DNA from: Altererythrobacter ishigakiensis
GTDB taxonomy: Bacteria; Pseudomonadota; Alphaproteobacteria; Sphingomonadales; Sphingomonadaceae
DNA length: 64,000 nucleotides
Assembly (NCBI RefSeq): GCF_001663155.1
Contig: NZ_CP015963.1
Coordinates: 1,512,001-1,576,000, forward strand
Direction: 5' to 3'
The notes under the pieces were generated by a model, which had not been told where the DNA came from, ran no database searches, and worked only from the letters and a program-made list of their open reading frames with translations. The position numbers and the translations under genes are program-made. This document shows, in pieces, positions 1-64,000 of the stretch. Every line of letters starts with the position of its first letter. Within the stretch, counting starts at the first letter, position 1.

Positions 1-1034
1 ACTTCGGCAATCGGCGGGATCGGGATTTCAGGAGGCAACACATTGTCCAGCACGTGGTCATCGCGCAGGTATGCGTGGGCAAGCACGAAATCGCCGATCT
101 TCTGGCTTGAGCGGACGCCGCCGCAGTGACCAATCATCATCCATGCATGCGGACGCAGCACGGCCAAGTGATCGCAGATCGTCTTCGCGTTCGATGGTCC
201 GACGCCGATGTTGACCAGCGTAATCCCTTTGCCGTCTTCGCGGATCAGGTGATAGGCGGGCATCTGGTGCTTGCGCCAAGCGGTATCGTTGAGCTGCGCC
301 TGTGCATTGTCAGTGCATTCGTCGATGTCGAGTCCGGCAGCACCCTTGAGCGCCACATATCCGCTGCCATCGCCCTTGTCGCAGATTTGCTGCGCGCCCC
401 AATTGACGAATTCGTCGACGTAGCGGTGGTAGTTGGTGAACAGGATGAAGTCCTGAAAATCCTCCACTCGTGTGCCGGTATAGTGCGCCAGGCGCGCAAG
501 CGAATAGTCGGTGCGCAGCCCGTCAAACAGTGACAGCGGCATGGCTTCATCTTCGTGGAACTCGATCCCGTCGGCCAGCTCGTCTCCGATAAGCGAAAGG
601 TCGGTTGAAGGGAAGTATTGCGCGATATCCTGAGGTGCGATGCCGATCATGGCCGCGCCCGCTTCACCGTCCAGCACGTACGGAAACGGGATTTCCTGAC
701 GCGACTTGCCGACTTCTACCTCGATTTCATATTCCGATGCGATCAGTTCGAGTTGCTCGGTCAGAAAACTGGCGAACAGATCGGGTCGCGTAATTGTGGT
801 CGTATATGTCCCGGGAACCTCAAGCCGCCCGAACGCGCGGCTCCTGTCCTTGATTTCGCTTTTTCCCGAATAATGCAGTGTGAGTTGAGGATAAGCATAG
901 CTGCCATCTTCGCGCTTGCGTTGTGGCGGCACCGTGCCGTCACGTCCGAAAGCGATAACGTCTTTGCGAAGCGTCGAAACCGCTTCGTCATAGGTCTGCT
1001 GCAATTGTTCAAGAATCTGCGAAATTGGGGTCAT
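1..1034 (-). CDS. amn: AMP nucleosidase, C-terminus cut by window edge
   Basis: Hydrolyses AMP to adenine and ribose 5-phosphate, a purine salvage and AMP-level control step in the cytoplasm. The minus-strand frame opens at an ATG (1034) and runs without a stop to the window edge, giving about 344 codons; the Escherichia coli enzyme is near 480 residues, so the C-terminus is missing here. The visible part includes an N-terminal Amn-type domain and the start of the phosphorylase-like domain, with the stretches NIGVGPSNAKT and MIGHCGGVRSSQKIGDF typical of the nucleoside phosphorylase fold. Downstream of the ribosomal protein operon and separated from it by a strong terminator, so it is probably transcribed independently. 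Family call is firm; the stop lies outside the window. Confidence 0.9.
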   Translation of the reverse strand, partial: MTPISQILEQLQQTYDEAVSTLRKDVIAFGRDGTVPPQRKREDGSYAYPQLTLHYSGKSEIKDRSRAFGRLEVPGTYTTTITRPDLFASFLTEQLELIASEYEIEVEVGKSRQEIPFPYVLDGEAGAAMIGIAPQDIAQYFPSTDLSLIGDELADGIEFHEDEAMPLSLFDGLRTDYSLARLAHYTGTRVEDFQDFILFTNYHRYVDEFVNWGAQQICDKGDGSGYVALKGAAGLDIDECTDNAQAQLNDTAWRKHQMPAYHLIREDGKGITLVNIGVGPSNAKTICDHLAVLRPHAWMMIGHCGGVRSSQKIGDFVLAHAYLRDDHVLDNVLPPEIPIPPIAE

Positions 1035-1104
1035 ACATTCATCCTTATTGTTATTGTTTTTCGTTTCAAGGACAGGCCAGCATAGAACAGTCTGCCCTTC
1101 TTAC

Positions 1105-1132
1105 AAAAAAGGCGCGACCTTTCGGCCGCGCC
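1105..1132 (-). terminator. Rho-independent terminator of the rpsF-rpsR-rplI operon
   Basis: On the minus strand a 9-bp GC-rich stem (arms 1124-1132 and 1111-1119, one G-U pair) closes a GAAA tetraloop and is followed at once by six T residues (1110-1105). It sits 26 bases past the rplI stop, where an operon terminator is expected. Confidence 0.9.
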
Positions 1133-1158
1133 CCTTTGCGTCAAGAAACGAAACCCGA

Positions 1159-1818
1159 TCAGGCTCCGTCCTCTTTTTCTTCTTCTGTTTCGGCGGCCGC
1201 GGCTTCGATGTTCTCGACCGCTGCATCTTCCAGCATGTCAGCTGGGATTTCGCCCGGCTCAAGACCTGCATTGTCGATGCGCGTGTCTGCGGCAGCTTCT
1301 TCGATCTCTTTCTGCTCTTCCTCGAAGAGCTGAGCAAGAACGTCCACGCCCTGGCTCTGAAGCTCGGCTTCGTCGTCTGAACGTGCAACGTTTGCCTTCA
1401 CAGTGACGTGAACTTCAGGGTGCAGAGCAACGGTTACATCGTGCATGCCGATCGTCTTGATCGGCGCGCCCATGATAACCTGCTTCTTGTCAATCTCGTG
1501 GCCCTGCGCGGTAAGACCCGCAACCATGTCACGCACGTTGACTGAGCCGTAAAGCTGACCGGCGTTTGAAGAGGCACGGATCAGAACGACTTCTGCACCG
1601 GCAACCTTTTCGCCCAGCTTTTCAGCTTCGCTTCGCTTCTCAGCGTTTTCCTTCTCAAGGCGTTCACGGTTCGCTTCGAAGACCTTCTTGTTGGCTTCGT
1701 TAGCGCGCAGCGCCTTCTTCTGCGGCAGCAGGAAGTTGCGTGCGTAACCGTCTTTTACAGTGACAACGTCACCGATCGTGCCCAGCTTCTCGATACGTTC
1801 GAGGAGAATGATATCCAT
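1159..1818 (-). CDS. rplI: 50S ribosomal protein bL9 with long acidic C-terminal tail
   Basis: Large-subunit ribosomal protein that binds 23S rRNA and helps keep reading frame. The N-terminal domain begins [17 protein letters not shown] and carries the basic GYARNFLLP signature, followed by the long connecting helix rich in Glu and Lys (about residues 40-75) and the C-terminal domain. At 219 residues it is much longer than the E. coli protein (about 149). The extra C-terminal part, from roughly residue 165, is dominated by Glu, Asp and Ala (ending EEEKEDGA). It is the last gene of the rpsF-rpsR-rplI operon, 13 bases after rpsR, and precedes the terminator. The ATG start is supported by the conserved N-terminus. 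Confidence 0.97.
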
Positions 1819-1831
1819 GTTCTCTCTCCTC

Positions 1832-2056
1832 TTACTTCACGATGTAAGGCAGCAGGCCGATGTGGCGCGCGCGCTTGATCGCCTTGGCGAGCTCACGCTG
1901 CTTCTTCGCGCTGACGGCGGTGATGCGGCTTGGGACAATCTTGCCACGCTCGGACATGAAGCCCTGCAGCAGACGAGTGTCTTTGTAATCGATTTTCGGC
2001 GCGTTCTTGCCAGCGAACGGGCAAGACTTGCGGCGGCGGAAGAAAGGGCGTGCCAT
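1832..2056 (-). CDS. rpsR: 30S ribosomal protein bS18
   Basis: Small-subunit ribosomal protein that partners bS6 on the platform of the 30S subunit. It has 74 residues, the usual length, with the family features [10 protein letters not shown] near the start and the [11 protein letters not shown] end. Its start codon overlaps the rpsF stop by one base (TAATG at 2058-2054), implying translational coupling between the two binding partners. Gene order rpsF-rpsR-rplI is the standard bacterial arrangement. Confidence 0.98.
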
Positions 2057-2421
2057 TAGTCGCGCTCCTCACGGTCAGAGCGACGTTTGCGGTCGCGGTC
2101 ATTCTTGCGCATCATGACAGACGGGCCATCTTCATGCTCGTCCACACGGATCGTCATGTAACGGATCACGTCTTCGTTGATGCGGGTTTGACGCTCCAGC
2201 TCTTCAACAACGCTGCCAGGGGCATCGATGTTGAGCAGCACGAAATGTGCCTTGCGGTTGCGGTCAATCTTGTAAGCGAGAGACTTAAGGCCCCAAGTTT
2301 CAGTCTTGGTCACCTTGCCTTCGTTCTTCTCGACGATTTCGGTCGCCGTGGCCGCCAGCGCATCGACTTGAGCCTGGCTCAGGTCCTGACGCGCGAGGAA
2401 GATATGCTCATAGAGAGCCAT
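2056..2421 (-). CDS. rpsF: 30S ribosomal protein bS6
   Basis: Small-subunit ribosomal protein, first gene of this operon. The frame could open five codons earlier at 2436, but the conserved N-terminus [15 protein letters not shown] begins at 2421 and a GGAAG ribosome-binding sequence lies about six bases upstream of it, inside the longer version; the shorter start (121 residues) is therefore chosen. A basic, charged C-terminal tail ([13 protein letters not shown]) follows the core. The region 2422-2622 upstream would hold the operon promoter and leader. It contains a small inverted repeat (2455-2470), but no convincing promoter boxes could be fixed by eye. Confidence 0.97.
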
Positions 2422-2622
2422 CTTGCTTCCTTTCACTCTATGCCGATCGCTGGCTGATCCGTACCGATCACGGGGCCCCTCCGGCTCTCTTCAATCCCAT
2501 AGCGACGGCGGTTCCGACGCAAGGGTTGCGCGCACATAACGGTTTTCGCCGCTAATGCAAGCCTTGCGAAGGTGAAAAAGCGCGGGCAGTGCAGACAGGA
2601 ATCGCAATTTGGGAGGCGTTTA

Positions 2623-3576
2623 GTGCCAGGTGGTTTGATGGCTTTGCTCGACGATGTTTCGATCATCGCGCGCGCAGCGGCCGCTTCAATAGACGACGTC
2701 AGCATCGCGGCAAGCAAGGCTGGCACGAAAGCCGCCGGCGTTGTGATTGACGATGCGGCCGTGACGCCAAGCTATGTCACCGGGCTTAGCCCCAAACGTG
2801 AGCTGCCGATTATCTGGAGCATCACCAAGGGCAGTCTGAAGAACAAGATACTGATTTTGCTGCCCGGCGCATTGGCGCTCAGCTGGTTTCTGCCGCAAGC
2901 GATCATCTTCCTGCTGATGCTCGGCGGCGGTTTCCTGTGCTACGAGGGCGCGGAAAAGATAATGGAAAAGCTGGGCGGGGAGAAGCACGGCAAGACGCTG
3001 GACGACCCGATCACCGATCCGGCAGAGTTCGAACAGAAACGCATCAATGGCGCGATCCGTACCGACCTGATTCTGTCGGCGGAGATCATGGCGATATCCT
3101 TGAACGAAATCGCGACTATTTCTGACAGCTTCTGGGTCCGTGCGGCGGCGCTGGCGCTGGTCGGTATCGCGATCACTGTTGCCGTCTATGGGACCGTCGC
3201 CTTGATCGTGAAGATGGACGACATCGGGTTGAAACTGGTTGAACGCAAGAGCGGTTTTGGCCTGACATTCGGCTATTTCCTGCTTCAGGCCATGCCGAAA
3301 CTGCTGGTGCTCCTTTCCTTCATCGGAACCATCGCCATGCTGTGGGTCGGTGGAGGGATCATCCTTCATGGCACGCATGAGGTAGGCTTCCATTTGCTGT
3401 CGGACCTTGCGCATGGTGCCGAGCACGCGGTGACTGGCGTGACCGGCGCGCTAGGCGGCGTGTTCGGATGGCTGACCTATGCTGGCCTGTCTGCGATCTT
3501 CGGGTTGATCCTGGGCGCGATCATCGCCGTGCTCCTGCACAAAGTGCTGGGTTTCGGAAGCGACGAAGCGCACTAA
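2623..3576 (+). CDS. DUF808 family inner-membrane protein (YedI-like)
   Basis: Multi-pass inner-membrane protein of the DUF808 family, whose best-known member is E. coli YedI; its biochemical role is not established. The N-terminus LMALLDDVSIIA and the repeated DDVS/DDAA segments are family hallmarks. Hydrophobic segments lie around residues 75-105, 155-180, 205-245 and near the C-terminus. I chose the GTG at 2623 because GGGAGG sits six bases upstream and the resulting 317 residues match the family length (about 300). Other possible starts are the GTG at 2572 and the ATG at 2638. It is divergent from rpsF and about ten bases upstream of a glutathione transferase gene. Confidence 0.85.
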   Translation: MPGGLMALLDDVSIIARAAAASIDDVSIAASKAGTKAAGVVIDDAAVTPSYVTGLSPKRELPIIWSITKGSLKNKILILLPGALALSWFLPQAIIFLLMLGGGFLCYEGAEKIMEKLGGEKHGKTLDDPITDPAEFEQKRINGAIRTDLILSAEIMAISLNEIATISDSFWVRAAALALVGIAITVAVYGTVALIVKMDDIGLKLVERKSGFGLTFGYFLLQAMPKLLVLLSFIGTIAMLWVGGGIILHGTHEVGFHLLSDLAHGAEHAVTGVTGALGGVFGWLTYAGLSAIFGLILGAIIAVLLHKVLGFGSDEAH

Positions 3577-3586
3577 AGAAGCTCGC

Positions 3587-4237
3587 ATGAGCAAACCGAC
3601 ACTTTACACATGCGCGCGATCCCGCGGGCTTCGCGCGACATGGGCCGCAGAAGAAGCCGGCGTTGATATAGACCTGAAAATTCTGCCGTTCCCGCCGCGC
3701 TATCTTGCGCCTGAGTATCTCGAGATCAATCCGCTCGGCACTGTCCCGCTGTTGGTGGATGGTGACGCGCAGATGACGGAGAGCTGCGCGATTGCACATT
3801 ATCTGGCGAGCAAGGACGGGCCGAGTGATCTGGTCATCGCGCCGGGCGAGCCTGACTACGCGCAATACTGCGATTTCACCTATCACGCGGACGCAACAAT
3901 CACTTTCCCGCAGACGGTCTTCATGCGCTTTGCCATTTTCGAAAAGGACAAGGGCTGGGCCGAGGCGGGGGAGGCCTATGCCAAATGGTTCTGGAAGCGG
4001 CTGGTGAAGCTGGAACAGAGGTTGGATGGGCGCGAGTATTTGTGCGCTGATCGTTTCACCGTGGCAGACATCTGCTGCGGATACGCGCTGATCCTGGCGA
4101 AGAGTGTCGGGCTGGACGAAGGCGTGCCCGACAGTCTGAAGGCCTATCGCGACCGGCTCACCTCACGCGATGCCTACCAACGCGCCTTTGCCCGCGAAGA
4201 AGAGGGACGAAAGGCGCTGGAAGGCAGTCAGAGCTGA
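3587..4237 (+). CDS. Glutathione S-transferase family protein
   Basis: Predicted cytoplasmic glutathione transferase of 216 residues with the usual two-domain plan. The thioredoxin-like N-terminal domain (about 1-80) opens LYTCARSRGLRATWAAEEAG, where the family usually has a catalytic Ser, Cys or Tyr, and contains the cis-Pro loop GTVPLLVDG and the glutathione-binding MTESCAI. The helical C-terminal domain contains the conserved N-capping region DRFTVADICCGYAL. The start lies ten bases after the DUF808 stop, so the two may be co-transcribed. Substrate cannot be predicted. Confidence 0.87.
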   Translation: MSKPTLYTCARSRGLRATWAAEEAGVDIDLKILPFPPRYLAPEYLEINPLGTVPLLVDGDAQMTESCAIAHYLASKDGPSDLVIAPGEPDYAQYCDFTYHADATITFPQTVFMRFAIFEKDKGWAEAGEAYAKWFWKRLVKLEQRLDGREYLCADRFTVADICCGYALILAKSVGLDEGVPDSLKAYRDRLTSRDAYQRAFAREEEGRKALEGSQS

Positions 4238-4407
4238 ACTGCTGATTTCAGCCTGTCCTTGAGTTTGGTAAAGCGTCTGCAATTGGGGTGTGGCGGGCCT
4301 AGCTCTACATGCTGATAGCCAGCGATCGTTTTGACGGTGCCGATTTTGCTCAGTTCGGCGATGTACTAGCTAAGAAGCGCCTCCGGCTTATCTAGGCAAT
4401 GCTGGAA
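4228..4407 (-). pseudogene. Decayed reading frame, unrecognised
   Basis: On the minus strand an unbroken stretch of 45 codons, ending at a TGA at 4230-4228, reads as a plausible protein C-terminus (containing AGYQHVELGPPHPNC and ending KDRLKSAVQL). Just upstream an in-frame TAG interrupts it, and the frame appears to continue for about 13 more codons before losing coherence. No start codon or ribosome-binding site is visible. This may be the remnant of a lost gene, and its tail overlaps the end of the glutathione transferase gene. I do not recognise the family, and it may be chance. Confidence 0.25.
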
Positions 4408-4481
4408 CGAGCAGCTTGGATAGTCCTCTCGGCGGCAATTTTTCTACTTTAAAAACAGATACTTTATGCTAGCCAAGCCGC

Positions 4482-4958
4482 ATGACCACATTCTTGGAGA
4501 ATTTATTCGCAGGCGACCGGGATGCTATCCTTTTGGCAGCCGCGGGGTACTTCGTTCTGATGGGAATGATCGTTTCTGTACGTATGATCCGTCTCAGTCA
4601 GTGGCCCGGCGTAGTTGGTGAATTGCACGAGGAAGGTATCAAAAACGCCGGAATTGGCGCGATTTCAGTCGATGAACGCGAATATTCAGCTAAAGTTCGG
4701 TACAGCTACACCGTTGACGGTGTTCGCTTCGAGAATGATCAGTTGAACCCATGGTACGTCAGAGTCAGCCACAATCTGCGCGCCCTGCTGAAACTTCAGT
4801 TCCGGGGAATCGAGAGGCTGGGGGGCGCAAGGGTCAGGGTCTATTTTGATCGCCATAATCCGCAGAAATCCTATCTGGACGTCCCCGGCTGGAAATCGAT
4901 TCTGCTGGTTGCCGCGATGATGTTTGGGTCGGCGGCGCTTATCCTCTCTGCGATCTAG
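4482..4958 (+). CDS. DUF3592-like membrane protein
   Basis: A 158-residue protein with two predicted membrane segments, about residues 15-35 and 135-157, flanking a soluble domain. That domain has the pattern of DUF3592 proteins: an extracytoplasmic beta-rich domain with YSAKVRYSYTVDGVRFENDQ and a later VRVYFDRHNPQKSYL (the family's 'YnPxxP' zone). No function is established for the family. The gene stands alone between a decayed frame and a convergent acyl-CoA synthetase gene, in a stretch slightly richer in A+T than its surroundings. The start ATG has only a weak ribosome-binding site. Confidence 0.7.
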   Translation: MTTFLENLFAGDRDAILLAAAGYFVLMGMIVSVRMIRLSQWPGVVGELHEEGIKNAGIGAISVDEREYSAKVRYSYTVDGVRFENDQLNPWYVRVSHNLRALLKLQFRGIERLGGARVRVYFDRHNPQKSYLDVPGWKSILLVAAMMFGSAALILSAI

Positions 4959-5052
4959 TTCGAGGCAGCAGGAAGGTACCGAAGCAGTCGTTCGCTAGGA
5001 TCGCGATGAACTCTGCAATGGTTCGTTAGCCGAAAGCCCTCTTTTCGTTGGA

Positions 5053-5072
5053 TAGGGCTAATTCTAGCCCTA
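5053..5072. repeat. Short perfect inverted repeat between convergent genes
   Basis: An 8-bp perfect inverted repeat (TAGGGCTA, loop ATTC, TAGCCCTA) lies between the ends of the DUF3592 gene (+) and the acyl-CoA synthetase gene (-). The position suits a bidirectional terminator, but neither side has a T tract, so this role is uncertain. Confidence 0.4.
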
Positions 5073-5088
5073 ACTCACAACAACGGAA

Positions 5089-6615
5089 CTAAGCCGCCTG
5101 ATCGGGCGTAACCGGGCGCTGGCTAAGCTCCAAGCGCTGTAATTTGCCCAGCATATCGCGCGGCAGCTGATCGACGAACTCGATATAGCGCGGGCGTTTG
5201 TACCCGGCGATCTGGTCTTTGAAGCGCGCGGTGATTTCCTCGCGGCTGATCGTCTCGCCCGGCTTCAGCACGACGAATGCCTTCACTGCTTCGCCCCATT
5301 GCGCGTCAGGCACGCCGCAGCACCCGGCATCGGCGACTTCATCCATCGCTTGGAACACCGCATCGACCTCTGCCGGATAGACATTCTCGCCGCCGGTCTT
5401 GATCAGTTCCTTTGACCGGCCAAGCAGATAGACCAGCCCATGTTCGTCCATCTTGCCCAGATCGCCGCTGCGCAGCCAGCCATGGCCGAGCGCAGCCTCG
5501 GTCGCTTCCGCGTTGCGCCAGTATCCGAGCATCACTGTCGGCCCGCGCATGCAAATCTCGCCTTCCTCGCCGGGCGCCAGCCGATTGCCGTCCGAATCGA
5601 GAATTGTGAATTCGACATGCGGCATGGCCCAGCCGATTGAGCGGGGGTGGGCACACATGTCGGGATAGTCGATCGCGGTGGCAAATCCGCAAATCTCGGT
5701 CTGGCCATAACCGCCGACGACCTGGCAATCCCACTCGTCTTCAAGGAATTCGTAAAGCGGAACAAAGCCCGGGCCAGCGCCGCCGGTGTAGTTGGTCAGC
5801 GGGATCGCGCCGTCGCGCAATGGCTCCATACTGCACCACGGCAACAGGATCTGCGGAAACGCGCTGGTGGTGGTGCATTCCTCGCGGTGGAGCAGGTCCA
5901 GCATGGCTGCCGCGTCGTCGTCACGCCCGGCGAACACCATCGTGCCGCCGCACGCGATCATTGCGGCGACTTGCTGCATGCCGACAACGTGGAAAAGCGG
6001 GTTTACCGAGAGCAAACGCTCGCGATGCGTCCATCCGCGGCGTGTGCACATTCCCAGCGCGGAAGTTGCAACCGCGCTGGAGGCTTGCAGGCATCCCTTG
6101 GGACGCCCCGTCGTGCCACTGGTGTACATCATGTATAGTGGGCGATCAGGCCTCAGGTCCGGCTGTGTTTGGCGCGGTTGGTCATGGGCGACTACGCTTT
6201 CAAACGCGCCTTCGTCGTCGTGTTGCTCATCCACCAGCACCACTTCGCCTGCCTCGCTTTCGCTTAGTAGATGCTTGAAGCGCGGATTGGCGAAGGTCAT
6301 GCTCGGTTCGGCATTGCCCATGATCCATGCGATCTCACCGGGGGCGAGCCGCCAGTTCAGCAGCACCGCAATCGCGCCGATACGCCCGCAAGCAAGCAGT
6401 GTGGTGACAAAAGGCGCGCCATCGGTCAGCAGCAGAGCGATCCGGTCGCCCGCGACGATGCCTTTAGCGAGAAGCCAACTCGCCAGATTATCGACCCGGG
6501 CATCAAGCTCAGCGTAGGTAAGCCGCTGGCTGTTATCGACGGTTGCTTCGTGGTTCGCGAGCCGCAGCGCGTTGGCGCGGAACAGCGTATCAAGTGAGAA
6601 ATCGCGCGGGGTCAT
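5089..6615 (-). CDS. AMP-dependent acyl-CoA synthetase / acid-CoA ligase
   Basis: Class I adenylate-forming enzyme (508 residues) that would activate a carboxylic acid with ATP and join it to CoA. Diagnostic motifs in order are the phosphate-binding loop YTSGTTGRPKG (about residue 165), GYGQTE (about 305), the RSGDLG hinge-region motif (about 385) with the following GRSKELIKTGGENVYP, and the C-terminal catalytic lysine region RDMLGKLQR. The acid substrate cannot be read from sequence; medium-chain or aryl acids are typical for this size class. The stop of the downstream Mur ligase gene at 6626 is 10 bases upstream of this ATG, so both could share a transcript. Confidence 0.9.
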   Translation of the reverse strand: MTPRDFSLDTLFRANALRLANHEATVDNSQRLTYAELDARVDNLASWLLAKGIVAGDRIALLLTDGAPFVTTLLACGRIGAIAVLLNWRLAPGEIAWIMGNAEPSMTFANPRFKHLLSESEAGEVVLVDEQHDDEGAFESVVAHDQPRQTQPDLRPDRPLYMMYTSGTTGRPKGCLQASSAVATSALGMCTRRGWTHRERLLSVNPLFHVVGMQQVAAMIACGGTMVFAGRDDDAAAMLDLLHREECTTTSAFPQILLPWCSMEPLRDGAIPLTNYTGGAGPGFVPLYEFLEDEWDCQVVGGYGQTEICGFATAIDYPDMCAHPRSIGWAMPHVEFTILDSDGNRLAPGEEGEICMRGPTVMLGYWRNAEATEAALGHGWLRSGDLGKMDEHGLVYLLGRSKELIKTGGENVYPAEVDAVFQAMDEVADAGCCGVPDAQWGEAVKAFVVLKPGETISREEITARFKDQIAGYKRPRYIEFVDQLPRDMLGKLQRLELSQRPVTPDQAA

Positions 6616-6625
6616 GCTCGCAGGT

Positions 6626-8062
6626 TTAGCTGCGCGTGCTGATCCGCTCCATGATCGATTTTGCGAATGTCGTCAGCGTGTCGTCGCGTGCGCCCATCAC
6701 TGCGATGCGGTCGCCGGGCTGAGCCAGTTCGACAATCCGCGCGCCGCAATCTTCACGGTCAGCGATATGCTCGGCCGTGCCGCCAGCATCCTCAATCATC
6801 GCGATGATCCGTTCGGTCCCTTCGCTGCGATCGACTGTGCCGCCGAAATAGACCGGGTCACACATGATCGTGATGTCGTCTGCGTCCAGTTCGCGCGCGA
6901 AAGTCTCGGCCAGTTCCTTGCCCATCTGTTTGAGCGGACCGTAGCCATGCGGCTGGAAGAACGCGATCACGCGCCCGGGGGACGATTTGAGCGTGCGCAA
7001 GGTCGCGGCGCATTTCTCCGGATTGTGGCCAAAGTCATCGATAACGGTCACACCGGTGGGGGACGTACCGATGATGTCAAAACGCCGCGCCAATCCCGCA
7101 AAGCTCGCGAGAGCTTCAACCGCTACAGCAACCGGAACGCCCGCGCAGGCCGCGCCTGCAATCGCCGCGAGCGCATTGGAGAGATTGTGCCGCCCCGGCA
7201 TGTTGAGCACCACCGGATGCTCGCTGCCATCGTGACGATCGATCACCACTCCGGCCTGCCGGATCGGGCCATCGGCGATGCTGCCCGGCACGATGCCGAT
7301 TTGCGCTTTCTCCTGCTCGACCCCGAAAGTTATCGCCTGCTGCGCTGCCGGTAATAGCGCCAGCGCCTCTGCATCGTCGGCGTTGATTGCGGCAATTCGG
7401 CTGCGCGCGAGATACTCGCCGAACAGCACACGCAATTCGTCCATGCTCTTGTGGTCGAGCGAGACGTTGAGGAGCACGCCGACAGCCGGGCGATAAAGCG
7501 CGATGGAGCCGTCGCTTTCGTCGACTTCGCTGACATAGATGCTGCGCCCGCCCACAACCGCGCTGGCGATCGGGTGATCTTCAGTAACGAAGTTCTTCAT
7601 CACTGCGCCATTCATGATCGTCGGTTCGCGCCCGGCGAATTGCATGATCCAGCCCAGCATGCCAGTGACGGTCGATTTGCCGCTGGTCCCCGCAATCGCG
7701 ATCCCTGCGCCGCTGGTGTTGAACAGGATCGAATTGAGCTCGGCCCGCGTCAGCTTCAGGCAGCCCAGCTCTTTCGCGCGCACCATTTCAGGCACAGTGT
7801 CTTCCACAGCGGCGGAAGCGACCAGGATCTGGTCTTTCGAAGTGATCCCGCTGCCGTCTTGCGAGAAGAGCTTGAAACCTTGCGCCTCGAGCGCGGCGAA
7901 TTTCTCAGGCGTGCGGCCCTGATCGCGGCTGCGGTCCGAGCCAGAAACCTGCGCGCCTTGCCCGGCCAGGATTTGCGCCAGCGGAAGCATGCCTGACCCG
8001 CCAATCCCGCAGAAGAAGAACGGGCGCTGCAACAATTCATCATAGGTGGGGAATTCACTCAT
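6626..8062 (-). CDS. Mur ligase family protein (MurC/Mpl-like)
   Basis: ATP-dependent ligase of 478 residues that would join an amino acid or peptide to a UDP-muramoyl precursor. Seen: the N-terminal Rossmann motif GIGGSGMLPLAQ (19-30), the P-loop GTSGKST (125-131), the central region with EVDESDGS, and a C-terminal domain carrying DDFGHNPEK. The frame extends upstream to 8404, but that part overlaps the divergent ldcA gene and is unlike Mur ligases, so the ATG at 8062 is chosen. The fold fits MurC (adds L-Ala) and Mpl (re-attaches recycled tripeptide). It is not inside a division/cell-wall cluster and sits back to back with an LD-carboxypeptidase, so Mpl is the more likely role. This is an inference. 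Confidence 0.82.
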   Translation of the reverse strand: MSEFPTYDELLQRPFFFCGIGGSGMLPLAQILAGQGAQVSGSDRSRDQGRTPEKFAALEAQGFKLFSQDGSGITSKDQILVASAAVEDTVPEMVRAKELGCLKLTRAELNSILFNTSGAGIAIAGTSGKSTVTGMLGWIMQFAGREPTIMNGAVMKNFVTEDHPIASAVVGGRSIYVSEVDESDGSIALYRPAVGVLLNVSLDHKSMDELRVLFGEYLARSRIAAINADDAEALALLPAAQQAITFGVEQEKAQIGIVPGSIADGPIRQAGVVIDRHDGSEHPVVLNMPGRHNLSNALAAIAGAACAGVPVAVAVEALASFAGLARRFDIIGTSPTGVTVIDDFGHNPEKCAATLRTLKSSPGRVIAFFQPHGYGPLKQMGKELAETFARELDADDITIMCDPVYFGGTVDRSEGTERIIAMIEDAGGTAEHIADREDCGARIVELAQPGDRIAVMGARDDTLTTFAKSIMERISTRS

Positions 8063-8115
8063 GCGCGGTGCGGTATTGAGTTGTGCGCAGCAAGACAAGC
8101 GGGCACAGTAGCAAG

Positions 8116-8946
8116 ATGACCAGAATTGCTGTTTGCGCCCCTGCCACTGCGATAACCCGCGATCATGCTGAAGCGGCCGAGGCACTGGTGGCGGACGAAT
8201 TCCCGCAGCATTCGATCCATTTTCACGATCAGTGCTTTCTTGGCGCCGGGCATTTCGCGGGAGCAGATATCGAGCGGCTCGAAGCCTTGGTCGAACTGGC
8301 CAATGACCCGCAATATGACGCTGTGTGGTTTGCCAAGGGTGGCTATGGCTCGAACCGCATTGCCGAGGCAGCGGTTGCCCGCATGAATGAGGCTGCCAGA
8401 GCAAAGACCTATGTTGGCTTTTCGGACATGGGATATCTGCTGGCTGCCTTTTATCGGCACGGCATAGGCCAACCAGTCCACGGTTCCATGCCGGTAAGCG
8501 CTCGCAGCGAGACAGGCCGTGAGGCGGTTCGGCGCGTGTTGCGCTGGTTTTCGGGCGATGGCAGCGGGCTGGAGCCTAGCCTTGATGGGCAAACTCCCGC
8601 GGTTGCTTTTAACCTGATTACGCTTGCGATGATCATCGGGACGCCGCTGATGCCGAAACTCGACGGGCATGTCGTGATGGTCGAGGAAGTGAGCGAGCAC
8701 CTCTATTCGGTTGACCGGTTGTTTTTCCACATTGCCAATGCCTTGCCGCGCATTGCCGGGTTCAGACTGGGCAGCGTAACCGCCGTTCCCGAGAATGATC
8801 GCGAATTCGGGCAAGAGGCTGAAGATATTGCGAAATTCTGGTGCGCGAGAGCGGGTATCCCATATCTTGGACGGGCGCAGATTGGCCATACAGCGGAGAA
8901 CCGGATTGTGCCATTCGGCCTTGCGAGTCCGCCGACTGGCGACTAA
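8116..8946 (+). CDS. ldcA: LD-carboxypeptidase (peptidase family S66)
   Basis: Serine peptidase that removes the terminal D-alanine from muropeptide tetrapeptides in peptidoglycan recycling. The 276-residue product has the S66 layout: N-terminal domain with FAKGGYGSNRI, the nucleophile in GFSD (Ser103), an acidic residue in VEEVSEHLY, and the C-terminal His in QIGHTAENRIVPFG. The frame can be extended to 8083, but the family start MTRIAVCAPA begins at the ATG at 8116. It diverges from the Mur ligase gene across a 53-bp gap, and is followed 24 bases later by fabD on the same strand. Confidence 0.88.
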   Translation: MTRIAVCAPATAITRDHAEAAEALVADEFPQHSIHFHDQCFLGAGHFAGADIERLEALVELANDPQYDAVWFAKGGYGSNRIAEAAVARMNEAARAKTYVGFSDMGYLLAAFYRHGIGQPVHGSMPVSARSETGREAVRRVLRWFSGDGSGLEPSLDGQTPAVAFNLITLAMIIGTPLMPKLDGHVVMVEEVSEHLYSVDRLFFHIANALPRIAGFRLGSVTAVPENDREFGQEAEDIAKFWCARAGIPYLGRAQIGHTAENRIVPFGLASPPTGD

Positions 8947-8970
8947 CCGGCGCCTCAAGAGGAGACATTG

Positions 8971-9909
8971 ATGAGAGCATTCATTTTTCCGGGGCAGGGC
9001 AGCCAGAAGGTTGGCATGGGTGCAGATCTTGCTGAAGCCAGCGCCGCTGCGCGCGAGGTTTTCGAAGAGGTAGATGAGGCGCTGTCGCAAAAGCTTTCCG
9101 CGATCATGCGTGAAGGCCCCGAAAATCAGCTTACCCTGACGGAGAACGCGCAGCCTGCGATCATGGCCAATGCCATTGCCACCTTGCGCGTGCTTGAACG
9201 CGAATTCGGCGTATCTCTGGCCGAGAAGGGCGCTTGCGTTGCCGGCCACTCCCTCGGCGAATATTCAGCGCTATGCGCGGTTGGTGCATTTTCGTTGGCG
9301 GACACTGCGCGGTTGCTGAAATTGCGCGGGCAGGCGATGCAGGCAGCCGTACCTGTGGGTCAGGGCGCAATGGCGGCTCTACTGGGCGCGGATATCGATA
9401 AGGCCACTGCCTTGGCCGAAGCTGCGGCTGACGGTGAAGTTTGCGAAGTCGCGAATGACAATGACCCGACACAGGTTGTTATAAGTGGCCATAAAGGTGC
9501 CATCGACCGCGCGATTGTGCTAACCAAAGAGCACGGCATCAAGCGCGGGATTGCGCTGCCGGTCTCTGCACCATTCCACTGCTCTCTGATGCAGCCGGCC
9601 GCAGACCGCATGGCAGAGGCACTGGCAGTGACACCTCCGGGCGAATTCACACTGCCTGTTTTTGCCAACGTTACAGCCGCAAAGGTTAGCGATCCTGCTA
9701 TAGAACAGCAGCTGCTGGTCGAACAGGTCACAGGCCGCGTGCGCTGGCGCGAAAGCGTGCTGGCGATGCGCGCAGATGGCGTAGAGCAATTCGTCGAATT
9801 GGGCGGAAAAGTGCTGGGCCCAATGGTTGGCCGGATTGACAAGGAAGCCTCAACTGTCAGCCTTATCACTATGGAAGATATCGAGAATTTTGCGAAGGAG
9901 ATCGCCTGA
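8971..9909 (+). CDS. fabD: Malonyl-CoA:ACP transacylase
   Basis: Transfers malonyl from CoA to acyl-carrier protein to feed fatty acid synthesis. It has the start MRAFIFPGQGSQKVGMG with the GQGSQ motif, the nucleophile in GHSLGEYSA (Ser94), and the His in APFHCSLM. At 312 residues it has the normal length. A strong AAGAGGAG ribosome-binding site lies six bases before the ATG at 8971, so the TTG one codon upstream is not used. The stop overlaps the fabG start by one base (TGATG), indicating translational coupling. Confidence 0.97.
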   Translation: MRAFIFPGQGSQKVGMGADLAEASAAAREVFEEVDEALSQKLSAIMREGPENQLTLTENAQPAIMANAIATLRVLEREFGVSLAEKGACVAGHSLGEYSALCAVGAFSLADTARLLKLRGQAMQAAVPVGQGAMAALLGADIDKATALAEAAADGEVCEVANDNDPTQVVISGHKGAIDRAIVLTKEHGIKRGIALPVSAPFHCSLMQPAADRMAEALAVTPPGEFTLPVFANVTAAKVSDPAIEQQLLVEQVTGRVRWRESVLAMRADGVEQFVELGGKVLGPMVGRIDKEASTVSLITMEDIENFAKEIA

Positions 9910-10670
9910 TGTTCTCACTCAATGGCATGAATGCGCTGGTAACAGGCGCTAGCGGCGGAATAGGTTCGGCGATCTGCAAGGCACTGGCTAGCCAAGGTGC
10001 ACGGCTGGCGATCTCAGGATCAAATGCAGCCAAGCTTCGCGCTTTTCGCGATCAACTCAATGACGAGTATGAGCATGACAATGGCGAGCATGTAGAGATT
10101 ACCTGCAACCTGTCTGACAGCACACAGGTAGAGGAACTGATCCCGGCCACGCTCGACACGCTGGGCGGGATCGATATTCTGGTAAATAACGCAGGGATCA
10201 CGCGCGATAATCTGGCCCTGCGAATGAAGGACGAAGAATGGGATGATGTGATCCGCATCAACCTCGAATCGACCTTCCGCCTGATGCGTGCCTCTGCGCG
10301 CCCGATGATGAAGAACCGCTTTGGCCGGATCATCTCGATCACCAGCGTCGTCGGCGCAACAGGTAACCCGGGTCAGATGAACTATGCTGCTGCTAAGGCG
10401 GGCATCGTTGGTATGACCAAGAGCTTCGCGCAAGAAGTCGCAAGCCGCGGCATCACCGCCAATTGCATCGCGCCGGGCTTTATCCGCACCGCCATGACCG
10501 ACCAATTGCCGGACGCGCAGAAAGACGCGCTAAATGCGCGCATCCCTATGGGCCGCATGGGTGAAGGCGAAGATATCGGCGCGGCAGTGGCGTTCCTTTC
10601 CAGCCGGGAGGCTGGCTACATCACTGGCGAAACCATGCACGTGAACGGAGGCATGGCGATGTTGGGATAA
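9909..10670 (+). CDS. fabG: 3-oxoacyl-ACP reductase
   Basis: NADPH-dependent short-chain dehydrogenase that reduces 3-oxoacyl-ACP in fatty acid elongation. It has 253 residues with the cofactor motif TGASGGIG (12-19), NNAG (93-96), and the catalytic Ser146, Tyr159 and Lys163 (YAAAK). The C-terminal MHVNGGMAMLG end is typical of FabG. The coupling to fabD confirms fatty acid synthesis rather than another SDR role. No acpP or fabF follows; dnaN is the next gene. Confidence 0.96.
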   Translation: MFSLNGMNALVTGASGGIGSAICKALASQGARLAISGSNAAKLRAFRDQLNDEYEHDNGEHVEITCNLSDSTQVEELIPATLDTLGGIDILVNNAGITRDNLALRMKDEEWDDVIRINLESTFRLMRASARPMMKNRFGRIISITSVVGATGNPGQMNYAAAKAGIVGMTKSFAQEVASRGITANCIAPGFIRTAMTDQLPDAQKDALNARIPMGRMGEGEDIGAAVAFLSSREAGYITGETMHVNGGMAMLG

Positions 10671-10754
10671 GAAAATCGCAAAACGGGAAGATTTTCCCTT
10701 CTTTTCCCCAAAGAATCGCGCTGCGAAAGCGCGCGAACTTGCCGCCTTTGCTGC

Positions 10755-10809
10755 GTGCGCTACAGTCACCTACGGTTTACCGGTGCCGGAGTGCGATTCC
10801 GGCGCGCAC
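10755..10809 (+). other. Structured element in the dnaN leader
   Basis: A 55-base segment ending 22 bases before the dnaN start can fold as a three-way structure. A 6-bp outer stem (10755-10760 with 10804-10809) encloses a weak inner hairpin near 10773-10782 and a strong 6-bp hairpin (10785-10790 with 10798-10803, 7-base loop). The last hairpin abuts the outer stem, as a T arm does in tRNA, but there is no D arm or proper anticodon arm, so it is not a tRNA. A second hairpin (10717-10734) lies upstream. Role unknown; possibly a 5' UTR structure or an unusual terminator for fabG. Confidence 0.4.
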
Positions 10810-10831
10810 AAATGAGGATTGAGTAGGACCT

Positions 10832-11959
10832 ATGAAGGCCACAATCGAACGCGCAACGTTGCTGCGCTGCCTGTCTCACGTTCAATCGGTGGTGGAGCGC
10901 CGCAACACCATACCGATCTTGTCCAACGTTCTGATCGAGGCCGCTGATGGCGGTACGGTCAAGGTGATGGCAACCGACCTTGATCTGCAGGTTGTCGAGA
11001 ACATGGCGGCTGCATCAGTTGAAAGCCCGGGCGCGATCACGGTATCCGCGCACCTTCTGTTCGATATTGCTCGCAAGCTGCCTGAAGGCAGCCAGGTAAG
11101 CCTGGAAACTGCCGACAACCGCATGGACATCAAGGCCGGACGCAGTCGGTTCAAGCTGCCGACCTTGCCGCGCGATGATTTCCCGGTGATCGTCGAAGGC
11201 GATTTGCCGACCAGCTTTGAAATTCCGGCGAAACAGCTGGCCGAGCTGATCGATCGCACCCGGTTTGCGATTTCGACTGAAGAAACCCGCTATTACCTCA
11301 ATGGCATCTTCTTGCATGTGACTGACGATGATCAGCCTGTGCTTAAGGCCGCCGCGACCGACGGCCACCGTCTGGCTCGTTTCACTATCTCGCGCCCCGA
11401 TGGCGCGGAAGGCATGCCTGACGTGATCGTGCCACGCAAAACGGTGGCTGAACTGCGCAAGCTGCTGGAAGAGGCGATGGACGGAAACGTCCAGATCGAT
11501 CTTTCGGCCAGCAAGATCCGCTTCACGCTGGGCGGCGAAGGCGGCGTTGTCCTGACCAGCAAGCTGATCGACGGGACCTTCCCTGATTACAGCCGGGTTA
11601 TCCCCACGGGTAACGACAAGCTGTTGAAGCTTGATCCGAAGAGTTTTTTCGAAGGTGTCGATCGTGTGGCGACAATCGCTACGGAGAAGACGCGGGCCGT
11701 TAAGATGAGCCTGGATGCGGACAAGGTTACCCTGTCAGTCACGTCGCCAGACAATGGCACTGCTGCGGAAGAGCTCGCAGCGGACTACAGCTCTGAAGGC
11801 ATCGAGATCGGCTTCAACGCGAATTATCTGAAAGATATTCTCAGCCAGATTGATAGCGACACGGTTGAACTGCATCTGGCCGATGCCGGGGCGCCCACGT
11901 TGATCCGTAAGGATGACAAATCGCCTGCGCTCTATGTATTGATGCCGATGCGCGTATAG
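10832..11959 (+). CDS. dnaN: DNA polymerase III beta subunit (sliding clamp)
   Basis: Ring-shaped processivity clamp, a homodimer of three similar domains per chain (about residues 1-120, 128-245 and 246-375). Conserved stretches include the start MKATIERATLLRCLSHVQ..VERRNTIPILSNV, the inner NGIFLH region and the C-terminal end YVLMPMRV, which contributes to the peptide-binding pocket. It is 375 residues, as expected. An AGGA lies about seven bases before the ATG. It is not next to dnaA or recF in this window. Confidence 0.98.
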   Translation: MKATIERATLLRCLSHVQSVVERRNTIPILSNVLIEAADGGTVKVMATDLDLQVVENMAAASVESPGAITVSAHLLFDIARKLPEGSQVSLETADNRMDIKAGRSRFKLPTLPRDDFPVIVEGDLPTSFEIPAKQLAELIDRTRFAISTEETRYYLNGIFLHVTDDDQPVLKAAATDGHRLARFTISRPDGAEGMPDVIVPRKTVAELRKLLEEAMDGNVQIDLSASKIRFTLGGEGGVVLTSKLIDGTFPDYSRVIPTGNDKLLKLDPKSFFEGVDRVATIATEKTRAVKMSLDADKVTLSVTSPDNGTAAEELAADYSSEGIEIGFNANYLKDILSQIDSDTVELHLADAGAPTLIRKDDKSPALYVLMPMRV

Positions 11960-12007
11960 CATTGGAATGAAATGGTTTCTTAATGCCGCTGCACATATGG
12001 CGCCGGC

Positions 12008-12412
12008 ATGAGAAATTTCATTCTAACGATCGCCTTGGGACTGCTGCCCGCATCCCTTCATGCTCAGGAAACGGTTTCCGGTTCAGCCCTGACTGAACAG
12101 GTAAGCCCTGAACAAGACCTCGATTGTGCGATATGTGTAGCTCTTACAGGAGCGAATGCGGAAGGCACTAGGCAGAGCGGAGTTATCGCAAGCATGGCGT
12201 ACTTTATTGGACGCTTTGAGGCTGCGACTGGCGCCGACTTCAGCAGTGCTGCTGCCGAGCGCCTCCGGTTGGCCGCGCTTGAAGAGATCGTTGCTCAAAG
12301 CGGGATCTGTATGTCCAGGATGGAAGCGTTCTCCGTGAGACTCGACAAGTTTGGGGAGGCGTTCAAAGGCTTACAGGGCGAACTCAACTCGACCGAACAA
12401 ATGGACGACTAG
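12008..12412 (+). CDS. Small exported protein of unknown function
   Basis: A 134-residue protein with a clear signal peptide (MRNFILTIALGLLPASLHAQ, probable cleavage after HAQ at residues 18-20). The mature part holds two nearby cysteines in DLDCAICVAL and another in GICMSR, which could pair as a disulphide in the periplasm, and is otherwise predicted helical. I do not recognise a family. The downstream glutathione transferase pseudogene begins four bases after the stop, so the two were probably co-transcribed. Confidence 0.65.
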   Translation: MRNFILTIALGLLPASLHAQETVSGSALTEQVSPEQDLDCAICVALTGANAEGTRQSGVIASMAYFIGRFEAATGADFSSAAAERLRLAALEEIVAQSGICMSRMEAFSVRLDKFGEAFKGLQGELNSTEQMDD

Positions 12413-12415
12413 TTG

Positions 12416-13045
12416 ATGACCGCCGAAGTCCGCATCTTTGGCACGGTGATCTCAACCTATACGGGCATAGTCGAGATCGCCTGTCAGTAAGCGGGGCTTA
12501 GTCACGAGACGATCCCCACACCTGCTCATTCGCCGCAGAACCGCCATCCCTTTGGCAAAGTGCCAGTGGTGGAGGTTGACGGGCTGGAGCTGTATGAGAG
12601 CGTCAGCATCGTGCAGTACCTCGACAATGCGCATAACTCCGGCGCTTTGCAGCCAAGCGATCCCGCCGCACGCGCAGTCATGGATCGCTGGATCGCCATC
12701 GCGAACAATTACCTGTTCCCGCTGTTCGAGCATGGGCTGGTGATGCCGTGGATTATGCACAATTACATGGGCGCAGAGCTGGATCGCGCCAAGATAGACC
12801 GCGCACTGCCCAATATTTCGCGCGCGCTGGCGTTTTGCGACGCGGAAATCGCCAATGACGGTGCGTGGACGAATGGCGACTTCGATCTGGCTGACATCTT
12901 TCTCTATTGCGTGCGGCGCGGGGTACAATTGACGCCGCAGGGCGGGGTGGGGATTGCGCAGTGCCCGCATTTATCCGCCTGGATGGCTGTGACTGAGCAT
13001 CGCGATTCAATCCGCGCAACACGCTGGGAAAGTGAACCTGACTAG
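12416..13045 (+). pseudogene. Glutathione S-transferase interrupted by a stop codon
   Basis: From the ATG at 12416 the frame reads MTAEVRIFGTVISTYTG and then meets TAA at 12488-12490, after codon 24. The same frame continues without further stops to 13045 and encodes the rest of a glutathione transferase: AGLSHETIP, the cis-Pro loop FGKVPVVEVDG, the YESVSIVQYLD glutathione site, and a helical C-terminal domain with NGDFDLADIFLY. Homologues usually have a Glu-Glu-Ala-Gly-Leu type sequence where Gln-stop-Ala-Gly-Leu is found, so one base change explains the stop. Internal restart at 12560 (GTG) would lack the first strand and helix. A sequencing error is possible. Confidence 0.8.
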
Positions 13046-13076
13046 GTTAGAGGTTTTGCAAGGAGGAGATCTGCTC

Positions 13077-14159
13077 ATGACCACACAAGTCCATGTTCGC
13101 CGCGATGATTTGAATTCAGCCACTTTGGTCGAAGTACCGACAGGCGAGCTTTCCAATGGGGCAGTGCGGCTTGAAGTGGAGAGCTTCTCTGTCACTTCGA
13201 ACAACATCACTTATGCGGTGGTGGGCGAACAGGTTGGCTATTGGAAGTTTTTCCCGGCTCCCGAAGGCTTTGGGATCGTCCCGATGTGGGGCCATGCCAA
13301 GGTCATCGAGAGCAAATGCGATGATATTGCCGTCGGTGAGCGTGTCTATGGCTATCTGCCGATGGCATCGCATCTTGACGTCGTGCCCGGTAATGTCTCC
13401 GCGCATGGCTTCGTCGACATGACCGATTACCGTCAGCCTCTGCCGCCGATCTACAACCAATATTCGCGGCTCAACGCAGACCCGGAGCATGATCCCGCAC
13501 GCGAAGGCGAACGGATGATCTTCGGACCGCTGTTCAAAACCGGATTCCTGATCGACTATTTCATGCGCGCGAATGATTGGTTTGAGGCAGATCGGGTAAT
13601 CATGACCAGCGCCTCGTCAAAGACAGCCATGGGCCTGGCAAGTGTCGCGAAGCAGAATTCGCCTAATATCAAGCGCATCGGTCTGACCTCTGAAGGAAAT
13701 GTCGATTTTGTTGAAGCGACTGGCCTTTATAATCAGGTTTTCGCTTACAAGGAGGTGGGACGGATGTCGCTTGGACCTGCGGTCTCTGTCGACTTCGCAG
13801 GCAATGGCAAAGTGCTGGCGAGCATCCATGAGCATTTTGGAAAGAGCCTGAAGTACTCGTGCCTTGTTGGGGTCACCCATTTCGACGAACGAAGCGGCCC
13901 TGTCGGACAATCAGAGGGACTTCCCGGTCCCACGCCAACGCTGTTCTTCGCCCCAGATCACGCCGTGGCTTTGTTCAAGGAAGTGGGGCCACAGGAAGCC
14001 GGCGCGATGATGGCGAAGGCTTGGCACGGTTTCCTTGCCGATGTTGGCGATACGGTAACGATCGAGAAGCATTCGGGTCTCGAAGCAGCGCGGCAGACCT
14101 ATCTGGAGATGGTTGGCGGCAAGGTTGATCCGGCGAAAGGCATCGTGATCGAGCCTTAG
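13077..14159 (+). CDS. DUF2855 family protein
   Basis: A 360-residue protein resembling the DUF2855 family, distantly like zinc-free medium-chain dehydrogenase/quinone reductase folds. The N-terminal part contains ITYAVVGEQVGYWKFFP and WGHAKVIESKCDDIAVGERVYGYLP, the latter a GroES-like feature. The central part, around VIMTSASSKTAMGLA, looks like the nucleotide-binding domain. No reaction is established. The start is set at the ATG at 13077 by a strong AAGGAGGAG upstream, rather than at 13032 inside the pseudogene. It follows the broken glutathione transferase gene by 31 bases. Confidence 0.85.
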   Translation: MTTQVHVRRDDLNSATLVEVPTGELSNGAVRLEVESFSVTSNNITYAVVGEQVGYWKFFPAPEGFGIVPMWGHAKVIESKCDDIAVGERVYGYLPMASHLDVVPGNVSAHGFVDMTDYRQPLPPIYNQYSRLNADPEHDPAREGERMIFGPLFKTGFLIDYFMRANDWFEADRVIMTSASSKTAMGLASVAKQNSPNIKRIGLTSEGNVDFVEATGLYNQVFAYKEVGRMSLGPAVSVDFAGNGKVLASIHEHFGKSLKYSCLVGVTHFDERSGPVGQSEGLPGPTPTLFFAPDHAVALFKEVGPQEAGAMMAKAWHGFLADVGDTVTIEKHSGLEAARQTYLEMVGGKVDPAKGIVIEP

Positions 14160-14168
14160 GTCACGCGA

Positions 14169-14738
14169 TCAGTCGTCTTCTGACGCGTCCAGCTTGGTGT
14201 CAGGCGTTGGTGCGTCTGGACTTTCGATTTCTCCATAGAAGCCGACTGGTTCGAAGTCGCTCAGGCTGCCCAGCTTTGCGTCGATCCAGGCGACGTATTC
14301 GGGATTGAAGGCGAATTTGCGATCTTGCCACCAGTCGTTTGCGGCAGGTGACTTAAGCAACCGACTGAGGTGGCCAAGATACGTTTCGTACTGATCATCG
14401 TCCAGCAGGCCGTTGCGATGCTGGTAATAGATATTCTCGCCCATTTGCATTGTAGGAAAGTAGAGGCCGCCGAACACCTGTCGTTGCTGATCGGTCATGT
14501 CCTTTGTTTCAGCGCCCATGATCATGAACTTGTACATCTCGGGATAGCGAACCCATTCGAGCGCCATCTGACGATAGGATTCGGCTATCTCCTGATGCAC
14601 TTGCGCGCGAGCGGTTTGTTCTGCGTGTCTGGATTGAGCCATGCCGGCACGCACTTGCAGACCGACAAAGATCAATGAAGCGACCAGCGCGGCAGCCGCG
14701 ATCACCTGGCTGATGAAATAAATCGCTTCGAGGTTCAC
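14169..14738 (-). CDS. Membrane-anchored protein of unknown function
   Basis: Hypothetical 189-residue protein with one N-terminal membrane segment (about residues 5-30, IYFISQVIAAAALVASLIFVG) followed by a helical soluble domain rich in aromatic and charged residues and an acidic end (KLDASEDD). Proteins of this pattern are common and uncharacterised in sphingomonads and other marine bacteria. The GTG at 14738, eight bases after the amidohydrolase stop, is preferred; the longer frame to 14774 would overlap that gene. Likely co-transcribed with the amidohydrolase. Confidence 0.65.
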   Translation of the reverse strand: MNLEAIYFISQVIAAAALVASLIFVGLQVRAGMAQSRHAEQTARAQVHQEIAESYRQMALEWVRYPEMYKFMIMGAETKDMTDQQRQVFGGLYFPTMQMGENIYYQHRNGLLDDDQYETYLGHLSRLLKSPAANDWWQDRKFAFNPEYVAWIDAKLGSLSDFEPVGFYGEIESPDAPTPDTKLDASEDD

Positions 14739-14745
14739 GAACCGC

Positions 14746-16500
14746 TTACTCTGCGGCCTCGGCCAGTTCCGCACGCTGTGGTCCGCGGATCAGGCCGCCG
14801 GGTGTTTCACCGGTCCATTTGCCGTCGCGGAAGGTGACGTGCCCGTTCTTGATCGTGCAGACGTAGCCATCCGCCTTTTGCAGCAAGCGCTTGCCGCCTG
14901 CAGGCAAGTCAAACGCGAGCCATGGCTTGCCGAGCTTCAGCTTGTCCATGTCGATCACATTGAGGTCAGCCAGATAACCCGGCGCGATGATCCCGCGATC
15001 CTCAAGCCCATACAGCTTGGCCGTGTCCCAGCATTGACGCTTGATCGCGTTCTCCAGCGTGATCCTGTCACCGCGCTTGCGATCGCGGACCCAATGCTCG
15101 AGCATGAAAGTGGGCGAAGCAGCATCGCAGATGGTTCCGCAATGCGCGCCACCATCGGACAGCGAGTTCACTGTGTCGTCTGCGTGTTGCAGCGGGTGGA
15201 GGAAGTCGAGATTACCGTCTGCATAGTTCAGGATTGGCAGGTAGATGAAACCCTTGCCATCGTCCGCGCAGAGCATGTCATAGGCGTACTCCTGAGGGTC
15301 GATCCCGGCGGCCTGCGCGCGCGCATTCACGCTGGCTGACGCATCCGGTTCGTAGTCAAAATCGGGGTCCATTTCATACTGGAGCGCCCAGCCTTGAGTG
15401 ATGACCATGACCACGCCGATGATATCCTTTGGAGCTTCGGAGTAGTCATTGGATTCGCTCAGCAATTGCGCCTTGAACGCCGGATCAAGCAGCTTTGCCT
15501 TTTGCTCTTCCCACGGCAGTTCGTTTATCGCTTGCCAGCTGGGGCGGTACACGAACGGGTTTACTGTCCCTTGCCACGCCATGATGATGCCGTTGCCGCG
15601 CAGCGCGATCTGCGCGATGATGTTGGCGCCATTGTCATTCTCAGCACGCATGGTTTCGATCTGCTCTTTGAGCGGCATTTCCTTGGCGATCGATTCCAGC
15701 GCAGCGAAGGTGACGGGCAGGCCGGTCTCACGGCTGAGATTGCCCATCCACTCGAACTCTTTCCACTCGCGGTTGAGATCGCTTGCCATTTCGAACACGC
15801 CATGCCCGGCGCGGCCCATCGCACGGCCAATCTCGATCAGTTCTTTCTTCGTCGCGGTCGTTCCCGGGACAAGCTCCCCATCGACTGACTTGTGCAGCAC
15901 TGTGCGGCTTGTTGAAAAGCCCAGCGCGCCCGCGCGAACGCCTTCTTCGACGATGCGGCTCATTTCGGCCACATCCTCATCGGTTGGAACGGCTCCAGGC
16001 TGCTCGCGGTCACCCAGCACGTAAGCGCGCACCGCTCCATGCGGCACATGCGTGCCGACATCGACAGCGCGCGGCATCTTCTCGAGCGCGTCGAGATATT
16101 CGGGGAATGTCTCCCAATCCCACGTGATGCCTTCGGCAAGCGCGGTGCCTGGAATATCCTCCACGCCTTCCATCAGGCTGATCAGCCATTCGTGCCGGTC
16201 TGGCTTGGCAGGCGCGAAGCCCACGCCGCAATTGCCCATCACAACGGTGGTCACACCGTGCCAGCTTGATGGGGCCATTTCAGGATCCCACGTAGCCTGA
16301 CCATCGTAATGCGTGTGAATATCGACAAATCCGGGGCTGACGACCATGCCGCTTGCGTCGATCTCTTCCGAAGCATCGCCCGTAACATCGCCTACCTGTG
16401 CGATCAGCCCGTCCTTCACCGCAACGTCGCCGGTGAAACGCTCTGCGCCTGTGCCATCAACAATGGTGCCGCCGCGAATGATGAGGTCAAACATGGCCAT
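14746..16500 (-). CDS. Amidohydrolase of the D-aminoacylase family
   Basis: Metal-dependent hydrolase of 584 residues resembling N-acyl-D-amino-acid deacylases. Seen: an N-terminal beta domain [16 protein letters not shown], the metal ligand motif [11 protein letters not shown] (about residues 58-68), the subfamily motif GNCGVGFAP, a central TIM-barrel, SDGGAHCGT near the second metal region, and a C-terminal composite domain with [14 protein letters not shown]. Typical substrates are N-acyl D-amino acids, but dihydropyrimidinase-like roles cannot be excluded. The frame stretches upstream to 16989, but that part is antisense to the next gene. A GGGAGAGAG ribosome-binding site supports the ATG at 16500. 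Confidence 0.85.
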
Positions 16501-16569
16501 CGAAACTCTCTCCCAGTTCTCTTTGAAACGGACATAGCACAGCGAAACGCGTGATGCTAAGCTCGCAGA

Positions 16570-17462
<893 letters not shown>

Positions 17463-17466
<4 letters not shown>

Positions 17467-18779
17467 CCCTTCGCGCGTATCATCGCTTCTATCTCGACGA
17501 ACTTTTCACGGGGAGAGCCGTCGCGCGCTGCCGCCGCCTCTGCCTCTTCGATCTTCTTCCAATCGCGGAAAGTGACGATGTCGAGGCCACGCTCTTTTGC
17601 CAAAGTGTCGAAAGCCTCGCGACCTTTCTTGTCAGCGCGTCCCAGCACGCCTGAGCTAAGATCCTCTGCAATCAGATCGACAACTCCAAATCCATCAGGA
17701 CGGTTGGTTCCTATTGTGCCTGACGGCCCACGCTTGGCCCACCCAACACAATAGATGCCTGGTAAAATGCGTCCTCCATCATTGGCAAATTTGCCCGCAC
17801 GTTCGTCAAAGGGAACATCTGGGATTGGAGACGAGCGATAGCCAATGCAGCTGACCACTATGTCCGCTGGCACTGTGTAAGTCTCGCCAGTACCAACAGC
17901 TCGGCCTTGCTTCACTTCAGTTCGCTCAACCAGCACGCGTTGGACTTTCCCGTCGCCTTCAAAGGCTCGCGGACTGGCGAACATATCGAAGTGAATCTCA
18001 ATGGGCTTTTCCGCGTGGACGCTCTCGGGAATAGCGGCGAAGCTGCGCAGGTGATTGACCGACTTTCGTAGGCCGGGTTCTAACACCATGTCCTCCTCTT
18101 CCTCAGGCAAATCGTCGCGATCAACCCTTGGTGAAGCGCGTTCAAGTACGGCAAGCTCGCCCAATTCCTTGGGCGTCATCATGATCTGATGCGGGCCCCG
18201 CCGCCCCAAGATTGTGATCGATCTGATGTTTGAAGAGAGCAGTGTCTGGAGCGCATGGGATACGATATCCGCACCTTCAAATTCTGCCTCGGTCTTGGCC
18301 AGAATGCGTGCGATATCCAGCGCTACATTTCCCATTCCGATGACGACAGCATGCTGGCCTGAAAGGTCCGGTGCCAGATCCGCAAACTGGGGGTGACCAT
18401 TGTACCATCCCACCATCGCTGCACTGCCGAATATGTTGCTCAGCTCCTTGCCGGGAAGGTCCAGTTCGCGATCATTCGGGGCGCCGGTGGCAAGAACCAC
18501 TGCATCATACATCGACTGAAGCTCGGGAACGGTAATGTCTTCGCCCACTCTCACATTGCCAATGAAGTGCACGTTTTCATTCAGTGCAGTCTTCTCATAG
18601 CGGCGCGAGACACCCTTGATCGATTGGTGGTCCGGTGCGACGCCGAACCTGATCAAGCCGTAGGGTACCGGCAGCATGTCAAAAATATCGACGCGTACAT
18701 CGTCGCTCCAGAGCTTCTGAGCGGCTTCTGCTGTGTAATAGCCCGCTGGCCCCGAACCGATTATCGCAATGTGCCGCAT
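17463..18779 (-). CDS. Ferredoxin--NADP+ reductase, FprA/adrenodoxin reductase type
   Basis: FAD flavoprotein of 438 residues transferring electrons between NADP(H) and ferredoxin. It has the N-terminal FAD motif GSGPAGYYTAE (8-18), the LPVPYGLIRFGVAPDH signature of the adrenodoxin-reductase family, the NADP motif GMGNVALDIAR, and the C-terminal GWAKRGPSGTIGTNR motif. The strong ribosome-binding site GGGAGAGAG precedes the ATG. It is 33 bases downstream of phaZ and may be in the same transcript. KorAB encoded at 58.9-61.8 kb needs ferredoxin, so a functional link is possible but is inference. Confidence 0.9.
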
Positions 18780-18812
18780 ATTGATCTCTCTCCCATCATG
18801 CGGCTCTTGCTC

Positions 18813-19697
18813 TCAGGCCGCCTGTGCTTCCTCGTCTTGCTCTGGCTCGTCCAGGAAGCGGTGAATTGCTTCGACGCATTCATCGCTGTGGCTCAACAGG
18901 AACAAGTGGCCGCCGCCACGCAGGACCAGCAGCTCACTGTTTGGAATCAGTTTTTCCAGGAACCACCCATTGGTGAGCGGCACAATGTGGTCATCGTCTC
19001 CCATCAGGATCAAAGTCTTCTTGCGCATGAAAGGCAACGCGGGAACGCTGGTCCAACCAAGCATGGCAAGCAATTGATAGAAATAGCCGCGCGGGGACGG
19101 GGGCTTTAACCGATGGATATGCTCCATCTTGTTCATCGCTTTACCCAAGGCCCCGCCATAGAGAGTCTGGAAGTGTTCCTCCATGAAGGCCGCATCGATA
19201 TAGCGGCGCGGATCGGCCATCTTGCTTAGCGAGGCGGGATTGCCTGGCATCATGATCATGCCCGCGGTGGTCGCCGCCAGAATCAAGCGCCGTGTCCGTC
19301 CCGGGTGCTGAATTGCAAAATGTTGCGCCATTGCGCCGCCCCAACTGACGCCCATCACATCAACTTGGTCGATGCCGAATTTATCGAGCAGTTGCGCGGT
19401 GGTCCACGCCATGGTCACAGTATTATAGGGTACAACCGGCTCCGGCGAGCCGCCGACGCCAGGCATGTCGAACATGATAAATGCGCGATCCGGAAGAGCT
19501 TCGGCCAAAGGAGCAACCGCTTCAATGTTCGCGCCGATGCCGTTGAAGAACAGTATCGGCAAATGCTCGCTCGGCTTATCCAGTCGCCATGTGGCAACGC
19601 GCAATGTTCGCCCACGGACGCTTTCCATTGTTATGGTCGCGTCACGCATCGCTTCGTCGAGTGCTTCGTCGAGCACCTTTTCGCGTTTGTCCGCCAA
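18813..19697 (-). CDS. phaZ: Intracellular poly(3-hydroxyalkanoate) depolymerase-like hydrolase
   Basis: Alpha/beta hydrolase of 294 residues resembling the medium-chain-length PHA depolymerases that lie between two synthases in Pseudomonas. Seen: FFNGIGANIE oxyanion region, nucleophile Ser118 in GVSWGG, Asp in MGDDDHIVP, and His in GGGHLFLL. Its place 40 bases downstream of phaC supports a role in mobilising storage polyester. The frame opens with TTG (19697), preceded by AGGAC; the ATG at codon 17 (19649) is a possible alternative. The C-terminus is acidic (EPEQDEEAQAA). Confidence 0.85.
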   Translation of the reverse strand: MADKREKVLDEALDEAMRDATITMESVRGRTLRVATWRLDKPSEHLPILFFNGIGANIEAVAPLAEALPDRAFIMFDMPGVGGSPEPVVPYNTVTMAWTTAQLLDKFGIDQVDVMGVSWGGAMAQHFAIQHPGRTRRLILAATTAGMIMMPGNPASLSKMADPRRYIDAAFMEEHFQTLYGGALGKAMNKMEHIHRLKPPSPRGYFYQLLAMLGWTSVPALPFMRKKTLILMGDDDHIVPLTNGWFLEKLIPNSELLVLRGGGHLFLLSHSDECVEAIHRFLDEPEQDEEAQAA

Positions 19698-19737
19698 ATT
19701 CCCGTCCTGTCCTGCGACCCCTTTCGGGGACTTTTGT

Positions 19738-21435
19738 TTATCTTTCTTCCACTACGTAGAGACCGGGGGCTGGGTCCAGAGGCTTGTACTCCTCGTTCCC
19801 CAGTTCTGTTGGGGCCGGTTTCATGTCGCCGGAGCGCTTTTTCATCCAATCCATCCAGAATGGCCACCAGCTGCCGGCCACTTCTTCAGTGCCTTCCAGC
19901 CATTCGTCAGCGGTTGCTGGCAATTTACCCTTCTTCTTCTGGACGAAATACTTCGCTTTGGGATTGCCCGGCGGGTTGAGGATCGCCTGCATGTGTCCGG
20001 ACTGTGAAAGAACGTACGTAACGTCCTTGGAACCAAACAATTGTGTGGACCGATACGTCGCTTTCCATGGCGTGATATGGTCCGTCACACCGCCCAGAAT
20101 AAACATGTCAGATTTGACCTTGCTCAGGTCAATCTTGTGCCCAGCCATCTCAACTTCGCCCTTTTTGGTGAAAGCGAGCGTTTCGAACAGCGTCAGGAAA
20201 TCGCCCATCAGGCTGGCGGACAGATTGGTCGCGTCAGAGTTCCAGTAGAGCACATCGAAGGCGGGTGGGTCCTGCCCGAGCAGGTAGTTATTGATCACAT
20301 AGTTCCAGATCAGATCGTTCGGGCGTAACCACGCAAAACCACGGGCAAGATCATCAGCCTTGATAATACCTTTCTTCTCTGCTCGCTGGCGGGCCAGCTT
20401 CATGCCGTTTTCGGAAACCAGTGAGCCCGCTTCGATATCGCGCTCTTTAGGGTGCAGAACGCAAACCATTAACGTCAGCGAGCCAAGGATATCGTTCTTC
20501 TGCGATGCCAGCTTGGATGCGAGCACGCTGGCAGTTTGTCCGCCAGAACAGCCCGCGGACACGTTGACCTTCTTGGAGCCTGTAATGTCTGCGACTGCCT
20601 GGATCGCTTCCTCGCAAGAGGCGATATAGTCATCCATCCCCCACACGCCCTGTTCCTTGGACGGGTTGCGCCAGGAGATGACGAAAGTCTGGATGCCATT
20701 GTCAACCTGATACTTGATCACTGACTTCTCTGGCGAAAGGTCATTGATGTACATCTTGTTGATCTGAGGCGGGATCGTCAGCTGGGGAATCTCATGTACT
20801 TCGTCGGTGGTCGGCGCATAGTGCACCAGCTCAAACATCTCCGTACGAAGAACAACAGAGCCCTTTGATGTAGCGATATTCTCGCCCAGCTTGAACGGTC
20901 GCTTGTCGACCTGGCTCACCATCCCCTTGTTTTCGGTGATATCCTTGTATGCGTTTTGCAGGCCCTTGATCAGCGACAGGCCGCCGCTGTTGATGACTTG
21001 CTTCTGTGCGACAGGATTTCCGATCAGCGTATTTGTCGGGGCGAGGCTATCGATGATGATATTGGAAATGAAGTTTGCGCGATCACGCTCGAGATCGTCC
21101 AGTTCCAGCTCTTGCAACCAATTCGACATGCCTTTCTGGATCGCCAGGTAATACTGCGCGCCCGCACGAAAGAATGGATTGTACTGCCACGCCGGGTCCA
21201 TGAAGCGCTTGTCTTTAGGGTCGGGCGCTAGATCAGACTTGCCGGTCATGATCTTGATCATGTCCTCACCCATGCTTTGCGCATGCTTCATCAGACGCTT
21301 TGGATCAGAGGCAGTTTCGCGCAACAGGACCGCCACAGCGCCAACGAAGTCTTCTCGCGCGACCCCGATCAGCGGCCCCAGCGCATTGGTCGATTGTGCT
21401 GCTTCGTTCTCGAGTTTGCTGCTCTGCGACATCAT
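19738..21435 (-). CDS. phaC: Poly(3-hydroxyalkanoate) synthase, class-II-like
   Basis: Polymerises 3-hydroxyacyl-CoA into storage polyester on granules. The 565-residue protein carries the catalytic Cys296 in the lipase-like box SAGCSGGQT, preceded by NKMYINDLSPEKS and VISWRNPSKEQ. The catalytic Asp region (GVTDHITPWKAT) and His (SQSGHMQAI) follow near the C-terminus. The box and surrounding residues resemble the Pseudomonas class II synthases more than the class I enzymes usual in alphaproteobacteria. No phaE, phaR or phasin gene is adjacent. Divergent from a c-di-GMP enzyme gene across a 214-bp gap. Confidence 0.9.
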   Translation of the reverse strand: MMSQSSKLENEAAQSTNALGPLIGVAREDFVGAVAVLLRETASDPKRLMKHAQSMGEDMIKIMTGKSDLAPDPKDKRFMDPAWQYNPFFRAGAQYYLAIQKGMSNWLQELELDDLERDRANFISNIIIDSLAPTNTLIGNPVAQKQVINSGGLSLIKGLQNAYKDITENKGMVSQVDKRPFKLGENIATSKGSVVLRTEMFELVHYAPTTDEVHEIPQLTIPPQINKMYINDLSPEKSVIKYQVDNGIQTFVISWRNPSKEQGVWGMDDYIASCEEAIQAVADITGSKKVNVSAGCSGGQTASVLASKLASQKNDILGSLTLMVCVLHPKERDIEAGSLVSENGMKLARQRAEKKGIIKADDLARGFAWLRPNDLIWNYVINNYLLGQDPPAFDVLYWNSDATNLSASLMGDFLTLFETLAFTKKGEVEMAGHKIDLSKVKSDMFILGGVTDHITPWKATYRSTQLFGSKDVTYVLSQSGHMQAILNPPGNPKAKYFVQKKKGKLPATADEWLEGTEEVAGSWWPFWMDWMKKRSGDMKPAPTELGNEEYKPLDPAPGLYVVEER

Positions 21436-21649
21436 TTACCCCGGCGTTTATAAAAGACCTGAAAAGAGAGCCTTCTAGATGGCGTTCCATGTTCAGATTG
21501 GCAAGCGCCCAAAATGAGGAGGGACTGCGGTCCTCTTCGGAGGAATACGAACGTCATCATTAATTATCTGTTTGGAAACACTTATCGACTAGTGGATCGT
21601 CGAGGAAATCAGGTGGTCGCGAAAGTGGCCGAAATCAGGACTTTTTACA

Positions 21650-23827
21650 TTGGCCAAGCCATTGTCGGTATTGAAAGATATATTCGTCAGCAGGCGGCAA
21701 GCCGCGGATGCTGCGCGCAAGGCACAGATGATTGACAGCTTTGAGAGTGCAGGACTGGGGTATTTCTGGTCGACCGATGCACAGGGCAATATCGATTATC
21801 TAACGCCGTCTGCCTTCAGCAATCTTGGATGGAACCGCAAGGCTGTGACCGGCACGCCGATCAGCAACCATTTATTACCTGCGGAAGATCCAGACAAAGG
21901 CAATGAACGCCCTCTGTCGTTTCTACTTTCCGCGCGAAACTCGATTACAGGTCTCACCGTAAAGTTGAAGACTGACATTGGCGATGTCTGGTGGGAAATT
22001 TCCGGCAAGCCTCAGTTTGACGCATCTGGTGAATTCGCAGGGTATCGAGGCAGCGCCAAGGACATTACGCATAGTCGGACTGAAGCGGCCGCCAATGATC
22101 GCCGCACCCAAGTCGATACGCTTACCGGCCTTGCCAACAAGACACAAATCAAGCGTGTTCTTACGCAAAACTTACGCGTGTTTAGAAACACTAAGCAGTC
22201 CTGCGCAGTCCTCATGGTCGACCTTGATCGCTTCAAACAGGTCAACGAAACACTTGGTCAGGCTGCCGGCAATGAGCTCCTTAAACAAGCAGCTGGCCGA
22301 CTTGGCCGCATTGCAAGCGACAAGATTTCGATTGCGCGATTGAGCGCAGACGAATTTCTGGTTGTGATGCCGGACGTGGATGACCGCGCAATCCTTGGCG
22401 ATATGGCTCAGCGTGTTGTGCAAATTCTCTCGCAGCCATTTGCGATTGACAGCAATCAGGCCAACGTAGGCGCTTCGGTTGGGATCGCGGTCGCTCCTTA
22501 CGATGGAGTCGAAACTGATGAGCTTCTCAATGCATCAGAAATGGCTTTGTTTGCTGCCAAGGGAAGCGGAAATGGCAAATATCGCTTCTACTCTAGCGAT
22601 CTGAAAAAACAGGCCAAGCACCGTGGTGAGATTGAGTCTGAATTGCGCGAAGCGATCGCCAAGGATCAGCTGCGCATGTTCTATCAACCTATCATCTGCG
22701 CAAGAACACATGCGCTGAAATGTGTTGAAGCTTTGATCAGGTGGGATCACCCCGAACGCGGCTGGATTTCGCCTGGAGAATTCATACCCATTGCTGAAGA
22801 ATCCGGAGTGATCCGCAAGGTAGGCGCATGGGCGTTGCGACAAGTCTGTGAGGACGCGCAAAACTGGCCGGTTGAAATTCGCGCTGCAATCAACGTGTCC
22901 GCGGTGCAGTTTGAGCATGATGATTTCGTCCAGATCGCCAAGAAAGCTTTGATTGAATCTGGCATTGAGCCATCGAGGATCGAGCTTGAAATTACGGAAA
23001 GTGTCTTCGTCGGCGACTATGACGGGATCATGAAGATTTTCAAAGGTTTGAAGGGTCTGGGGGTCCGCCTGTCATTGGACGATTTTGGTACCGGTTACAG
23101 CTCTCTAAGCTATCTGCGCAATGCGCCATTTGACAAGATCAAGATCGATCAGAGCTTTGTTCGTGGGTGCACAGAACCGGGCAATAACAATTCGGCTATT
23201 ATACGGGCGATTGTCAGTTTGGCAGAAGCGCTCGACATGGAGACTGTCGCTGAAGGCATTGAAGCGAAGGATGAGCTTGAATTGGTCAAGCGGCGCGGCG
23301 CAACACACCTGCAAGGGCTGATATTCTCGGGCGCAGTTTCCAATGATGAATTGCTCGCGAAACTTGAGAGCGGTGTACTGACTTATGAACCGCGTGGCCC
23401 TGAAAAGTATCGCGCTGACAGGCGAACAGAATTTCGCAGGATCGGCCTGATTCACGACGATCATCGTTATGATGTCGTATTGCGTAACCTCTCCAAGAGC
23501 GGAGCCTTGATTGAGGGGCTTCTGCGCGTACCGGTGGGCACTGAAATTGTGCTCGATCTTGGAGGTGGCCAACTTGCGGTGGCCACGGTGCGGCGATCCA
23601 ATGAATATGCGCAAGGGGTCGAATTCGAAACACCCCTGATCAGCGACGGCGCCGACGGTTTGTGCACTCGCCACCGGGTCTCTCCATATCAGATCGAAGC
23701 GGCTGGAAGGCCACTTGCCGCTTTGCCGGATGATCCCTACGCGGCGATGAGTTCAGGATATCAGGCGCATGCGAGACCAAAGGCTTTCGTCCAGGTCGAT
23801 ACGTCGCGTCGAGACGCAGCTGCGTAA
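21650..23827 (+). CDS. PAS-GGDEF-EAL-PilZ protein, degenerate GGDEF, intact EAL
   Basis: A 725-residue cytoplasmic c-di-GMP protein. Domains: PAS (about 28-140), GGDEF (150-315), EAL (325-575) and PilZ (585-690). The cyclase site is SADEF (232-236) instead of GGDEF, and the substrate-binding run reads VNETLGQAAGNELL, with changes at positions normally Asp, His and Asp, so cyclase activity is unlikely. The EAL domain keeps EAL (360-362), INVSAVQF, LEITES, DDFGTG (477-482), KID (498-500) and AEGIE (Glu535), so phosphodiesterase activity is predicted. The PilZ motifs RTEFR and NLSKSG are present. The frame opens at TTG 21650; ATG 21728 is a possible shorter start. Followed by a paralogue with the opposite pattern. 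Confidence 0.87.
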   Translation: MAKPLSVLKDIFVSRRQAADAARKAQMIDSFESAGLGYFWSTDAQGNIDYLTPSAFSNLGWNRKAVTGTPISNHLLPAEDPDKGNERPLSFLLSARNSITGLTVKLKTDIGDVWWEISGKPQFDASGEFAGYRGSAKDITHSRTEAAANDRRTQVDTLTGLANKTQIKRVLTQNLRVFRNTKQSCAVLMVDLDRFKQVNETLGQAAGNELLKQAAGRLGRIASDKISIARLSADEFLVVMPDVDDRAILGDMAQRVVQILSQPFAIDSNQANVGASVGIAVAPYDGVETDELLNASEMALFAAKGSGNGKYRFYSSDLKKQAKHRGEIESELREAIAKDQLRMFYQPIICARTHALKCVEALIRWDHPERGWISPGEFIPIAEESGVIRKVGAWALRQVCEDAQNWPVEIRAAINVSAVQFEHDDFVQIAKKALIESGIEPSRIELEITESVFVGDYDGIMKIFKGLKGLGVRLSLDDFGTGYSSLSYLRNAPFDKIKIDQSFVRGCTEPGNNNSAIIRAIVSLAEALDMETVAEGIEAKDELELVKRRGATHLQGLIFSGAVSNDELLAKLESGVLTYEPRGPEKYRADRRTEFRRIGLIHDDHRYDVVLRNLSKSGALIEGLLRVPVGTEIVLDLGGGQLAVATVRRSNEYAQGVEFETPLISDGADGLCTRHRVSPYQIEAAGRPLAALPDDPYAAMSSGYQAHARPKAFVQVDTSRRDAAA

Positions 23828-23888
23828 GCCGCAGTTAGCCGGCGCGGTCGCCGCCGAAAATTAGGAGAAAAATAACCATCTGGCTTTA

Positions 23889-23913
23889 GATCCCGGAAAG
23901 TGGCTTCGGGATC
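23889..23913. repeat. Inverted repeat in the leader of the second c-di-GMP gene
   Basis: A 7-bp perfect inverted repeat (23889-23895 and 23907-23913, 11-base loop) lies 30 bases before the start of the second PAS-GGDEF-EAL-PilZ gene. It could be an operator, an mRNA hairpin or chance. There is no T tract, so it is not a standard terminator. Confidence 0.35.
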
Positions 23914-23942
23914 GAAGCGAGTAAGTCGAGGAGATTGTGGGC

Positions 23943-26147
23943 GTGCCCCTCAAGGGACTCTTGTCGGGTAAAGAAGGCGGACTTTTCGCCTCTGCTGGCC
24001 GTCGTTTTGGCGGGGCTGGCGCGAATTCGATGTCCGACGCCGACAAGCTCACAATGCTTGATGAACTCGAGCAGTCTGGACTCGGATGGTTCTGGTCGAC
24101 CGACAAGCAAGGCAATCTTACCTATATCAGCGGCGCAATCGCCGATCGCATTGAATTGACCATTCCTGATCTCATCGGCCAACCTTTGACGGGATTATTC
24201 GAGTCAAAGGAGGGAGACGGTCGGTCCAAATCACTCTCTTTGAAACTTGGCGCGCGCAAGCCGTTTTCCGGATTTGCGGTCGCTCCCAGCAAAGGCAATT
24301 CCAAAGTGGTGATCCGGCTTGCGGGTCGGCCGGCATTTGAAAGGAACGGCACGTTTTGTGGATTTCGAGGTACCGGGACTGACATAACCGAAGAATATTA
24401 CCGCGAGGAAGAAACCGCGCGGCTGGCAAAGTATGACTCCTTGACCGGGCTTTTCAATCGGCACCGCATGGCCCATTCGATTGAAACAACGCTCACTGCG
24501 TTTCGTTCGGCAAAACGCAATTGCGCCATCATGATGCTGGACCTTGACCGTTTCAAACAGGTCAATGACACGCTTGGCCACGCTGCTGGCGATGAATTGT
24601 TGAAGCAGGTTGCAAGTCGCTTGCAGCGTGCGGTTGAAAAGGACTGTGAAATCGGGCGCCTTGGCGGCGACGAATTCCAGATAATGCTGCCTGACATCGA
24701 TGATCGCGGCGAATTGGGAGAGATCGCGGCACGAATTATCGCGATGCTGACTCAGCCATACTCGCTCGATGAAGGCCGCTGCATGATCGGGGCATCTGTC
24801 GGGATTGCCGTGGCGCCGCACGATGGGCTTAATCGCGAGGCAATTGTCAGGTCAGCTGATCTGGCGCTTTATGCGGCCAAGAATGGTGGGCGTGGTCAAT
24901 ATCGCTTCTACTCCGGTGACCTCGAGAACGAAGCTATTTTCCGCCGACGTCTCGAAGAAAGCCTGCAGGAGGCGATCCGGGACGAGCAGCTGTTCCTGAC
25001 TTATCAACCGATGGTTTCCGCTGAGTCGCAGAGGGTAATTGCGTTAGAGGCGCAGACACGCTGGCAGCATCCGCAGAGAGGCGAAATTGACAATGATGAA
25101 TTCCAGTCGATCGTCGAGAACTCGGCCCATGTAATCGAAGTAGGCAATTGGGCGATTCGGCAAGCTTGCCGGGAAGCAAGTCAGTGGCCTGACCCGCTGC
25201 GCGTGACAGTCAATGTACCTAGCAAGCAGTTTGCTTCGGAGGGCTTTGTCGAGAGTGTTGCTCAAGCCCTGAACGATACCGAACTCGCACCTGACCGGTT
25301 GGAACTGGAAGTCAAGGAATCGGTATTTGTTGGTGACAGCAATGTCGTCGACAAGGTTCTTGGCCAGTTATTCAAGCTAGGCGTGCGGTTGACCCTCGAT
25401 GAATTTGGTACGGGGTATTCTTCGCTCGGATACCTGCGCCGCGCGCCATTTGACTCGATCAAGATTGGCGAGAGCTTTTGTCCTTCACATCTCGACAGCC
25501 ACTCTCAGGAGCTGGGATTAGTAAAAGCGGTGGTGGCGCTGGCAAAGGCGCTGGACATGTCGACCATCGCCAGCGAGATCGAAACGATCTCCCAGCAACA
25601 GGCATTGGCAAGCGTGGGGGTCAGCTTGTTGCAAGGGGCAGTGTATGCTGACGCCGTTTCGGGCGAAGAGGTGCATGAACAGTTGGCGACCGGTGGCTGG
25701 ATGATTGAGCCCTCAGCTGGCCGCGGGTCACGTGCAAAACGGCGCACGCTTCTGCGCAAGATCCACGTTATTCATGACGATCACTCTTACGAGGTCACAC
25801 TCCGCAATCTCTCCAAAACAGGCGCATTGTTGCAGGGGCTGGAAAATGTGCCGCTGGATACGCAGTTTGTCGTTGATCTGGGCGGCGGACAGCTTGCGGT
25901 TGCGACAGTGATCCGTTCGAACCGCGACACACAAGGGGTCGAGTTTGAGACGCCGCTGATCGGCGACGGCGCGGGCGGACTGTGCACTCGTCACCGCGTT
26001 TCACCGTATGAATTGGCGTCCGCAGGTGCACCTTTGGCGGCATTGTCAAAAGGCAATTACAATTCGATGCAGGGAAGCATGCTGGGCGATGGCACCAGCG
26101 TGCCGAAGTTCGCATACGCCCCGGTCGGCTCTTCCGAAGCAGCCTGA
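23943..26147 (+). CDS. PAS-GGDEF-EAL-PilZ protein, intact GGDEF, degenerate EAL
   Basis: Paralogue of the preceding gene, about 734 residues with the same order PAS, GGDEF, EAL, PilZ. Here the cyclase domain is canonical: FKQVNDTLGHAAGDELL and RLGGDEF (GGDEF at 241-245); no RxxD inhibitory site is visible in the usual place. The EAL domain has lost key residues: EAL reads EAQ (369-371), DDFGTG reads DEFGTG (486-), KID reads KIG, and AEGIE reads ASEIE, which removes the usual catalytic Glu. It is therefore predicted to be a cyclase. PilZ motifs RTLLR and NLSKTG remain. Start: GAGGAG is nine bases before the GTG at 23943 and only three before the GTG at 23937. The gap to the first gene is about 115 bases. 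Confidence 0.87.
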   Translation: MPLKGLLSGKEGGLFASAGRRFGGAGANSMSDADKLTMLDELEQSGLGWFWSTDKQGNLTYISGAIADRIELTIPDLIGQPLTGLFESKEGDGRSKSLSLKLGARKPFSGFAVAPSKGNSKVVIRLAGRPAFERNGTFCGFRGTGTDITEEYYREEETARLAKYDSLTGLFNRHRMAHSIETTLTAFRSAKRNCAIMMLDLDRFKQVNDTLGHAAGDELLKQVASRLQRAVEKDCEIGRLGGDEFQIMLPDIDDRGELGEIAARIIAMLTQPYSLDEGRCMIGASVGIAVAPHDGLNREAIVRSADLALYAAKNGGRGQYRFYSGDLENEAIFRRRLEESLQEAIRDEQLFLTYQPMVSAESQRVIALEAQTRWQHPQRGEIDNDEFQSIVENSAHVIEVGNWAIRQACREASQWPDPLRVTVNVPSKQFASEGFVESVAQALNDTELAPDRLELEVKESVFVGDSNVVDKVLGQLFKLGVRLTLDEFGTGYSSLGYLRRAPFDSIKIGESFCPSHLDSHSQELGLVKAVVALAKALDMSTIASEIETISQQQALASVGVSLLQGAVYADAVSGEEVHEQLATGGWMIEPSAGRGSRAKRRTLLRKIHVIHDDHSYEVTLRNLSKTGALLQGLENVPLDTQFVVDLGGGQLAVATVIRSNRDTQGVEFETPLIGDGAGGLCTRHRVSPYELASAGAPLAALSKGNYNSMQGSMLGDGTSVPKFAYAPVGSSEAA

Positions 26148-26255
26148 ATCGACAATAGAATTCGCCACGATGCAATCGGCGGGCTGACAGGCGCGGCGAG
26201 GGCGGCTAAAGGGCGTCGCAAAGCGCTATTTTGCGCAATCAATTAGCGACACCTG

Positions 26256-28073
26256 ATGACTGACCTCTCCAAGATCCGCAATTTCTCCATTATCGCCCAT
26301 ATCGATCACGGCAAGTCCACGCTGGCTGACCGGCTGATCCAGTATTGCGGCGGCCTGACCGAGCGTGAAATGTCCGAGCAAGTGCTCGATAACATGGACA
26401 TTGAGCGTGAACGCGGCATCACCATCAAGGCGCAGACCGTGCGGCTCAACTACACCGCCAAGGATGGCGAGACCTATGAGCTGAACCTGATGGACACGCC
26501 CGGCCACGTGGATTTCGCTTACGAGGTCAGCCGCTCACTCGCCGCATGCGAAGGCGCACTGCTGATTGTGGACGCCGCGCAGGGCGTAGAGGCGCAAACG
26601 CTCGCCAATGTCTACCAATCGATCGAGCATGACCACGAAATCGTGCCTGTCATCAACAAGATTGACCTGCCCGCGGCAGAGCCGGACAAGGTCCGCGCAG
26701 AGATCGAGGACATCATTGGCCTCGACGCATCCGAAGCCGTGCTGACCAGCGCTAAATCGGGCATCGGCATCGAAGATGTGCTGGAGGCGGTCGTCGCCAA
26801 AATCCCCGCACCATCAGGCGACCGCGACGCGCCGCTGAAGGCCTCGCTGGTTGACAGCTGGTACGACCCCTACCTCGGCGTTGTCATCCTCGTCCGCGTG
26901 ATCGACGGCGTCATCACCAAGGGGCTGAACGTCAAATTCATGCAGGGCGGGACGCAGCACCTGATTGACCGCGTCGGCTGCTTCACCCCCAAACGCACGG
27001 ACCTGCCTGAAATCGGCCCCGGCGAAATCGGCTTCATCACCGCGCAGATCAAAGAGGTTGAGCAAGCCCGCGTGGGTGACACGATCACCACGGTCAAGAA
27101 CGGCGCGCCCGAACCGCTGAAGGGCTATAAGGAAGTGCAGCCGGTGGTTTTCTGCGGGCTTTTCCCGGTCGACGCGGCAGACTTCGAGAAACTGCGTGAG
27201 AGCATCGGCAAGCTGCGCCTCAATGACGCCAGCTTCAGCTACGAGATGGAGAGCTCCGCCGCGCTCGGTTTCGGCTTCCGCGCGGGCTTCCTTGGCCTGT
27301 TGCACCTTGAGATCATTCAAGAGCGGCTGAGCCGCGAATACGATCTCGATCTCATCACCACCGCGCCTTCGGTGGTGTACCGCGTGCACCTCAGCAAGTC
27401 GAAGAATGAAGACGCCAAGGTCATCGACATTCACAACCCCGCCGATTGGCCCGATGTGAACCGAATCGACGTGATCGAGGAGCCGTGGATCAAGGCGGTG
27501 ATCTACACGCCGGACGAGTATCTGGGCGCGATCCTGAAACTGTGTCAGGACCGGCGCGGCATTCAGACCGATCTGACTTATGTCGGCGGTCGCGCGCAGG
27601 TCACTTACGAGTTGCCGCTGAATGAAGTGGTGTTCGATTTTTATGACCGGCTGAAGAGCATCTCCAGAGGCTATGCCAGCTTTGACTATGAACAGATTGG
27701 CCTGCGCGAAGGCGATCTGGTGAAAATGAACATTCTGGTGAATGCGGAGCCCGTCGATGCGCTATCGCTGATCGTGCACCGCTCCGTTGCGGAAGAGCGC
27801 GGGCGCGGCATGTGCGAACGGCTGAAAGACCTGATCCCGCGCCACCTGTTCAAGATCCCAATCCAGGCGGCGATTGGCGGCAAGATCATCGCGCGCGAGA
27901 CGATCGCCGCGCTGCGCAAGGATGTGACCGCGAAATGCTATGGCGGCGACATTACCCGCAAGAAGAAACTGCTGGAGAAGCAGAAAAAGGGTAAGGCAAG
28001 GATGCGCGAATACGGGAATGTTAGTATTCCGCAGGAAGCCTTTATTGCGGCGCTCAGGATGGGAGAGGAGTAG
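26256..28073 (+). CDS. lepA: Elongation factor 4 (LepA) GTPase
   Basis: Ribosome-associated translational GTPase linked to back-translocation and ribosome assembly. The 605-residue protein begins [20 protein letters not shown] (P-loop), followed by the switch I region [19 protein letters not shown] (G3) and NKIDLP (G4). The EF-G-like domains lead to the LepA-specific C-terminal domain with [18 protein letters not shown]. Length and motifs match the family. The ATG at 26256 is preceded by only a weak ribosome-binding site. No signal peptidase gene follows, unlike in E. coli. Confidence 0.98.
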
Positions 28074-28410
28074 GGGTGAAGCCCCGCGCCTAGCGCAGAC
28101 GTTTGCGCCGCAAACGACAAGCTAGAAGCGAGTGGCTGCAACTCCGGCTAGCGGGTCTGCGAAGCAGAACCAGATTGACGTCACGCGGCGCATGAAGCGA
28201 TTGCAACTGCAATCGTGGAACGGCGGGTTACGGACTTGCTCCATTTTTGGTCGCTTTGACTTGATGCGTGTTCCTGCTTTGTTTAATATGCCTATTCGTA
28301 TGAAGCAGTGGATAGCTCTAGCGCTCGTCTGGGTTGAATGCCTTTCATCAACAAACTCGCATCAACTTCACTTGGCGTTCAGCAGACGGCTGGTTATAGG
28401 CCCAGACACG
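28074..28410. other. 337-base gap with several small palindromes
   Basis: No convincing gene in this gap between lepA and bamD. It contains three short inverted repeats: CGTTTGC-GCC-GCAAACG (28100-28116), TCTGC-GAA-GCAGA (about 28155-28167) and an 8-bp palindrome CGATTGCA-AC-TGCAATCG (28198-28215). A frame open from 28132 runs into bamD, but its N-terminal part is unlike any protein I recognise. The promoter of bamD should lie here, as the AT-richer part at 28240-28320 would allow. Confidence 0.5.
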
Positions 28411-29217
28411 ATGACAAGAGAGACGCGCGTGAATCTTAAGCCTGTACTTGCCGCCACTGTCGCTGGCGCCACTTTGCTGACCGCAGCCTGCGCCGGATCT
28501 GGTGGGTCGACCAACGAAGACGTCGCCTATGTCGCGCGCGATGTGGAAACGCTTTATTCCGAAGCGAAGTCGCGGCTCGACAGCGGGAACACCCGGCTCG
28601 CAGCGGCGCTGTTTGACGAGACTGAACGGCAGCACCCCTATTCCCCATGGGCACGCCGCGCGCAGTTGATGAGTGCGTTCAGCTATTACGTGGCGCAGGA
28701 CTACAACGCGGCGATCTCGAGCGCGCAGCGATTCCTTTCGATCCACCCGGGCAACAAGGATGCGCCATACGCCTATTATCTCATCGCGCTGAGCTATTAC
28801 GAGCAGATCAGTGACGTGTCGCGCGACCAGTCAATCACGGAACAGGCGCGGGTTGCGCTGCGCGAAGTGGACCGCCGTTTCCCGACCAGCGAGTACGCCG
28901 CCGATGCCCGGCTGAAGCTGGATCTGGTGAATGACCACCTTGCCGGCAAGGATATGGCGATTGGCCGCCATTACCAGCGCAACGGGCAATGGCTCGCAGC
29001 GACTCTTCGGTTTCAGAATGTGGTCGACGATTTCGAAACAACAAGCCACGTTCCTGAAGCGCTCTATCGTCTGACAGAGAGCAGTCTGGCGTTAGGCGTG
29101 CCGAGCGAAGCTGTGAAATATGCCGCGGTGCTGGGCGCGAACTATCCAGGTAACGAATGGTACGAAAAGGCCTACGACCTAGTGCAAAAGCATGCGCCGA
29201 GCGTCTCTGCCAGCTAA
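28411..29217 (+). CDS. bamD: Outer membrane protein assembly factor BamD
   Basis: Lipoprotein component of the BAM complex that inserts beta-barrel proteins into the outer membrane. The 268-residue form has a signal peptide with lipobox LTAAC (lipidated Cys27) and then five tetratricopeptide-like repeats. Family stretches include YVARDVETLYSEAKSRLDSG, QHPYSPWARRAQLMSAFSYY and YYLIALSYYEQISDVSRDQ. Start is ambiguous between the ATG at 28411 and the GTG at 28429; the latter gives a neater signal peptide and has AAGAGAG upstream. In many alphaproteobacteria bamD neighbours recN and ligA, as it nearly does here. Confidence 0.93.
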   Translation: MTRETRVNLKPVLAATVAGATLLTAACAGSGGSTNEDVAYVARDVETLYSEAKSRLDSGNTRLAAALFDETERQHPYSPWARRAQLMSAFSYYVAQDYNAAISSAQRFLSIHPGNKDAPYAYYLIALSYYEQISDVSRDQSITEQARVALREVDRRFPTSEYAADARLKLDLVNDHLAGKDMAIGRHYQRNGQWLAATLRFQNVVDDFETTSHVPEALYRLTESSLALGVPSEAVKYAAVLGANYPGNEWYEKAYDLVQKHAPSVSAS

Positions 29218-29463
29218 ATTCCCAATCGAATTGCAAAATTCGACCAGAACCGGCTGATTTTCGGAAACCCTTTTCGCTGTCCTGCATTTATTGGATGCGG
29301 GCCGGGCCCCTCTGGCAAGATCACCCAATTGGTCTTGTGATGTCGGACCGCATCGGATTGCCGGTGCAGCGCGATTGGGCCCCTTTGACCCTCCCTTTCC
29401 GCCCAATGCCTGACCGGCAGTCCGATCCCCCTCGAACGAAATTTCGACAGAGCGAGATTAGAC

Positions 29464-30684
29464 ATGGTTTCCCAGATTGCGCCGATGTTGCGCGAATTCA
29501 TGCAGAAGGAGAGCGCCGGCGGTATCACGCTGATTTTCGCCGCTTTCGCTGCGCTGATTGTTGCCAATAGCCCGCTGCTCGGCGCCTATCGAGCATGGCT
29601 GGACATTCCGATCGTGGCCGGATTTGGTGGATTCGTGATCGACAAGCCCCTGCTGCTGTGGGTCAATGACGGTTTGATGGCAGTGTTCTTCTTCCTCATC
29701 GGCTTGGAAGTGAAACGCGAAGTTCTGGACGGCCAGTTGTCCAGCTGGGATAAGGCTTCGCTGCCTTTGGTTGCGGCGATCGGGGGTATGGCGATCCCGG
29801 CTATTGTCTACCTTGCCATCAATTCCGGAACGCCGGAAAACACCGCCGGCTGGGCGATTCCGGCGGCCACCGACATTGCCTTTGCGCTAGGAATCCTGGC
29901 ACTGCTAGGTCCGCGGGTGCCGGTGGCATTGAAAGCATTGCTGCTCGCGATTGCAGTGATCGACGATATCGGCGCGATCACCATCATCGCGCTGTTCTAT
30001 ACCGGAGAGATCGACACGACCTATCTGATGATGGGCGGTGTCGTGTTCCTGTTGATGCTGGCTATCGGCCGCATGCGCGTGGCATCAGCCATCCCATATG
30101 TGCTGCTCGCCATTTTGATGTGGGCGTTTATCCTGAAATCTGGCGTCCATGCGACACTGGCTGGCGTAGCGGCAGCGCTCACCGTGCCAATGGTTGCACG
30201 CAATGGTGAGCGTCCTCTAGAGCATATGGAGCATGCCCTGCATCCTTGGGCGGCATTTTTGGTAATCCCTATCTTCGGCTTTGCCAATGCCGGCGTCACT
30301 TTGCTCGCTCTTGACCCGATGGACGCGCTCGCACCACTTCCCTTAGGGATCGCACTGGGTCTGTTGATTGGCAAGCAAGTGGGTATTCTTGGCTTTGCGT
30401 GGCTAGCGGTGAAAACCAGGATCGCAAGCCTCCCGCAGGGCGTGAGCTGGCGCCAGATTCATGGTCTCTCGCTGTTCGCGGCGATTGGTTTTACCATGAG
30501 CCTGTTTATCGGGAACCTTGCCTTCGTAAGCGCTGAGCAAGTTGATGCGGTGAAACTGGGCGTGCTCTCCGGATCGACCATCGCAGCGATCACAGGATTT
30601 TTCCTATTGCGGTCAGCTCTGCCCACGGCTGAGGAGGCGCAGGCTATGACGGATCCGGAAGCGAAAGCCGTACCCGCCGAATAA
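29464..30684 (+). CDS. nhaA: Na+/H+ antiporter NhaA
   Basis: Inner-membrane antiporter exporting Na+ in exchange for protons, important for salt and pH balance. The 406-residue protein is hydrophobic with about 12 segments. Seen: FFFLIGLEVKREVLDGQL near the first ion-funnel part, AIPAATDIAFALGILALLG, and the transport aspartates in AVIDDIGAI (Asp167 and Asp168). Late GFTMSLFIGNLAF is also typical. Inserted between bamD and recN, with a 246-bp upstream gap in which I see no gene. Confidence 0.97.
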   Translation: MVSQIAPMLREFMQKESAGGITLIFAAFAALIVANSPLLGAYRAWLDIPIVAGFGGFVIDKPLLLWVNDGLMAVFFFLIGLEVKREVLDGQLSSWDKASLPLVAAIGGMAIPAIVYLAINSGTPENTAGWAIPAATDIAFALGILALLGPRVPVALKALLLAIAVIDDIGAITIIALFYTGEIDTTYLMMGGVVFLLMLAIGRMRVASAIPYVLLAILMWAFILKSGVHATLAGVAAALTVPMVARNGERPLEHMEHALHPWAAFLVIPIFGFANAGVTLLALDPMDALAPLPLGIALGLLIGKQVGILGFAWLAVKTRIASLPQGVSWRQIHGLSLFAAIGFTMSLFIGNLAFVSAEQVDAVKLGVLSGSTIAAITGFFLLRSALPTAEEAQAMTDPEAKAVPAE

Positions 30685-30718
30685 CTAGCATCTGCGGCTT
30701 GGAGAAAAATCCACAAGA

Positions 30719-30751
30719 GGGGCGCGTTGCAAGCGGTGACGTGCCCCTTTT
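30719..30751 (+). terminator. Probable terminator after nhaA
   Basis: An imperfect hairpin (GGGGCGCG at 30719-30726 with CGTGCCCC at 30740-30747, about 13-base loop) is followed by four T residues (30748-30751), 35 bases after the nhaA stop and 22 bases before recN. The T run is short, so termination may be partial. Confidence 0.5.
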
Positions 30752-30772
30752 GCTGCGCTAACACGTGCGGCG

Positions 30773-32437
30773 ATGCTAACCCGCCTTTGGATCAGGAATA
30801 TCGTTCTTATTGAAGCGCTCGATCTGGATTTCGGGCGCGGGCTCGGCGTGCTCACAGGCGAGACCGGCGCGGGTAAATCGATCCTGCTTGATGCGTTGGG
30901 CCTGGTACTGGGGGATCGCGCAGATAGCGGCCTGGTGCGCGCAGGTACAGACAAAGCCAGCGCCACGGCCAGCTTTGAATTCGCCAAATTGCCCGCAGCG
31001 ATCTCAGAAACGCTCGACGATGCCGATATAGATATCGAGCCGGGCGAACCGCTGATTATTCGGAGACAATTGAAAGCCGACGGCGGCTCGAAGGCCTTTA
31101 TCAATGATCAGCCTGTCGGTGTAGCGCTGTTGCGCGAGATCGCAGGGACACTGGTGGAGCTGCACGGGCAGCATGATGATCGCGGGCTGGTTAATCCTCG
31201 CGGGCATAGGGCCCTGCTTGATCGCTATGCCGGAGCCGACGTGGAAGGGCTTGCAAATGCCTGGCGCGAATGGCGCGCGGCGGAAGAGAGACTGGAGGCT
31301 GCGCGCAGCGAAGTCGAGCAGGCGAAGTTGGATCAGGATTTGCTGATCGCGCATCTGGCCGAGCTGACATCGCTCGAGCCACAAGCGGGCGAAGAAGTGC
31401 GGCTGGCGGAGGCGCGGGCGACGATGCAGAAAGGCGAAAAGCTCTCCGGTGAATTGGAAGAGCTACGGCATATCTGGGAAGGTTCGGAATCGCCATTGGC
31501 ATCGTTGCGCGTGGCGGCACGCAAGCTCGACCGGATTGGCGGAGAACACCCCTTGCTGGCCGAAGCCTTGGCCGCGCTTGATCGGGCGGTCATCGAAGCG
31601 GGCGAGGCTGAAGACAAACTGGCTGCGGCAGCTGAGGCACTGGTTCACGATCCGGCGGCGCTCGACGAAGCTGAAACGCGGCTGTTTGATCTGCGTGCGC
31701 TTGCCCGCAAGCACCGCTGCGAGGTCGATGAATTGCCTGCCAAGATGCGCGAGATGCGCCGGGCGCTTGATGCCATAGAAGGAGGTGAGGCAGAGCTGGA
31801 TGCGCTGGAAGATGCCGCGCATAAAGCAGGTGAGGCCTACGCGAAGAAAGCTGAGAGCGTGCACAAGGCGCGACTGGCGGCGGCGAAGAAGCTCGACAAG
31901 GCGGTGGCGGCGGAGCTCGCACCCCTGAAGCTCGACGCCGCTCGCTTCCTAACGGCGGTGGGCAAATTGCCGGAAGAGAAATGGGGTGCGGGCGGGATCG
32001 ACAGCGTCGAATTCCTGATCGCGACCAATCCGGGGGCGGACTTCGCGCCGTTGAACAAGATCGCGTCCGGTGGTGAGCTATCTCGCTTCATCCTGGCTTT
32101 GAAAGTTGCGCTGGCAGAGCAGGGCGGGGCCGCGACGGTAATCTTCGACGAGATCGATCGCGGAGTTGGCGGTGCGGTGGCCAGTGCGATTGGGGAGCGG
32201 CTGGCGCGGTTGGCGGACGGTGGGCAACTGCTTGCGGTAACGCACAGCCCGCAAGTCGCGGCGCGTGGGGGCACGCATTACCTGATCGCGAAGTCTTCCA
32301 GCGGCACAGTCACCAAGACGAGCGTTGCGTTGCTTGATGAGGCTGGTCGACAGGAAGAAATCGCGCGGATGCTCAGCGGGGCGGAAGTTACGCCCGAAGC
32401 GCGCGCGCAGGCGGATCGCTTGCTTGAGGGGGTTTAG
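30773..32437 (+). CDS. recN: DNA repair protein RecN
   Basis: SMC-like ATPase acting in double-strand break repair. It has 554 residues with a P-loop GETGAGKS (29-36), a Q-loop region VELHGQHDD, a long central coiled coil rich in Ala, Glu and Arg (about 150-350), the ABC signature ASGGELSRF, Walker B TVIFDEIDRGVGG, and the late VTHSPQVAARG switch His. The ATG start at 30773 opens with LTRLWIRNIVLIE, which matches the family. The stop overlaps the DUF2165 gene stop on the other strand by four bases. Confidence 0.97.
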   Translation: MLTRLWIRNIVLIEALDLDFGRGLGVLTGETGAGKSILLDALGLVLGDRADSGLVRAGTDKASATASFEFAKLPAAISETLDDADIDIEPGEPLIIRRQLKADGGSKAFINDQPVGVALLREIAGTLVELHGQHDDRGLVNPRGHRALLDRYAGADVEGLANAWREWRAAEERLEAARSEVEQAKLDQDLLIAHLAELTSLEPQAGEEVRLAEARATMQKGEKLSGELEELRHIWEGSESPLASLRVAARKLDRIGGEHPLLAEALAALDRAVIEAGEAEDKLAAAAEALVHDPAALDEAETRLFDLRALARKHRCEVDELPAKMREMRRALDAIEGGEAELDALEDAAHKAGEAYAKKAESVHKARLAAAKKLDKAVAAELAPLKLDAARFLTAVGKLPEEKWGAGGIDSVEFLIATNPGADFAPLNKIASGGELSRFILALKVALAEQGGAATVIFDEIDRGVGGAVASAIGERLARLADGGQLLAVTHSPQVAARGGTHYLIAKSSSGTVTKTSVALLDEAGRQEEIARMLSGAEVTPEARAQADRLLEGV

Positions 32438-32919
32438 CCTTCCTTCTGCCCTAGGTATATCAGCACCATCATCGCCATTCCGCCGTAGACCCACGAACCA
32501 TCAAACGGTCCTTGCCCTAGCGGCATCTGCCACAGTTGATATCCAGCTATGGCTACACCCTGAAACAGGCCCCACCAGACAACAACGGCGCTGCCCATAG
32601 CGATTTTTGCCCATTTTTTGCCGGCTTCGAACTCGACGGGTGTTGCGCCGCGCAGGCTCCACAGTTTCCAAGCGCCGAACAACCCGCCCAGGCCCGCCAC
32701 GAATTCCAACGAGAAGACCAGTATCATGCCGACGATGATCAGGGCCGTCGGTGGCACCGGCAGCAACGTAACCGGATATGCTTCCTGATCGACGTGGCTG
32801 GTTGTGTAGACAAAGAATTCGAACGCTTGCGGATAGTTCGCGATGTTGTGCAGCACATACAGTAGCGCCATCAGTCCTACGCAAGCAGTCACAGCGGCTT
32901 TCAAATAGCGGTCGACCAT
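32434..32919 (-). CDS. DUF2165 family small membrane protein
   Basis: A 161-residue integral membrane protein with four predicted membrane segments (about 5-25, 55-85, 105-130 and 140-158), fitting DUF2165. Family-like stretches are LYVLHNIANYPQAFEFF with the short VYTTSHVD loop, and GLGGLFGAWKLW. Function unknown. The frame extends to 32991, but GGGGGAGAG lies just before the ATG at 32919, giving the normal family length. Convergent with recN, divergent from ligA. Confidence 0.82.
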   Translation of the reverse strand: MVDRYLKAAVTACVGLMALLYVLHNIANYPQAFEFFVYTTSHVDQEAYPVTLLPVPPTALIIVGMILVFSLEFVAGLGGLFGAWKLWSLRGATPVEFEAGKKWAKIAMGSAVVVWWGLFQGVAIAGYQLWQMPLGQGPFDGSWVYGGMAMMVLIYLGQKEG

Positions 32920-32986
32920 CGGTTTCTCTCCCCCAAAAGAGATGTGCGACCCGATGTTGCGGGGCTTTCCCCCGCGAATATGGTGA

Positions 32987-35228
<2,242 letters not shown>

Positions 35229-35232
<4 letters not shown>

Positions 35233-35732
35233 GCCTTCTCACCGAACTGCACCCGCAAGCGGCGCGAATTGCGGCACAACTGCGGGCGCGAGGGGAAAAG
35301 ATTGCAATCGCTGATGGTGCAACCGGCGGCCTGATCGCGGCCAGCCTTCTCACAATACCGGGCGCGCTCGATTTCTTCGTCGGGGGCGGGGTGGTCTATT
35401 CGCTGCGGGCGCGTGAGATACTATTTGACCAGCCCCGTGACGCATACAAAGGCATGCGTGGCGCCAGCGAGGATTATGCGCTGTTACAGGCGCGCTCAAT
35501 CCGAGATAATTTTCAGGCCGAATGGGGTATAGCGGAGAGCGGATCAGTTGGCGGCTCATCTCACCCCACTGGCGCGCCTGCCGGACAAAGCGTTGCAGCC
35601 ATCGCGGGACCTGACGGCTTCCTGTTCTCCAAACTGACGCAAACGGGCAGCGATGATCGAATTGCCAATATGGAGGCATTCACGCGGGCGGCACTAAGTG
35701 CGCTTGAGGAGGCCCTTGGCAGCAAGTCCTAG
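35229..35732 (+). CDS. CinA C-terminal domain protein (NMN amidohydrolase-like)
   Basis: A 167-residue stand-alone version of the CinA C-terminal domain, whose characterised members deamidate nicotinamide mononucleotide (PncC). Seen: the start region ARGEKIAIADGATGGLIAASLLTIPGAL matches the conserved 'AES.TGGL.a..lt..pG.S' pattern, with ADGATGG in place of the usual AESCTGG, and later ESGSVGGSSHPTGAPAGQS matches the glycine-rich GPgGg region only loosely. The altered Ser region makes activity uncertain. Starts with TTG at 35229 inside the preceding gene's stop, so translational coupling with ligA and the small gene is likely. Confidence 0.75.
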
Positions 35733-35742
35733 CCAAGTCGCT

Positions 35743-36414
35743 CTAGTCATTGGGCATAAGATAGATTTCGCGCACTGCGCTTGTTTCTGGCTGATCAAGC
35801 GCAAACATAACCGCGCCGGCGATATCACTTGGCTGAAGCTTGGTAGGCTTGGGCTCATCGAAGAAGGGCGTGTCGACCATCCCGGGTGCGATTACCGTGC
35901 ATCTGCCACCCCAATCGCGCATTTCCTCGGCAAGGTTTTCCGCAAAGCCGTGCACAAACCATTTACTGGCGCTGTATACAGAGCCCTTGAAATAGTCGCG
36001 CCCAGCCTTCGATCCGGTAACTATGAAGTGGCCTTTTGTCGATTTCAAATGAGGAATGCTTTCGTGAGCGGTGTAAAGGACCGACATCACATTCAGTTCG
36101 ATCATTTCACGCCATTCGTCCGGATCGCCTTTCTCTACACCAGGCTTGTCGATGCCCCGTCCGGCGTTGGCGAATACCGCATTCATTTCGCCGAAATGTG
36201 AAACTCCTTCTTCGATCGCCGCACGTAAAGCAGCACGGTCTGTTACATCGCAAGGTAAGGCCAGAGCCGTATCGCCGATCTCCTGCGCCAGCGCGTCAAG
36301 CTTGTCCTTTGAGCGGGCAAGCAGAACAACTCTCCAACCTGCGACTGAAGCTGCGCGCGCGGTCGCTTCATCGATGCCGGTGGAAGCGCCGGTGATGAGA
36401 ATGGTCTTGGTCAT
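35743..36414 (-). CDS. SDR family oxidoreductase with altered glycine motif
   Basis: Classical short-chain dehydrogenase of 223 residues. Start MTKTILITGASTGID, where the third glycine of the usual TGxxxGxG is Asp (GASTGID). It keeps NAG (FANAGRG), a Ser in VTGSKAG, and YSASK for catalysis; the substrate is unknown. GGAG is six bases before the ATG at 36414, so the longer ATG at 36426 is not used. Convergent with the cinA-like gene. Confidence 0.85.
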   Translation of the reverse strand: MTKTILITGASTGIDEATARAASVAGWRVVLLARSKDKLDALAQEIGDTALALPCDVTDRAALRAAIEEGVSHFGEMNAVFANAGRGIDKPGVEKGDPDEWREMIELNVMSVLYTAHESIPHLKSTKGHFIVTGSKAGRDYFKGSVYSASKWFVHGFAENLAEEMRDWGGRCTVIAPGMVDTPFFDEPKPTKLQPSDIAGAVMFALDQPETSAVREIYLMPND

Positions 36415-36672
36415 TGTCGGCTCCATTGCATTGTTTGCCGCTTAATAAAGCGCCGGTGACCGCAGTCCCAGTTCTAACATGCGTCGCCGTGTTGGTTAGG
36501 AGGTTCGCAAAACTGCGGGCTGAAGTGCTGCAGGCGGACGTTGCATCATGGCTGCCTTGCCGGCGGGTTAAATGGTGATCCATGTCTGCCGAGAATGAGG
36601 TTTGCCAGGCACTTTCCCATGAGTAAGTAGTTTGCTTAGCAGTAACTCGAAAATGTGAATCGGGAGAGTATC

Positions 36673-39294
36673 TTGGCGGGCAAATTTTTCGGAGCAATTG
36701 CAACAGGGGCAGCGATTTTTGCCGCATGGGCGCTCCCCGTTCATGCGCAGTCTTTTATCGAAACGCAGACCAATCCCGACATACCTACACTTACTGAAAC
36801 GGTGGGACACGCGCCGGGTACCCGGATCACATCCCCGAGTGAAATGCTGGCCTATCTCAGCGCGTTGGCTCAAGCTGCTCCAGACCGCGCAAAGTTGGTG
36901 CAGTATGCGACGAGTTGGGAAGGGCGTCCGCTGCATTATCTGGTGCTTACTGCGCCGGAAAACATGGCGCGCATCGAAGCGATTAAGGCAGATCTGGCCA
37001 ATGTCGCCGCGGGTCGGGCAAGTAACGGCGACGCCTTGCCTGTCACGTGGCTTGCCTTTGGTGTGCATGGCAACGAAGTTACTTCCACCGATGCCGCGCT
37101 GATGATGGCTTATCATTTGCTTGCGAGCGAAGGTGATGCGAGAGTGGACCAGATCATGCGCGATAGCGTGGTCATCATTGATCCTTCGCAAAACCCCGAT
37201 GGCCGCGCGCGCTTCGTTCACAATTTTCGCGCGGCGCTGGGCCTTGTGCCGTTCGGCGATCGACAGGCTGCTGAGCATGACGAACCTTGGCCCAGTGGTC
37301 GCTTCAATCACTATCTGTTCGATCTTAACCGTGACTGGTTCACATTGAGCCAGCCCGAGACACGCGGGAAAGTCGCGGCGATCCGTGAATGGTCCCCTGT
37401 GGTCGTCAAAGACATCCACGAGATGGATGGTGACGACACCTATTTCTTCAGTCCTGCGGCAGATCCGGTGAACCCGAACCTGACGCCCGCGCAGATCCGT
37501 CTCTATGAATTGATTGGCCGCAATAACGCGGCCTGGTTTGACCGGATCGGCGAACCCTACTTCACCCGAGAGGTCTATGATCTGTTCTATCCCGGCTATG
37601 GCGATACCTGGAACGCACATCAGGGTGCGATTGGCAGTACTTATGAGCAAGGCTCACCGCGCGGCCTGGTCTGGGAGCGACGCGATGGTACCGAGCTGAC
37701 ATATGCAGCCGGTGTGCGAAATCACTTCGTTGCCAGCCTATCCACCGCCGAAGCGGTTGCGCAAAACGCTGATCGTTTCATGAGCGATTATGCGGCCTAC
37801 CGATCGGAAAATGCGAATGGTGCGGCTGGACGTGGCAGCTATGTCATTGATCTTGGCAAACGGCGCTGGAATGCGGAGGCGCTGGGACGCCGTTTGGCCG
37901 CACAAGGCATCACTGTGCTTCGCCGCGACGGCGCTGCGACGGTGTGCGGGAAGAACTATCCCAATGGCTATCTGGCTGTTCCGCGGGCGCAACCTGCGGC
38001 TCGACTGGTGCGCAGCCTGCTTGACGCCCACACGCCGTTGCCGCGCGAGTTTGTGATCGAGCAAGAACGTCGCAGGAGCGAAGATCTTCCGCATGAACTC
38101 TACGACGTCACGGCATGGTCGGTGGGCATGATGTCGGGTACGGAAGTTGCGCTTTGTGGATCCGCGGTCGGCGGTGCACCGCTTTCTGCGATCTCTCCGA
38201 TTAATCCTGTGGCGGAAGGTAGCGGCGATTTTGGCGTCGCGGTCCCCTGGACCGATAGTGGACAGGCCCGGCTGGTCGCGCTGGCTTTGCGCGAAGGAAT
38301 TTCCGGTCGGGCCACCGATGAGGCTTTCAGCAAGGGCTCGCGGACGTTCCCCCGCGGCACCGTTGTTTTTAGTAATGCAGCCAATGGCGCCGACAAGATG
38401 GCGCGCCTCGCCGAATTGGCGAGCGAAATCGGAGCGCACACCGTGTCGCTTCAATCGAGCTGGGTCGACGACGGGCCCAACTTTGGCAGCAGTGCTTTTG
38501 TGACACTGGAGATCCCCAAAGTTGCGATGGCGTGGGATGATGGCGTTTCGCCGCTGAGTGCAGGCGCGCTGCGATATGTCCTGGAGCAACGCTTGGGCGT
38601 GCCGGTCACACCGATACGAACCGCGCGGTTGATCGGCGCTGACTTGTCAGAATACGATGTCTTGTTGATCCCGGATGGTGCGCCTGCCGGCGTGCTGGGC
38701 AGCAGCGGAGCGAGCAATGTCCGCGAGTTCGCGCGTGAGGGCGGTGTGGTTATCGCGATTGGCGACAGCCTTGATATGCTGGCGAGCGGAGACAACCCGA
38801 TGCTGGCGGTCAAGCGTGAAGCCGCGTTGGGTCTTAAGCCTGGTGAGGATGAGGATGATGGCCCTCTGGCAGAAGCTCAGGAGATCACCTCCGAAGCTGA
38901 GTATCGCAAAGCGATCCAAGACGAAAACGCGCTTCCTGACATGCTTCCCGGCGCGCTCGTCAACACAGTTGCGGATCGGGAGAACTTCCTCTCAGCCGGT
39001 TATGATGATGGCGCGATTGTGAACGCCACTGGTTCGCGAATTTTCACCCCGCTAGATCGCGCAGACGGTATCAATGTGCTGCGCTTTGCTGCCGCCGATG
39101 ATCTGGTGGCAAGCGGTTATGTGTGGGACGAAAACCGCCGGCAGATGGCGTTCAAGCCCTATCTGATGGCGCAACGCAAAGGCGACGGCTTGGTTATTGG
39201 ATTCGCGCACGATCCCTCTACTCGTGCTTACCTCGACGGGCTGGACCTGTTGCTTGCCAATGCGGTGATCGTGGCGCCGGCGCGGGTTCGTTAG
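36673..39294 (+). CDS. Secreted M14 family zinc carboxypeptidase
   Basis: Large exported peptidase (873 residues) with a signal peptide ending near HAQS. The M14 zinc site is seen as HGNE (His132 and Glu135) and the third ligand in KDIHEMDGD (His249), with substrate residues around FDLNRDW, and the catalytic Glu zone YEQGSPRGLVWERRDG. The second half (about 400-870) includes a region resembling a glutamine-amidotransferase-like Rossmann fold (YDVLLIPDGAPAG and GGVVIAIGDSLDML). GGGAG lies six bases before the TTG at 36673; GTG at 36655 is the alternative. The C-terminus overlaps the DUF2459 gene stop by four bases. Confidence 0.85.
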   Translation: MAGKFFGAIATGAAIFAAWALPVHAQSFIETQTNPDIPTLTETVGHAPGTRITSPSEMLAYLSALAQAAPDRAKLVQYATSWEGRPLHYLVLTAPENMARIEAIKADLANVAAGRASNGDALPVTWLAFGVHGNEVTSTDAALMMAYHLLASEGDARVDQIMRDSVVIIDPSQNPDGRARFVHNFRAALGLVPFGDRQAAEHDEPWPSGRFNHYLFDLNRDWFTLSQPETRGKVAAIREWSPVVVKDIHEMDGDDTYFFSPAADPVNPNLTPAQIRLYELIGRNNAAWFDRIGEPYFTREVYDLFYPGYGDTWNAHQGAIGSTYEQGSPRGLVWERRDGTELTYAAGVRNHFVASLSTAEAVAQNADRFMSDYAAYRSENANGAAGRGSYVIDLGKRRWNAEALGRRLAAQGITVLRRDGAATVCGKNYPNGYLAVPRAQPAARLVRSLLDAHTPLPREFVIEQERRRSEDLPHELYDVTAWSVGMMSGTEVALCGSAVGGAPLSAISPINPVAEGSGDFGVAVPWTDSGQARLVALALREGISGRATDEAFSKGSRTFPRGTVVFSNAANGADKMARLAELASEIGAHTVSLQSSWVDDGPNFGSSAFVTLEIPKVAMAWDDGVSPLSAGALRYVLEQRLGVPVTPIRTARLIGADLSEYDVLLIPDGAPAGVLGSSGASNVREFAREGGVVIAIGDSLDMLASGDNPMLAVKREAALGLKPGEDEDDGPLAEAQEITSEAEYRKAIQDENALPDMLPGALVNTVADRENFLSAGYDDGAIVNATGSRIFTPLDRADGINVLRFAAADDLVASGYVWDENRRQMAFKPYLMAQRKGDGLVIGFAHDPSTRAYLDGLDLLLANAVIVAPARVR

Positions 39295-39986
39295 TCCGTT
39301 TCAACTTGCGGTATCCACTTCATCACACCCCCGGCCATCGGAGTCCACCAACCGGTTCTGATACCCGCTGCGGCCAGCGTGTCGCTGGTCCATTGATTGC
39401 AAGTCCTGCCCAGGTGATATGTGCCGGGCGCATTGTAGAACACGTCGTAGTCTGAATAGCCTCTATAGCTCTGGCGTTCGGCCTCTGGCAGCACTTCCTT
39501 TTCGATCAGCGCGATCAGCTTTGCGTATTCATCATGGCTGATTGTTAGTGGACGATGGTTGCGGGAGAGCGCCGGTCGCACATAGTGTGAGACGTGCAGC
39601 AGGCCTTCTCCACCGGTCGCAGCATTGATGGCGACTGGCAGCGAGAGGTCTGACCAGGTTGGCGTATTCAGGAAGACCTCGCGCTCCCCCCAACTCACCG
39701 AAACATGAGTGTAGGGGCGGTTAGGTGCGAGCACGTGATCGATCGGAAAGTCTTCGCGCCAGTTCTTTTGCGCTGTGACAGTGGGCACGACAATGGCGGT
39801 ATGCACGCCGTTGGTTTCGATCATGATCTCGATCCCGGTGGCCGGCTCTTGCCAGCCCGCGTTACGCGGAATCGACGAACCGACCCAGGCGGTGAGTGCG
39901 AAGATGACGGCAAACGACGTCAGCGCCGCCAACGGCCACAGCAGCAACCTCTTGGCCCAGATCAGATACGTCGTTTGCGCAACCAC
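39291..39986 (-). CDS. DUF2459 / TIGR02117 family membrane-anchored protein
   Basis: A 231-residue protein with one N-terminal membrane segment (about 12-35), then a periplasmic domain. Family features are IEIMIETNGVHTAIVVP, VSWGEREVFLNTPTW and the C-terminal GRTCNQWTSDTLAAAGI. The last resembles the Cys-containing part of NlpC/P60-like or permuted papain folds, so a hydrolase role is possible but unproven. Last gene of the minus-strand operon, overlapping prmA by 25 bases if the GTG at 39986 is right. Confidence 0.8.
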   Translation of the reverse strand: MVAQTTYLIWAKRLLLWPLAALTSFAVIFALTAWVGSSIPRNAGWQEPATGIEIMIETNGVHTAIVVPTVTAQKNWREDFPIDHVLAPNRPYTHVSVSWGEREVFLNTPTWSDLSLPVAINAATGGEGLLHVSHYVRPALSRNHRPLTISHDEYAKLIALIEKEVLPEAERQSYRGYSDYDVFYNAPGTYHLGRTCNQWTSDTLAAAGIRTGWWTPMAGGVMKWIPQVETD

Positions 39987-40864
39987 AATATCGACCAGTC
40001 ACCATTCACCATACGCTGAGCGAGTCGGAAACCCGCACGGGAATAAGCGCTGCGCACGCGGGCTTCCTGAGTTTCGAGCAGGCCCGCCAGCAGGACACTG
40101 CCACCTGGCGTTATCGATGCTGCAAAATCGGGCGCGAGCTCGACCAATGGGCCTGCCAGAATGTTCGCGATCAGCAGATCATAGGGTCCGCGTGCCTGCA
40201 GCAGTTCGTCTTCCATCCCGTCTGCAATCACCATGGTCAGCTCGCCGCGATCAGCGCCCATAGTGACCTTGTTGAGTGTCGCATTGTCCGCGACGACACC
40301 GGCGCAAACATCATCGATGTCCGATGCAGTGGCAAATGCGCCCTTCCACAGATGTATCGCGGCAAAGGCGAGCAGGCCGGTACCTGTGCCGATATCCGCG
40401 ATATTGCGGGCGACCAGACCTGTTCGCTTCATGGTGTCGAGCATGGCCAAACATCCGGCGGTTGTCTCATGTTGGCCGGTGCCGAAGGCCTGACTCGCGG
40501 GAATGGCGAAATTGATCGCATCCTCAACGGGAGGATGGTTGGGAGTGTGAACGTAGAAGCGACCTGCACGGATCGGATCGACGCCTTGCTGGCTAAGCGT
40601 AAGCCAGTCCTCATCCGGGAGTTTCTCGACTTCGAAGATCGGCGCGACGTTGCCGAACAGGTTTGAGATCACGAGCTTTTGCGCGGCGTCGGGTTCTGAT
40701 GGATACCAGGCTTCCAGCACCCATTCGTCCGGCCGGTCTTCCGAAATCTCACGCCCGGAAATGACGACCTCTGGGTCCCAATCGTCGATCTCTTCATGCA
40801 CCAGTAGAGCCGCCTGAATCACTGGCTTTGACGCGTATGCCGACAGCTTCCAGCTTTCGCTCAT
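39962..40864 (-). CDS. prmA: Ribosomal protein L11 methyltransferase
   Basis: SAM-dependent methyltransferase that modifies ribosomal protein bL11/uL11. The 300-residue protein has an N-terminal substrate-recognition domain (1-95), linker, and a C-terminal methyltransferase domain with FGTGQHETTAGCL, IADIGTGTGLLAFAA (motif I), ASDIDDVCAGVVADN and LLIANILAGPLVELAP (NILA motif, typical of PrmA). Its ATG overlaps the lactamase-like gene stop by four bases (ATGA), indicating coupling. Confidence 0.95.
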   Translation of the reverse strand: MSESWKLSAYASKPVIQAALLVHEEIDDWDPEVVISGREISEDRPDEWVLEAWYPSEPDAAQKLVISNLFGNVAPIFEVEKLPDEDWLTLSQQGVDPIRAGRFYVHTPNHPPVEDAINFAIPASQAFGTGQHETTAGCLAMLDTMKRTGLVARNIADIGTGTGLLAFAAIHLWKGAFATASDIDDVCAGVVADNATLNKVTMGADRGELTMVIADGMEDELLQARGPYDLLIANILAGPLVELAPDFAASITPGGSVLLAGLLETQEARVRSAYSRAGFRLAQRMVNGDWSILWLRKRRI

Positions 40865-41787
40865 TCAGTTGCGCTCGCTTCGCGTTCGAGGCGTGCATTG
40901 AGGCGGCGTTCGACCGCGTCAGCATAGGCGACGCATGAAACTTCGCCGATCAAACTGCCCGCGCCTGCACGTTTGATCATGTTGCTGGCTGACGGATGAG
41001 GGGTCAGCAGCATATCGCATTTGCTTCCGCTGAATTCACGCAGGCGAGCAATGCCTTTGCGGAATGTCGCCACATATTCGGGGTGATCAGTAAATCTGTA
41101 GTTGTCGGCGCTGACCGGGCTCAGGCTGTCGGCATAAACGATACTAAGGCAATCATCGGCTTCACAACTTTTCCATTGCCAGCTCATCGCGCCAAGCGTG
41201 TGACCCGGCGTGGCGATTGATGTGACCTTGGTATTGCCGACGTTCAGCACCCCACCGTCCGCGACAACGCGAATATCGCCGGTGACCGGCGTCATGGGAT
41301 CGTGCAACCCGGCTTGTGGATCGCGCGGATTGTCGGCGCCTGTTCGCAAGAATGGCGCGGCCTCGGTGCTTGTATAGACAGTCGCTCGGCTCAGCTTCTG
41401 AAGACGGTTGAGACCGCCGACATGGTCGTAATGCTCGTGGCTAGTTAGGATCGCTTGAACGTCGTCGATCGAAAAACCAAGTGCGGCGATATTGTCTTCG
41501 ACGACTTTCGATCCACCTTCCGTACCGCTGTCGATCAGCACGTGCCCATTTGGGCCCGCGATAAGGATGGCGGCAATCCCGCATGTTCCGACGTAGTACG
41601 TATCGCCGTGAATGCGGAACGGGGAGGCCGGCTTCTCCCATTCGTCCCACCTCTCGCACTCCGTCGCAAACCTCGCGTTTTCGCCTGAGATATCGGATGA
41701 GTTGGCGACCGCAGCATCAGGCTGCGCAAAGCTTTGCGCGCACGCAGCCATTATCATGCACGATGCGAGAATTGCTCTAACGAACAT
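40861..41787 (-). CDS. Subclass B3 metallo-beta-lactamase homologue
   Basis: Exported zinc hydrolase of 308 residues. After an N-terminal signal sequence (MFVRAILASCMIMAACAQSF; type I cleavage near FAQ, or lipidation at MAAC) comes FRIHGDTYYVGTCGIAAILI, typical of B3 enzymes. All zinc ligands are present: HEHYDH (His117, His119, Asp121, His122), His196 in PGHTLG and His264 in PHPSAS. This fits a beta-lactam hydrolase, but lactonase or other MBL-fold roles cannot be excluded. GGAG is six bases before the ATG at 41787, which overlaps the upstream SDR gene by 11 bases. It is embedded in a housekeeping operon, so probably an ancestral chromosomal gene. Confidence 0.85.
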   Translation of the reverse strand: MFVRAILASCMIMAACAQSFAQPDAAVANSSDISGENARFATECERWDEWEKPASPFRIHGDTYYVGTCGIAAILIAGPNGHVLIDSGTEGGSKVVEDNIAALGFSIDDVQAILTSHEHYDHVGGLNRLQKLSRATVYTSTEAAPFLRTGADNPRDPQAGLHDPMTPVTGDIRVVADGGVLNVGNTKVTSIATPGHTLGAMSWQWKSCEADDCLSIVYADSLSPVSADNYRFTDHPEYVATFRKGIARLREFSGSKCDMLLTPHPSASNMIKRAGAGSLIGEVSCVAYADAVERRLNARLEREASATE

Positions 41788-42487
41788 AACTTGCTCCATT
41801 GGCGTCGATAACCGCGCCGGTCATGCTTTCGGGCGCATCAAGCGCGCAAAATTCGATTATCCGTGCAATTTCTTCCGGCTCTGCGACCCGGCCCAGCGGA
41901 ATATCGCGCAACAGGCCTTCGCCACCTCGGCTTTCCAGATAATCTCCCGCCATCGCCGTATCGGTGAAGCCCGGCGTAATCGCAAAGCTGACGATCCGCT
42001 CAGCCGCATAGCCTCGCGCTATGGTCTTGTGCATCGCGAGCATTCCGCCCTTGGCTGCCGCATAGTGCCAATGTGCAGGCGAATCGCCGCGATAGCCTGC
42101 GCGGCTCGCGACATGAACGATTCGTCCCGGAACGCCGCGTTCTTGCCAATGACGTAACGCGAAACGTGAAAGCTGGGCAGTCGCGGTCAAATTGATCCTC
42201 AGCGTCTCTTCCCACCCGTCGAGCCATTCGATGTCCGACGATTCGAGCGGTGTCGCGTTGAACAGCCCGGCATTGTTGACCAGCACATCCACTTCGCCGC
42301 CTGCGCGATTTAGAGCCTCTTCCCACAACATTTGCGGGGCGGACGGCTCTGTAAAGTCAGCCGCAACTGTGTCCGCATCGATTGCACGGGTAGCGTGGCC
42401 GATCACTTTAGCGCCGCGTTTTTCCAGCGCTTCGCGCGCAGCAGCTCCGATTCCACGGCTCGATCCAGTTAGGAGAATTGCACTCAT
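41777..42487 (-). CDS. SDR family oxidoreductase
   Basis: Short-chain dehydrogenase of 236 residues: cofactor motif TGSSRGIG (7-14), NNAG, Ser in VASRAGY, catalytic YAAAK, and end AVIDANGASYVR. FabG-like in form; substrate unknown. First gene of the minus-strand operon leading to the lactamase homologue and prmA. Divergent from sdhC with a 107-bp gap that should hold both promoters. Confidence 0.87.
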   Translation of the reverse strand: MSAILLTGSSRGIGAAAREALEKRGAKVIGHATRAIDADTVAADFTEPSAPQMLWEEALNRAGGEVDVLVNNAGLFNATPLESSDIEWLDGWEETLRINLTATAQLSRFALRHWQERGVPGRIVHVASRAGYRGDSPAHWHYAAAKGGMLAMHKTIARGYAAERIVSFAITPGFTDTAMAGDYLESRGGEGLLRDIPLGRVAEPEEIARIIEFCALDAPESMTGAVIDANGASYVR

Positions 42488-42594
42488 TCGAACACCTATC
42501 CGAAACTTTGCGGGCCAAGTCGAGTGCTCACCGCTTGCACCACGCTGTCAGCACGCTAAGTGGGGGCGCAACAGGGATAACTGGAAAAGACTCC

Positions 42595-42978
42595 ATGGCG
42601 AATAACAGACCGCTTTCACCGCACCTTCAGATATGGAAATGGGGCCCGCATATGCTCGTCTCGATCCTTCATCGCATCAGCGGAGACGGAATGGCGTTGG
42701 TCGGGTTGTTTGTGCTGGTATGGTGGCTGGGTGCGCTGGCTAGCGGCCCAGACTACTATGAAACTTTCGCCGGGCTGATGACGAGCGTTCCAGGCTATGT
42801 TGTTCTGGTAGGCCTTAGCTGGGCCTTTTTCACGCATCTGATGAGCGGTCTCAGGCACTTCGTGCTGGATATCGGCGCTGGCTACGAACTCAACGCCAAC
42901 AAGTTTTGGTCGATCGCGTCTCCGCTAATCGCCATTCTCCTGACAGCGGGCTTCTGGGCCCTCATCCTCAACAAATAA
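42595..42978 (+). CDS. sdhC: Succinate dehydrogenase cytochrome b556 subunit
   Basis: Membrane anchor of complex II, 127 residues, three membrane segments (about 30-50, 60-80, 105-125). Seen: RPLSPHLQIWKW, SILHRISGDGMALVG (Ser and Arg of the quinone site) and HLMSGLRHFVLD with the likely haem ligand His. The frame extends to 42478, but the conserved start MANNRPLSPHL begins at 42595, preceded by GGAAAAGA. First of sdhC-sdhD-sdhA. Confidence 0.95.
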   Translation: MANNRPLSPHLQIWKWGPHMLVSILHRISGDGMALVGLFVLVWWLGALASGPDYYETFAGLMTSVPGYVVLVGLSWAFFTHLMSGLRHFVLDIGAGYELNANKFWSIASPLIAILLTAGFWALILNK

Positions 42979-42990
42979 GAGATCTGACGC

Positions 42991-43377
42991 ATGGGTAACG
43001 GAACCTCACTCGGAAAGGTGCGCGGGCTTGGCTCAGCGCATGAGGGCGCGCATCATTGGCTGGTGCAGCGCTTCACTGCGATTGGCAATCTCGTGCTTAG
43101 TATCTGGTTGATTGCCAGCATCATCGGATTGCCCGATCTCAGCTATTCCACGGTCAGCAAATGGCTTGCGCAGCCAGTATCCGCGACGGCCATGATCCTG
43201 CTTGTGATCAGCACGTTCTGGCACGCCCGCCTTGGCCTGCAGGTTCTGATTGAAGATTACTTGCACAACTCAGGCACCAAGTTTGCTGCGCTCGCGGCGC
43301 TCAACCTTGCCGTGATCGGCGGCGGTGCCTTCGCCATTTTCTCTGTTGCCAGCCTTGCCTTTGGAGGGGCCGCCTGA
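42991..43377 (+). CDS. sdhD: Succinate dehydrogenase membrane anchor subunit
   Basis: Second membrane anchor of complex II, 128 residues with three membrane segments. Seen: [17 protein letters not shown] near the start and [16 protein letters not shown], which holds the haem/quinone region. Starts 12 bases after sdhC; its stop overlaps the sdhA start by one base (TGATG), which couples their translation. Confidence 0.94.
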
Positions 43378-45200
43378 TGGCCGACACCTCGGACTATAAG
43401 ATTATCGATCATACCTATGACGTTGTGGTTGTGGGGGCGGGCGGTTCTGGCCTGCGCGCAACCATGGGCGCAGCTGAAGCAGGCTTGAAGACCGCGAACA
43501 TCACCAAGGTGTTCCCGACGCGCAGCCACACTGTGGCGGCGCAAGGCGGCATCGCTGCATCGCTGGGCAACAACACACCGGATCACTGGTCATGGCATAT
43601 GTATGACACGGTGAAGGGCGCAGACTGGCTGGGTGACCAGGACGCGATTGAATATCTTGCGCGCGAAGCCCCGGCGGCGGTTTACGAGCTGGAGCACGCA
43701 GGCGTGCCTTTCAGCCGCAACGAAGATGGCACCATTTACCAGCGTCCGTTTGGCGGCCACATGCAGAATATGGGCGAAGGCCCACCGGTGCAGCGTACTT
43801 GTGCCGCGGCTGACCGTACTGGCCACGCCATGCTGCACGCGCTCTATCAGCAGAGCCTGAAGTATGACGCGGACTTCTTCATCGAATATTTCGCGCTCGA
43901 CCTGATCATGGCGGGCGAGGGCGCTGACCGCAAATGCGTGGGCGTGACTGCGATGTGTCTGGATGATGGCACGATCCACCGCTTCCGCGCGCAATCAGTC
44001 GTGCTGGCAACCGGCGGTTATGGCCGCTGCTACTTCACCGCGACTTCTGCGCATACCTGCACCGGCGATGGCGGGGGCATGGTGCTGCGCGCTGGACTGC
44101 CGCTGCAGGACATGGAGTTTGTCCAGTTCCACCCGACCGGAATTTACGGCGCGGGCGTACTCATTACAGAGGGTGCACGCGGCGAGGGCGGTTATCTGAC
44201 CAATAGTGAAGGCGAGCGCTTTATGGAGCGATACGCTCCGAGCGCTAAGGACCTTGCATCGCGCGACGTTGTGTCTCGATCGATGGCGCTGGAAATGCGC
44301 GAAGGGCGCGGTGTTGGCGACGACGGTGACCACATCTATCTGCATCTCGATCACATCGATCCGAAGGTGCTGGGCGAACGCCTGCCGGGCATCACGGAAA
44401 GCGGCAAGATCTTTGCTGGTGTTGACCTGACGCGTGAACCGCTGCCGGTGACGCCCACGGTGCACTACAACATGGGCGGCATCCCCTGTAACTATCACGG
44501 GCAGGTGGTGACACTCGGCCCCGACGGCGATCCCGATCATGTTGTGCCGGGTCTCTATGCCGTTGGCGAAGCGGCCTGTGTGTCGGTTCACGGCGCAAAC
44601 CGCTTGGGCTCGAACTCGCTGATCGACTTGGTGGTATTTGGACGTGCGACGGGTCTGCACCTGAAGGAAAACACCAAAGCGAATGCGAAGCAGGACGAGC
44701 TGCCTGCCGACAGCATGGATATGACGCTGGCTCGCCTCGATCATTTCCGTCATGCTGATGGCGGAACGCCAACTGCTGAACTGCGCCGCGATATGCAGCA
44801 GACCATGCAAGCGCATGCCGCTGTGTTCCGCGACAGCAAGCTGATGGCTGAAGGTGTCGAGAAGCTGACTCAGATCAACAAGCGGATGGAGGACGTGAAA
44901 GTCCACGACCGCTCGCTTATCTGGAACAGCGATCTCATCGAAACGCTTGAGCTCGACAACTTGATGGCGCAGTCTGTGGTGACCATGGCGTCAGCTGAAA
45001 ACCGCAAGGAAAGCCGCGGCGCGCACGCGCATGAGGACTTCCCCGATCGCGACGATGCGAACTGGATGAAGCACACCATCGCGTGGTTCGAAGGCTGGGG
45101 CGGCAACGGCGGCGGCGTGAAGATCGACTACCGTCCGGTGCACGAATACACGCTCACTGACGATGCCGAATACATCAAGCCGAAGAAGCGGGTGTATTGA
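43377..45200 (+). CDS. sdhA: Succinate dehydrogenase flavoprotein subunit
   Basis: Catalytic FAD subunit of complex II, oxidising succinate to fumarate. The 607-residue protein has [20 protein letters not shown] for FAD, the covalent FAD histidine in [12 protein letters not shown], the active site THYN..G-like [11 protein letters not shown], and [16 protein letters not shown]. The C-terminal [11 protein letters not shown] and [19 protein letters not shown] end is normal. No sdhB follows in this window; the next gene is an unrelated peptidase. Confidence 0.98.
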
Positions 45201-45241
45201 TGGCTTGACCATATGCGCGTTGCAAGGCAGCTTTCGAGTTG

Positions 45242-46234
45242 ATGAAGCGGGGCGCATTTCTTCTTCTAGGTATGGCAGCAGCGGTGGCGTTTGCTGCGCC
45301 CGCCCTCGCGCAGAGCACTCCGCCGCAACCAGACAACACCGCCTCCACCCATAGCGCCGGATGGCCAGGGCTGGGATCAGGTTCCACTCCACAGGAAGTC
45401 CAGCAAAGCCTCGAGCAAGGGCCGGAGCTTAATCGCAACTTGTCGGCACGCGAGATGCTTGCACAAAGACGCAGGCTTGATGCCGCGCTCCGCGGCCTCG
45501 CGTCCGAGCGGGCAGGCCTAGCCGATGTCTACGTCATTTCGATCGCGCTCGACAGCGATCCGGTGTTCGCCCGCGAGGCACGCGAAGTCGGCAAGGTACT
45601 TGAGCGGCGCTACAACGCGCCAGACCGGACGCTGGTTCTCGCTGGGCCGGATGGTGAAGATGACGGTTTACCGCATGGTTCGATTAGCGCGCTTCTGATC
45701 GCGCTCGCCAGCGTGGCAGAGAAGATGGACACATCTGAAGATGTGTTGGTGCTCTATTCAACGAGTCACGGTCTGCCGCAGGGCTTGGCCTATCATTACA
45801 ACGACGATGGCTATGGTATTCTCTCGCCCACGCTGATGAGAGATACGCTCGCTGAACTGGGTATCGAAAAGCGCCTGCTGCTGATTTCGGCTTGTTATTC
45901 GGGGATTTTCGTGCCCGCGTTGGCAAGCGACAACACGGCGATCATCACCGCGTCAGCTGAAAATCGCACTTCGTTTGGGTGTCAGCCGGACAATGACTGG
46001 ACATTTTTTGGAGACGCGCTGATCAATCGTGCAATGCGTAAGCCGCACGCACTGCTGATGGCGCATCGCGAGGCGACACTCTCAATCGCCGATTGGGAAT
46101 CGCGCATGCGGCTGCCAGCTTCACTTCCGCAAGCGCGGATCGGCAATGCGGCGATGAGCTGGCTGAGCGCAATCGAAGCGAACATCCCGCAAATGGCAAC
46201 CGCGCCGGTTGGAAAGCCCGCAATGGGGGAATGA
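45242..46234 (+). CDS. Exported C13 (legumain-like) family peptidase
   Basis: A 330-residue protein with a signal peptide (cleavage near ALAQS) and the C13 peptidase catalytic dyad: His176 in LYSTSHGLPQG and Cys218 in LISACYSGIFVP, on a caspase-like fold that usually cuts after Asn or Asp. Upstream residues 60-170 form a helical region with LASERAGLADVYVISIALDSD before the catalytic strand. The ATG at 45242 lies 42 bases after sdhA on the same strand, so read-through from the sdh operon is possible. Its substrates are unknown. Confidence 0.85.
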   Translation: MKRGAFLLLGMAAAVAFAAPALAQSTPPQPDNTASTHSAGWPGLGSGSTPQEVQQSLEQGPELNRNLSAREMLAQRRRLDAALRGLASERAGLADVYVISIALDSDPVFAREAREVGKVLERRYNAPDRTLVLAGPDGEDDGLPHGSISALLIALASVAEKMDTSEDVLVLYSTSHGLPQGLAYHYNDDGYGILSPTLMRDTLAELGIEKRLLLISACYSGIFVPALASDNTAIITASAENRTSFGCQPDNDWTFFGDALINRAMRKPHALLMAHREATLSIADWESRMRLPASLPQARIGNAAMSWLSAIEANIPQMATAPVGKPAMGE

Positions 46235-46237
46235 GCC

Positions 46238-47779
46238 CTAGTTTTCCGGGGTCGCTCTTCGCACATTCACGATCTCGATCGGCTTTGCGAGCATCTGACC
46301 TTTCAGAAAGCCTTCGCCCTTGTCAGGGTCGGTGTCGCGCGCGTGGATTGCATGCACCACATTCATCCCGTCGATGACGTAGCCAAACACAGCGAAGCCG
46401 GGGCGGCGGTCAGGGTCGTCTGAATCGGGAACAGCATCCAGTCCGCTTTGATCACGGATCATGATCGAGAAATCGCCGGTTGCTGTACCCGGCTCGAAGC
46501 GAGCCATAGATAGTGCGCCATTCGTATGGCTGAGGCCGGTCTCATTGGTCGGCTCATGCGCGATTCCATCCAAGATCCGGCGAGGATCGTTTTGCGTGCC
46601 GCACTGCAGAAAACCACTCGGTTCCTGCCCGAAGGTCACGCGCATTGCCCGATAGCACCTCGTGTTGTCGTACCGGTCCTCGTCCACATAGCGCAGGAAG
46701 TTGGCGGCCGTGATCGGCGCGCGTTCAGTCTCCAACGACACGGTGATGTCGCCCATTGTTGTTTCCAGCACTACCACCTCGGTTGCGTAAACCTTCGGCG
46801 GGACGCCCGGAGCGGTCGCGGCGCGCTCGCTCACTTCGAACTTCATCAGCAGCGTGCGTTGATCATCGGAAAAATTGTTGTCCGAGATGATATAGAGATA
46901 CGTCTTGCCGCCTTCCTCGCGCACGGTAATCCCTTCGAAATTATCGATGGTTCGCGATGTGTCCCATTCGGCCAGTGTTTCGGTCAGCCCGTCCGGCCCC
47001 ATCGCGACAATTGCGGTGGCATTGCCCAATTCGCGCGACCAGCTGCGGAACAGTACGAAGCACACCCCATTGCTGGCGCAATCGGCATCGGTCGGCACAC
47101 CGCCGCGTTCGGCCAGCAGGGGAGGGGGCTCAAGCTCGAAACTCAAAACCCCTCTGCCGTTGTTAATAACGCAATTGGGTTTCGGTCCTTTCACCCACTC
47201 GCCGCAAGCGAGCCATCCATCACTGGTAGCAGCAAGTGTTTCCAAACCACTGTTTGATGGGGCATCCACAACCAAAAGGCCGGGGTCATCTGCGGGTGTG
47301 CTCGCCGCTTGATCGAAGGCGGCGTAGCGCCAAACGCGGTGGTCCTGTTCGAAAGCGACCAGCCATGCACCATCGCCTGTTCGGGTAAGCGCTTCGGCAT
47401 CACCCTCACTTTTTCCGCGCAATCGCTTGCCGCGCTCATCCAGCAACTCGCCCTTGGAAATCTCGATCAGGTCGATCAGTTGATCACCGATCTCGTCGGT
47501 TTCGATTGTCAGCCAATGACCATCATCGCTTACCGCATAGAGCAGGCCGTCATGCCAATCGATGCCGGAAACTCCACCAATCTCCAGCTCGCCCGGCTCA
47601 ATCTCCAACCCTCCACGATAAGACAACTCTCCGAGTGTAGTGTTCTCAGCGTCACTCTCATCTAGTGCGACCGGCAAGGTCTGAGGCATCACTGTTCCGG
47701 TGGCGGAAGAGGGCGCATGGATAGCAATCGCTGCCGCTGCAGCGCCAATTCCGAGTGCAAGGCCCAGTCTCCACGTCAT
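46238..47779 (-). CDS. Phytase-like domain fused to cyclophilin-type PPIase
   Basis: A 513-residue exported protein with an N-terminal membrane segment or signal (about 5-25). Residues about 45-335 match the phytase-like 'esterase-like activity' beta-propeller (GGVSGIDWHDGLLYAVSDD, SGLETLAATSDGWLACGE, NFEGITVREEGGKTYLYIIS). Residues about 345-505 form a cyclophilin-type peptidyl-prolyl isomerase domain (VLETTMGDITVSLETERAPITAANFLRYV, FLQCGTQNDPRRIL, FAVFGYVIDGMNVV). The reading frame is continuous through the junction. The PPIase part has a weak match to the usual RVxxxFMxQ pattern (RVTFGQEPSGFLQ), so activity is uncertain. Convergent with the C13 peptidase gene. Confidence 0.8.
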   Translation of the reverse strand: MTWRLGLALGIGAAAAAIAIHAPSSATGTVMPQTLPVALDESDAENTTLGELSYRGGLEIEPGELEIGGVSGIDWHDGLLYAVSDDGHWLTIETDEIGDQLIDLIEISKGELLDERGKRLRGKSEGDAEALTRTGDGAWLVAFEQDHRVWRYAAFDQAASTPADDPGLLVVDAPSNSGLETLAATSDGWLACGEWVKGPKPNCVINNGRGVLSFELEPPPLLAERGGVPTDADCASNGVCFVLFRSWSRELGNATAIVAMGPDGLTETLAEWDTSRTIDNFEGITVREEGGKTYLYIISDNNFSDDQRTLLMKFEVSERAATAPGVPPKVYATEVVVLETTMGDITVSLETERAPITAANFLRYVDEDRYDNTRCYRAMRVTFGQEPSGFLQCGTQNDPRRILDGIAHEPTNETGLSHTNGALSMARFEPGTATGDFSIMIRDQSGLDAVPDSDDPDRRPGFAVFGYVIDGMNVVHAIHARDTDPDKGEGFLKGQMLAKPIEIVNVRRATPEN

Positions 47780-47856
47780 TCGTCCATGGTGATCTGTCGC
47801 TCGCAGAGTTTCAACCCCTGTCTTGCCTTGTTAATACAGGCTTCATGTTTACATTC

Positions 47857-47873
47857 GTAGTCGATATGACTAC
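47857..47873. promoter_or_regulatory. Candidate BlaI-type operator
   Basis: A perfect inverted repeat GTAGTC-GATAT-GACTAC (17 bases) lies 55-71 bases upstream of the BlaI-family gene, in the gap between it and the divergent phytase/PPIase gene. BlaI/MecI repressors bind dyads of TACA/TGTA type near their own promoters, and the arms GAC TAC and GTA GTC fit that pattern. Candidate by position and symmetry only. Confidence 0.55.
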
Positions 47874-47927
47874 AGGCGTAAACGTAACGCTACGATCGAG
47901 TTTTCTGGCACCTTAGGGAGGATGCAA

Positions 47928-48317
47928 ATGGGACGGGGTGATACTGCCAGGCCTGAACGGATTAGCGAAGCGGAGCATGCGGTCATGGAAGTGCTATGGG
48001 ACAAGAATCCGGCGACCGCGGCAGATGTTTCGAACGCGTTGGCTGACGAGCGCGGTTGGAGCCTGGCTACCGTCAAAACATTGTTGGGGCGCTTGGTTCA
48101 TAAGAACGCGATATCCGCCAGCCCGGACGGACGGCGTTATCTCTACGCGCCACTGATCGCGCGGTCTGACTACATCGGAACCGAGAGTAAGCGGTTGGTT
48201 GACCGGCTGTTTGGAGGTCGCGCTGCCTCATTGGTGGCGCATCTGGCCGACCAGGAGGCGCTGACCGAGGACGATCTCACTGAAATCGAAGCCCTGCTGA
48301 AGGAGCTGAAGCGATGA
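47928..48317 (+). CDS. blaI: BlaI/MecI/CopY family transcriptional repressor
   Basis: Winged-helix repressor of 129 residues that would be a dimer on its own promoter. Seen: ISEAEHAVMEVLWDKNPATAADV at the start of the helix-turn-helix, WSLATVKTLLGRLVHKNAI (recognition helix), and a C-terminal dimerisation part with LLKELKR. The ATG at 47928 is chosen because AGGGAGG is six bases upstream; ATG 47922 is too close to it. Its stop overlaps the M56 peptidase start (ATGATGA), the typical blaI-blaR1 arrangement. Confidence 0.9.
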   Translation: MGRGDTARPERISEAEHAVMEVLWDKNPATAADVSNALADERGWSLATVKTLLGRLVHKNAISASPDGRRYLYAPLIARSDYIGTESKRLVDRLFGGRAASLVAHLADQEALTEDDLTEIEALLKELKR

Positions 48318-49948
48318 TGGACTGGCTGACCGATACATTCATTTGGACCGCCGCGCTGATCGCGCTTGTCCTGCTCATACGTCGCCCTGTCGCGCGGCAT
48401 TTCGGCCCGCAAGCGGCCTATGCGCTATGGGCTCTTCCGCTGATCAGGTTGGTTCTCCCCCCACTGACCCTGCCGGCCTGGATGGCGCCTGCTGAACCTG
48501 TGACTGCTATCGCCAGTAAAGCTGAGCCGCTCGACGTGTTTGCTCTTGTGGCAAAGCGCAGCACTGTTCCAGTCCCGGCCACTGACGTCACATTGAGTGA
48601 ACCGTTGTTGCCGTTCACCCTCACAGAATTCGTTCTTGCAGTTTGGATGGTGGGTGCCGTGGTATTCCTTTTCCTGCGTTTCCGGGCCTATCGGCGGATG
48701 CGACAGGAACTGCTGGCCGAAGGACGCGACGTCGGCCAGGCCGGCAAGGTGCGCCTGATCGAAACTCCTTCGACCAGCGCGCCCCTTGCCTTTGGCGTTA
48801 TCGACAAGGTTGTAGCTCTGCCACAGGGATTTATGGCGACTTGGGACCGAGATGCGCGAGATTTGGCGCTGGCGCACGAGCTGGCGCACCATAAGGGCCA
48901 AGATTTGGCTATCAACATGGCGGTCCAACCGCTGTTCGCTTTGCATTGGTTCAACCCGCTGGGCCATCTGGGCTGGCTCGCTTTGCGGCGTGATCAGGAA
49001 GCGGCCTGTGATGCGCGTGTCGTCGCAGAACGGGCCAAGGAAGAGCGCGCCACCTACGCTCAAGTCATTGCAAGTTTTGCTGCCGGGCCCAACGTCGCGC
49101 TGGCCGCGCCGATGGCTTGCCCGGTGCTAGGGGATAAATCTATAATTCACCGTTTGAGGAGCCTTAAAATGAACAATCAATCAACCAAGCGGCGCATGGC
49201 CGGACGTGGCCTGATCGCGGCGGCGCTGGTGTCGTTGCCGCTGACAGCGACGGTTACATATGCTGACAGCAACACATTTGAAGAAGTATTTGCCGATGTG
49301 CCTGCGCCGCCAGCACCACCAGTTCCGCCTTCAGCAGCGGTCGCGCCCGCTGCGCCAACTGCTCCAGCGATGTTGGTTCAGGTGGCGCCTGAAGCACCTG
49401 AAGCGCCCGACGCTCCTAAAGTTGAAGAGAACGAATGGGTTGAACAGGGCGAAGACGGTGTCGAGCGCCGATATGTTATCCGCAGGGAAGTGCATGTCGA
49501 TGGCGAGCACGGTGACCACGAAGCGCATCGCGAAGTGAAGAAGCATCGTATTGTACGCGTTGAACGCGACGGTGAAGGCCTGTCCGAAGAGGAAAAGCGC
49601 GAAATCCTGATCGAAGTTCGTGAAGGACTGGAGGAAGCGGATCTTGCTCTGAAAGAAGCCTTCGCAGAGCAGAGCATGGCGTTTGCAGAGCTAGAGAATG
49701 CCGAAGGCAATTTCACCGTTGTCGAAGTCAACTGTGACACTGGAGGCAAGGGCAAGAAACTGATGCAAGACGGTGAAGAAGTAACCGTGATCTGCAAAAG
49801 CGAGATCATGGCCAGTGCTCTCATGGGTTTGAAAGAGGCACGCAAGGCGATTGCTGAAAACCCTGAAATGCCGGACGACATGCTCTCCGAAGTGCTCAAA
49901 GCGCTGGACGAGAAGATTGCAGCTTGGGAAAGCCGCAAGGAGGGTTAA
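48314..49948 (+). CDS. BlaR1-like M56 metallopeptidase sensor
   Basis: A 544-residue membrane protein with helices near 5-25, 35-55 and 105-123, then a zinc peptidase site HELAHH (His188, Glu189, His192) with a probable third ligand in the downstream DQEAACDARV, and a further membrane helix near 300-318. This fits M56 sensors that cleave BlaI-type repressors. Unlike classical BlaR1, the C-terminal periplasmic part (about 320-544) is not a penicillin-binding domain. It is Pro/Ala-rich and then strongly acidic with a coiled-coil look and a His-rich patch (HVDGEHGDHEAHREVKKH). The ligand is unknown. A good terminator follows. Confidence 0.85.
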   Translation: MMDWLTDTFIWTAALIALVLLIRRPVARHFGPQAAYALWALPLIRLVLPPLTLPAWMAPAEPVTAIASKAEPLDVFALVAKRSTVPVPATDVTLSEPLLPFTLTEFVLAVWMVGAVVFLFLRFRAYRRMRQELLAEGRDVGQAGKVRLIETPSTSAPLAFGVIDKVVALPQGFMATWDRDARDLALAHELAHHKGQDLAINMAVQPLFALHWFNPLGHLGWLALRRDQEAACDARVVAERAKEERATYAQVIASFAAGPNVALAAPMACPVLGDKSIIHRLRSLKMNNQSTKRRMAGRGLIAAALVSLPLTATVTYADSNTFEEVFADVPAPPAPPVPPSAAVAPAAPTAPAMLVQVAPEAPEAPDAPKVEENEWVEQGEDGVERRYVIRREVHVDGEHGDHEAHREVKKHRIVRVERDGEGLSEEEKREILIEVREGLEEADLALKEAFAEQSMAFAELENAEGNFTVVEVNCDTGGKGKKLMQDGEEVTVICKSEIMASALMGLKEARKAIAENPEMPDDMLSEVLKALDEKIAAWESRKEG

Positions 49949-49993
49949 GCCAATTCACCTTTTCATGCTGTCGTAACCAGCGTGGTATCAAAG

Positions 49994-50026
49994 GGCGGGA
50001 GTGGTTCACCACGTCCCGCCTTTTTT
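49994..50026 (+). terminator. Rho-independent terminator of the blaI-blaR1 pair
   Basis: An 11-bp stem with one bulged G (arms 49994-50004 and 50009-50020; loop TTCA) is followed by six T residues (50021-50026). It ends 14 bases before the convergent zinc peptidase gene, whose stop is at 50040. Confidence 0.88.
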
Positions 50027-50039
50027 ATCGCTGCCCTGT

Positions 50040-50918
50040 TCAGTTGAATTGAAAGTAGCGGTCGCACACGCTGTCATCAGCGCTTTCCAGGCCTGCGCGC
50101 AAGGCCTCCATTCTCTGGGCGCTGGTACCATGCGTAAAGCCTTCCGGATTGATCCGCTGGCCTGCATTTCGCTGTAATGTGTCATCACCGATCGAGCTGG
50201 CTGCGCGCATGCCTTCTTCCAGATCACCGCGTTCTATGAGGTTGCGGTTCTTGCCTGCCCAAACGCCGGCATAACAATCTGCTTGCAGCTCCATACGGAC
50301 TTGCAGTTCGTTTGATCGGCGCGGGTTCTGCTGCTGGGCGCTACGCACCTGCGCGGCTAGGCCAGTCAGATTCTGGATATGGTGACCATACTCGTGCGCG
50401 ATCACGTACAGCCGCGCGAAGTCCCCGCCGGTGCCCGCCATTTGTGCGAGCTGATCGTAGAATCCGGTGTCGATATAGATACCCATGTCTGCAGGACAGT
50501 AGAATGGCCCCGCTGCGGACGAAGCACTGCCGCAGCCTTCTGTCGTCACACGACCTCCGGTAAACAGGTCGAGAACGGGTTGTTCAAAGCGGATTCCTGC
50601 GCTGCGAAATTCCGGCTCCCAGGTCTCGTTCAAGGACTGCAATGCATTGCAGGCCTCTGTCGCATAGGGGCCGCGCAAGCAAACTTGCTCCTCACTCACC
50701 TGTGATCGCTGCTGTGGGCCAGAGGAACCTTCCTGCACTTCCTGCACTGTTCCCAGCGTTTGCATGGGGTCTGCGCCGAACACGAAATAGGCGATGGCTA
50801 CAATTATCAGTGTGCCGATACCAATACCGCCACCGCGACCGCCAGGAATTCTGCCGCGTCTGCCACTGCCGCTCGAACGCACCTTGATCTTGGACGTGTC
50901 AAACCTGCGCAGCTTCAT
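50040..50918 (-). CDS. ypfJ: YpfJ family neutral zinc metallopeptidase
   Basis: Membrane-anchored peptidase of 292 residues. A short basic N-terminus (RRFDTSKIKVRSSGSG, typical of YpfJ) is followed by one membrane segment (30-48) and a periplasmic domain with FYCPADMGIYID and the zinc site IAHEYGHHIQNL (His175, Glu176, His179). LQADCYAGVWA and NPEGFTHGTSAQR follow, as expected. Cysteines such as 80, 90, 129 and 141 may pair in the periplasm. Substrate unknown. Confidence 0.9.
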   Translation of the reverse strand: MKLRRFDTSKIKVRSSGSGRRGRIPGGRGGGIGIGTLIIVAIAYFVFGADPMQTLGTVQEVQEGSSGPQQRSQVSEEQVCLRGPYATEACNALQSLNETWEPEFRSAGIRFEQPVLDLFTGGRVTTEGCGSASSAAGPFYCPADMGIYIDTGFYDQLAQMAGTGGDFARLYVIAHEYGHHIQNLTGLAAQVRSAQQQNPRRSNELQVRMELQADCYAGVWAGKNRNLIERGDLEEGMRAASSIGDDTLQRNAGQRINPEGFTHGTSAQRMEALRAGLESADDSVCDRYFQFN

Positions 50919-51035
50919 AACAACCCCATTCGAATCACATGTGTGTCCCTTAATTGAGTGTAATAACGCTGGACAGAAGCGCGCGTCACGGCAAAAGCTG
51001 CTGCATAATTCTTGGATAGACAGCAGAGGTAAGTG

Positions 51036-51791
51036 ATGGTGCTTGAAGGCAAGCGTGCTTTGGTGACGGGTTCAACTTCGGGAATTGGGCTTGCTGTGGC
51101 ACGTGCATTGCGCAGCGAAGGAGCCGAGGTGATTCTCAACGGCTTCGGCAACGAGGATGAGATTGCCGAGCTGGTTGAAGAGCTGGGCGCGACGCATTCC
51201 AGCGCAAATCTGCTTGATGTCAATGAAATTGAAGCGATGATGGCCGAAGCCGGTGAAATTGACATTCTGGTCAACAATGCGGGCATGCAGCACGTCTCTC
51301 CGGTTGAGGAATTTCCGCTCGATAAATGGAATGCAATCATCGGACTCAATCTCAACGCCGTATTTCATACCACCCGGCTTGCGGTTCCGGGCATGAAGGC
51401 GCGCGGCTGGGGACGAATCATCAACACCGCGTCCGCTCATTCAAAGACTGCGTCCCCGTTCAAGAGCGCCTATAATGCTTCGAAACACGGGGTGGACGGC
51501 TTTACCAAAACAATCGCGCTGGAAATGGCACAGACGGGCGTAACCGCCAATTGCATTTCACCCGGATATGTCTGGACTCCGCTTATCGAAGGGCAAATCC
51601 CGGATACCATGAAGGCCCGCGGACTTAGCCGTGATGAAGTGATCAATGATGTTCTGCTCGCAAAGCAGCCAACCAAGAAATTCGTTCAGCCGCATGAAAT
51701 TGGTGCTTTGGCGGTGTTCCTGTGCCGTGAAGAAGCAGGCAATGTTACCGGCGCGAACTGGAGCATCGATGGCGGTTGGACAGCAGAGTAG
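51036..51791 (+). CDS. bdhA: 3-hydroxybutyrate dehydrogenase
   Basis: NAD-dependent SDR (251 residues) interconverting 3-hydroxybutyrate and acetoacetate. It begins MVLEGKRALVTGSTSGIG and has NNAGMQHVSPVEEFPLDKW, SAHSKTASPFKSAYNASKHG (catalytic Ser, Tyr, Lys) and the subfamily end REEAGNVTGANWSIDGGWTAE. The QHVxPVEEFP and VxTPLxxxQI stretches match BdhA enzymes. GAGG lies six bases before the ATG at 51036. In an organism with phaC/phaZ it fits use of polyester-derived hydroxybutyrate. Confidence 0.9.
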   Translation: MVLEGKRALVTGSTSGIGLAVARALRSEGAEVILNGFGNEDEIAELVEELGATHSSANLLDVNEIEAMMAEAGEIDILVNNAGMQHVSPVEEFPLDKWNAIIGLNLNAVFHTTRLAVPGMKARGWGRIINTASAHSKTASPFKSAYNASKHGVDGFTKTIALEMAQTGVTANCISPGYVWTPLIEGQIPDTMKARGLSRDEVINDVLLAKQPTKKFVQPHEIGALAVFLCREEAGNVTGANWSIDGGWTAE

Positions 51792-51800
51792 GACAAGACT

Positions 51801-53291
51801 TTGACACGCAGGCACATAACAACATGGTTTCGGAGCGCGTTTGCGCTGAGTTTGGGACTCACTCTGGCGGCGTGCGCCAGCACGGGAATCAATGTCTCGC
51901 CTTCCGAATTCGCGCAGATAGAAGGGCGGTTGAGCAGCCACATTGATGTTCTGGCGAGTGAGGAGTTCGCAGGTCGGCGACCGGGCACGATTGGTGAAAC
52001 CAAGACGCTCGATTATATGCGCGGGCAGCTGGAGCCTGCTGGTTTTGTCTCGGGCACAAATGACCCGGCAAATCCATGGAATGCGCCTGTCCCGCTTGTC
52101 AGCATTGTGGGAGACAGCGGCCTCGCCCAGTTCAAGGTTGGCCAGCGCATTATCCCGATCAATTCCGAAGCGATCGCCACTGCAACGGATGCCCGCCGCG
52201 CATTAATGGAAGATGCGGAAACGGTCTTCGTTGGATATGCCGATACCGAAGTGGATGAAGAGATTGTGCGCGGGCGTGTTGCGATCATGCTTAGCGATCC
52301 GGGCTTAAGCCCGGCACGCCGCGCCGCACTTCATGAATTGGGTCCGGCAGCGGTCGTGACGGTTGTAGAATCCGCGCAGAGCACAGCGCAGATCCGTCAG
52401 TTCCAGATGCGTGAGCGTCTGGTTCTCGCTTCGCAAGCAAATGAAAACGTCTCGGTGTTCATGGCTAGGGAAGAGTTGGCCAAGGCAATTGGTGAAAACC
52501 GGTGGGGTGAATTGCTCGCCAATGCTGACGCAAGCAAGGGCACCGGTGAGTTCGATCCGGTTCTGCTCAATCTTAAACTGACACTTGATGCGCGTACAGA
52601 TCGCCGCGACGTATCATCGCGTAATTTCATTGCACGCCTGCCGGGAGCGAAACCTGATGCTGGCGCGGTATTGTTGCTGGGTCATTGGGACCATTTCGGT
52701 GAATGTGGTCCGGAAGATGCAGAGGATCGATTGTGCAATGGTGCAGTCGATAATGCCAGCGGAATCGGTTTGATGATCGAGCTTGGCAAGCGATTGGCAA
52801 GCGGAAAACCGATGGACCGTGATCTATATATCCTTGGGACTACGGCAGAAGAATGGGGCTTGCTGGGCGCCGTGGCCTTTTCTGACGCGCCGCCGGTTCC
52901 GCTGGATGAATTTGTCGCCGCATTTAACTTTGACACGGTCGCCATCTCTCCCGAAGGAAGCCCGGTGGGCTTTATCGGCGAGGGCCGCACTCCGCTTGAT
53001 GAGATCATCAAACAGACAATTGCGGACGTGGATCGCGAACTTGCACCGCGCGAACTTACCGAACCATTTTTGCAGCGGCAGGATGGTTGGGCGCTGCTTC
53101 AGCGTGACGTGCCCGCTGTGCTGTTGTCGAACGCATTCGGGTCTGAGGAAAGGCTGACGGCTTTTCTATCGGGCGACTATCATCAACCCTCGGATGAGCC
53201 TGGGGATATCGAACTGGGTGGCGCGGTCGATGATTTACTGCTGCACGAACTGCTGATCCGGCGCGTGGCCGATACCGAAGTTTATCCATAG
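51801..53291 (+). CDS. M28 family zinc aminopeptidase, lipoprotein
   Basis: A 496-residue lipoprotein (lipobox LAAC, lipidated Cys25) of peptidase family M28. Zinc ligands appear in order: His and Asp in LLGHWDHFG, Asp in NGAVDNASGIG, Glu-Glu in TAEEWGLLG, Asp in AFNFDTVA, and His in GDYHQPSDE. A PA-like inserted domain lies around 130-230. It would clip N-terminal residues from peptides in the periplasm or outer surface. Starts with TTG at 51801, preceded by AGGAC, nine bases after bdhA. Confidence 0.9.
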   Translation: MTRRHITTWFRSAFALSLGLTLAACASTGINVSPSEFAQIEGRLSSHIDVLASEEFAGRRPGTIGETKTLDYMRGQLEPAGFVSGTNDPANPWNAPVPLVSIVGDSGLAQFKVGQRIIPINSEAIATATDARRALMEDAETVFVGYADTEVDEEIVRGRVAIMLSDPGLSPARRAALHELGPAAVVTVVESAQSTAQIRQFQMRERLVLASQANENVSVFMAREELAKAIGENRWGELLANADASKGTGEFDPVLLNLKLTLDARTDRRDVSSRNFIARLPGAKPDAGAVLLLGHWDHFGECGPEDAEDRLCNGAVDNASGIGLMIELGKRLASGKPMDRDLYILGTTAEEWGLLGAVAFSDAPPVPLDEFVAAFNFDTVAISPEGSPVGFIGEGRTPLDEIIKQTIADVDRELAPRELTEPFLQRQDGWALLQRDVPAVLLSNAFGSEERLTAFLSGDYHQPSDEPGDIELGGAVDDLLLHELLIRRVADTEVYP

Positions 53292-53344
53292 GTTGATCGT
53301 CACCTCCAATGGTGCGGTGCAAAAAAGGCACGCGCTCCCACTAG

Positions 53345-54862
<1,518 letters not shown>

Positions 54863-54871
54863 GGCCTTTAG

Positions 54872-56053
54872 ATGACTCCTTCCGCCCGTGTTCAGGCGGC
54901 TATCGAGCTGCTCGACGAAATCATCGACGCAGCGAAGACCAAGGGTGCGCCCGCGGACCGATTGATCGCGAACTATTTCAAGCAACGTCGCTACGCCGGA
55001 TCGAAGGACCGGCGCGCCGTGCGCGAACTGGTCTATTCGGCGATCAGGGCATGTGGACCGGTTCCCAGGAACGGACGCGCGGCAATGTTGCGGTTAGCTG
55101 AAATAGATCCGTCGATCTTGCTGCTGTTCAATGGTTCAAACCACGGGCCCGAGCCAGTCCGCGACAATGAGATGGCGGCAGCAGGCGGCATCGCTCCTGA
55201 GTGGTTGACCGATGCGTTAGCAGCCTCTGGCGTCTCGACTGAGGCAATGGAGGCGCTGTTGGACCGGGCATCGCTGGATGTTCGAGTGAATACGCTGAAG
55301 ACGGATCGCGGCAGAATCGACCTACCCCAAGCCGGGGAAATACTGACTGCGCCTCATGCTTTGCGTTTTCCTACCGGCACTTTGGTTGAGCAGTGGCCGC
55401 AATACCGCGACGGGCAAATCGAGGTTCAGGATCACGGTAGTCAGCTGATCTGTGAAGCAATTCATGTCGCCCAAGGCGATACGGTGATCGATCTGTGTGC
55501 AGGGGCCGGCGGCAAAACGCTCGCACTGGCTGCTCGTCTGTCGAATGAAGGAACTCTCGTCGCGTGCGATACCGACAAGCGACGGCTTGGAAACCTTGCC
55601 CCGCGTGCGCAAAGGGCGGGGGCCTACATCGACCACACTGTCCTGCTTGATCCTAATCGGGAATTAGAGGCGCTTGCCCAATGGGTTGGACAAGCCAACG
55701 TCGTGTTGGTGGACGCTCCGTGCTCCGGAACGGGGACGTGGCGGCGCAATCCCGAGGCTCGCTGGAGGATAGACCAAGGTGAACTGGATCGGCTTACGAA
55801 GTTGCAGGACCAAGTGCTCGATATTGCTGCTCAGCTGGTTCATCCAACGGGTCATATTGTCTTTGTCACCTGTTCCTTACTTGATGCAGAGGGGGCTGAC
55901 CGGATCGAAGCTTTTCTAACGCGCCACGGCGGCTGGGAAGCACCCCCAATCGGACTTCCAGCAGGATCGAAGCGCGGAAAGGGTATGCGCTTGGATCCTT
56001 ACCACGCGGGTACTGACGGCTTTTTTGTCGCCATGTTGCGCCCCGGGTGTTAG
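54872..56053 (+). CDS. rsmB: 16S rRNA m5C methyltransferase, RsmB/NOP family
   Basis: Methylates a cytosine of 16S rRNA. The 393-residue protein has an N-terminal NusB-like helical part (about 1-110), a SAM site VIDLCAGAGGKT (205-216), and the two catalytic cysteines in DAPCSGTGTW (Cys284) and FVTCSLLDAEG (Cys334). The C-terminal PYHAGTDGFFVAMLRP is typical of the family. Shorter than E. coli RsmB (429), as is usual in alphaproteobacteria. Start follows guaB by nine bases, suggesting an operon. Confidence 0.92.
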   Translation: MTPSARVQAAIELLDEIIDAAKTKGAPADRLIANYFKQRRYAGSKDRRAVRELVYSAIRACGPVPRNGRAAMLRLAEIDPSILLLFNGSNHGPEPVRDNEMAAAGGIAPEWLTDALAASGVSTEAMEALLDRASLDVRVNTLKTDRGRIDLPQAGEILTAPHALRFPTGTLVEQWPQYRDGQIEVQDHGSQLICEAIHVAQGDTVIDLCAGAGGKTLALAARLSNEGTLVACDTDKRRLGNLAPRAQRAGAYIDHTVLLDPNRELEALAQWVGQANVVLVDAPCSGTGTWRRNPEARWRIDQGELDRLTKLQDQVLDIAAQLVHPTGHIVFVTCSLLDAEGADRIEAFLTRHGGWEAPPIGLPAGSKRGKGMRLDPYHAGTDGFFVAMLRPGC

Positions 56054-56066
56054 CCTTTGTGGCATC

Positions 56067-56606
56067 ATGACTGAAGCATCAGTCCTCCGCTCTGACACTG
56101 CTGCGCGCCGGGTTTTTCGATGGGTGCCCGCCGCTGCAGCGCTTGCTCTTGTGGTTTTCGTCACGGGAAGCGTCGGTACGATGATCTCGCCGGCTGACCC
56201 CCGTGCGGTTGCCATGGTGGAGCTTGGACGAGACGCTTTTAACCGAGGCGACAAAAATGCTGCGATCGACGCATTTGAGGCCGCGCTGGCGCTTGACCCG
56301 GGTTACAACGACGCGTTTATTGCGTTAGCCGATGCAACTCGGGCGCAAGGTTTGACGGCCAAATCAATCGACTACTATCGCAGTGTTCTTGATCGGGATC
56401 CAATCAACTTCGCGGCACTGGCAGGAGAAGGGCAAGCGCTAACCGAAAAGGGAGCGATCGAGAAAGCGCGACGCAATCTGGCTGTTCTTCGCAGCATGTG
56501 CGGCACGAACTGTCCGGAAACAATTGAGTTAGAGGCGGCGATTGTTGCCGACTCAACTGCATCATTGGCGGCGGACAATCCAGAGGCGGGCCCCGCCAGC
56601 AATTAG
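56067..56606 (+). CDS. Membrane-anchored tetratricopeptide repeat protein
   Basis: A 179-residue protein with one membrane segment (about 20-42, WVPAAAALALVVFVTG) and two or three tetratricopeptide-like repeats outside the membrane (AMVELGRDAFNRGDKNAAIDAFEAALALDP and the next). TPR proteins bind partner proteins; the partner is not evident. The ATG at 56067 lies 13 bases after rsmB; the longer frame to 56025 overlaps rsmB. Two cysteines near MCGTNC may pair. Confidence 0.8.
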   Translation: MTEASVLRSDTAARRVFRWVPAAAALALVVFVTGSVGTMISPADPRAVAMVELGRDAFNRGDKNAAIDAFEAALALDPGYNDAFIALADATRAQGLTAKSIDYYRSVLDRDPINFAALAGEGQALTEKGAIEKARRNLAVLRSMCGTNCPETIELEAAIVADSTASLAADNPEAGPASN

Positions 56607-56622
56607 ACGAAAGGTTTTGGCG

Positions 56623-57303
56623 ATGTTGACACTTCACCATCTCGAATATTCGCAGAGTTTTCGCATTCTGTGGCTGCTGGAAGCCTTGCACGCCGATTAC
56701 GAGCTGAAATTGTATAATCGCGACCCGGAAACCAATCTTGCGCCAGATGACTACAAGGCGCTGTCGCCACTTGGTACGGCGCCGGTTATAACTGACGGAG
56801 ACGTGGTCCTGGCAGAGAGCAATGCGATCATTGACTACATCCTTGATTCCTATCCCAACAACGATCTGAACCCCAAGGCGGGCCATAAAGATCGCGCTAG
56901 ACACCTTTTTTGGTACCATACTTCGCCCGGGTCATTGATGCCGCTGCAAAGCATCGCGATGGTGCTTGGCTTACTGGAAACCCGTTCGCCTTGGCCAATC
57001 AGTGCGCTCTTGAAGGCGGTCTTCGGTCAAGTTCGCAAGATGTTTCTAAACCCGCGTATGGAGACATTGCTTGGTGAGATGGAAAAGGACCTTGGGGCTC
57101 AGCCATTCTTTGGCGGAGACAATTTGACGGTCGCCGACATCACACTGGTCTATCCGATGTATGCTGCGCGCGACAAAGGCATTTTTGACAACGGCTTCCC
57201 AAATATCAATGCATGGTTTGACCGGATTGAGGATTTGGATTCGTTCAAATCTGCAAGGGCCAAGGACAATCGCGACCGGATAGCATTCCGCTTTCAAAAC
57301 TAA
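56623..57303 (+). CDS. Glutathione S-transferase family protein
   Basis: A 226-residue glutathione transferase. The N-terminal thioredoxin-like domain includes [19 protein letters not shown] (catalytic region), [10 protein letters not shown] (cis-Pro) and [12 protein letters not shown]; the helical C-terminal domain includes [16 protein letters not shown]. Catalytic residue is probably the Ser or Tyr near position 9-10. The ATG at 56623 has AAAGG eight bases upstream. Its stop overlaps the rppH stop on the other strand by four bases. Confidence 0.88.
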
Positions 57304-57773
57304 ATCAGCGCATAAAACTCGCGCACAACAGCGCGATATACGTCCCGTTTGAATGGTACGATCAGATCGGGCAACTGCTCGGGCTCGACCCATTGCCATG
57401 TTGCAAACTCTGGCGGATCGTGGGCTTCAAGATCGACATCGTCATCCGAGCCGGTGAAGCGGCCCAGGAACCAGTGCTGCTCCTGCCCGCGATATTTCCC
57501 GCCCCATAGTTTGCCGATCAGCTCTTCAGGCAGATCATAGCGCAGGGGTTCTCTCGTTTGCGCGATGATATCGACCAGATGCGCAGCGATGCCGGTTTCC
57601 TCATGCAATTCTCGCAGCGCAGCTTCGCGTGTGTCTTCGCCGGGATCAATCCCGCCCTGCGGCATTTGCCACGCGCCCAGATGTTGAGAGTCTATGCGTT
57701 GGCCGACGAAAACATGGCCGATACGGTTTGCCAGCATGAACCCGGCGCAGGGGCGATAGGCAAGCTCACTCAT
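57300..57773 (-). CDS. rppH: RNA pyrophosphohydrolase
   Basis: Removes pyrophosphate from the 5' end of mRNA to open it to RNase E decay. The 157-residue Nudix protein has a complete Nudix box GX5EX7REUXEEXGU at 40-61 and the family start [11 protein letters not shown] with HVFVGQRID and GAWQMPQGG. Also matches diadenosine tetraphosphate hydrolases of the RppH/IalA group common in alphaproteobacteria. Overlaps the upstream esterase gene by four bases. Confidence 0.95.
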
Positions 57774-58720
57774 TGCGCGTGCTCCAACATCAACTTCATC
57801 GCGGTAAAGACACGTTCCAGATCTGTCTGATAGCTTGGAACCGCTTGACGCAGATTGGTGAAGCTGTGCGTTCCGCCGTTTACCTCAAGGTGGACGTGAT
57901 CAATGCCCGCTTGGGAAAGCGCAGCGCCATAGTCGCGGCCCGAATCCCTGATTGGGTCCAGGCTGGCAGTGACCAGCACCGTCGGTGGTGCAGTTGAATG
58001 ATCGCCGAGAATGGGCATCGCGCGTGGATCGTTTGGATCTGGAGCATAGGCTGCTCCAAAGAATTCAACAGCAGCCTTGGTTAGTACAAAACCATCAGCG
58101 AATTCTTCAAGGCTACGAGAGCCGGCGGAATCGCTAGCGAGTGGGAAAATCGGCACCTGCAAAACGATCGGCACATCGGCAGGGCTGGTCGCCAATTGCT
58201 GGCTCACTACGATCGTCGCGTTGCCGCCCGCGCTATCGCCGATCGGAATAAGCCCAATTGCTTTGCGCCCCAAGGCCTCTGGTGAACTTGCAATCCAGCG
58301 TGTTGCCGCGACGCAATCTTCGATCGGCGCAGGGAAGGGGTGTTCTGGTGCACGGCGATAATCGACTGCGACCACAGGAAGATCCATCTGATAGGCGATC
58401 TCCGTGCAAAGATTGTGATGCGTGTCGAGATCTCCGATCACAAATCCGCCGCCGTGATAAAATACGATGACCGGGCCGGGATCGCGAGTCTCGCGTGCAT
58501 CGTAAAGTCTAAGCCCAATTTCGCCCTCGGGCCCCGGGAAACTAAGGTTCCTGATCACGGCCAACTCGCGCGCTGGAGCATCCGCCATACCGTGGAGCGC
58601 AATATAGCTTTGTCGCGCTTCTTCCAATGTCATTTCGGAAATCGGGACCCCGCCCATTGAGGCCAATGCATCCAGAAATACTTTCACATCCGGGCGGATA
58701 AAAGGTGGTTCGGCGGCCAT
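57770..58720 (-). CDS. Hormone-sensitive-lipase family esterase
   Basis: Carboxylesterase of 316 residues in the alpha/beta hydrolase fold. Seen: the HGGGF oxyanion motif (89-93), nucleophile Ser163 in GDSAGG, the acid in [10 protein letters not shown] and the His in NGGTHSFTN. This is family IV (HSL). It would cleave short-chain acyl esters; the natural substrate is not evident. The last bases overlap the rppH start (ATGA type), so the two are probably co-transcribed. The gap 58721-58894 holds the divergent promoters. Confidence 0.9.
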
Positions 58721-58894
58721 TTCGGGCTCTCTCCTGCTGTGCTTTTTGTCAGGTTAGAGGGGACAAACGCGCTTTTCCACTCGACATTTGTCCCCATAGC
58801 AGAAAAACTTCATTGTGAGAGGCGGAGGCACATCATAGGTGGTCTCCATTGCAGGAGAAGCGCCGTATCATTCGGCGTACGACAAGGATAGCAG

Positions 58895-60760
58895 ATGGCA
58901 ACGAAAGCCGCTGAAAAGCCGACTTCACCCAACCAGCAACCCGATGCCGTGGTCGTCCGCTTCGCGGGCGACAGCGGCGACGGGATGCAGCTGACTGGCG
59001 GGCAGTTTACACTTTCAACCGCGCTGGCAGGCAATGACCTCGCCACATTCCCCGATTTCCCGGCAGAAATACGCGCGCCGCAAGGCACGCTGTTCGGCGT
59101 GTCAGCGTTCCAGATCAACTTTGGCGCGCGTGAGATCGACACGGCGGGCGACGAGCCCGATGTGCTGGTGGCGATGAACCCCGCGGCGCTGAAGGTGAAC
59201 CTGCCTTCGCTTAAGCCCGGCGGTTTGGTGATCGTTGACGAGGGCGAGTTTACCAAACGCAATCTCGACAAAGCGAAATATGATGTCAGCCCTTTGGAGG
59301 ATGACACCCTCGCCAAATACGACGTGCTCAAGCTCGATATCTCGGCGATGACCGTGGAGGCGGTGAAGCCGTTCGGGCTGGGCAACAAGGATGCCTTGCG
59401 CTGCAAGAACATGTGGACGCTGGGTCTGGCGCTGTGGATGTTCGACCGTCCGCGCGCACCACTGCACGAATGGCTCAATAGCAAGTTCGCCAAGAAGCCA
59501 GACATTGCGAAGGCTAACATCGCCGCACTGGACGCCGGGCATGCCTATGGCGAAACGGCGGAACTCGCCGGACCGCTCAAACAGGTGCATCTGGACCCTG
59601 TCCCGACGCAGCCGGGGCTTTATCGCACAGTCACCGGCGCGGAGGCGGTCTCGCTTGGCCTTGTGGCGGGCGCGCGCTTGCTGCGCCTGCCAATGTTCTT
59701 CGGCGGTTATCCGATCACCCCGGCGTCAGCGATTTTGCACCATCTGGCGCAGATGAAGGAATTCAACGTCACCACCTTCCAGGCGGAAGACGAAATTGCC
59801 GCGATCTGCGCGGCAATTGGCGCGAGCTATGCCGGTTCGCTGGGTGTGACCAGCTCGTCTGGCCCGGGTATCGCGCTCAAGACCGAGGCGATGGGCCTTG
59901 GCATCATGACCGAACTACCGCTGGTGATCGTCAATTCGCAGCGCGGCGGACCGTCAACAGGCCTGCCAACAAAGACCGAGCAGAGCGACCTCTATCAGGC
60001 GGTTTATGGCCGCAATGGCGATGCGCCGATCCCGGTTATCGCCGCGCGCAGCCCTGGCGATGCGTTTGAATGCGCGATCGAGGCATGCCGGATCGCGGTA
60101 CAATATATGACGCCCACGATCCTGCTGACAGATGGCTATATCGCCAATGCGTCTGAGCCATGGAAAGTACCAAACCCTGACGCGTTTGAGCGCTTTCCGG
60201 CAGAATTCCTGACCAAGCCCAACGGTCCTGACGGGCAGCTGCTGCCGTACAAGCGTAACGAGCTTGGCGCGCGGCCTTGGATCAAGCCTGGCACACCGGG
60301 CCTGATGCACCGCATCGGCGGGATCGAGAAGGCGAAGGACACCGGCCATATCGATTATTCGCCCGCCAACCACCAGGCGATGACTGATGCACGCATGGGC
60401 AAGATCGCGGGTATCAAGGTGCGCGATCAACAGATCGAACTGGGTGAAGCAGGCGGCAAACTTGCGATTGTCGGCTGGGGCAGCACATATGGTCCGATCC
60501 ATCAGGCGGTGCTGCGTGCTAGGCGCGAAGGGCTGGATGTCAGCCATATCCACGTTCGCCATATCTGGCCGATGCCTGCAAACCTTGGTGAGTTGTTGAA
60601 GAGCTATGATCAGGTGATCGTCCCAGAGATGAACACCGGCCAATTCAAGACACTGCTGCGCGATCAGTTCCTGATCGATGCCAAACCGTTGACCAAGACC
60701 AGCGGGCAGCCCTTTACGATTTCAGAGATCACGCGCGCGATCAAAGGAGCGCTGTCATGA
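58895..60760 (+). CDS. korA: 2-oxoglutarate:ferredoxin oxidoreductase, gamma-alpha fused subunit
   Basis: Larger subunit of the two-subunit (KorAB) 2-oxoacid:ferredoxin oxidoreductase, which oxidises 2-oxoglutarate (or a related 2-oxoacid) to an acyl-CoA and reduces ferredoxin. Residues about 15-200 form the gamma domain (RFAGDSGDGMQLTGGQ) and the rest the alpha pyrimidine-binding domains (FFGGYPITPASAI, EDEIAAICAAIGASYAG, SSGPGIALKTEAMG). It has 621 residues and overlaps korB by four bases (ATGA). A strong AGGATAGCAG region precedes the ATG. Parallels the oxygen-tolerant Kor enzymes of other aerobes. Confidence 0.93.
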   Translation: MATKAAEKPTSPNQQPDAVVVRFAGDSGDGMQLTGGQFTLSTALAGNDLATFPDFPAEIRAPQGTLFGVSAFQINFGAREIDTAGDEPDVLVAMNPAALKVNLPSLKPGGLVIVDEGEFTKRNLDKAKYDVSPLEDDTLAKYDVLKLDISAMTVEAVKPFGLGNKDALRCKNMWTLGLALWMFDRPRAPLHEWLNSKFAKKPDIAKANIAALDAGHAYGETAELAGPLKQVHLDPVPTQPGLYRTVTGAEAVSLGLVAGARLLRLPMFFGGYPITPASAILHHLAQMKEFNVTTFQAEDEIAAICAAIGASYAGSLGVTSSSGPGIALKTEAMGLGIMTELPLVIVNSQRGGPSTGLPTKTEQSDLYQAVYGRNGDAPIPVIAARSPGDAFECAIEACRIAVQYMTPTILLTDGYIANASEPWKVPNPDAFERFPAEFLTKPNGPDGQLLPYKRNELGARPWIKPGTPGLMHRIGGIEKAKDTGHIDYSPANHQAMTDARMGKIAGIKVRDQQIELGEAGGKLAIVGWGSTYGPIHQAVLRARREGLDVSHIHVRHIWPMPANLGELLKSYDQVIVPEMNTGQFKTLLRDQFLIDAKPLTKTSGQPFTISEITRAIKGALS

Positions 60761-61773
60761 ACGAGATGACCAAGATCGAAACCACATTGAAGGATTGGGA
60801 AACCGATCAGGAAGTCCGCTGGTGCCCGGGTTGCGGGGACTATGCGATCCTGAAGGCGGTGCAGCGCACACTGCCGCAATTGGGCAGCGACCCGTCCAAC
60901 ACCTGCTTCATCAGCGGAATCGGCTGCTCGAGCCGTTTTCCCTATTACATCGAGAGCTATGGCTTCCACACCATCCACGGCCGCGCGCCGGCGGTGGCAA
61001 CGGGCGTAAAGCTGGCCAATCCCGATCTCGATGTGTGGCTGGTGACCGGCGACGGCGATGGCCTTTCGATCGGCGGCAACCATCTGATGCATGCGCTGCG
61101 GCGCAATGTGAATATGCAGATCCTGTTGTTCAATAACGAGATTTATGGCCTGACCAAGGGGCAGGCATCGCCTACCAGCCGGGTCGGTACGCGCAGCCCG
61201 TCGACGCCGACCGGCTCGGTTGATGCACCGACCCGCGTTTCGGCTTTCGCGCTGGGCGTGGGCGCGCGATTTGTGGCGCGCGGGTTCGACGTGTCGAAGA
61301 AGCTGCCCGATGTGCTAAAGGCCGCGCATGCGCACCAGGGTGCGGCGATTGTAGAGATTTACCAGAACTGCATCGTTTACAATAAAGACGTGTTCGATGG
61401 CTTTGCCGCGCCAAAGGGGGCGGAGGACAGCCAGCTATGGCTTGAAGATGGCGAGCCGATGCTTTTCGCAAATGGCACCAAGGGTATCGCGCTCGATCAC
61501 GACAAGCTGGCGTTGAAAGTGGTCGATGTGATTGATGGCGATTGGAAGTCAGCCGGTGTGATCGTGCACGACGTGAAGAACCGTTCGATTGCGCACATGC
61601 TGGTCGAACTGCCCTTCGGTCCGTTCCCGAAAGCGTTGGGTGTACTTTACGATGACCCCGCACCGACATTCGAAGTGCTGGTTGCTGAGGAGCGTCAGCG
61701 CGCAAGTGAAGGTAAGGAGCCGAACTTGGCTGCACTGCTTGCCAAGGGGCAGACTTGGACGGTTGAGGAGTAA
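60757..61773 (+). CDS. korB: 2-oxoglutarate:ferredoxin oxidoreductase, beta subunit
   Basis: Thiamine diphosphate and [4Fe-4S] subunit, 338 residues. Seen: the cluster ligands WCPGCGDYAI near 22 and GCSSRFPYY, and the TPP motif VTGDGDGLSIGGNH. IYGLTKGQASPTSR is the conserved active-site region of KorB/VorB-type subunits. No separate ferredoxin-like delta subunit gene is present, which is expected for the two-subunit type. Starts four bases inside the korA stop. Confidence 0.94.
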   Translation: MNEMTKIETTLKDWETDQEVRWCPGCGDYAILKAVQRTLPQLGSDPSNTCFISGIGCSSRFPYYIESYGFHTIHGRAPAVATGVKLANPDLDVWLVTGDGDGLSIGGNHLMHALRRNVNMQILLFNNEIYGLTKGQASPTSRVGTRSPSTPTGSVDAPTRVSAFALGVGARFVARGFDVSKKLPDVLKAAHAHQGAAIVEIYQNCIVYNKDVFDGFAAPKGAEDSQLWLEDGEPMLFANGTKGIALDHDKLALKVVDVIDGDWKSAGVIVHDVKNRSIAHMLVELPFGPFPKALGVLYDDPAPTFEVLVAEERQRASEGKEPNLAALLAKGQTWTVEE

Positions 61774-61794
61774 GCTCCTCACCGGGTCGCACCG

Positions 61795-62790
61795 ATGGAC
61801 AATCTAACGCATTCACTGGTCGGTGCGCTGCTGGGGCAGGCCGGGCTCAAGAAGAAAACGGGCCTCGCGATGCCCGCGCTGGTGATCGGTGCGAACCTGC
61901 CCGATGTCGATGCGGCGTGCTTCTTCTGGCTTGAAGGGCAAGAGCATCTGGGTTTCCGCCGCGGGATTACACATGGCCCGCCCGCGATGGTGCTTTTGCC
62001 ACTTTTATTGGCGGGGCTGCTGTGGGGCTATGACCGCTGGCAGACGAAGCGTGGCAAACGGCCTGAATGTCGGCTGCCGGTGCATTTTGGCTGGCTTTAT
62101 GCACTGAGCCTGCTCGGATGCCTGACGCACCCCGCGCTCGACTGGCTCAATGTCTATGGTGTGCGCTTCCTAGAGCCGTTCTCGAGCCAGTGGTTCTACG
62201 GCGATACGCTGTTCATCATCGATGTGTGGCTGTGGGCGCTAATGGGGTTTGCGACATGGTTCTCGCTGCGGCGAGAGAACAAGGGCGGGGAGTGGATGAA
62301 GCCCGCGCGCGCAGCAATAGCTGTGAGCCTTGCGTATATCGGGCTGAATGGAGTGATTTCTGAGCAGGCTCTGGGCCAGACCGCTCAAGAATCGGCACCG
62401 TATGAAAGCAAGATGATCGCGAGCCCAGTGCCATTCAACTTTTGGGAACGCGAAATAATTCTCCAAAAGCCACTCATTGAGGAGAACGAGCTTAGAGTCG
62501 CATTCGCCTACGATGTTGGCAATTGGTCAATTGCTGATGACACGCCAAAGCTGCAGGCGATCTCGAAAGGCGCTTGTTTTTGGCCAACTAGAGAGGTTTG
62601 GCGAACAAATGATAGGGAGGTGCAGGCCTTCCTGTTCTGGACCCGTGCGCCCTTTGCCGAACGCGCCGAGGATGGCTCGGTCTTGCTGCGCGATGCGCGC
62701 TTCTATGATCCGCGTGCACGGGATCGCTTCACTGTCGCTTTGCCGGATGTGCGGTGTGAGCCATTGAGCCGGGAACCTCCCGGCGGGTAA
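61795..62790 (+). CDS. YdjM-like membrane-bound metal-dependent hydrolase
   Basis: A 331-residue protein of the DUF457/YdjM family. It begins MDNLTHSLVGALLGQAG, with the conserved DxLTHSL-like metal motif, then NLPDVDAA, RRGITHGPPAM and LTHPALDWLNVYGVRFLEP, together carrying several His and Asp that could bind metal. Four or five membrane segments lie between 20 and 215, and the C-terminal 110 residues form a soluble domain. A phosphatase-like or lipid role is possible but not shown. It follows korB by 21 bases. Confidence 0.85.
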   Translation: MDNLTHSLVGALLGQAGLKKKTGLAMPALVIGANLPDVDAACFFWLEGQEHLGFRRGITHGPPAMVLLPLLLAGLLWGYDRWQTKRGKRPECRLPVHFGWLYALSLLGCLTHPALDWLNVYGVRFLEPFSSQWFYGDTLFIIDVWLWALMGFATWFSLRRENKGGEWMKPARAAIAVSLAYIGLNGVISEQALGQTAQESAPYESKMIASPVPFNFWEREIILQKPLIEENELRVAFAYDVGNWSIADDTPKLQAISKGACFWPTREVWRTNDREVQAFLFWTRAPFAERAEDGSVLLRDARFYDPRARDRFTVALPDVRCEPLSREPPGG

Positions 62791-62804
62791 TTCGCTTGGG
62801 AGAA

Positions 62805-64000
62805 ATGGCGAGTCCCCAAATCGTATGGCTGCGGCGCGATCTGCGTATGGTAGACAATCCCGCGCTCTATCACGCGGCGCAGGCTGGTCCAGTGATCGCG
62901 GTCTATGTGCTCGATGACGAACGCGCGGGTTCGCACAAATACGGCGGTGCTTCGCGCTGGTGGCTGCACCATTCGCTAACGAGCTTGCAAAACAGCTTCG
63001 CCCAGCGCCACGCGCGCATCATTCTGCGCAAGGGCGATGCGGTGGAGGAACTGTGCAAGATCGCGGAGGAAACCGGTTCAGAAACCGTCCACGCAAACCG
63101 CCATTACGAGCCGTGGTGGCGCAAGGCGCAGGGTGAGCTCAAGGACAAGCTCGACCTAGAGCTTTACGATGCAAATTTCCTGCTGCCTCCCGGCGCGGTA
63201 ACGACGGGTTCGGGCACGCCGTACAAGATCTACACGCCGTTTGCGAAAGCGACGCTGGAGATGCTTCCGCCGCGTGACGAACTGCCAGAGCCGGAGACGC
63301 TCTCTTCTCCCGACACATGGCCCGCCAGCGATGCGCTGGATGACTGGCAATTGCTGCCCACGCGCCCTGATTGGGCAGGCGGCATGCGAGGCTTTTGGGA
63401 AGTGGGCGAGAAGGCCGCACACGAACGCCTCGACTGGTGGGAAGACCACACCGATGACTATGACGATGCGCGCAATCTGCCGTCGGTCGACAAAACCAGT
63501 CAGCTCTCGCCCTACCTCCATTTCGGCGAGGTCAGCCCGGTGCAGATCTGGCATGCGCTCAAGAACAAGCGCTCGCATGGCTGGAAGACCTATGAGAAAG
63601 AGCTGATCTGGCGCGATTATGCGCAAAACGCGATTTGCCAGTTCCCACGCTATGCGCTTGACAATTACCGCGAGGATTTTGACCAAATCGCATGGCGCGA
63701 TCCGGAGAATGACGAAGCCGCTGCGCGCGATCTGAAAGCCTGGCAGCAGGGGCAAACCGGCTACCCCATTGTCGATGCCGGTATGCGGCAGCTTTGGCAG
63801 ACCGGCTGGATGCACAACCGCGTGCGGATGATCGCGGCAAGCTTCCTGATCAAGCATCTGCTGATCGACTGGCGCGTCGGCGAACAGTGGTTCTGGGATA
63901 CGCTGGTCGATGCCGATTACGCCAGCAATGCCACCAATTGGCAGTGGGTGGCGGGTACAGGTGTCGACAGCAATATGTTCGTGCGGATAATGGCGCCGCT
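62805..64000 (+). CDS. phrB: Deoxyribodipyrimidine photolyase, C-terminus cut by window edge
   Basis: Light-driven repair of pyrimidine dimers, or a cryptochrome-type relative. From the ATG at 62805, preceded by GGGAGAA, the frame is open for about 398 codons to the edge. It begins QIVWLRRDLRMVDNPAL (antenna-binding alpha/beta domain), with LSPYLHFGEVSP and WRDYAQNAICQFP, then the FAD-binding GQTGYPIVDAGMRQLWQTGWMHNR and ASNATNWQWVAGTGVDS, the typical FAD site. Photolyases are near 460-480 residues, so about 70 are missing. Starts 15 bases after the hydrolase gene. Confidence 0.93.
   Translation, partial: MASPQIVWLRRDLRMVDNPALYHAAQAGPVIAVYVLDDERAGSHKYGGASRWWLHHSLTSLQNSFAQRHARIILRKGDAVEELCKIAEETGSETVHANRHYEPWWRKAQGELKDKLDLELYDANFLLPPGAVTTGSGTPYKIYTPFAKATLEMLPPRDELPEPETLSSPDTWPASDALDDWQLLPTRPDWAGGMRGFWEVGEKAAHERLDWWEDHTDDYDDARNLPSVDKTSQLSPYLHFGEVSPVQIWHALKNKRSHGWKTYEKELIWRDYAQNAICQFPRYALDNYREDFDQIAWRDPENDEAAARDLKAWQQGQTGYPIVDAGMRQLWQTGWMHNRVRMIAASFLIKHLLIDWRVGEQWFWDTLVDADYASNATNWQWVAGTGVDSNMFVRIMAP

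Follow-up and report, generated by a model that had tools for sequence, protein, structure and literature searches.

A predicted c-di-GMP locus of Altererythrobacter and its relatives, with an old EAL loss in one gene and a graded GGDEF decay in its neighbour

The closest described counterparts of the two genes considered here, A and B, are found in the cdg1-3 operons of Komagataeibacter (Acetobacter) xylinus (Tal et al., 1998, as cited in PMC6559022), in which pdeA lies upstream of dgc, the same gene order as that of A and B (PMC6559022). As here, the cdg genes are mutually similar, the products of both kinds have a PAS-type N-terminus with GGDEF and EAL domains, and the EAL domains are deviant in the cyclases (PMC6559022; PMC10333796). 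The cited accounts describe activities set by experiment, whereas A and B are likened to the cdg enzymes by architecture and gene order; in contrast to the present locus, the passages on the cdg operons in these sources mention neither PilZ nor a third paralogue. In Escherichia coli, DgcO and PdeO (DosC and DosP) are an operon-encoded antagonistic cyclase and phosphodiesterase according to PMC5635695, although the two are not paralogues of the same plan and no PilZ was matched in them. Alignments show that DosP, like A, has a non-canonical GGDEF domain beside its EAL domain. DosC is not known to have an EAL domain. The cdg operons and DgcO/PdeO provide strong precedent for an antagonistic pair.

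Zymomonas mobilis ZMO1055 and its Sphingomonas homologues belong to the same bacterial order as the DNA studied here. ZMO1055 is described as a PAS-GGDEF-EAL phosphodiesterase with a degenerate GGDEF domain and with homologues that have a predicted functional one (PMC10333796), but it is a single gene without PilZ, and its degenerate GGDEF domain is reported to be active (PMC12900916). The best solved relatives of both GGDEF-EAL cores are MorA (PA4601) and PA0575 of Pseudomonas aeruginosa, which were matched by both proteins (4rnh, 305.7 and 285.2 bits; 5m3c, 299.5 and 280.0 bits); the matched chains have no PilZ, and no description of them as paired tandem paralogues was met. Whole-model fold searches gave results filled by GGDEF-EAL chains. 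A search of titles and abstract beginnings in the open-licence PMC literature found no description of a phaC-[A][L][B]-lepA locus, and the Erythrobacter flavus light-signalling proteins DGC-0450 and DGC-2902 showed, in the account of PMC12172448, no sign of belonging to the A/B/L family.

The window, the whole 64,000-nucleotide stretch of Altererythrobacter ishigakiensis DNA that was analysed, carries A and B head to tail (Table 1). Their proteins align over 679 residues with 46% identity (624 bits), and the coordinates given in a preliminary description of the window proved exact. EAL and GGDEF score far over the Pfam cut-offs in both. The PAS domain of A passes its curated cut-off (PF00989, 33.7 bits against 22.6), and that of B falls just under (PAS_9, 25.9 bits against 27). 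PilZ was absent from the Pfam matches at E <= 1e-3 when the whole A and B proteins were searched; the C-terminal pieces searched alone stayed somewhat below the curated cut-off (Table 1), and a third paralogue of the same plan, L, scored well over it (35.9 bits). AlphaFold models, built from hand-picked input alignments of 43 and 41 rows, have a row of beta strands at this region in both proteins. PilZ is less secure in both proteins than the preliminary description suggests; in its favour are the score of L, the strands and the RRxxxR and NxSxxG motifs, kept in both. Among unique proteins, RRxxxR with (N/D)xSxxG is present in 97 of 97 B, and 54 of 78 A have RRxxxR complete together with NxSxxG. 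Past the PilZ region lies a conserved C-terminal tail around GLCTRHRVSPY (window 23645-23749 for A, and the equivalent C-terminus in B), common to A, B and the X paralogues and absent in L; no other copy of it was found in the window's genome at E <= 10. The tail is perhaps a docking part.

Table 1. Features of the locus in the window
Feature	Position	Strand	Details
phaC-type gene, divergent, conserved neighbour	19738..21435	-	Pfam PhaC_N; synteny
Gene A, PAS-GGDEF-EAL-PilZ, predicted phosphodiesterase with decayed GGDEF	21650..23827	+	ORF 725 aa, TTG start
Decayed GGDEF domain of A, with SADEF (22343-22357), D344N and R446N	22109..22573	+	Pfam GGDEF, 120.6 bits
EAL domain of A, every scored catalytic and metal position intact	22640..23329	+	Pfam EAL, 221.5 bits
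PilZ-like domain of A; RRxxxR and NxSxxG kept	23402..23644	+	19.8 bits against cut-off 22.5; beta strands in AlphaFold model
A-B gap, 109 bp	23828..23936	+	No terminator-like or promoter-like site
Gene B, PAS-GGDEF-EAL-PilZ, predicted diguanylate cyclase with pseudo-EAL	23937..26147	+	ORF 736 aa, GTG start
GGDEF domain of B, 10 of 10 scored residues intact	24426..24896	+	Pfam, 147.7 bits
Pseudo-EAL domain of B: EAQ, DEFGTG, KIG, ASEIE	24957..25649	+	Pfam, 190.6 bits
PilZ-like domain of B; RRxxxR and NxSxxG kept	25722..25964	+	21.6 bits against cut-off 22.5; beta strands in AlphaFold model
lepA-type gene (presumed name), conserved downstream neighbour	26256..28073	+	Synteny by blastp

The motif readings of the preliminary description were right for both genes, residue for residue, and the changed GTP-binding residues that it reported for A are D344N and R446N. 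A reads SADEF (G368S and G369A in the PleD residue set), EAL, DDFGTG, KID and AEGIE, and in its EAL domain E175, N233, E265, D295, D296, K316, D318 and E352 are all present. B reads GGDEF with the EAL motifs listed in Table 1. Its GGDEF domain keeps GG(D/E)EF, D327, F331, N335, D344, K442 and R446, as do all 97 unique B proteins, and its EAL domain has lost L177, D296, D318 and E352 of the RocR set, with S in place of the catalytic E352 and E and G in place of the metal-site D296 and D318, which departs from the EAL phosphodiesterase residue set. Apart from R179, E352 and E355, the RocR labels were placed by motif. The roles of the PleD residues and of R179, E352 and E355 are as given in PMC12943098, and that of D344 in guanine binding and of R446 as given there and in PMC6559022. 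The importance of the DD pair is visible in a MorA structure too (4rnf, titled as a mutant phosphodiesterase), which reads NNFGTG. The RxxD inhibition site five residues ahead of GGDEF is missing in both proteins, where A has S..I and B has E..C in these columns. Across the alignments, chance is no concern for the motif losses, since orthologues agree in which catalytic positions are kept or lost. The pair in the window consists of adjacent same-strand genes with a full GGDEF set in B and a full EAL set in A, the pattern of an antagonistic pair, and loss of the residues would presumably mean loss of the activity.

Our preferred reading, held with fair assurance, is that A and B lie in a conserved c-di-GMP locus in which B would be a cyclase and A a phosphodiesterase with a dying GGDEF domain, the two having become reciprocal only recently. 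What can be read off the sequences is the architecture, the residue states, the order and recurrence of the losses and the conservation of the locus; from these, B is most likely cyclase-only with a kept pseudo-EAL domain, and the A of the window most likely a phosphodiesterase whose GGDEF domain is dying. The two genes would be members of a multi-copy A, L, B locus found in the Erythrobacter/Altererythrobacter group and in bacteria related to it. As a dedicated diguanylate cyclase, B would have an EAL domain from which the catalytic glutamate and one metal ligand disappeared once, long ago, with the EAL fold and most of the loop-6 motif kept after that loss. A would be an EAL phosphodiesterase, and because its GGDEF domain appears to be decaying stepwise in the lineage of the window's species, the pair would be reciprocal only of late. 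B would then make c-di-GMP without RxxD product inhibition and A would remove it, each with its own PAS input and a PilZ domain possibly sensing the product. A and B are probably antagonists, as in the Komagataeibacter cdg operons, and may act as source and sink for a single pool, tuned by PAS inputs and by feedback through PilZ; they may also be in contact and have a target in common. An adjacent antagonistic pair is in itself known; the surprise is the asymmetry and the graded record.

The locus was followed through relatives that include, among others, Erythrobacter, Altererythrobacter, Qipengyuania, Porphyrobacter, Pontixanthobacter and Novosphingobium. In 119 family genomes, a match to gene A (E <= 1e-100) was present in 105 and one to gene B (E <= 1e-130) in 68, counts that include other paralogues. 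Among 100 genomes of the genus, 93 had a gene B match at E <= 1e-150; they yielded 82 genus loci (the window, one further genome, G040, and 80 further stretches), a count that left out genomes with fragments or no match. The conserved order is phaC, then [A][L][B], then a gene that we take to be lepA, with the family genes on one strand and the divergent phaC on the other side; outside the genus the typical order is L and then an A-type gene. The 82 loci comprise 34 with L-B, 31 with A-B as in the window, nine with A-L-B, seven with B alone and one with B and fragments, and in 73 of them B has next to it an A or L with a complete EAL set. Because B is alone in seven loci and beside fragments in one, it needs no obligatory partner. 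Median gaps are 132 bp for A-B (n=31), 130 for L-B (n=43) and 100 for A-L (n=9), lengths that hinge on the first possible start codon. L, missing from the window's locus and elsewhere found between A and B or beside B, is a membrane-type protein of about 900-910 aa with extra N-terminal residues that include several hydrophobic stretches, which gave no Pfam match at E <= 1e-3; in one example PAS is first matched from residue 273 onwards. One such gene lies at 7535-10282 of locus L144. In the window's A-B gap, a search for terminator-like or promoter-like sites found none, which bears only indirectly on co-transcription; A and B are presumably co-transcribed. The gap holds an inverted repeat, GATCCCG...CGGGATC (window 23888-23922), with no T run; an RNA hairpin there was considered and dropped (z -0.80, with 46 of 200 shuffles folding equally well). 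The phaC-type polyhydroxyalkanoate synthase gene adjoins the locus in most mapped loci, and a link to the control of storage polymer is possible.

It is a serious possibility, though on balance doubtful, that A and B adjoin for historical reasons only, do not act as a pair, and have lost their residues by separate drift, the signalling network being a crowded one. The genome of the window, one 2.67-Mb contig, has 10 GGDEF, seven EAL and nine PilZ matches (seven of the latter over the cut-off); the place next to B may be taken by A, by L or by neither; and in one genome (G008) the GGDEF domain of the A-type gene is decayed and a search of the genome found no B, the same gene of its congener G100 having lost EAL residues instead. 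However, order and strand are conserved, the gaps are short with no terminator between the genes in the window, and the EAL-complete neighbour recurs in nearly nine tenths of the genus loci.

Gene B was EAL-broken and GGDEF-perfect in all 82 genus loci examined. Neighbourhood ORFs gave 365 family proteins, of which 330 unique ones remained when those of at least 640 aa were kept and duplicates removed, with no read-through of ORFs with internal stops. Among these, all ten scored GGDEF positions are present in 97 of 97 B and the EAL set is broken in 96. E352 is absent in 95, the exceptions being L083, with a complete EAL domain, and L055, with E265D only; over the 330-protein tree its absence from 96 proteins takes two changes, one of them outside B. 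On this tree, B lost the catalytic glutamate once, before the genus arose. In TBD1265, change of the counterpart of E352 abolished activity, as reported in PMC12943098. In loop 6 of B (n=95), the first aspartate is kept in 94 proteins and the second in five; F, both G, S, L and Y are kept in all 95, and T has become S in most. Intact paralogues share 86 conserved EAL columns, of which 55 are the same in genus B, six fixed otherwise and 25 variable; for 63 conserved GGDEF columns the figures are 58, two and three. Divergence over 37 loci is about twofold higher in the EAL domain of B than in its GGDEF domain (0.347 against 0.160) and near equal in the two domains of A (0.312 and 0.296). By these comparisons, the EAL domain of B is relaxed but retained.

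It is conceivable, though we think it unlikely, that the inactive domains persist because they serve a shared complex, in which the pseudo-EAL domain of B would pair in trans with the live EAL domain of its neighbour, A or L, and set its activity, all in one hetero-assembly. The fold and most of loop 6 have stayed constant as R179, D296 and E352 were lost, and loop 6 is reported to mediate EAL dimerisation; the loss of the GGDEF domain of A would be tolerated once the assembly drew all synthesis from B.

The preferred reading, a cyclase beside a phosphodiesterase with a dying GGDEF domain, sets the old loss in B against a recent one in A. The EAL set of A is complete in 73 of 78 unique proteins and the GGDEF set decayed in seven. 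Of the 40 A-bearing genus loci, 35 have the full GGDEF motif set, with a complete EAL set in 34 of these and Q372E in one, and only five are decayed. The division between A and B that the preliminary description proposed to look for in related genomes is accordingly confined to those five, the other 35 being one-sided with B cyclase-only by motif. It had proposed a dedicated phosphodiesterase and a dedicated cyclase arising by reciprocal loss: as a motif end state in the window this stands, and as a history it fails, because decay is non-reciprocal at those 35 loci. Its interpretation is thus partly supported, and the self-contained local switch that it suggested stays a conjecture. Among 17 named loci with both genes, which partly overlap genomes also carrying G codes, A is decayed in four and the EAL domain of B broken in all 17; decayed A occurs in the named loci L165, L166, L171 and L174 (Altererythrobacter xiamenensis). 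By the trees, decay in A arose separately at least three times (in L125, L126 and the window; in L134, L135 and L171; and in L060), and a fourth decay change on the 330-protein tree falls on the L protein of locus L232. Decay in A was also compared with loss of L, and no link is claimed (none of nine A-bearing loci with L against five of 31 without, cases that are not independent).

Within the window's lineage the decay is graded: A of L126 has GG-DE with N344, K446 and DEY for DEF, that of L125 has SGDEF, and that of the window SADEF and N446. The A gene of L126 (8637-10889) keeps GG-DE with D344 changed to N; at this position a change of D to S alters base choice in Hypr GGDEF enzymes, as described in PMC12943098, and the domain may have changed its preferred nucleotide before it decayed further. 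The ratio of GGDEF to EAL divergence, measured against A proteins from outside, is 1.10-1.30 in all five decayed genus A and 0.42-0.86 in all 32 intact ones, from which the decay extends over the whole GGDEF domain. Because synonymous sites were saturated or nearly so for the window's own pairs, no claim is made on dN/dS per domain. In A-type genes adjoining lepA in two congeners, opposite halves are lost: in G008 (L060) the GGDEF residues, with D327N and GADEF, and in its G100 orthologue (L049) the EAL residues (EAQ, DE and KIH), with E352 kept. Both halves are decayed in none of the 330 proteins, a figure near chance and suggestive only (about 5% if losses were independent, by our own estimate, over related rows). 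According to a review (PMC10333796), the forces behind inactivation of GGDEF and EAL domains can be studied with orthologues that share a chromosomal position but not the integrity of these domains. The present locus is a dense natural series of this kind, with a fixed EAL-broken cyclase by motif beside a hybrid orthologue that is intact, half-decayed or fully decayed in close relatives; the two congeners add the same gene losing opposite halves, and assays of living orthologues could order the loss of activity directly. The reciprocal split appears to be a recent end state, and the record of its origin is unusually clear.

A might also still make c-di-GMP despite SADEF, N344 and N446, which would leave a bifunctional A and no clean split. 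Its GGDEF domain still folds in the AlphaFold model, and degenerate motifs can remain active, which by analogy counts against an inactive A: according to PMC12900916, Zymomonas ZMO0401 and ZMO1055 show cyclase activity with GNDEF and GGDQF, respectively. We nevertheless regard this as quite improbable, as four scored positions (both glycines, the guanine-binding D344 and R446) have changed together and the whole GGDEF domain diverges faster.

For B, the kept fold and the constancy of E175, E268 and D295 in all 85 genus B proteins would suit a pseudo-EAL domain that serves as a c-di-GMP receptor of the FimX or LapD kind and not as a mere structural or regulatory part. However, ExLxR, described in PMC10333796 as decisive for binding, is broken: the window has ExQxR, and of the 85 proteins 80 have C at R179 and 77 have one of H, Q, R, T and K at L177. 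A receptor role therefore seems very unlikely. In the B proteins of the window and of L125 the residue at R179 (residue 375) is an arginine, probably a reversal inside the pseudo-domain.

The origin of the pair was traced on the 330-protein tree and a companion tree, both built with FastTree after removal of the scored catalytic columns, with several inner forks poorly supported. A (78 proteins), B (97) and L (97) form separate clades, and those of A and B each span several genera; a mixture-model tree of 53 hand-picked proteins also separates the A and B groups, but with the X paralogues inside the A rows. A tree constrained to unite genus A with genus B was worse by 248.9 log-likelihood units (p-AU 3e-51). 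Because of the separate clades and this test, A and B are, by the trees, old paralogues and not fresh local duplicates, and recent tandem duplication within the genus is ruled out. Gene conversion between A and B was tried on 37 loci with 1000 permutations each and rejected, since in none of the PAS, GGDEF, EAL, PilZ and tail regions was identity within a genome significantly raised (lowest for PAS, 77 of 1000). Tandem duplication of one bifunctional gene, with copies that then lost opposite halves, as the preliminary description had it, suits the adjacent genes, shared domain order and complementary motif loss in the window's genome but is barely credible given the old clades, a B loss that predates the genus beside a recent one in A, the one-sided majority of loci and the lack of a conversion signal. 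The nearest relatives of B are 17 proteins (support 85), with Novosphingobium titles on nine of the 17 loci; all metal and catalytic EAL positions are kept in 15 of them, the exceptions being L185 (E265D) and L196 (D295V), and EAF is found in 11.
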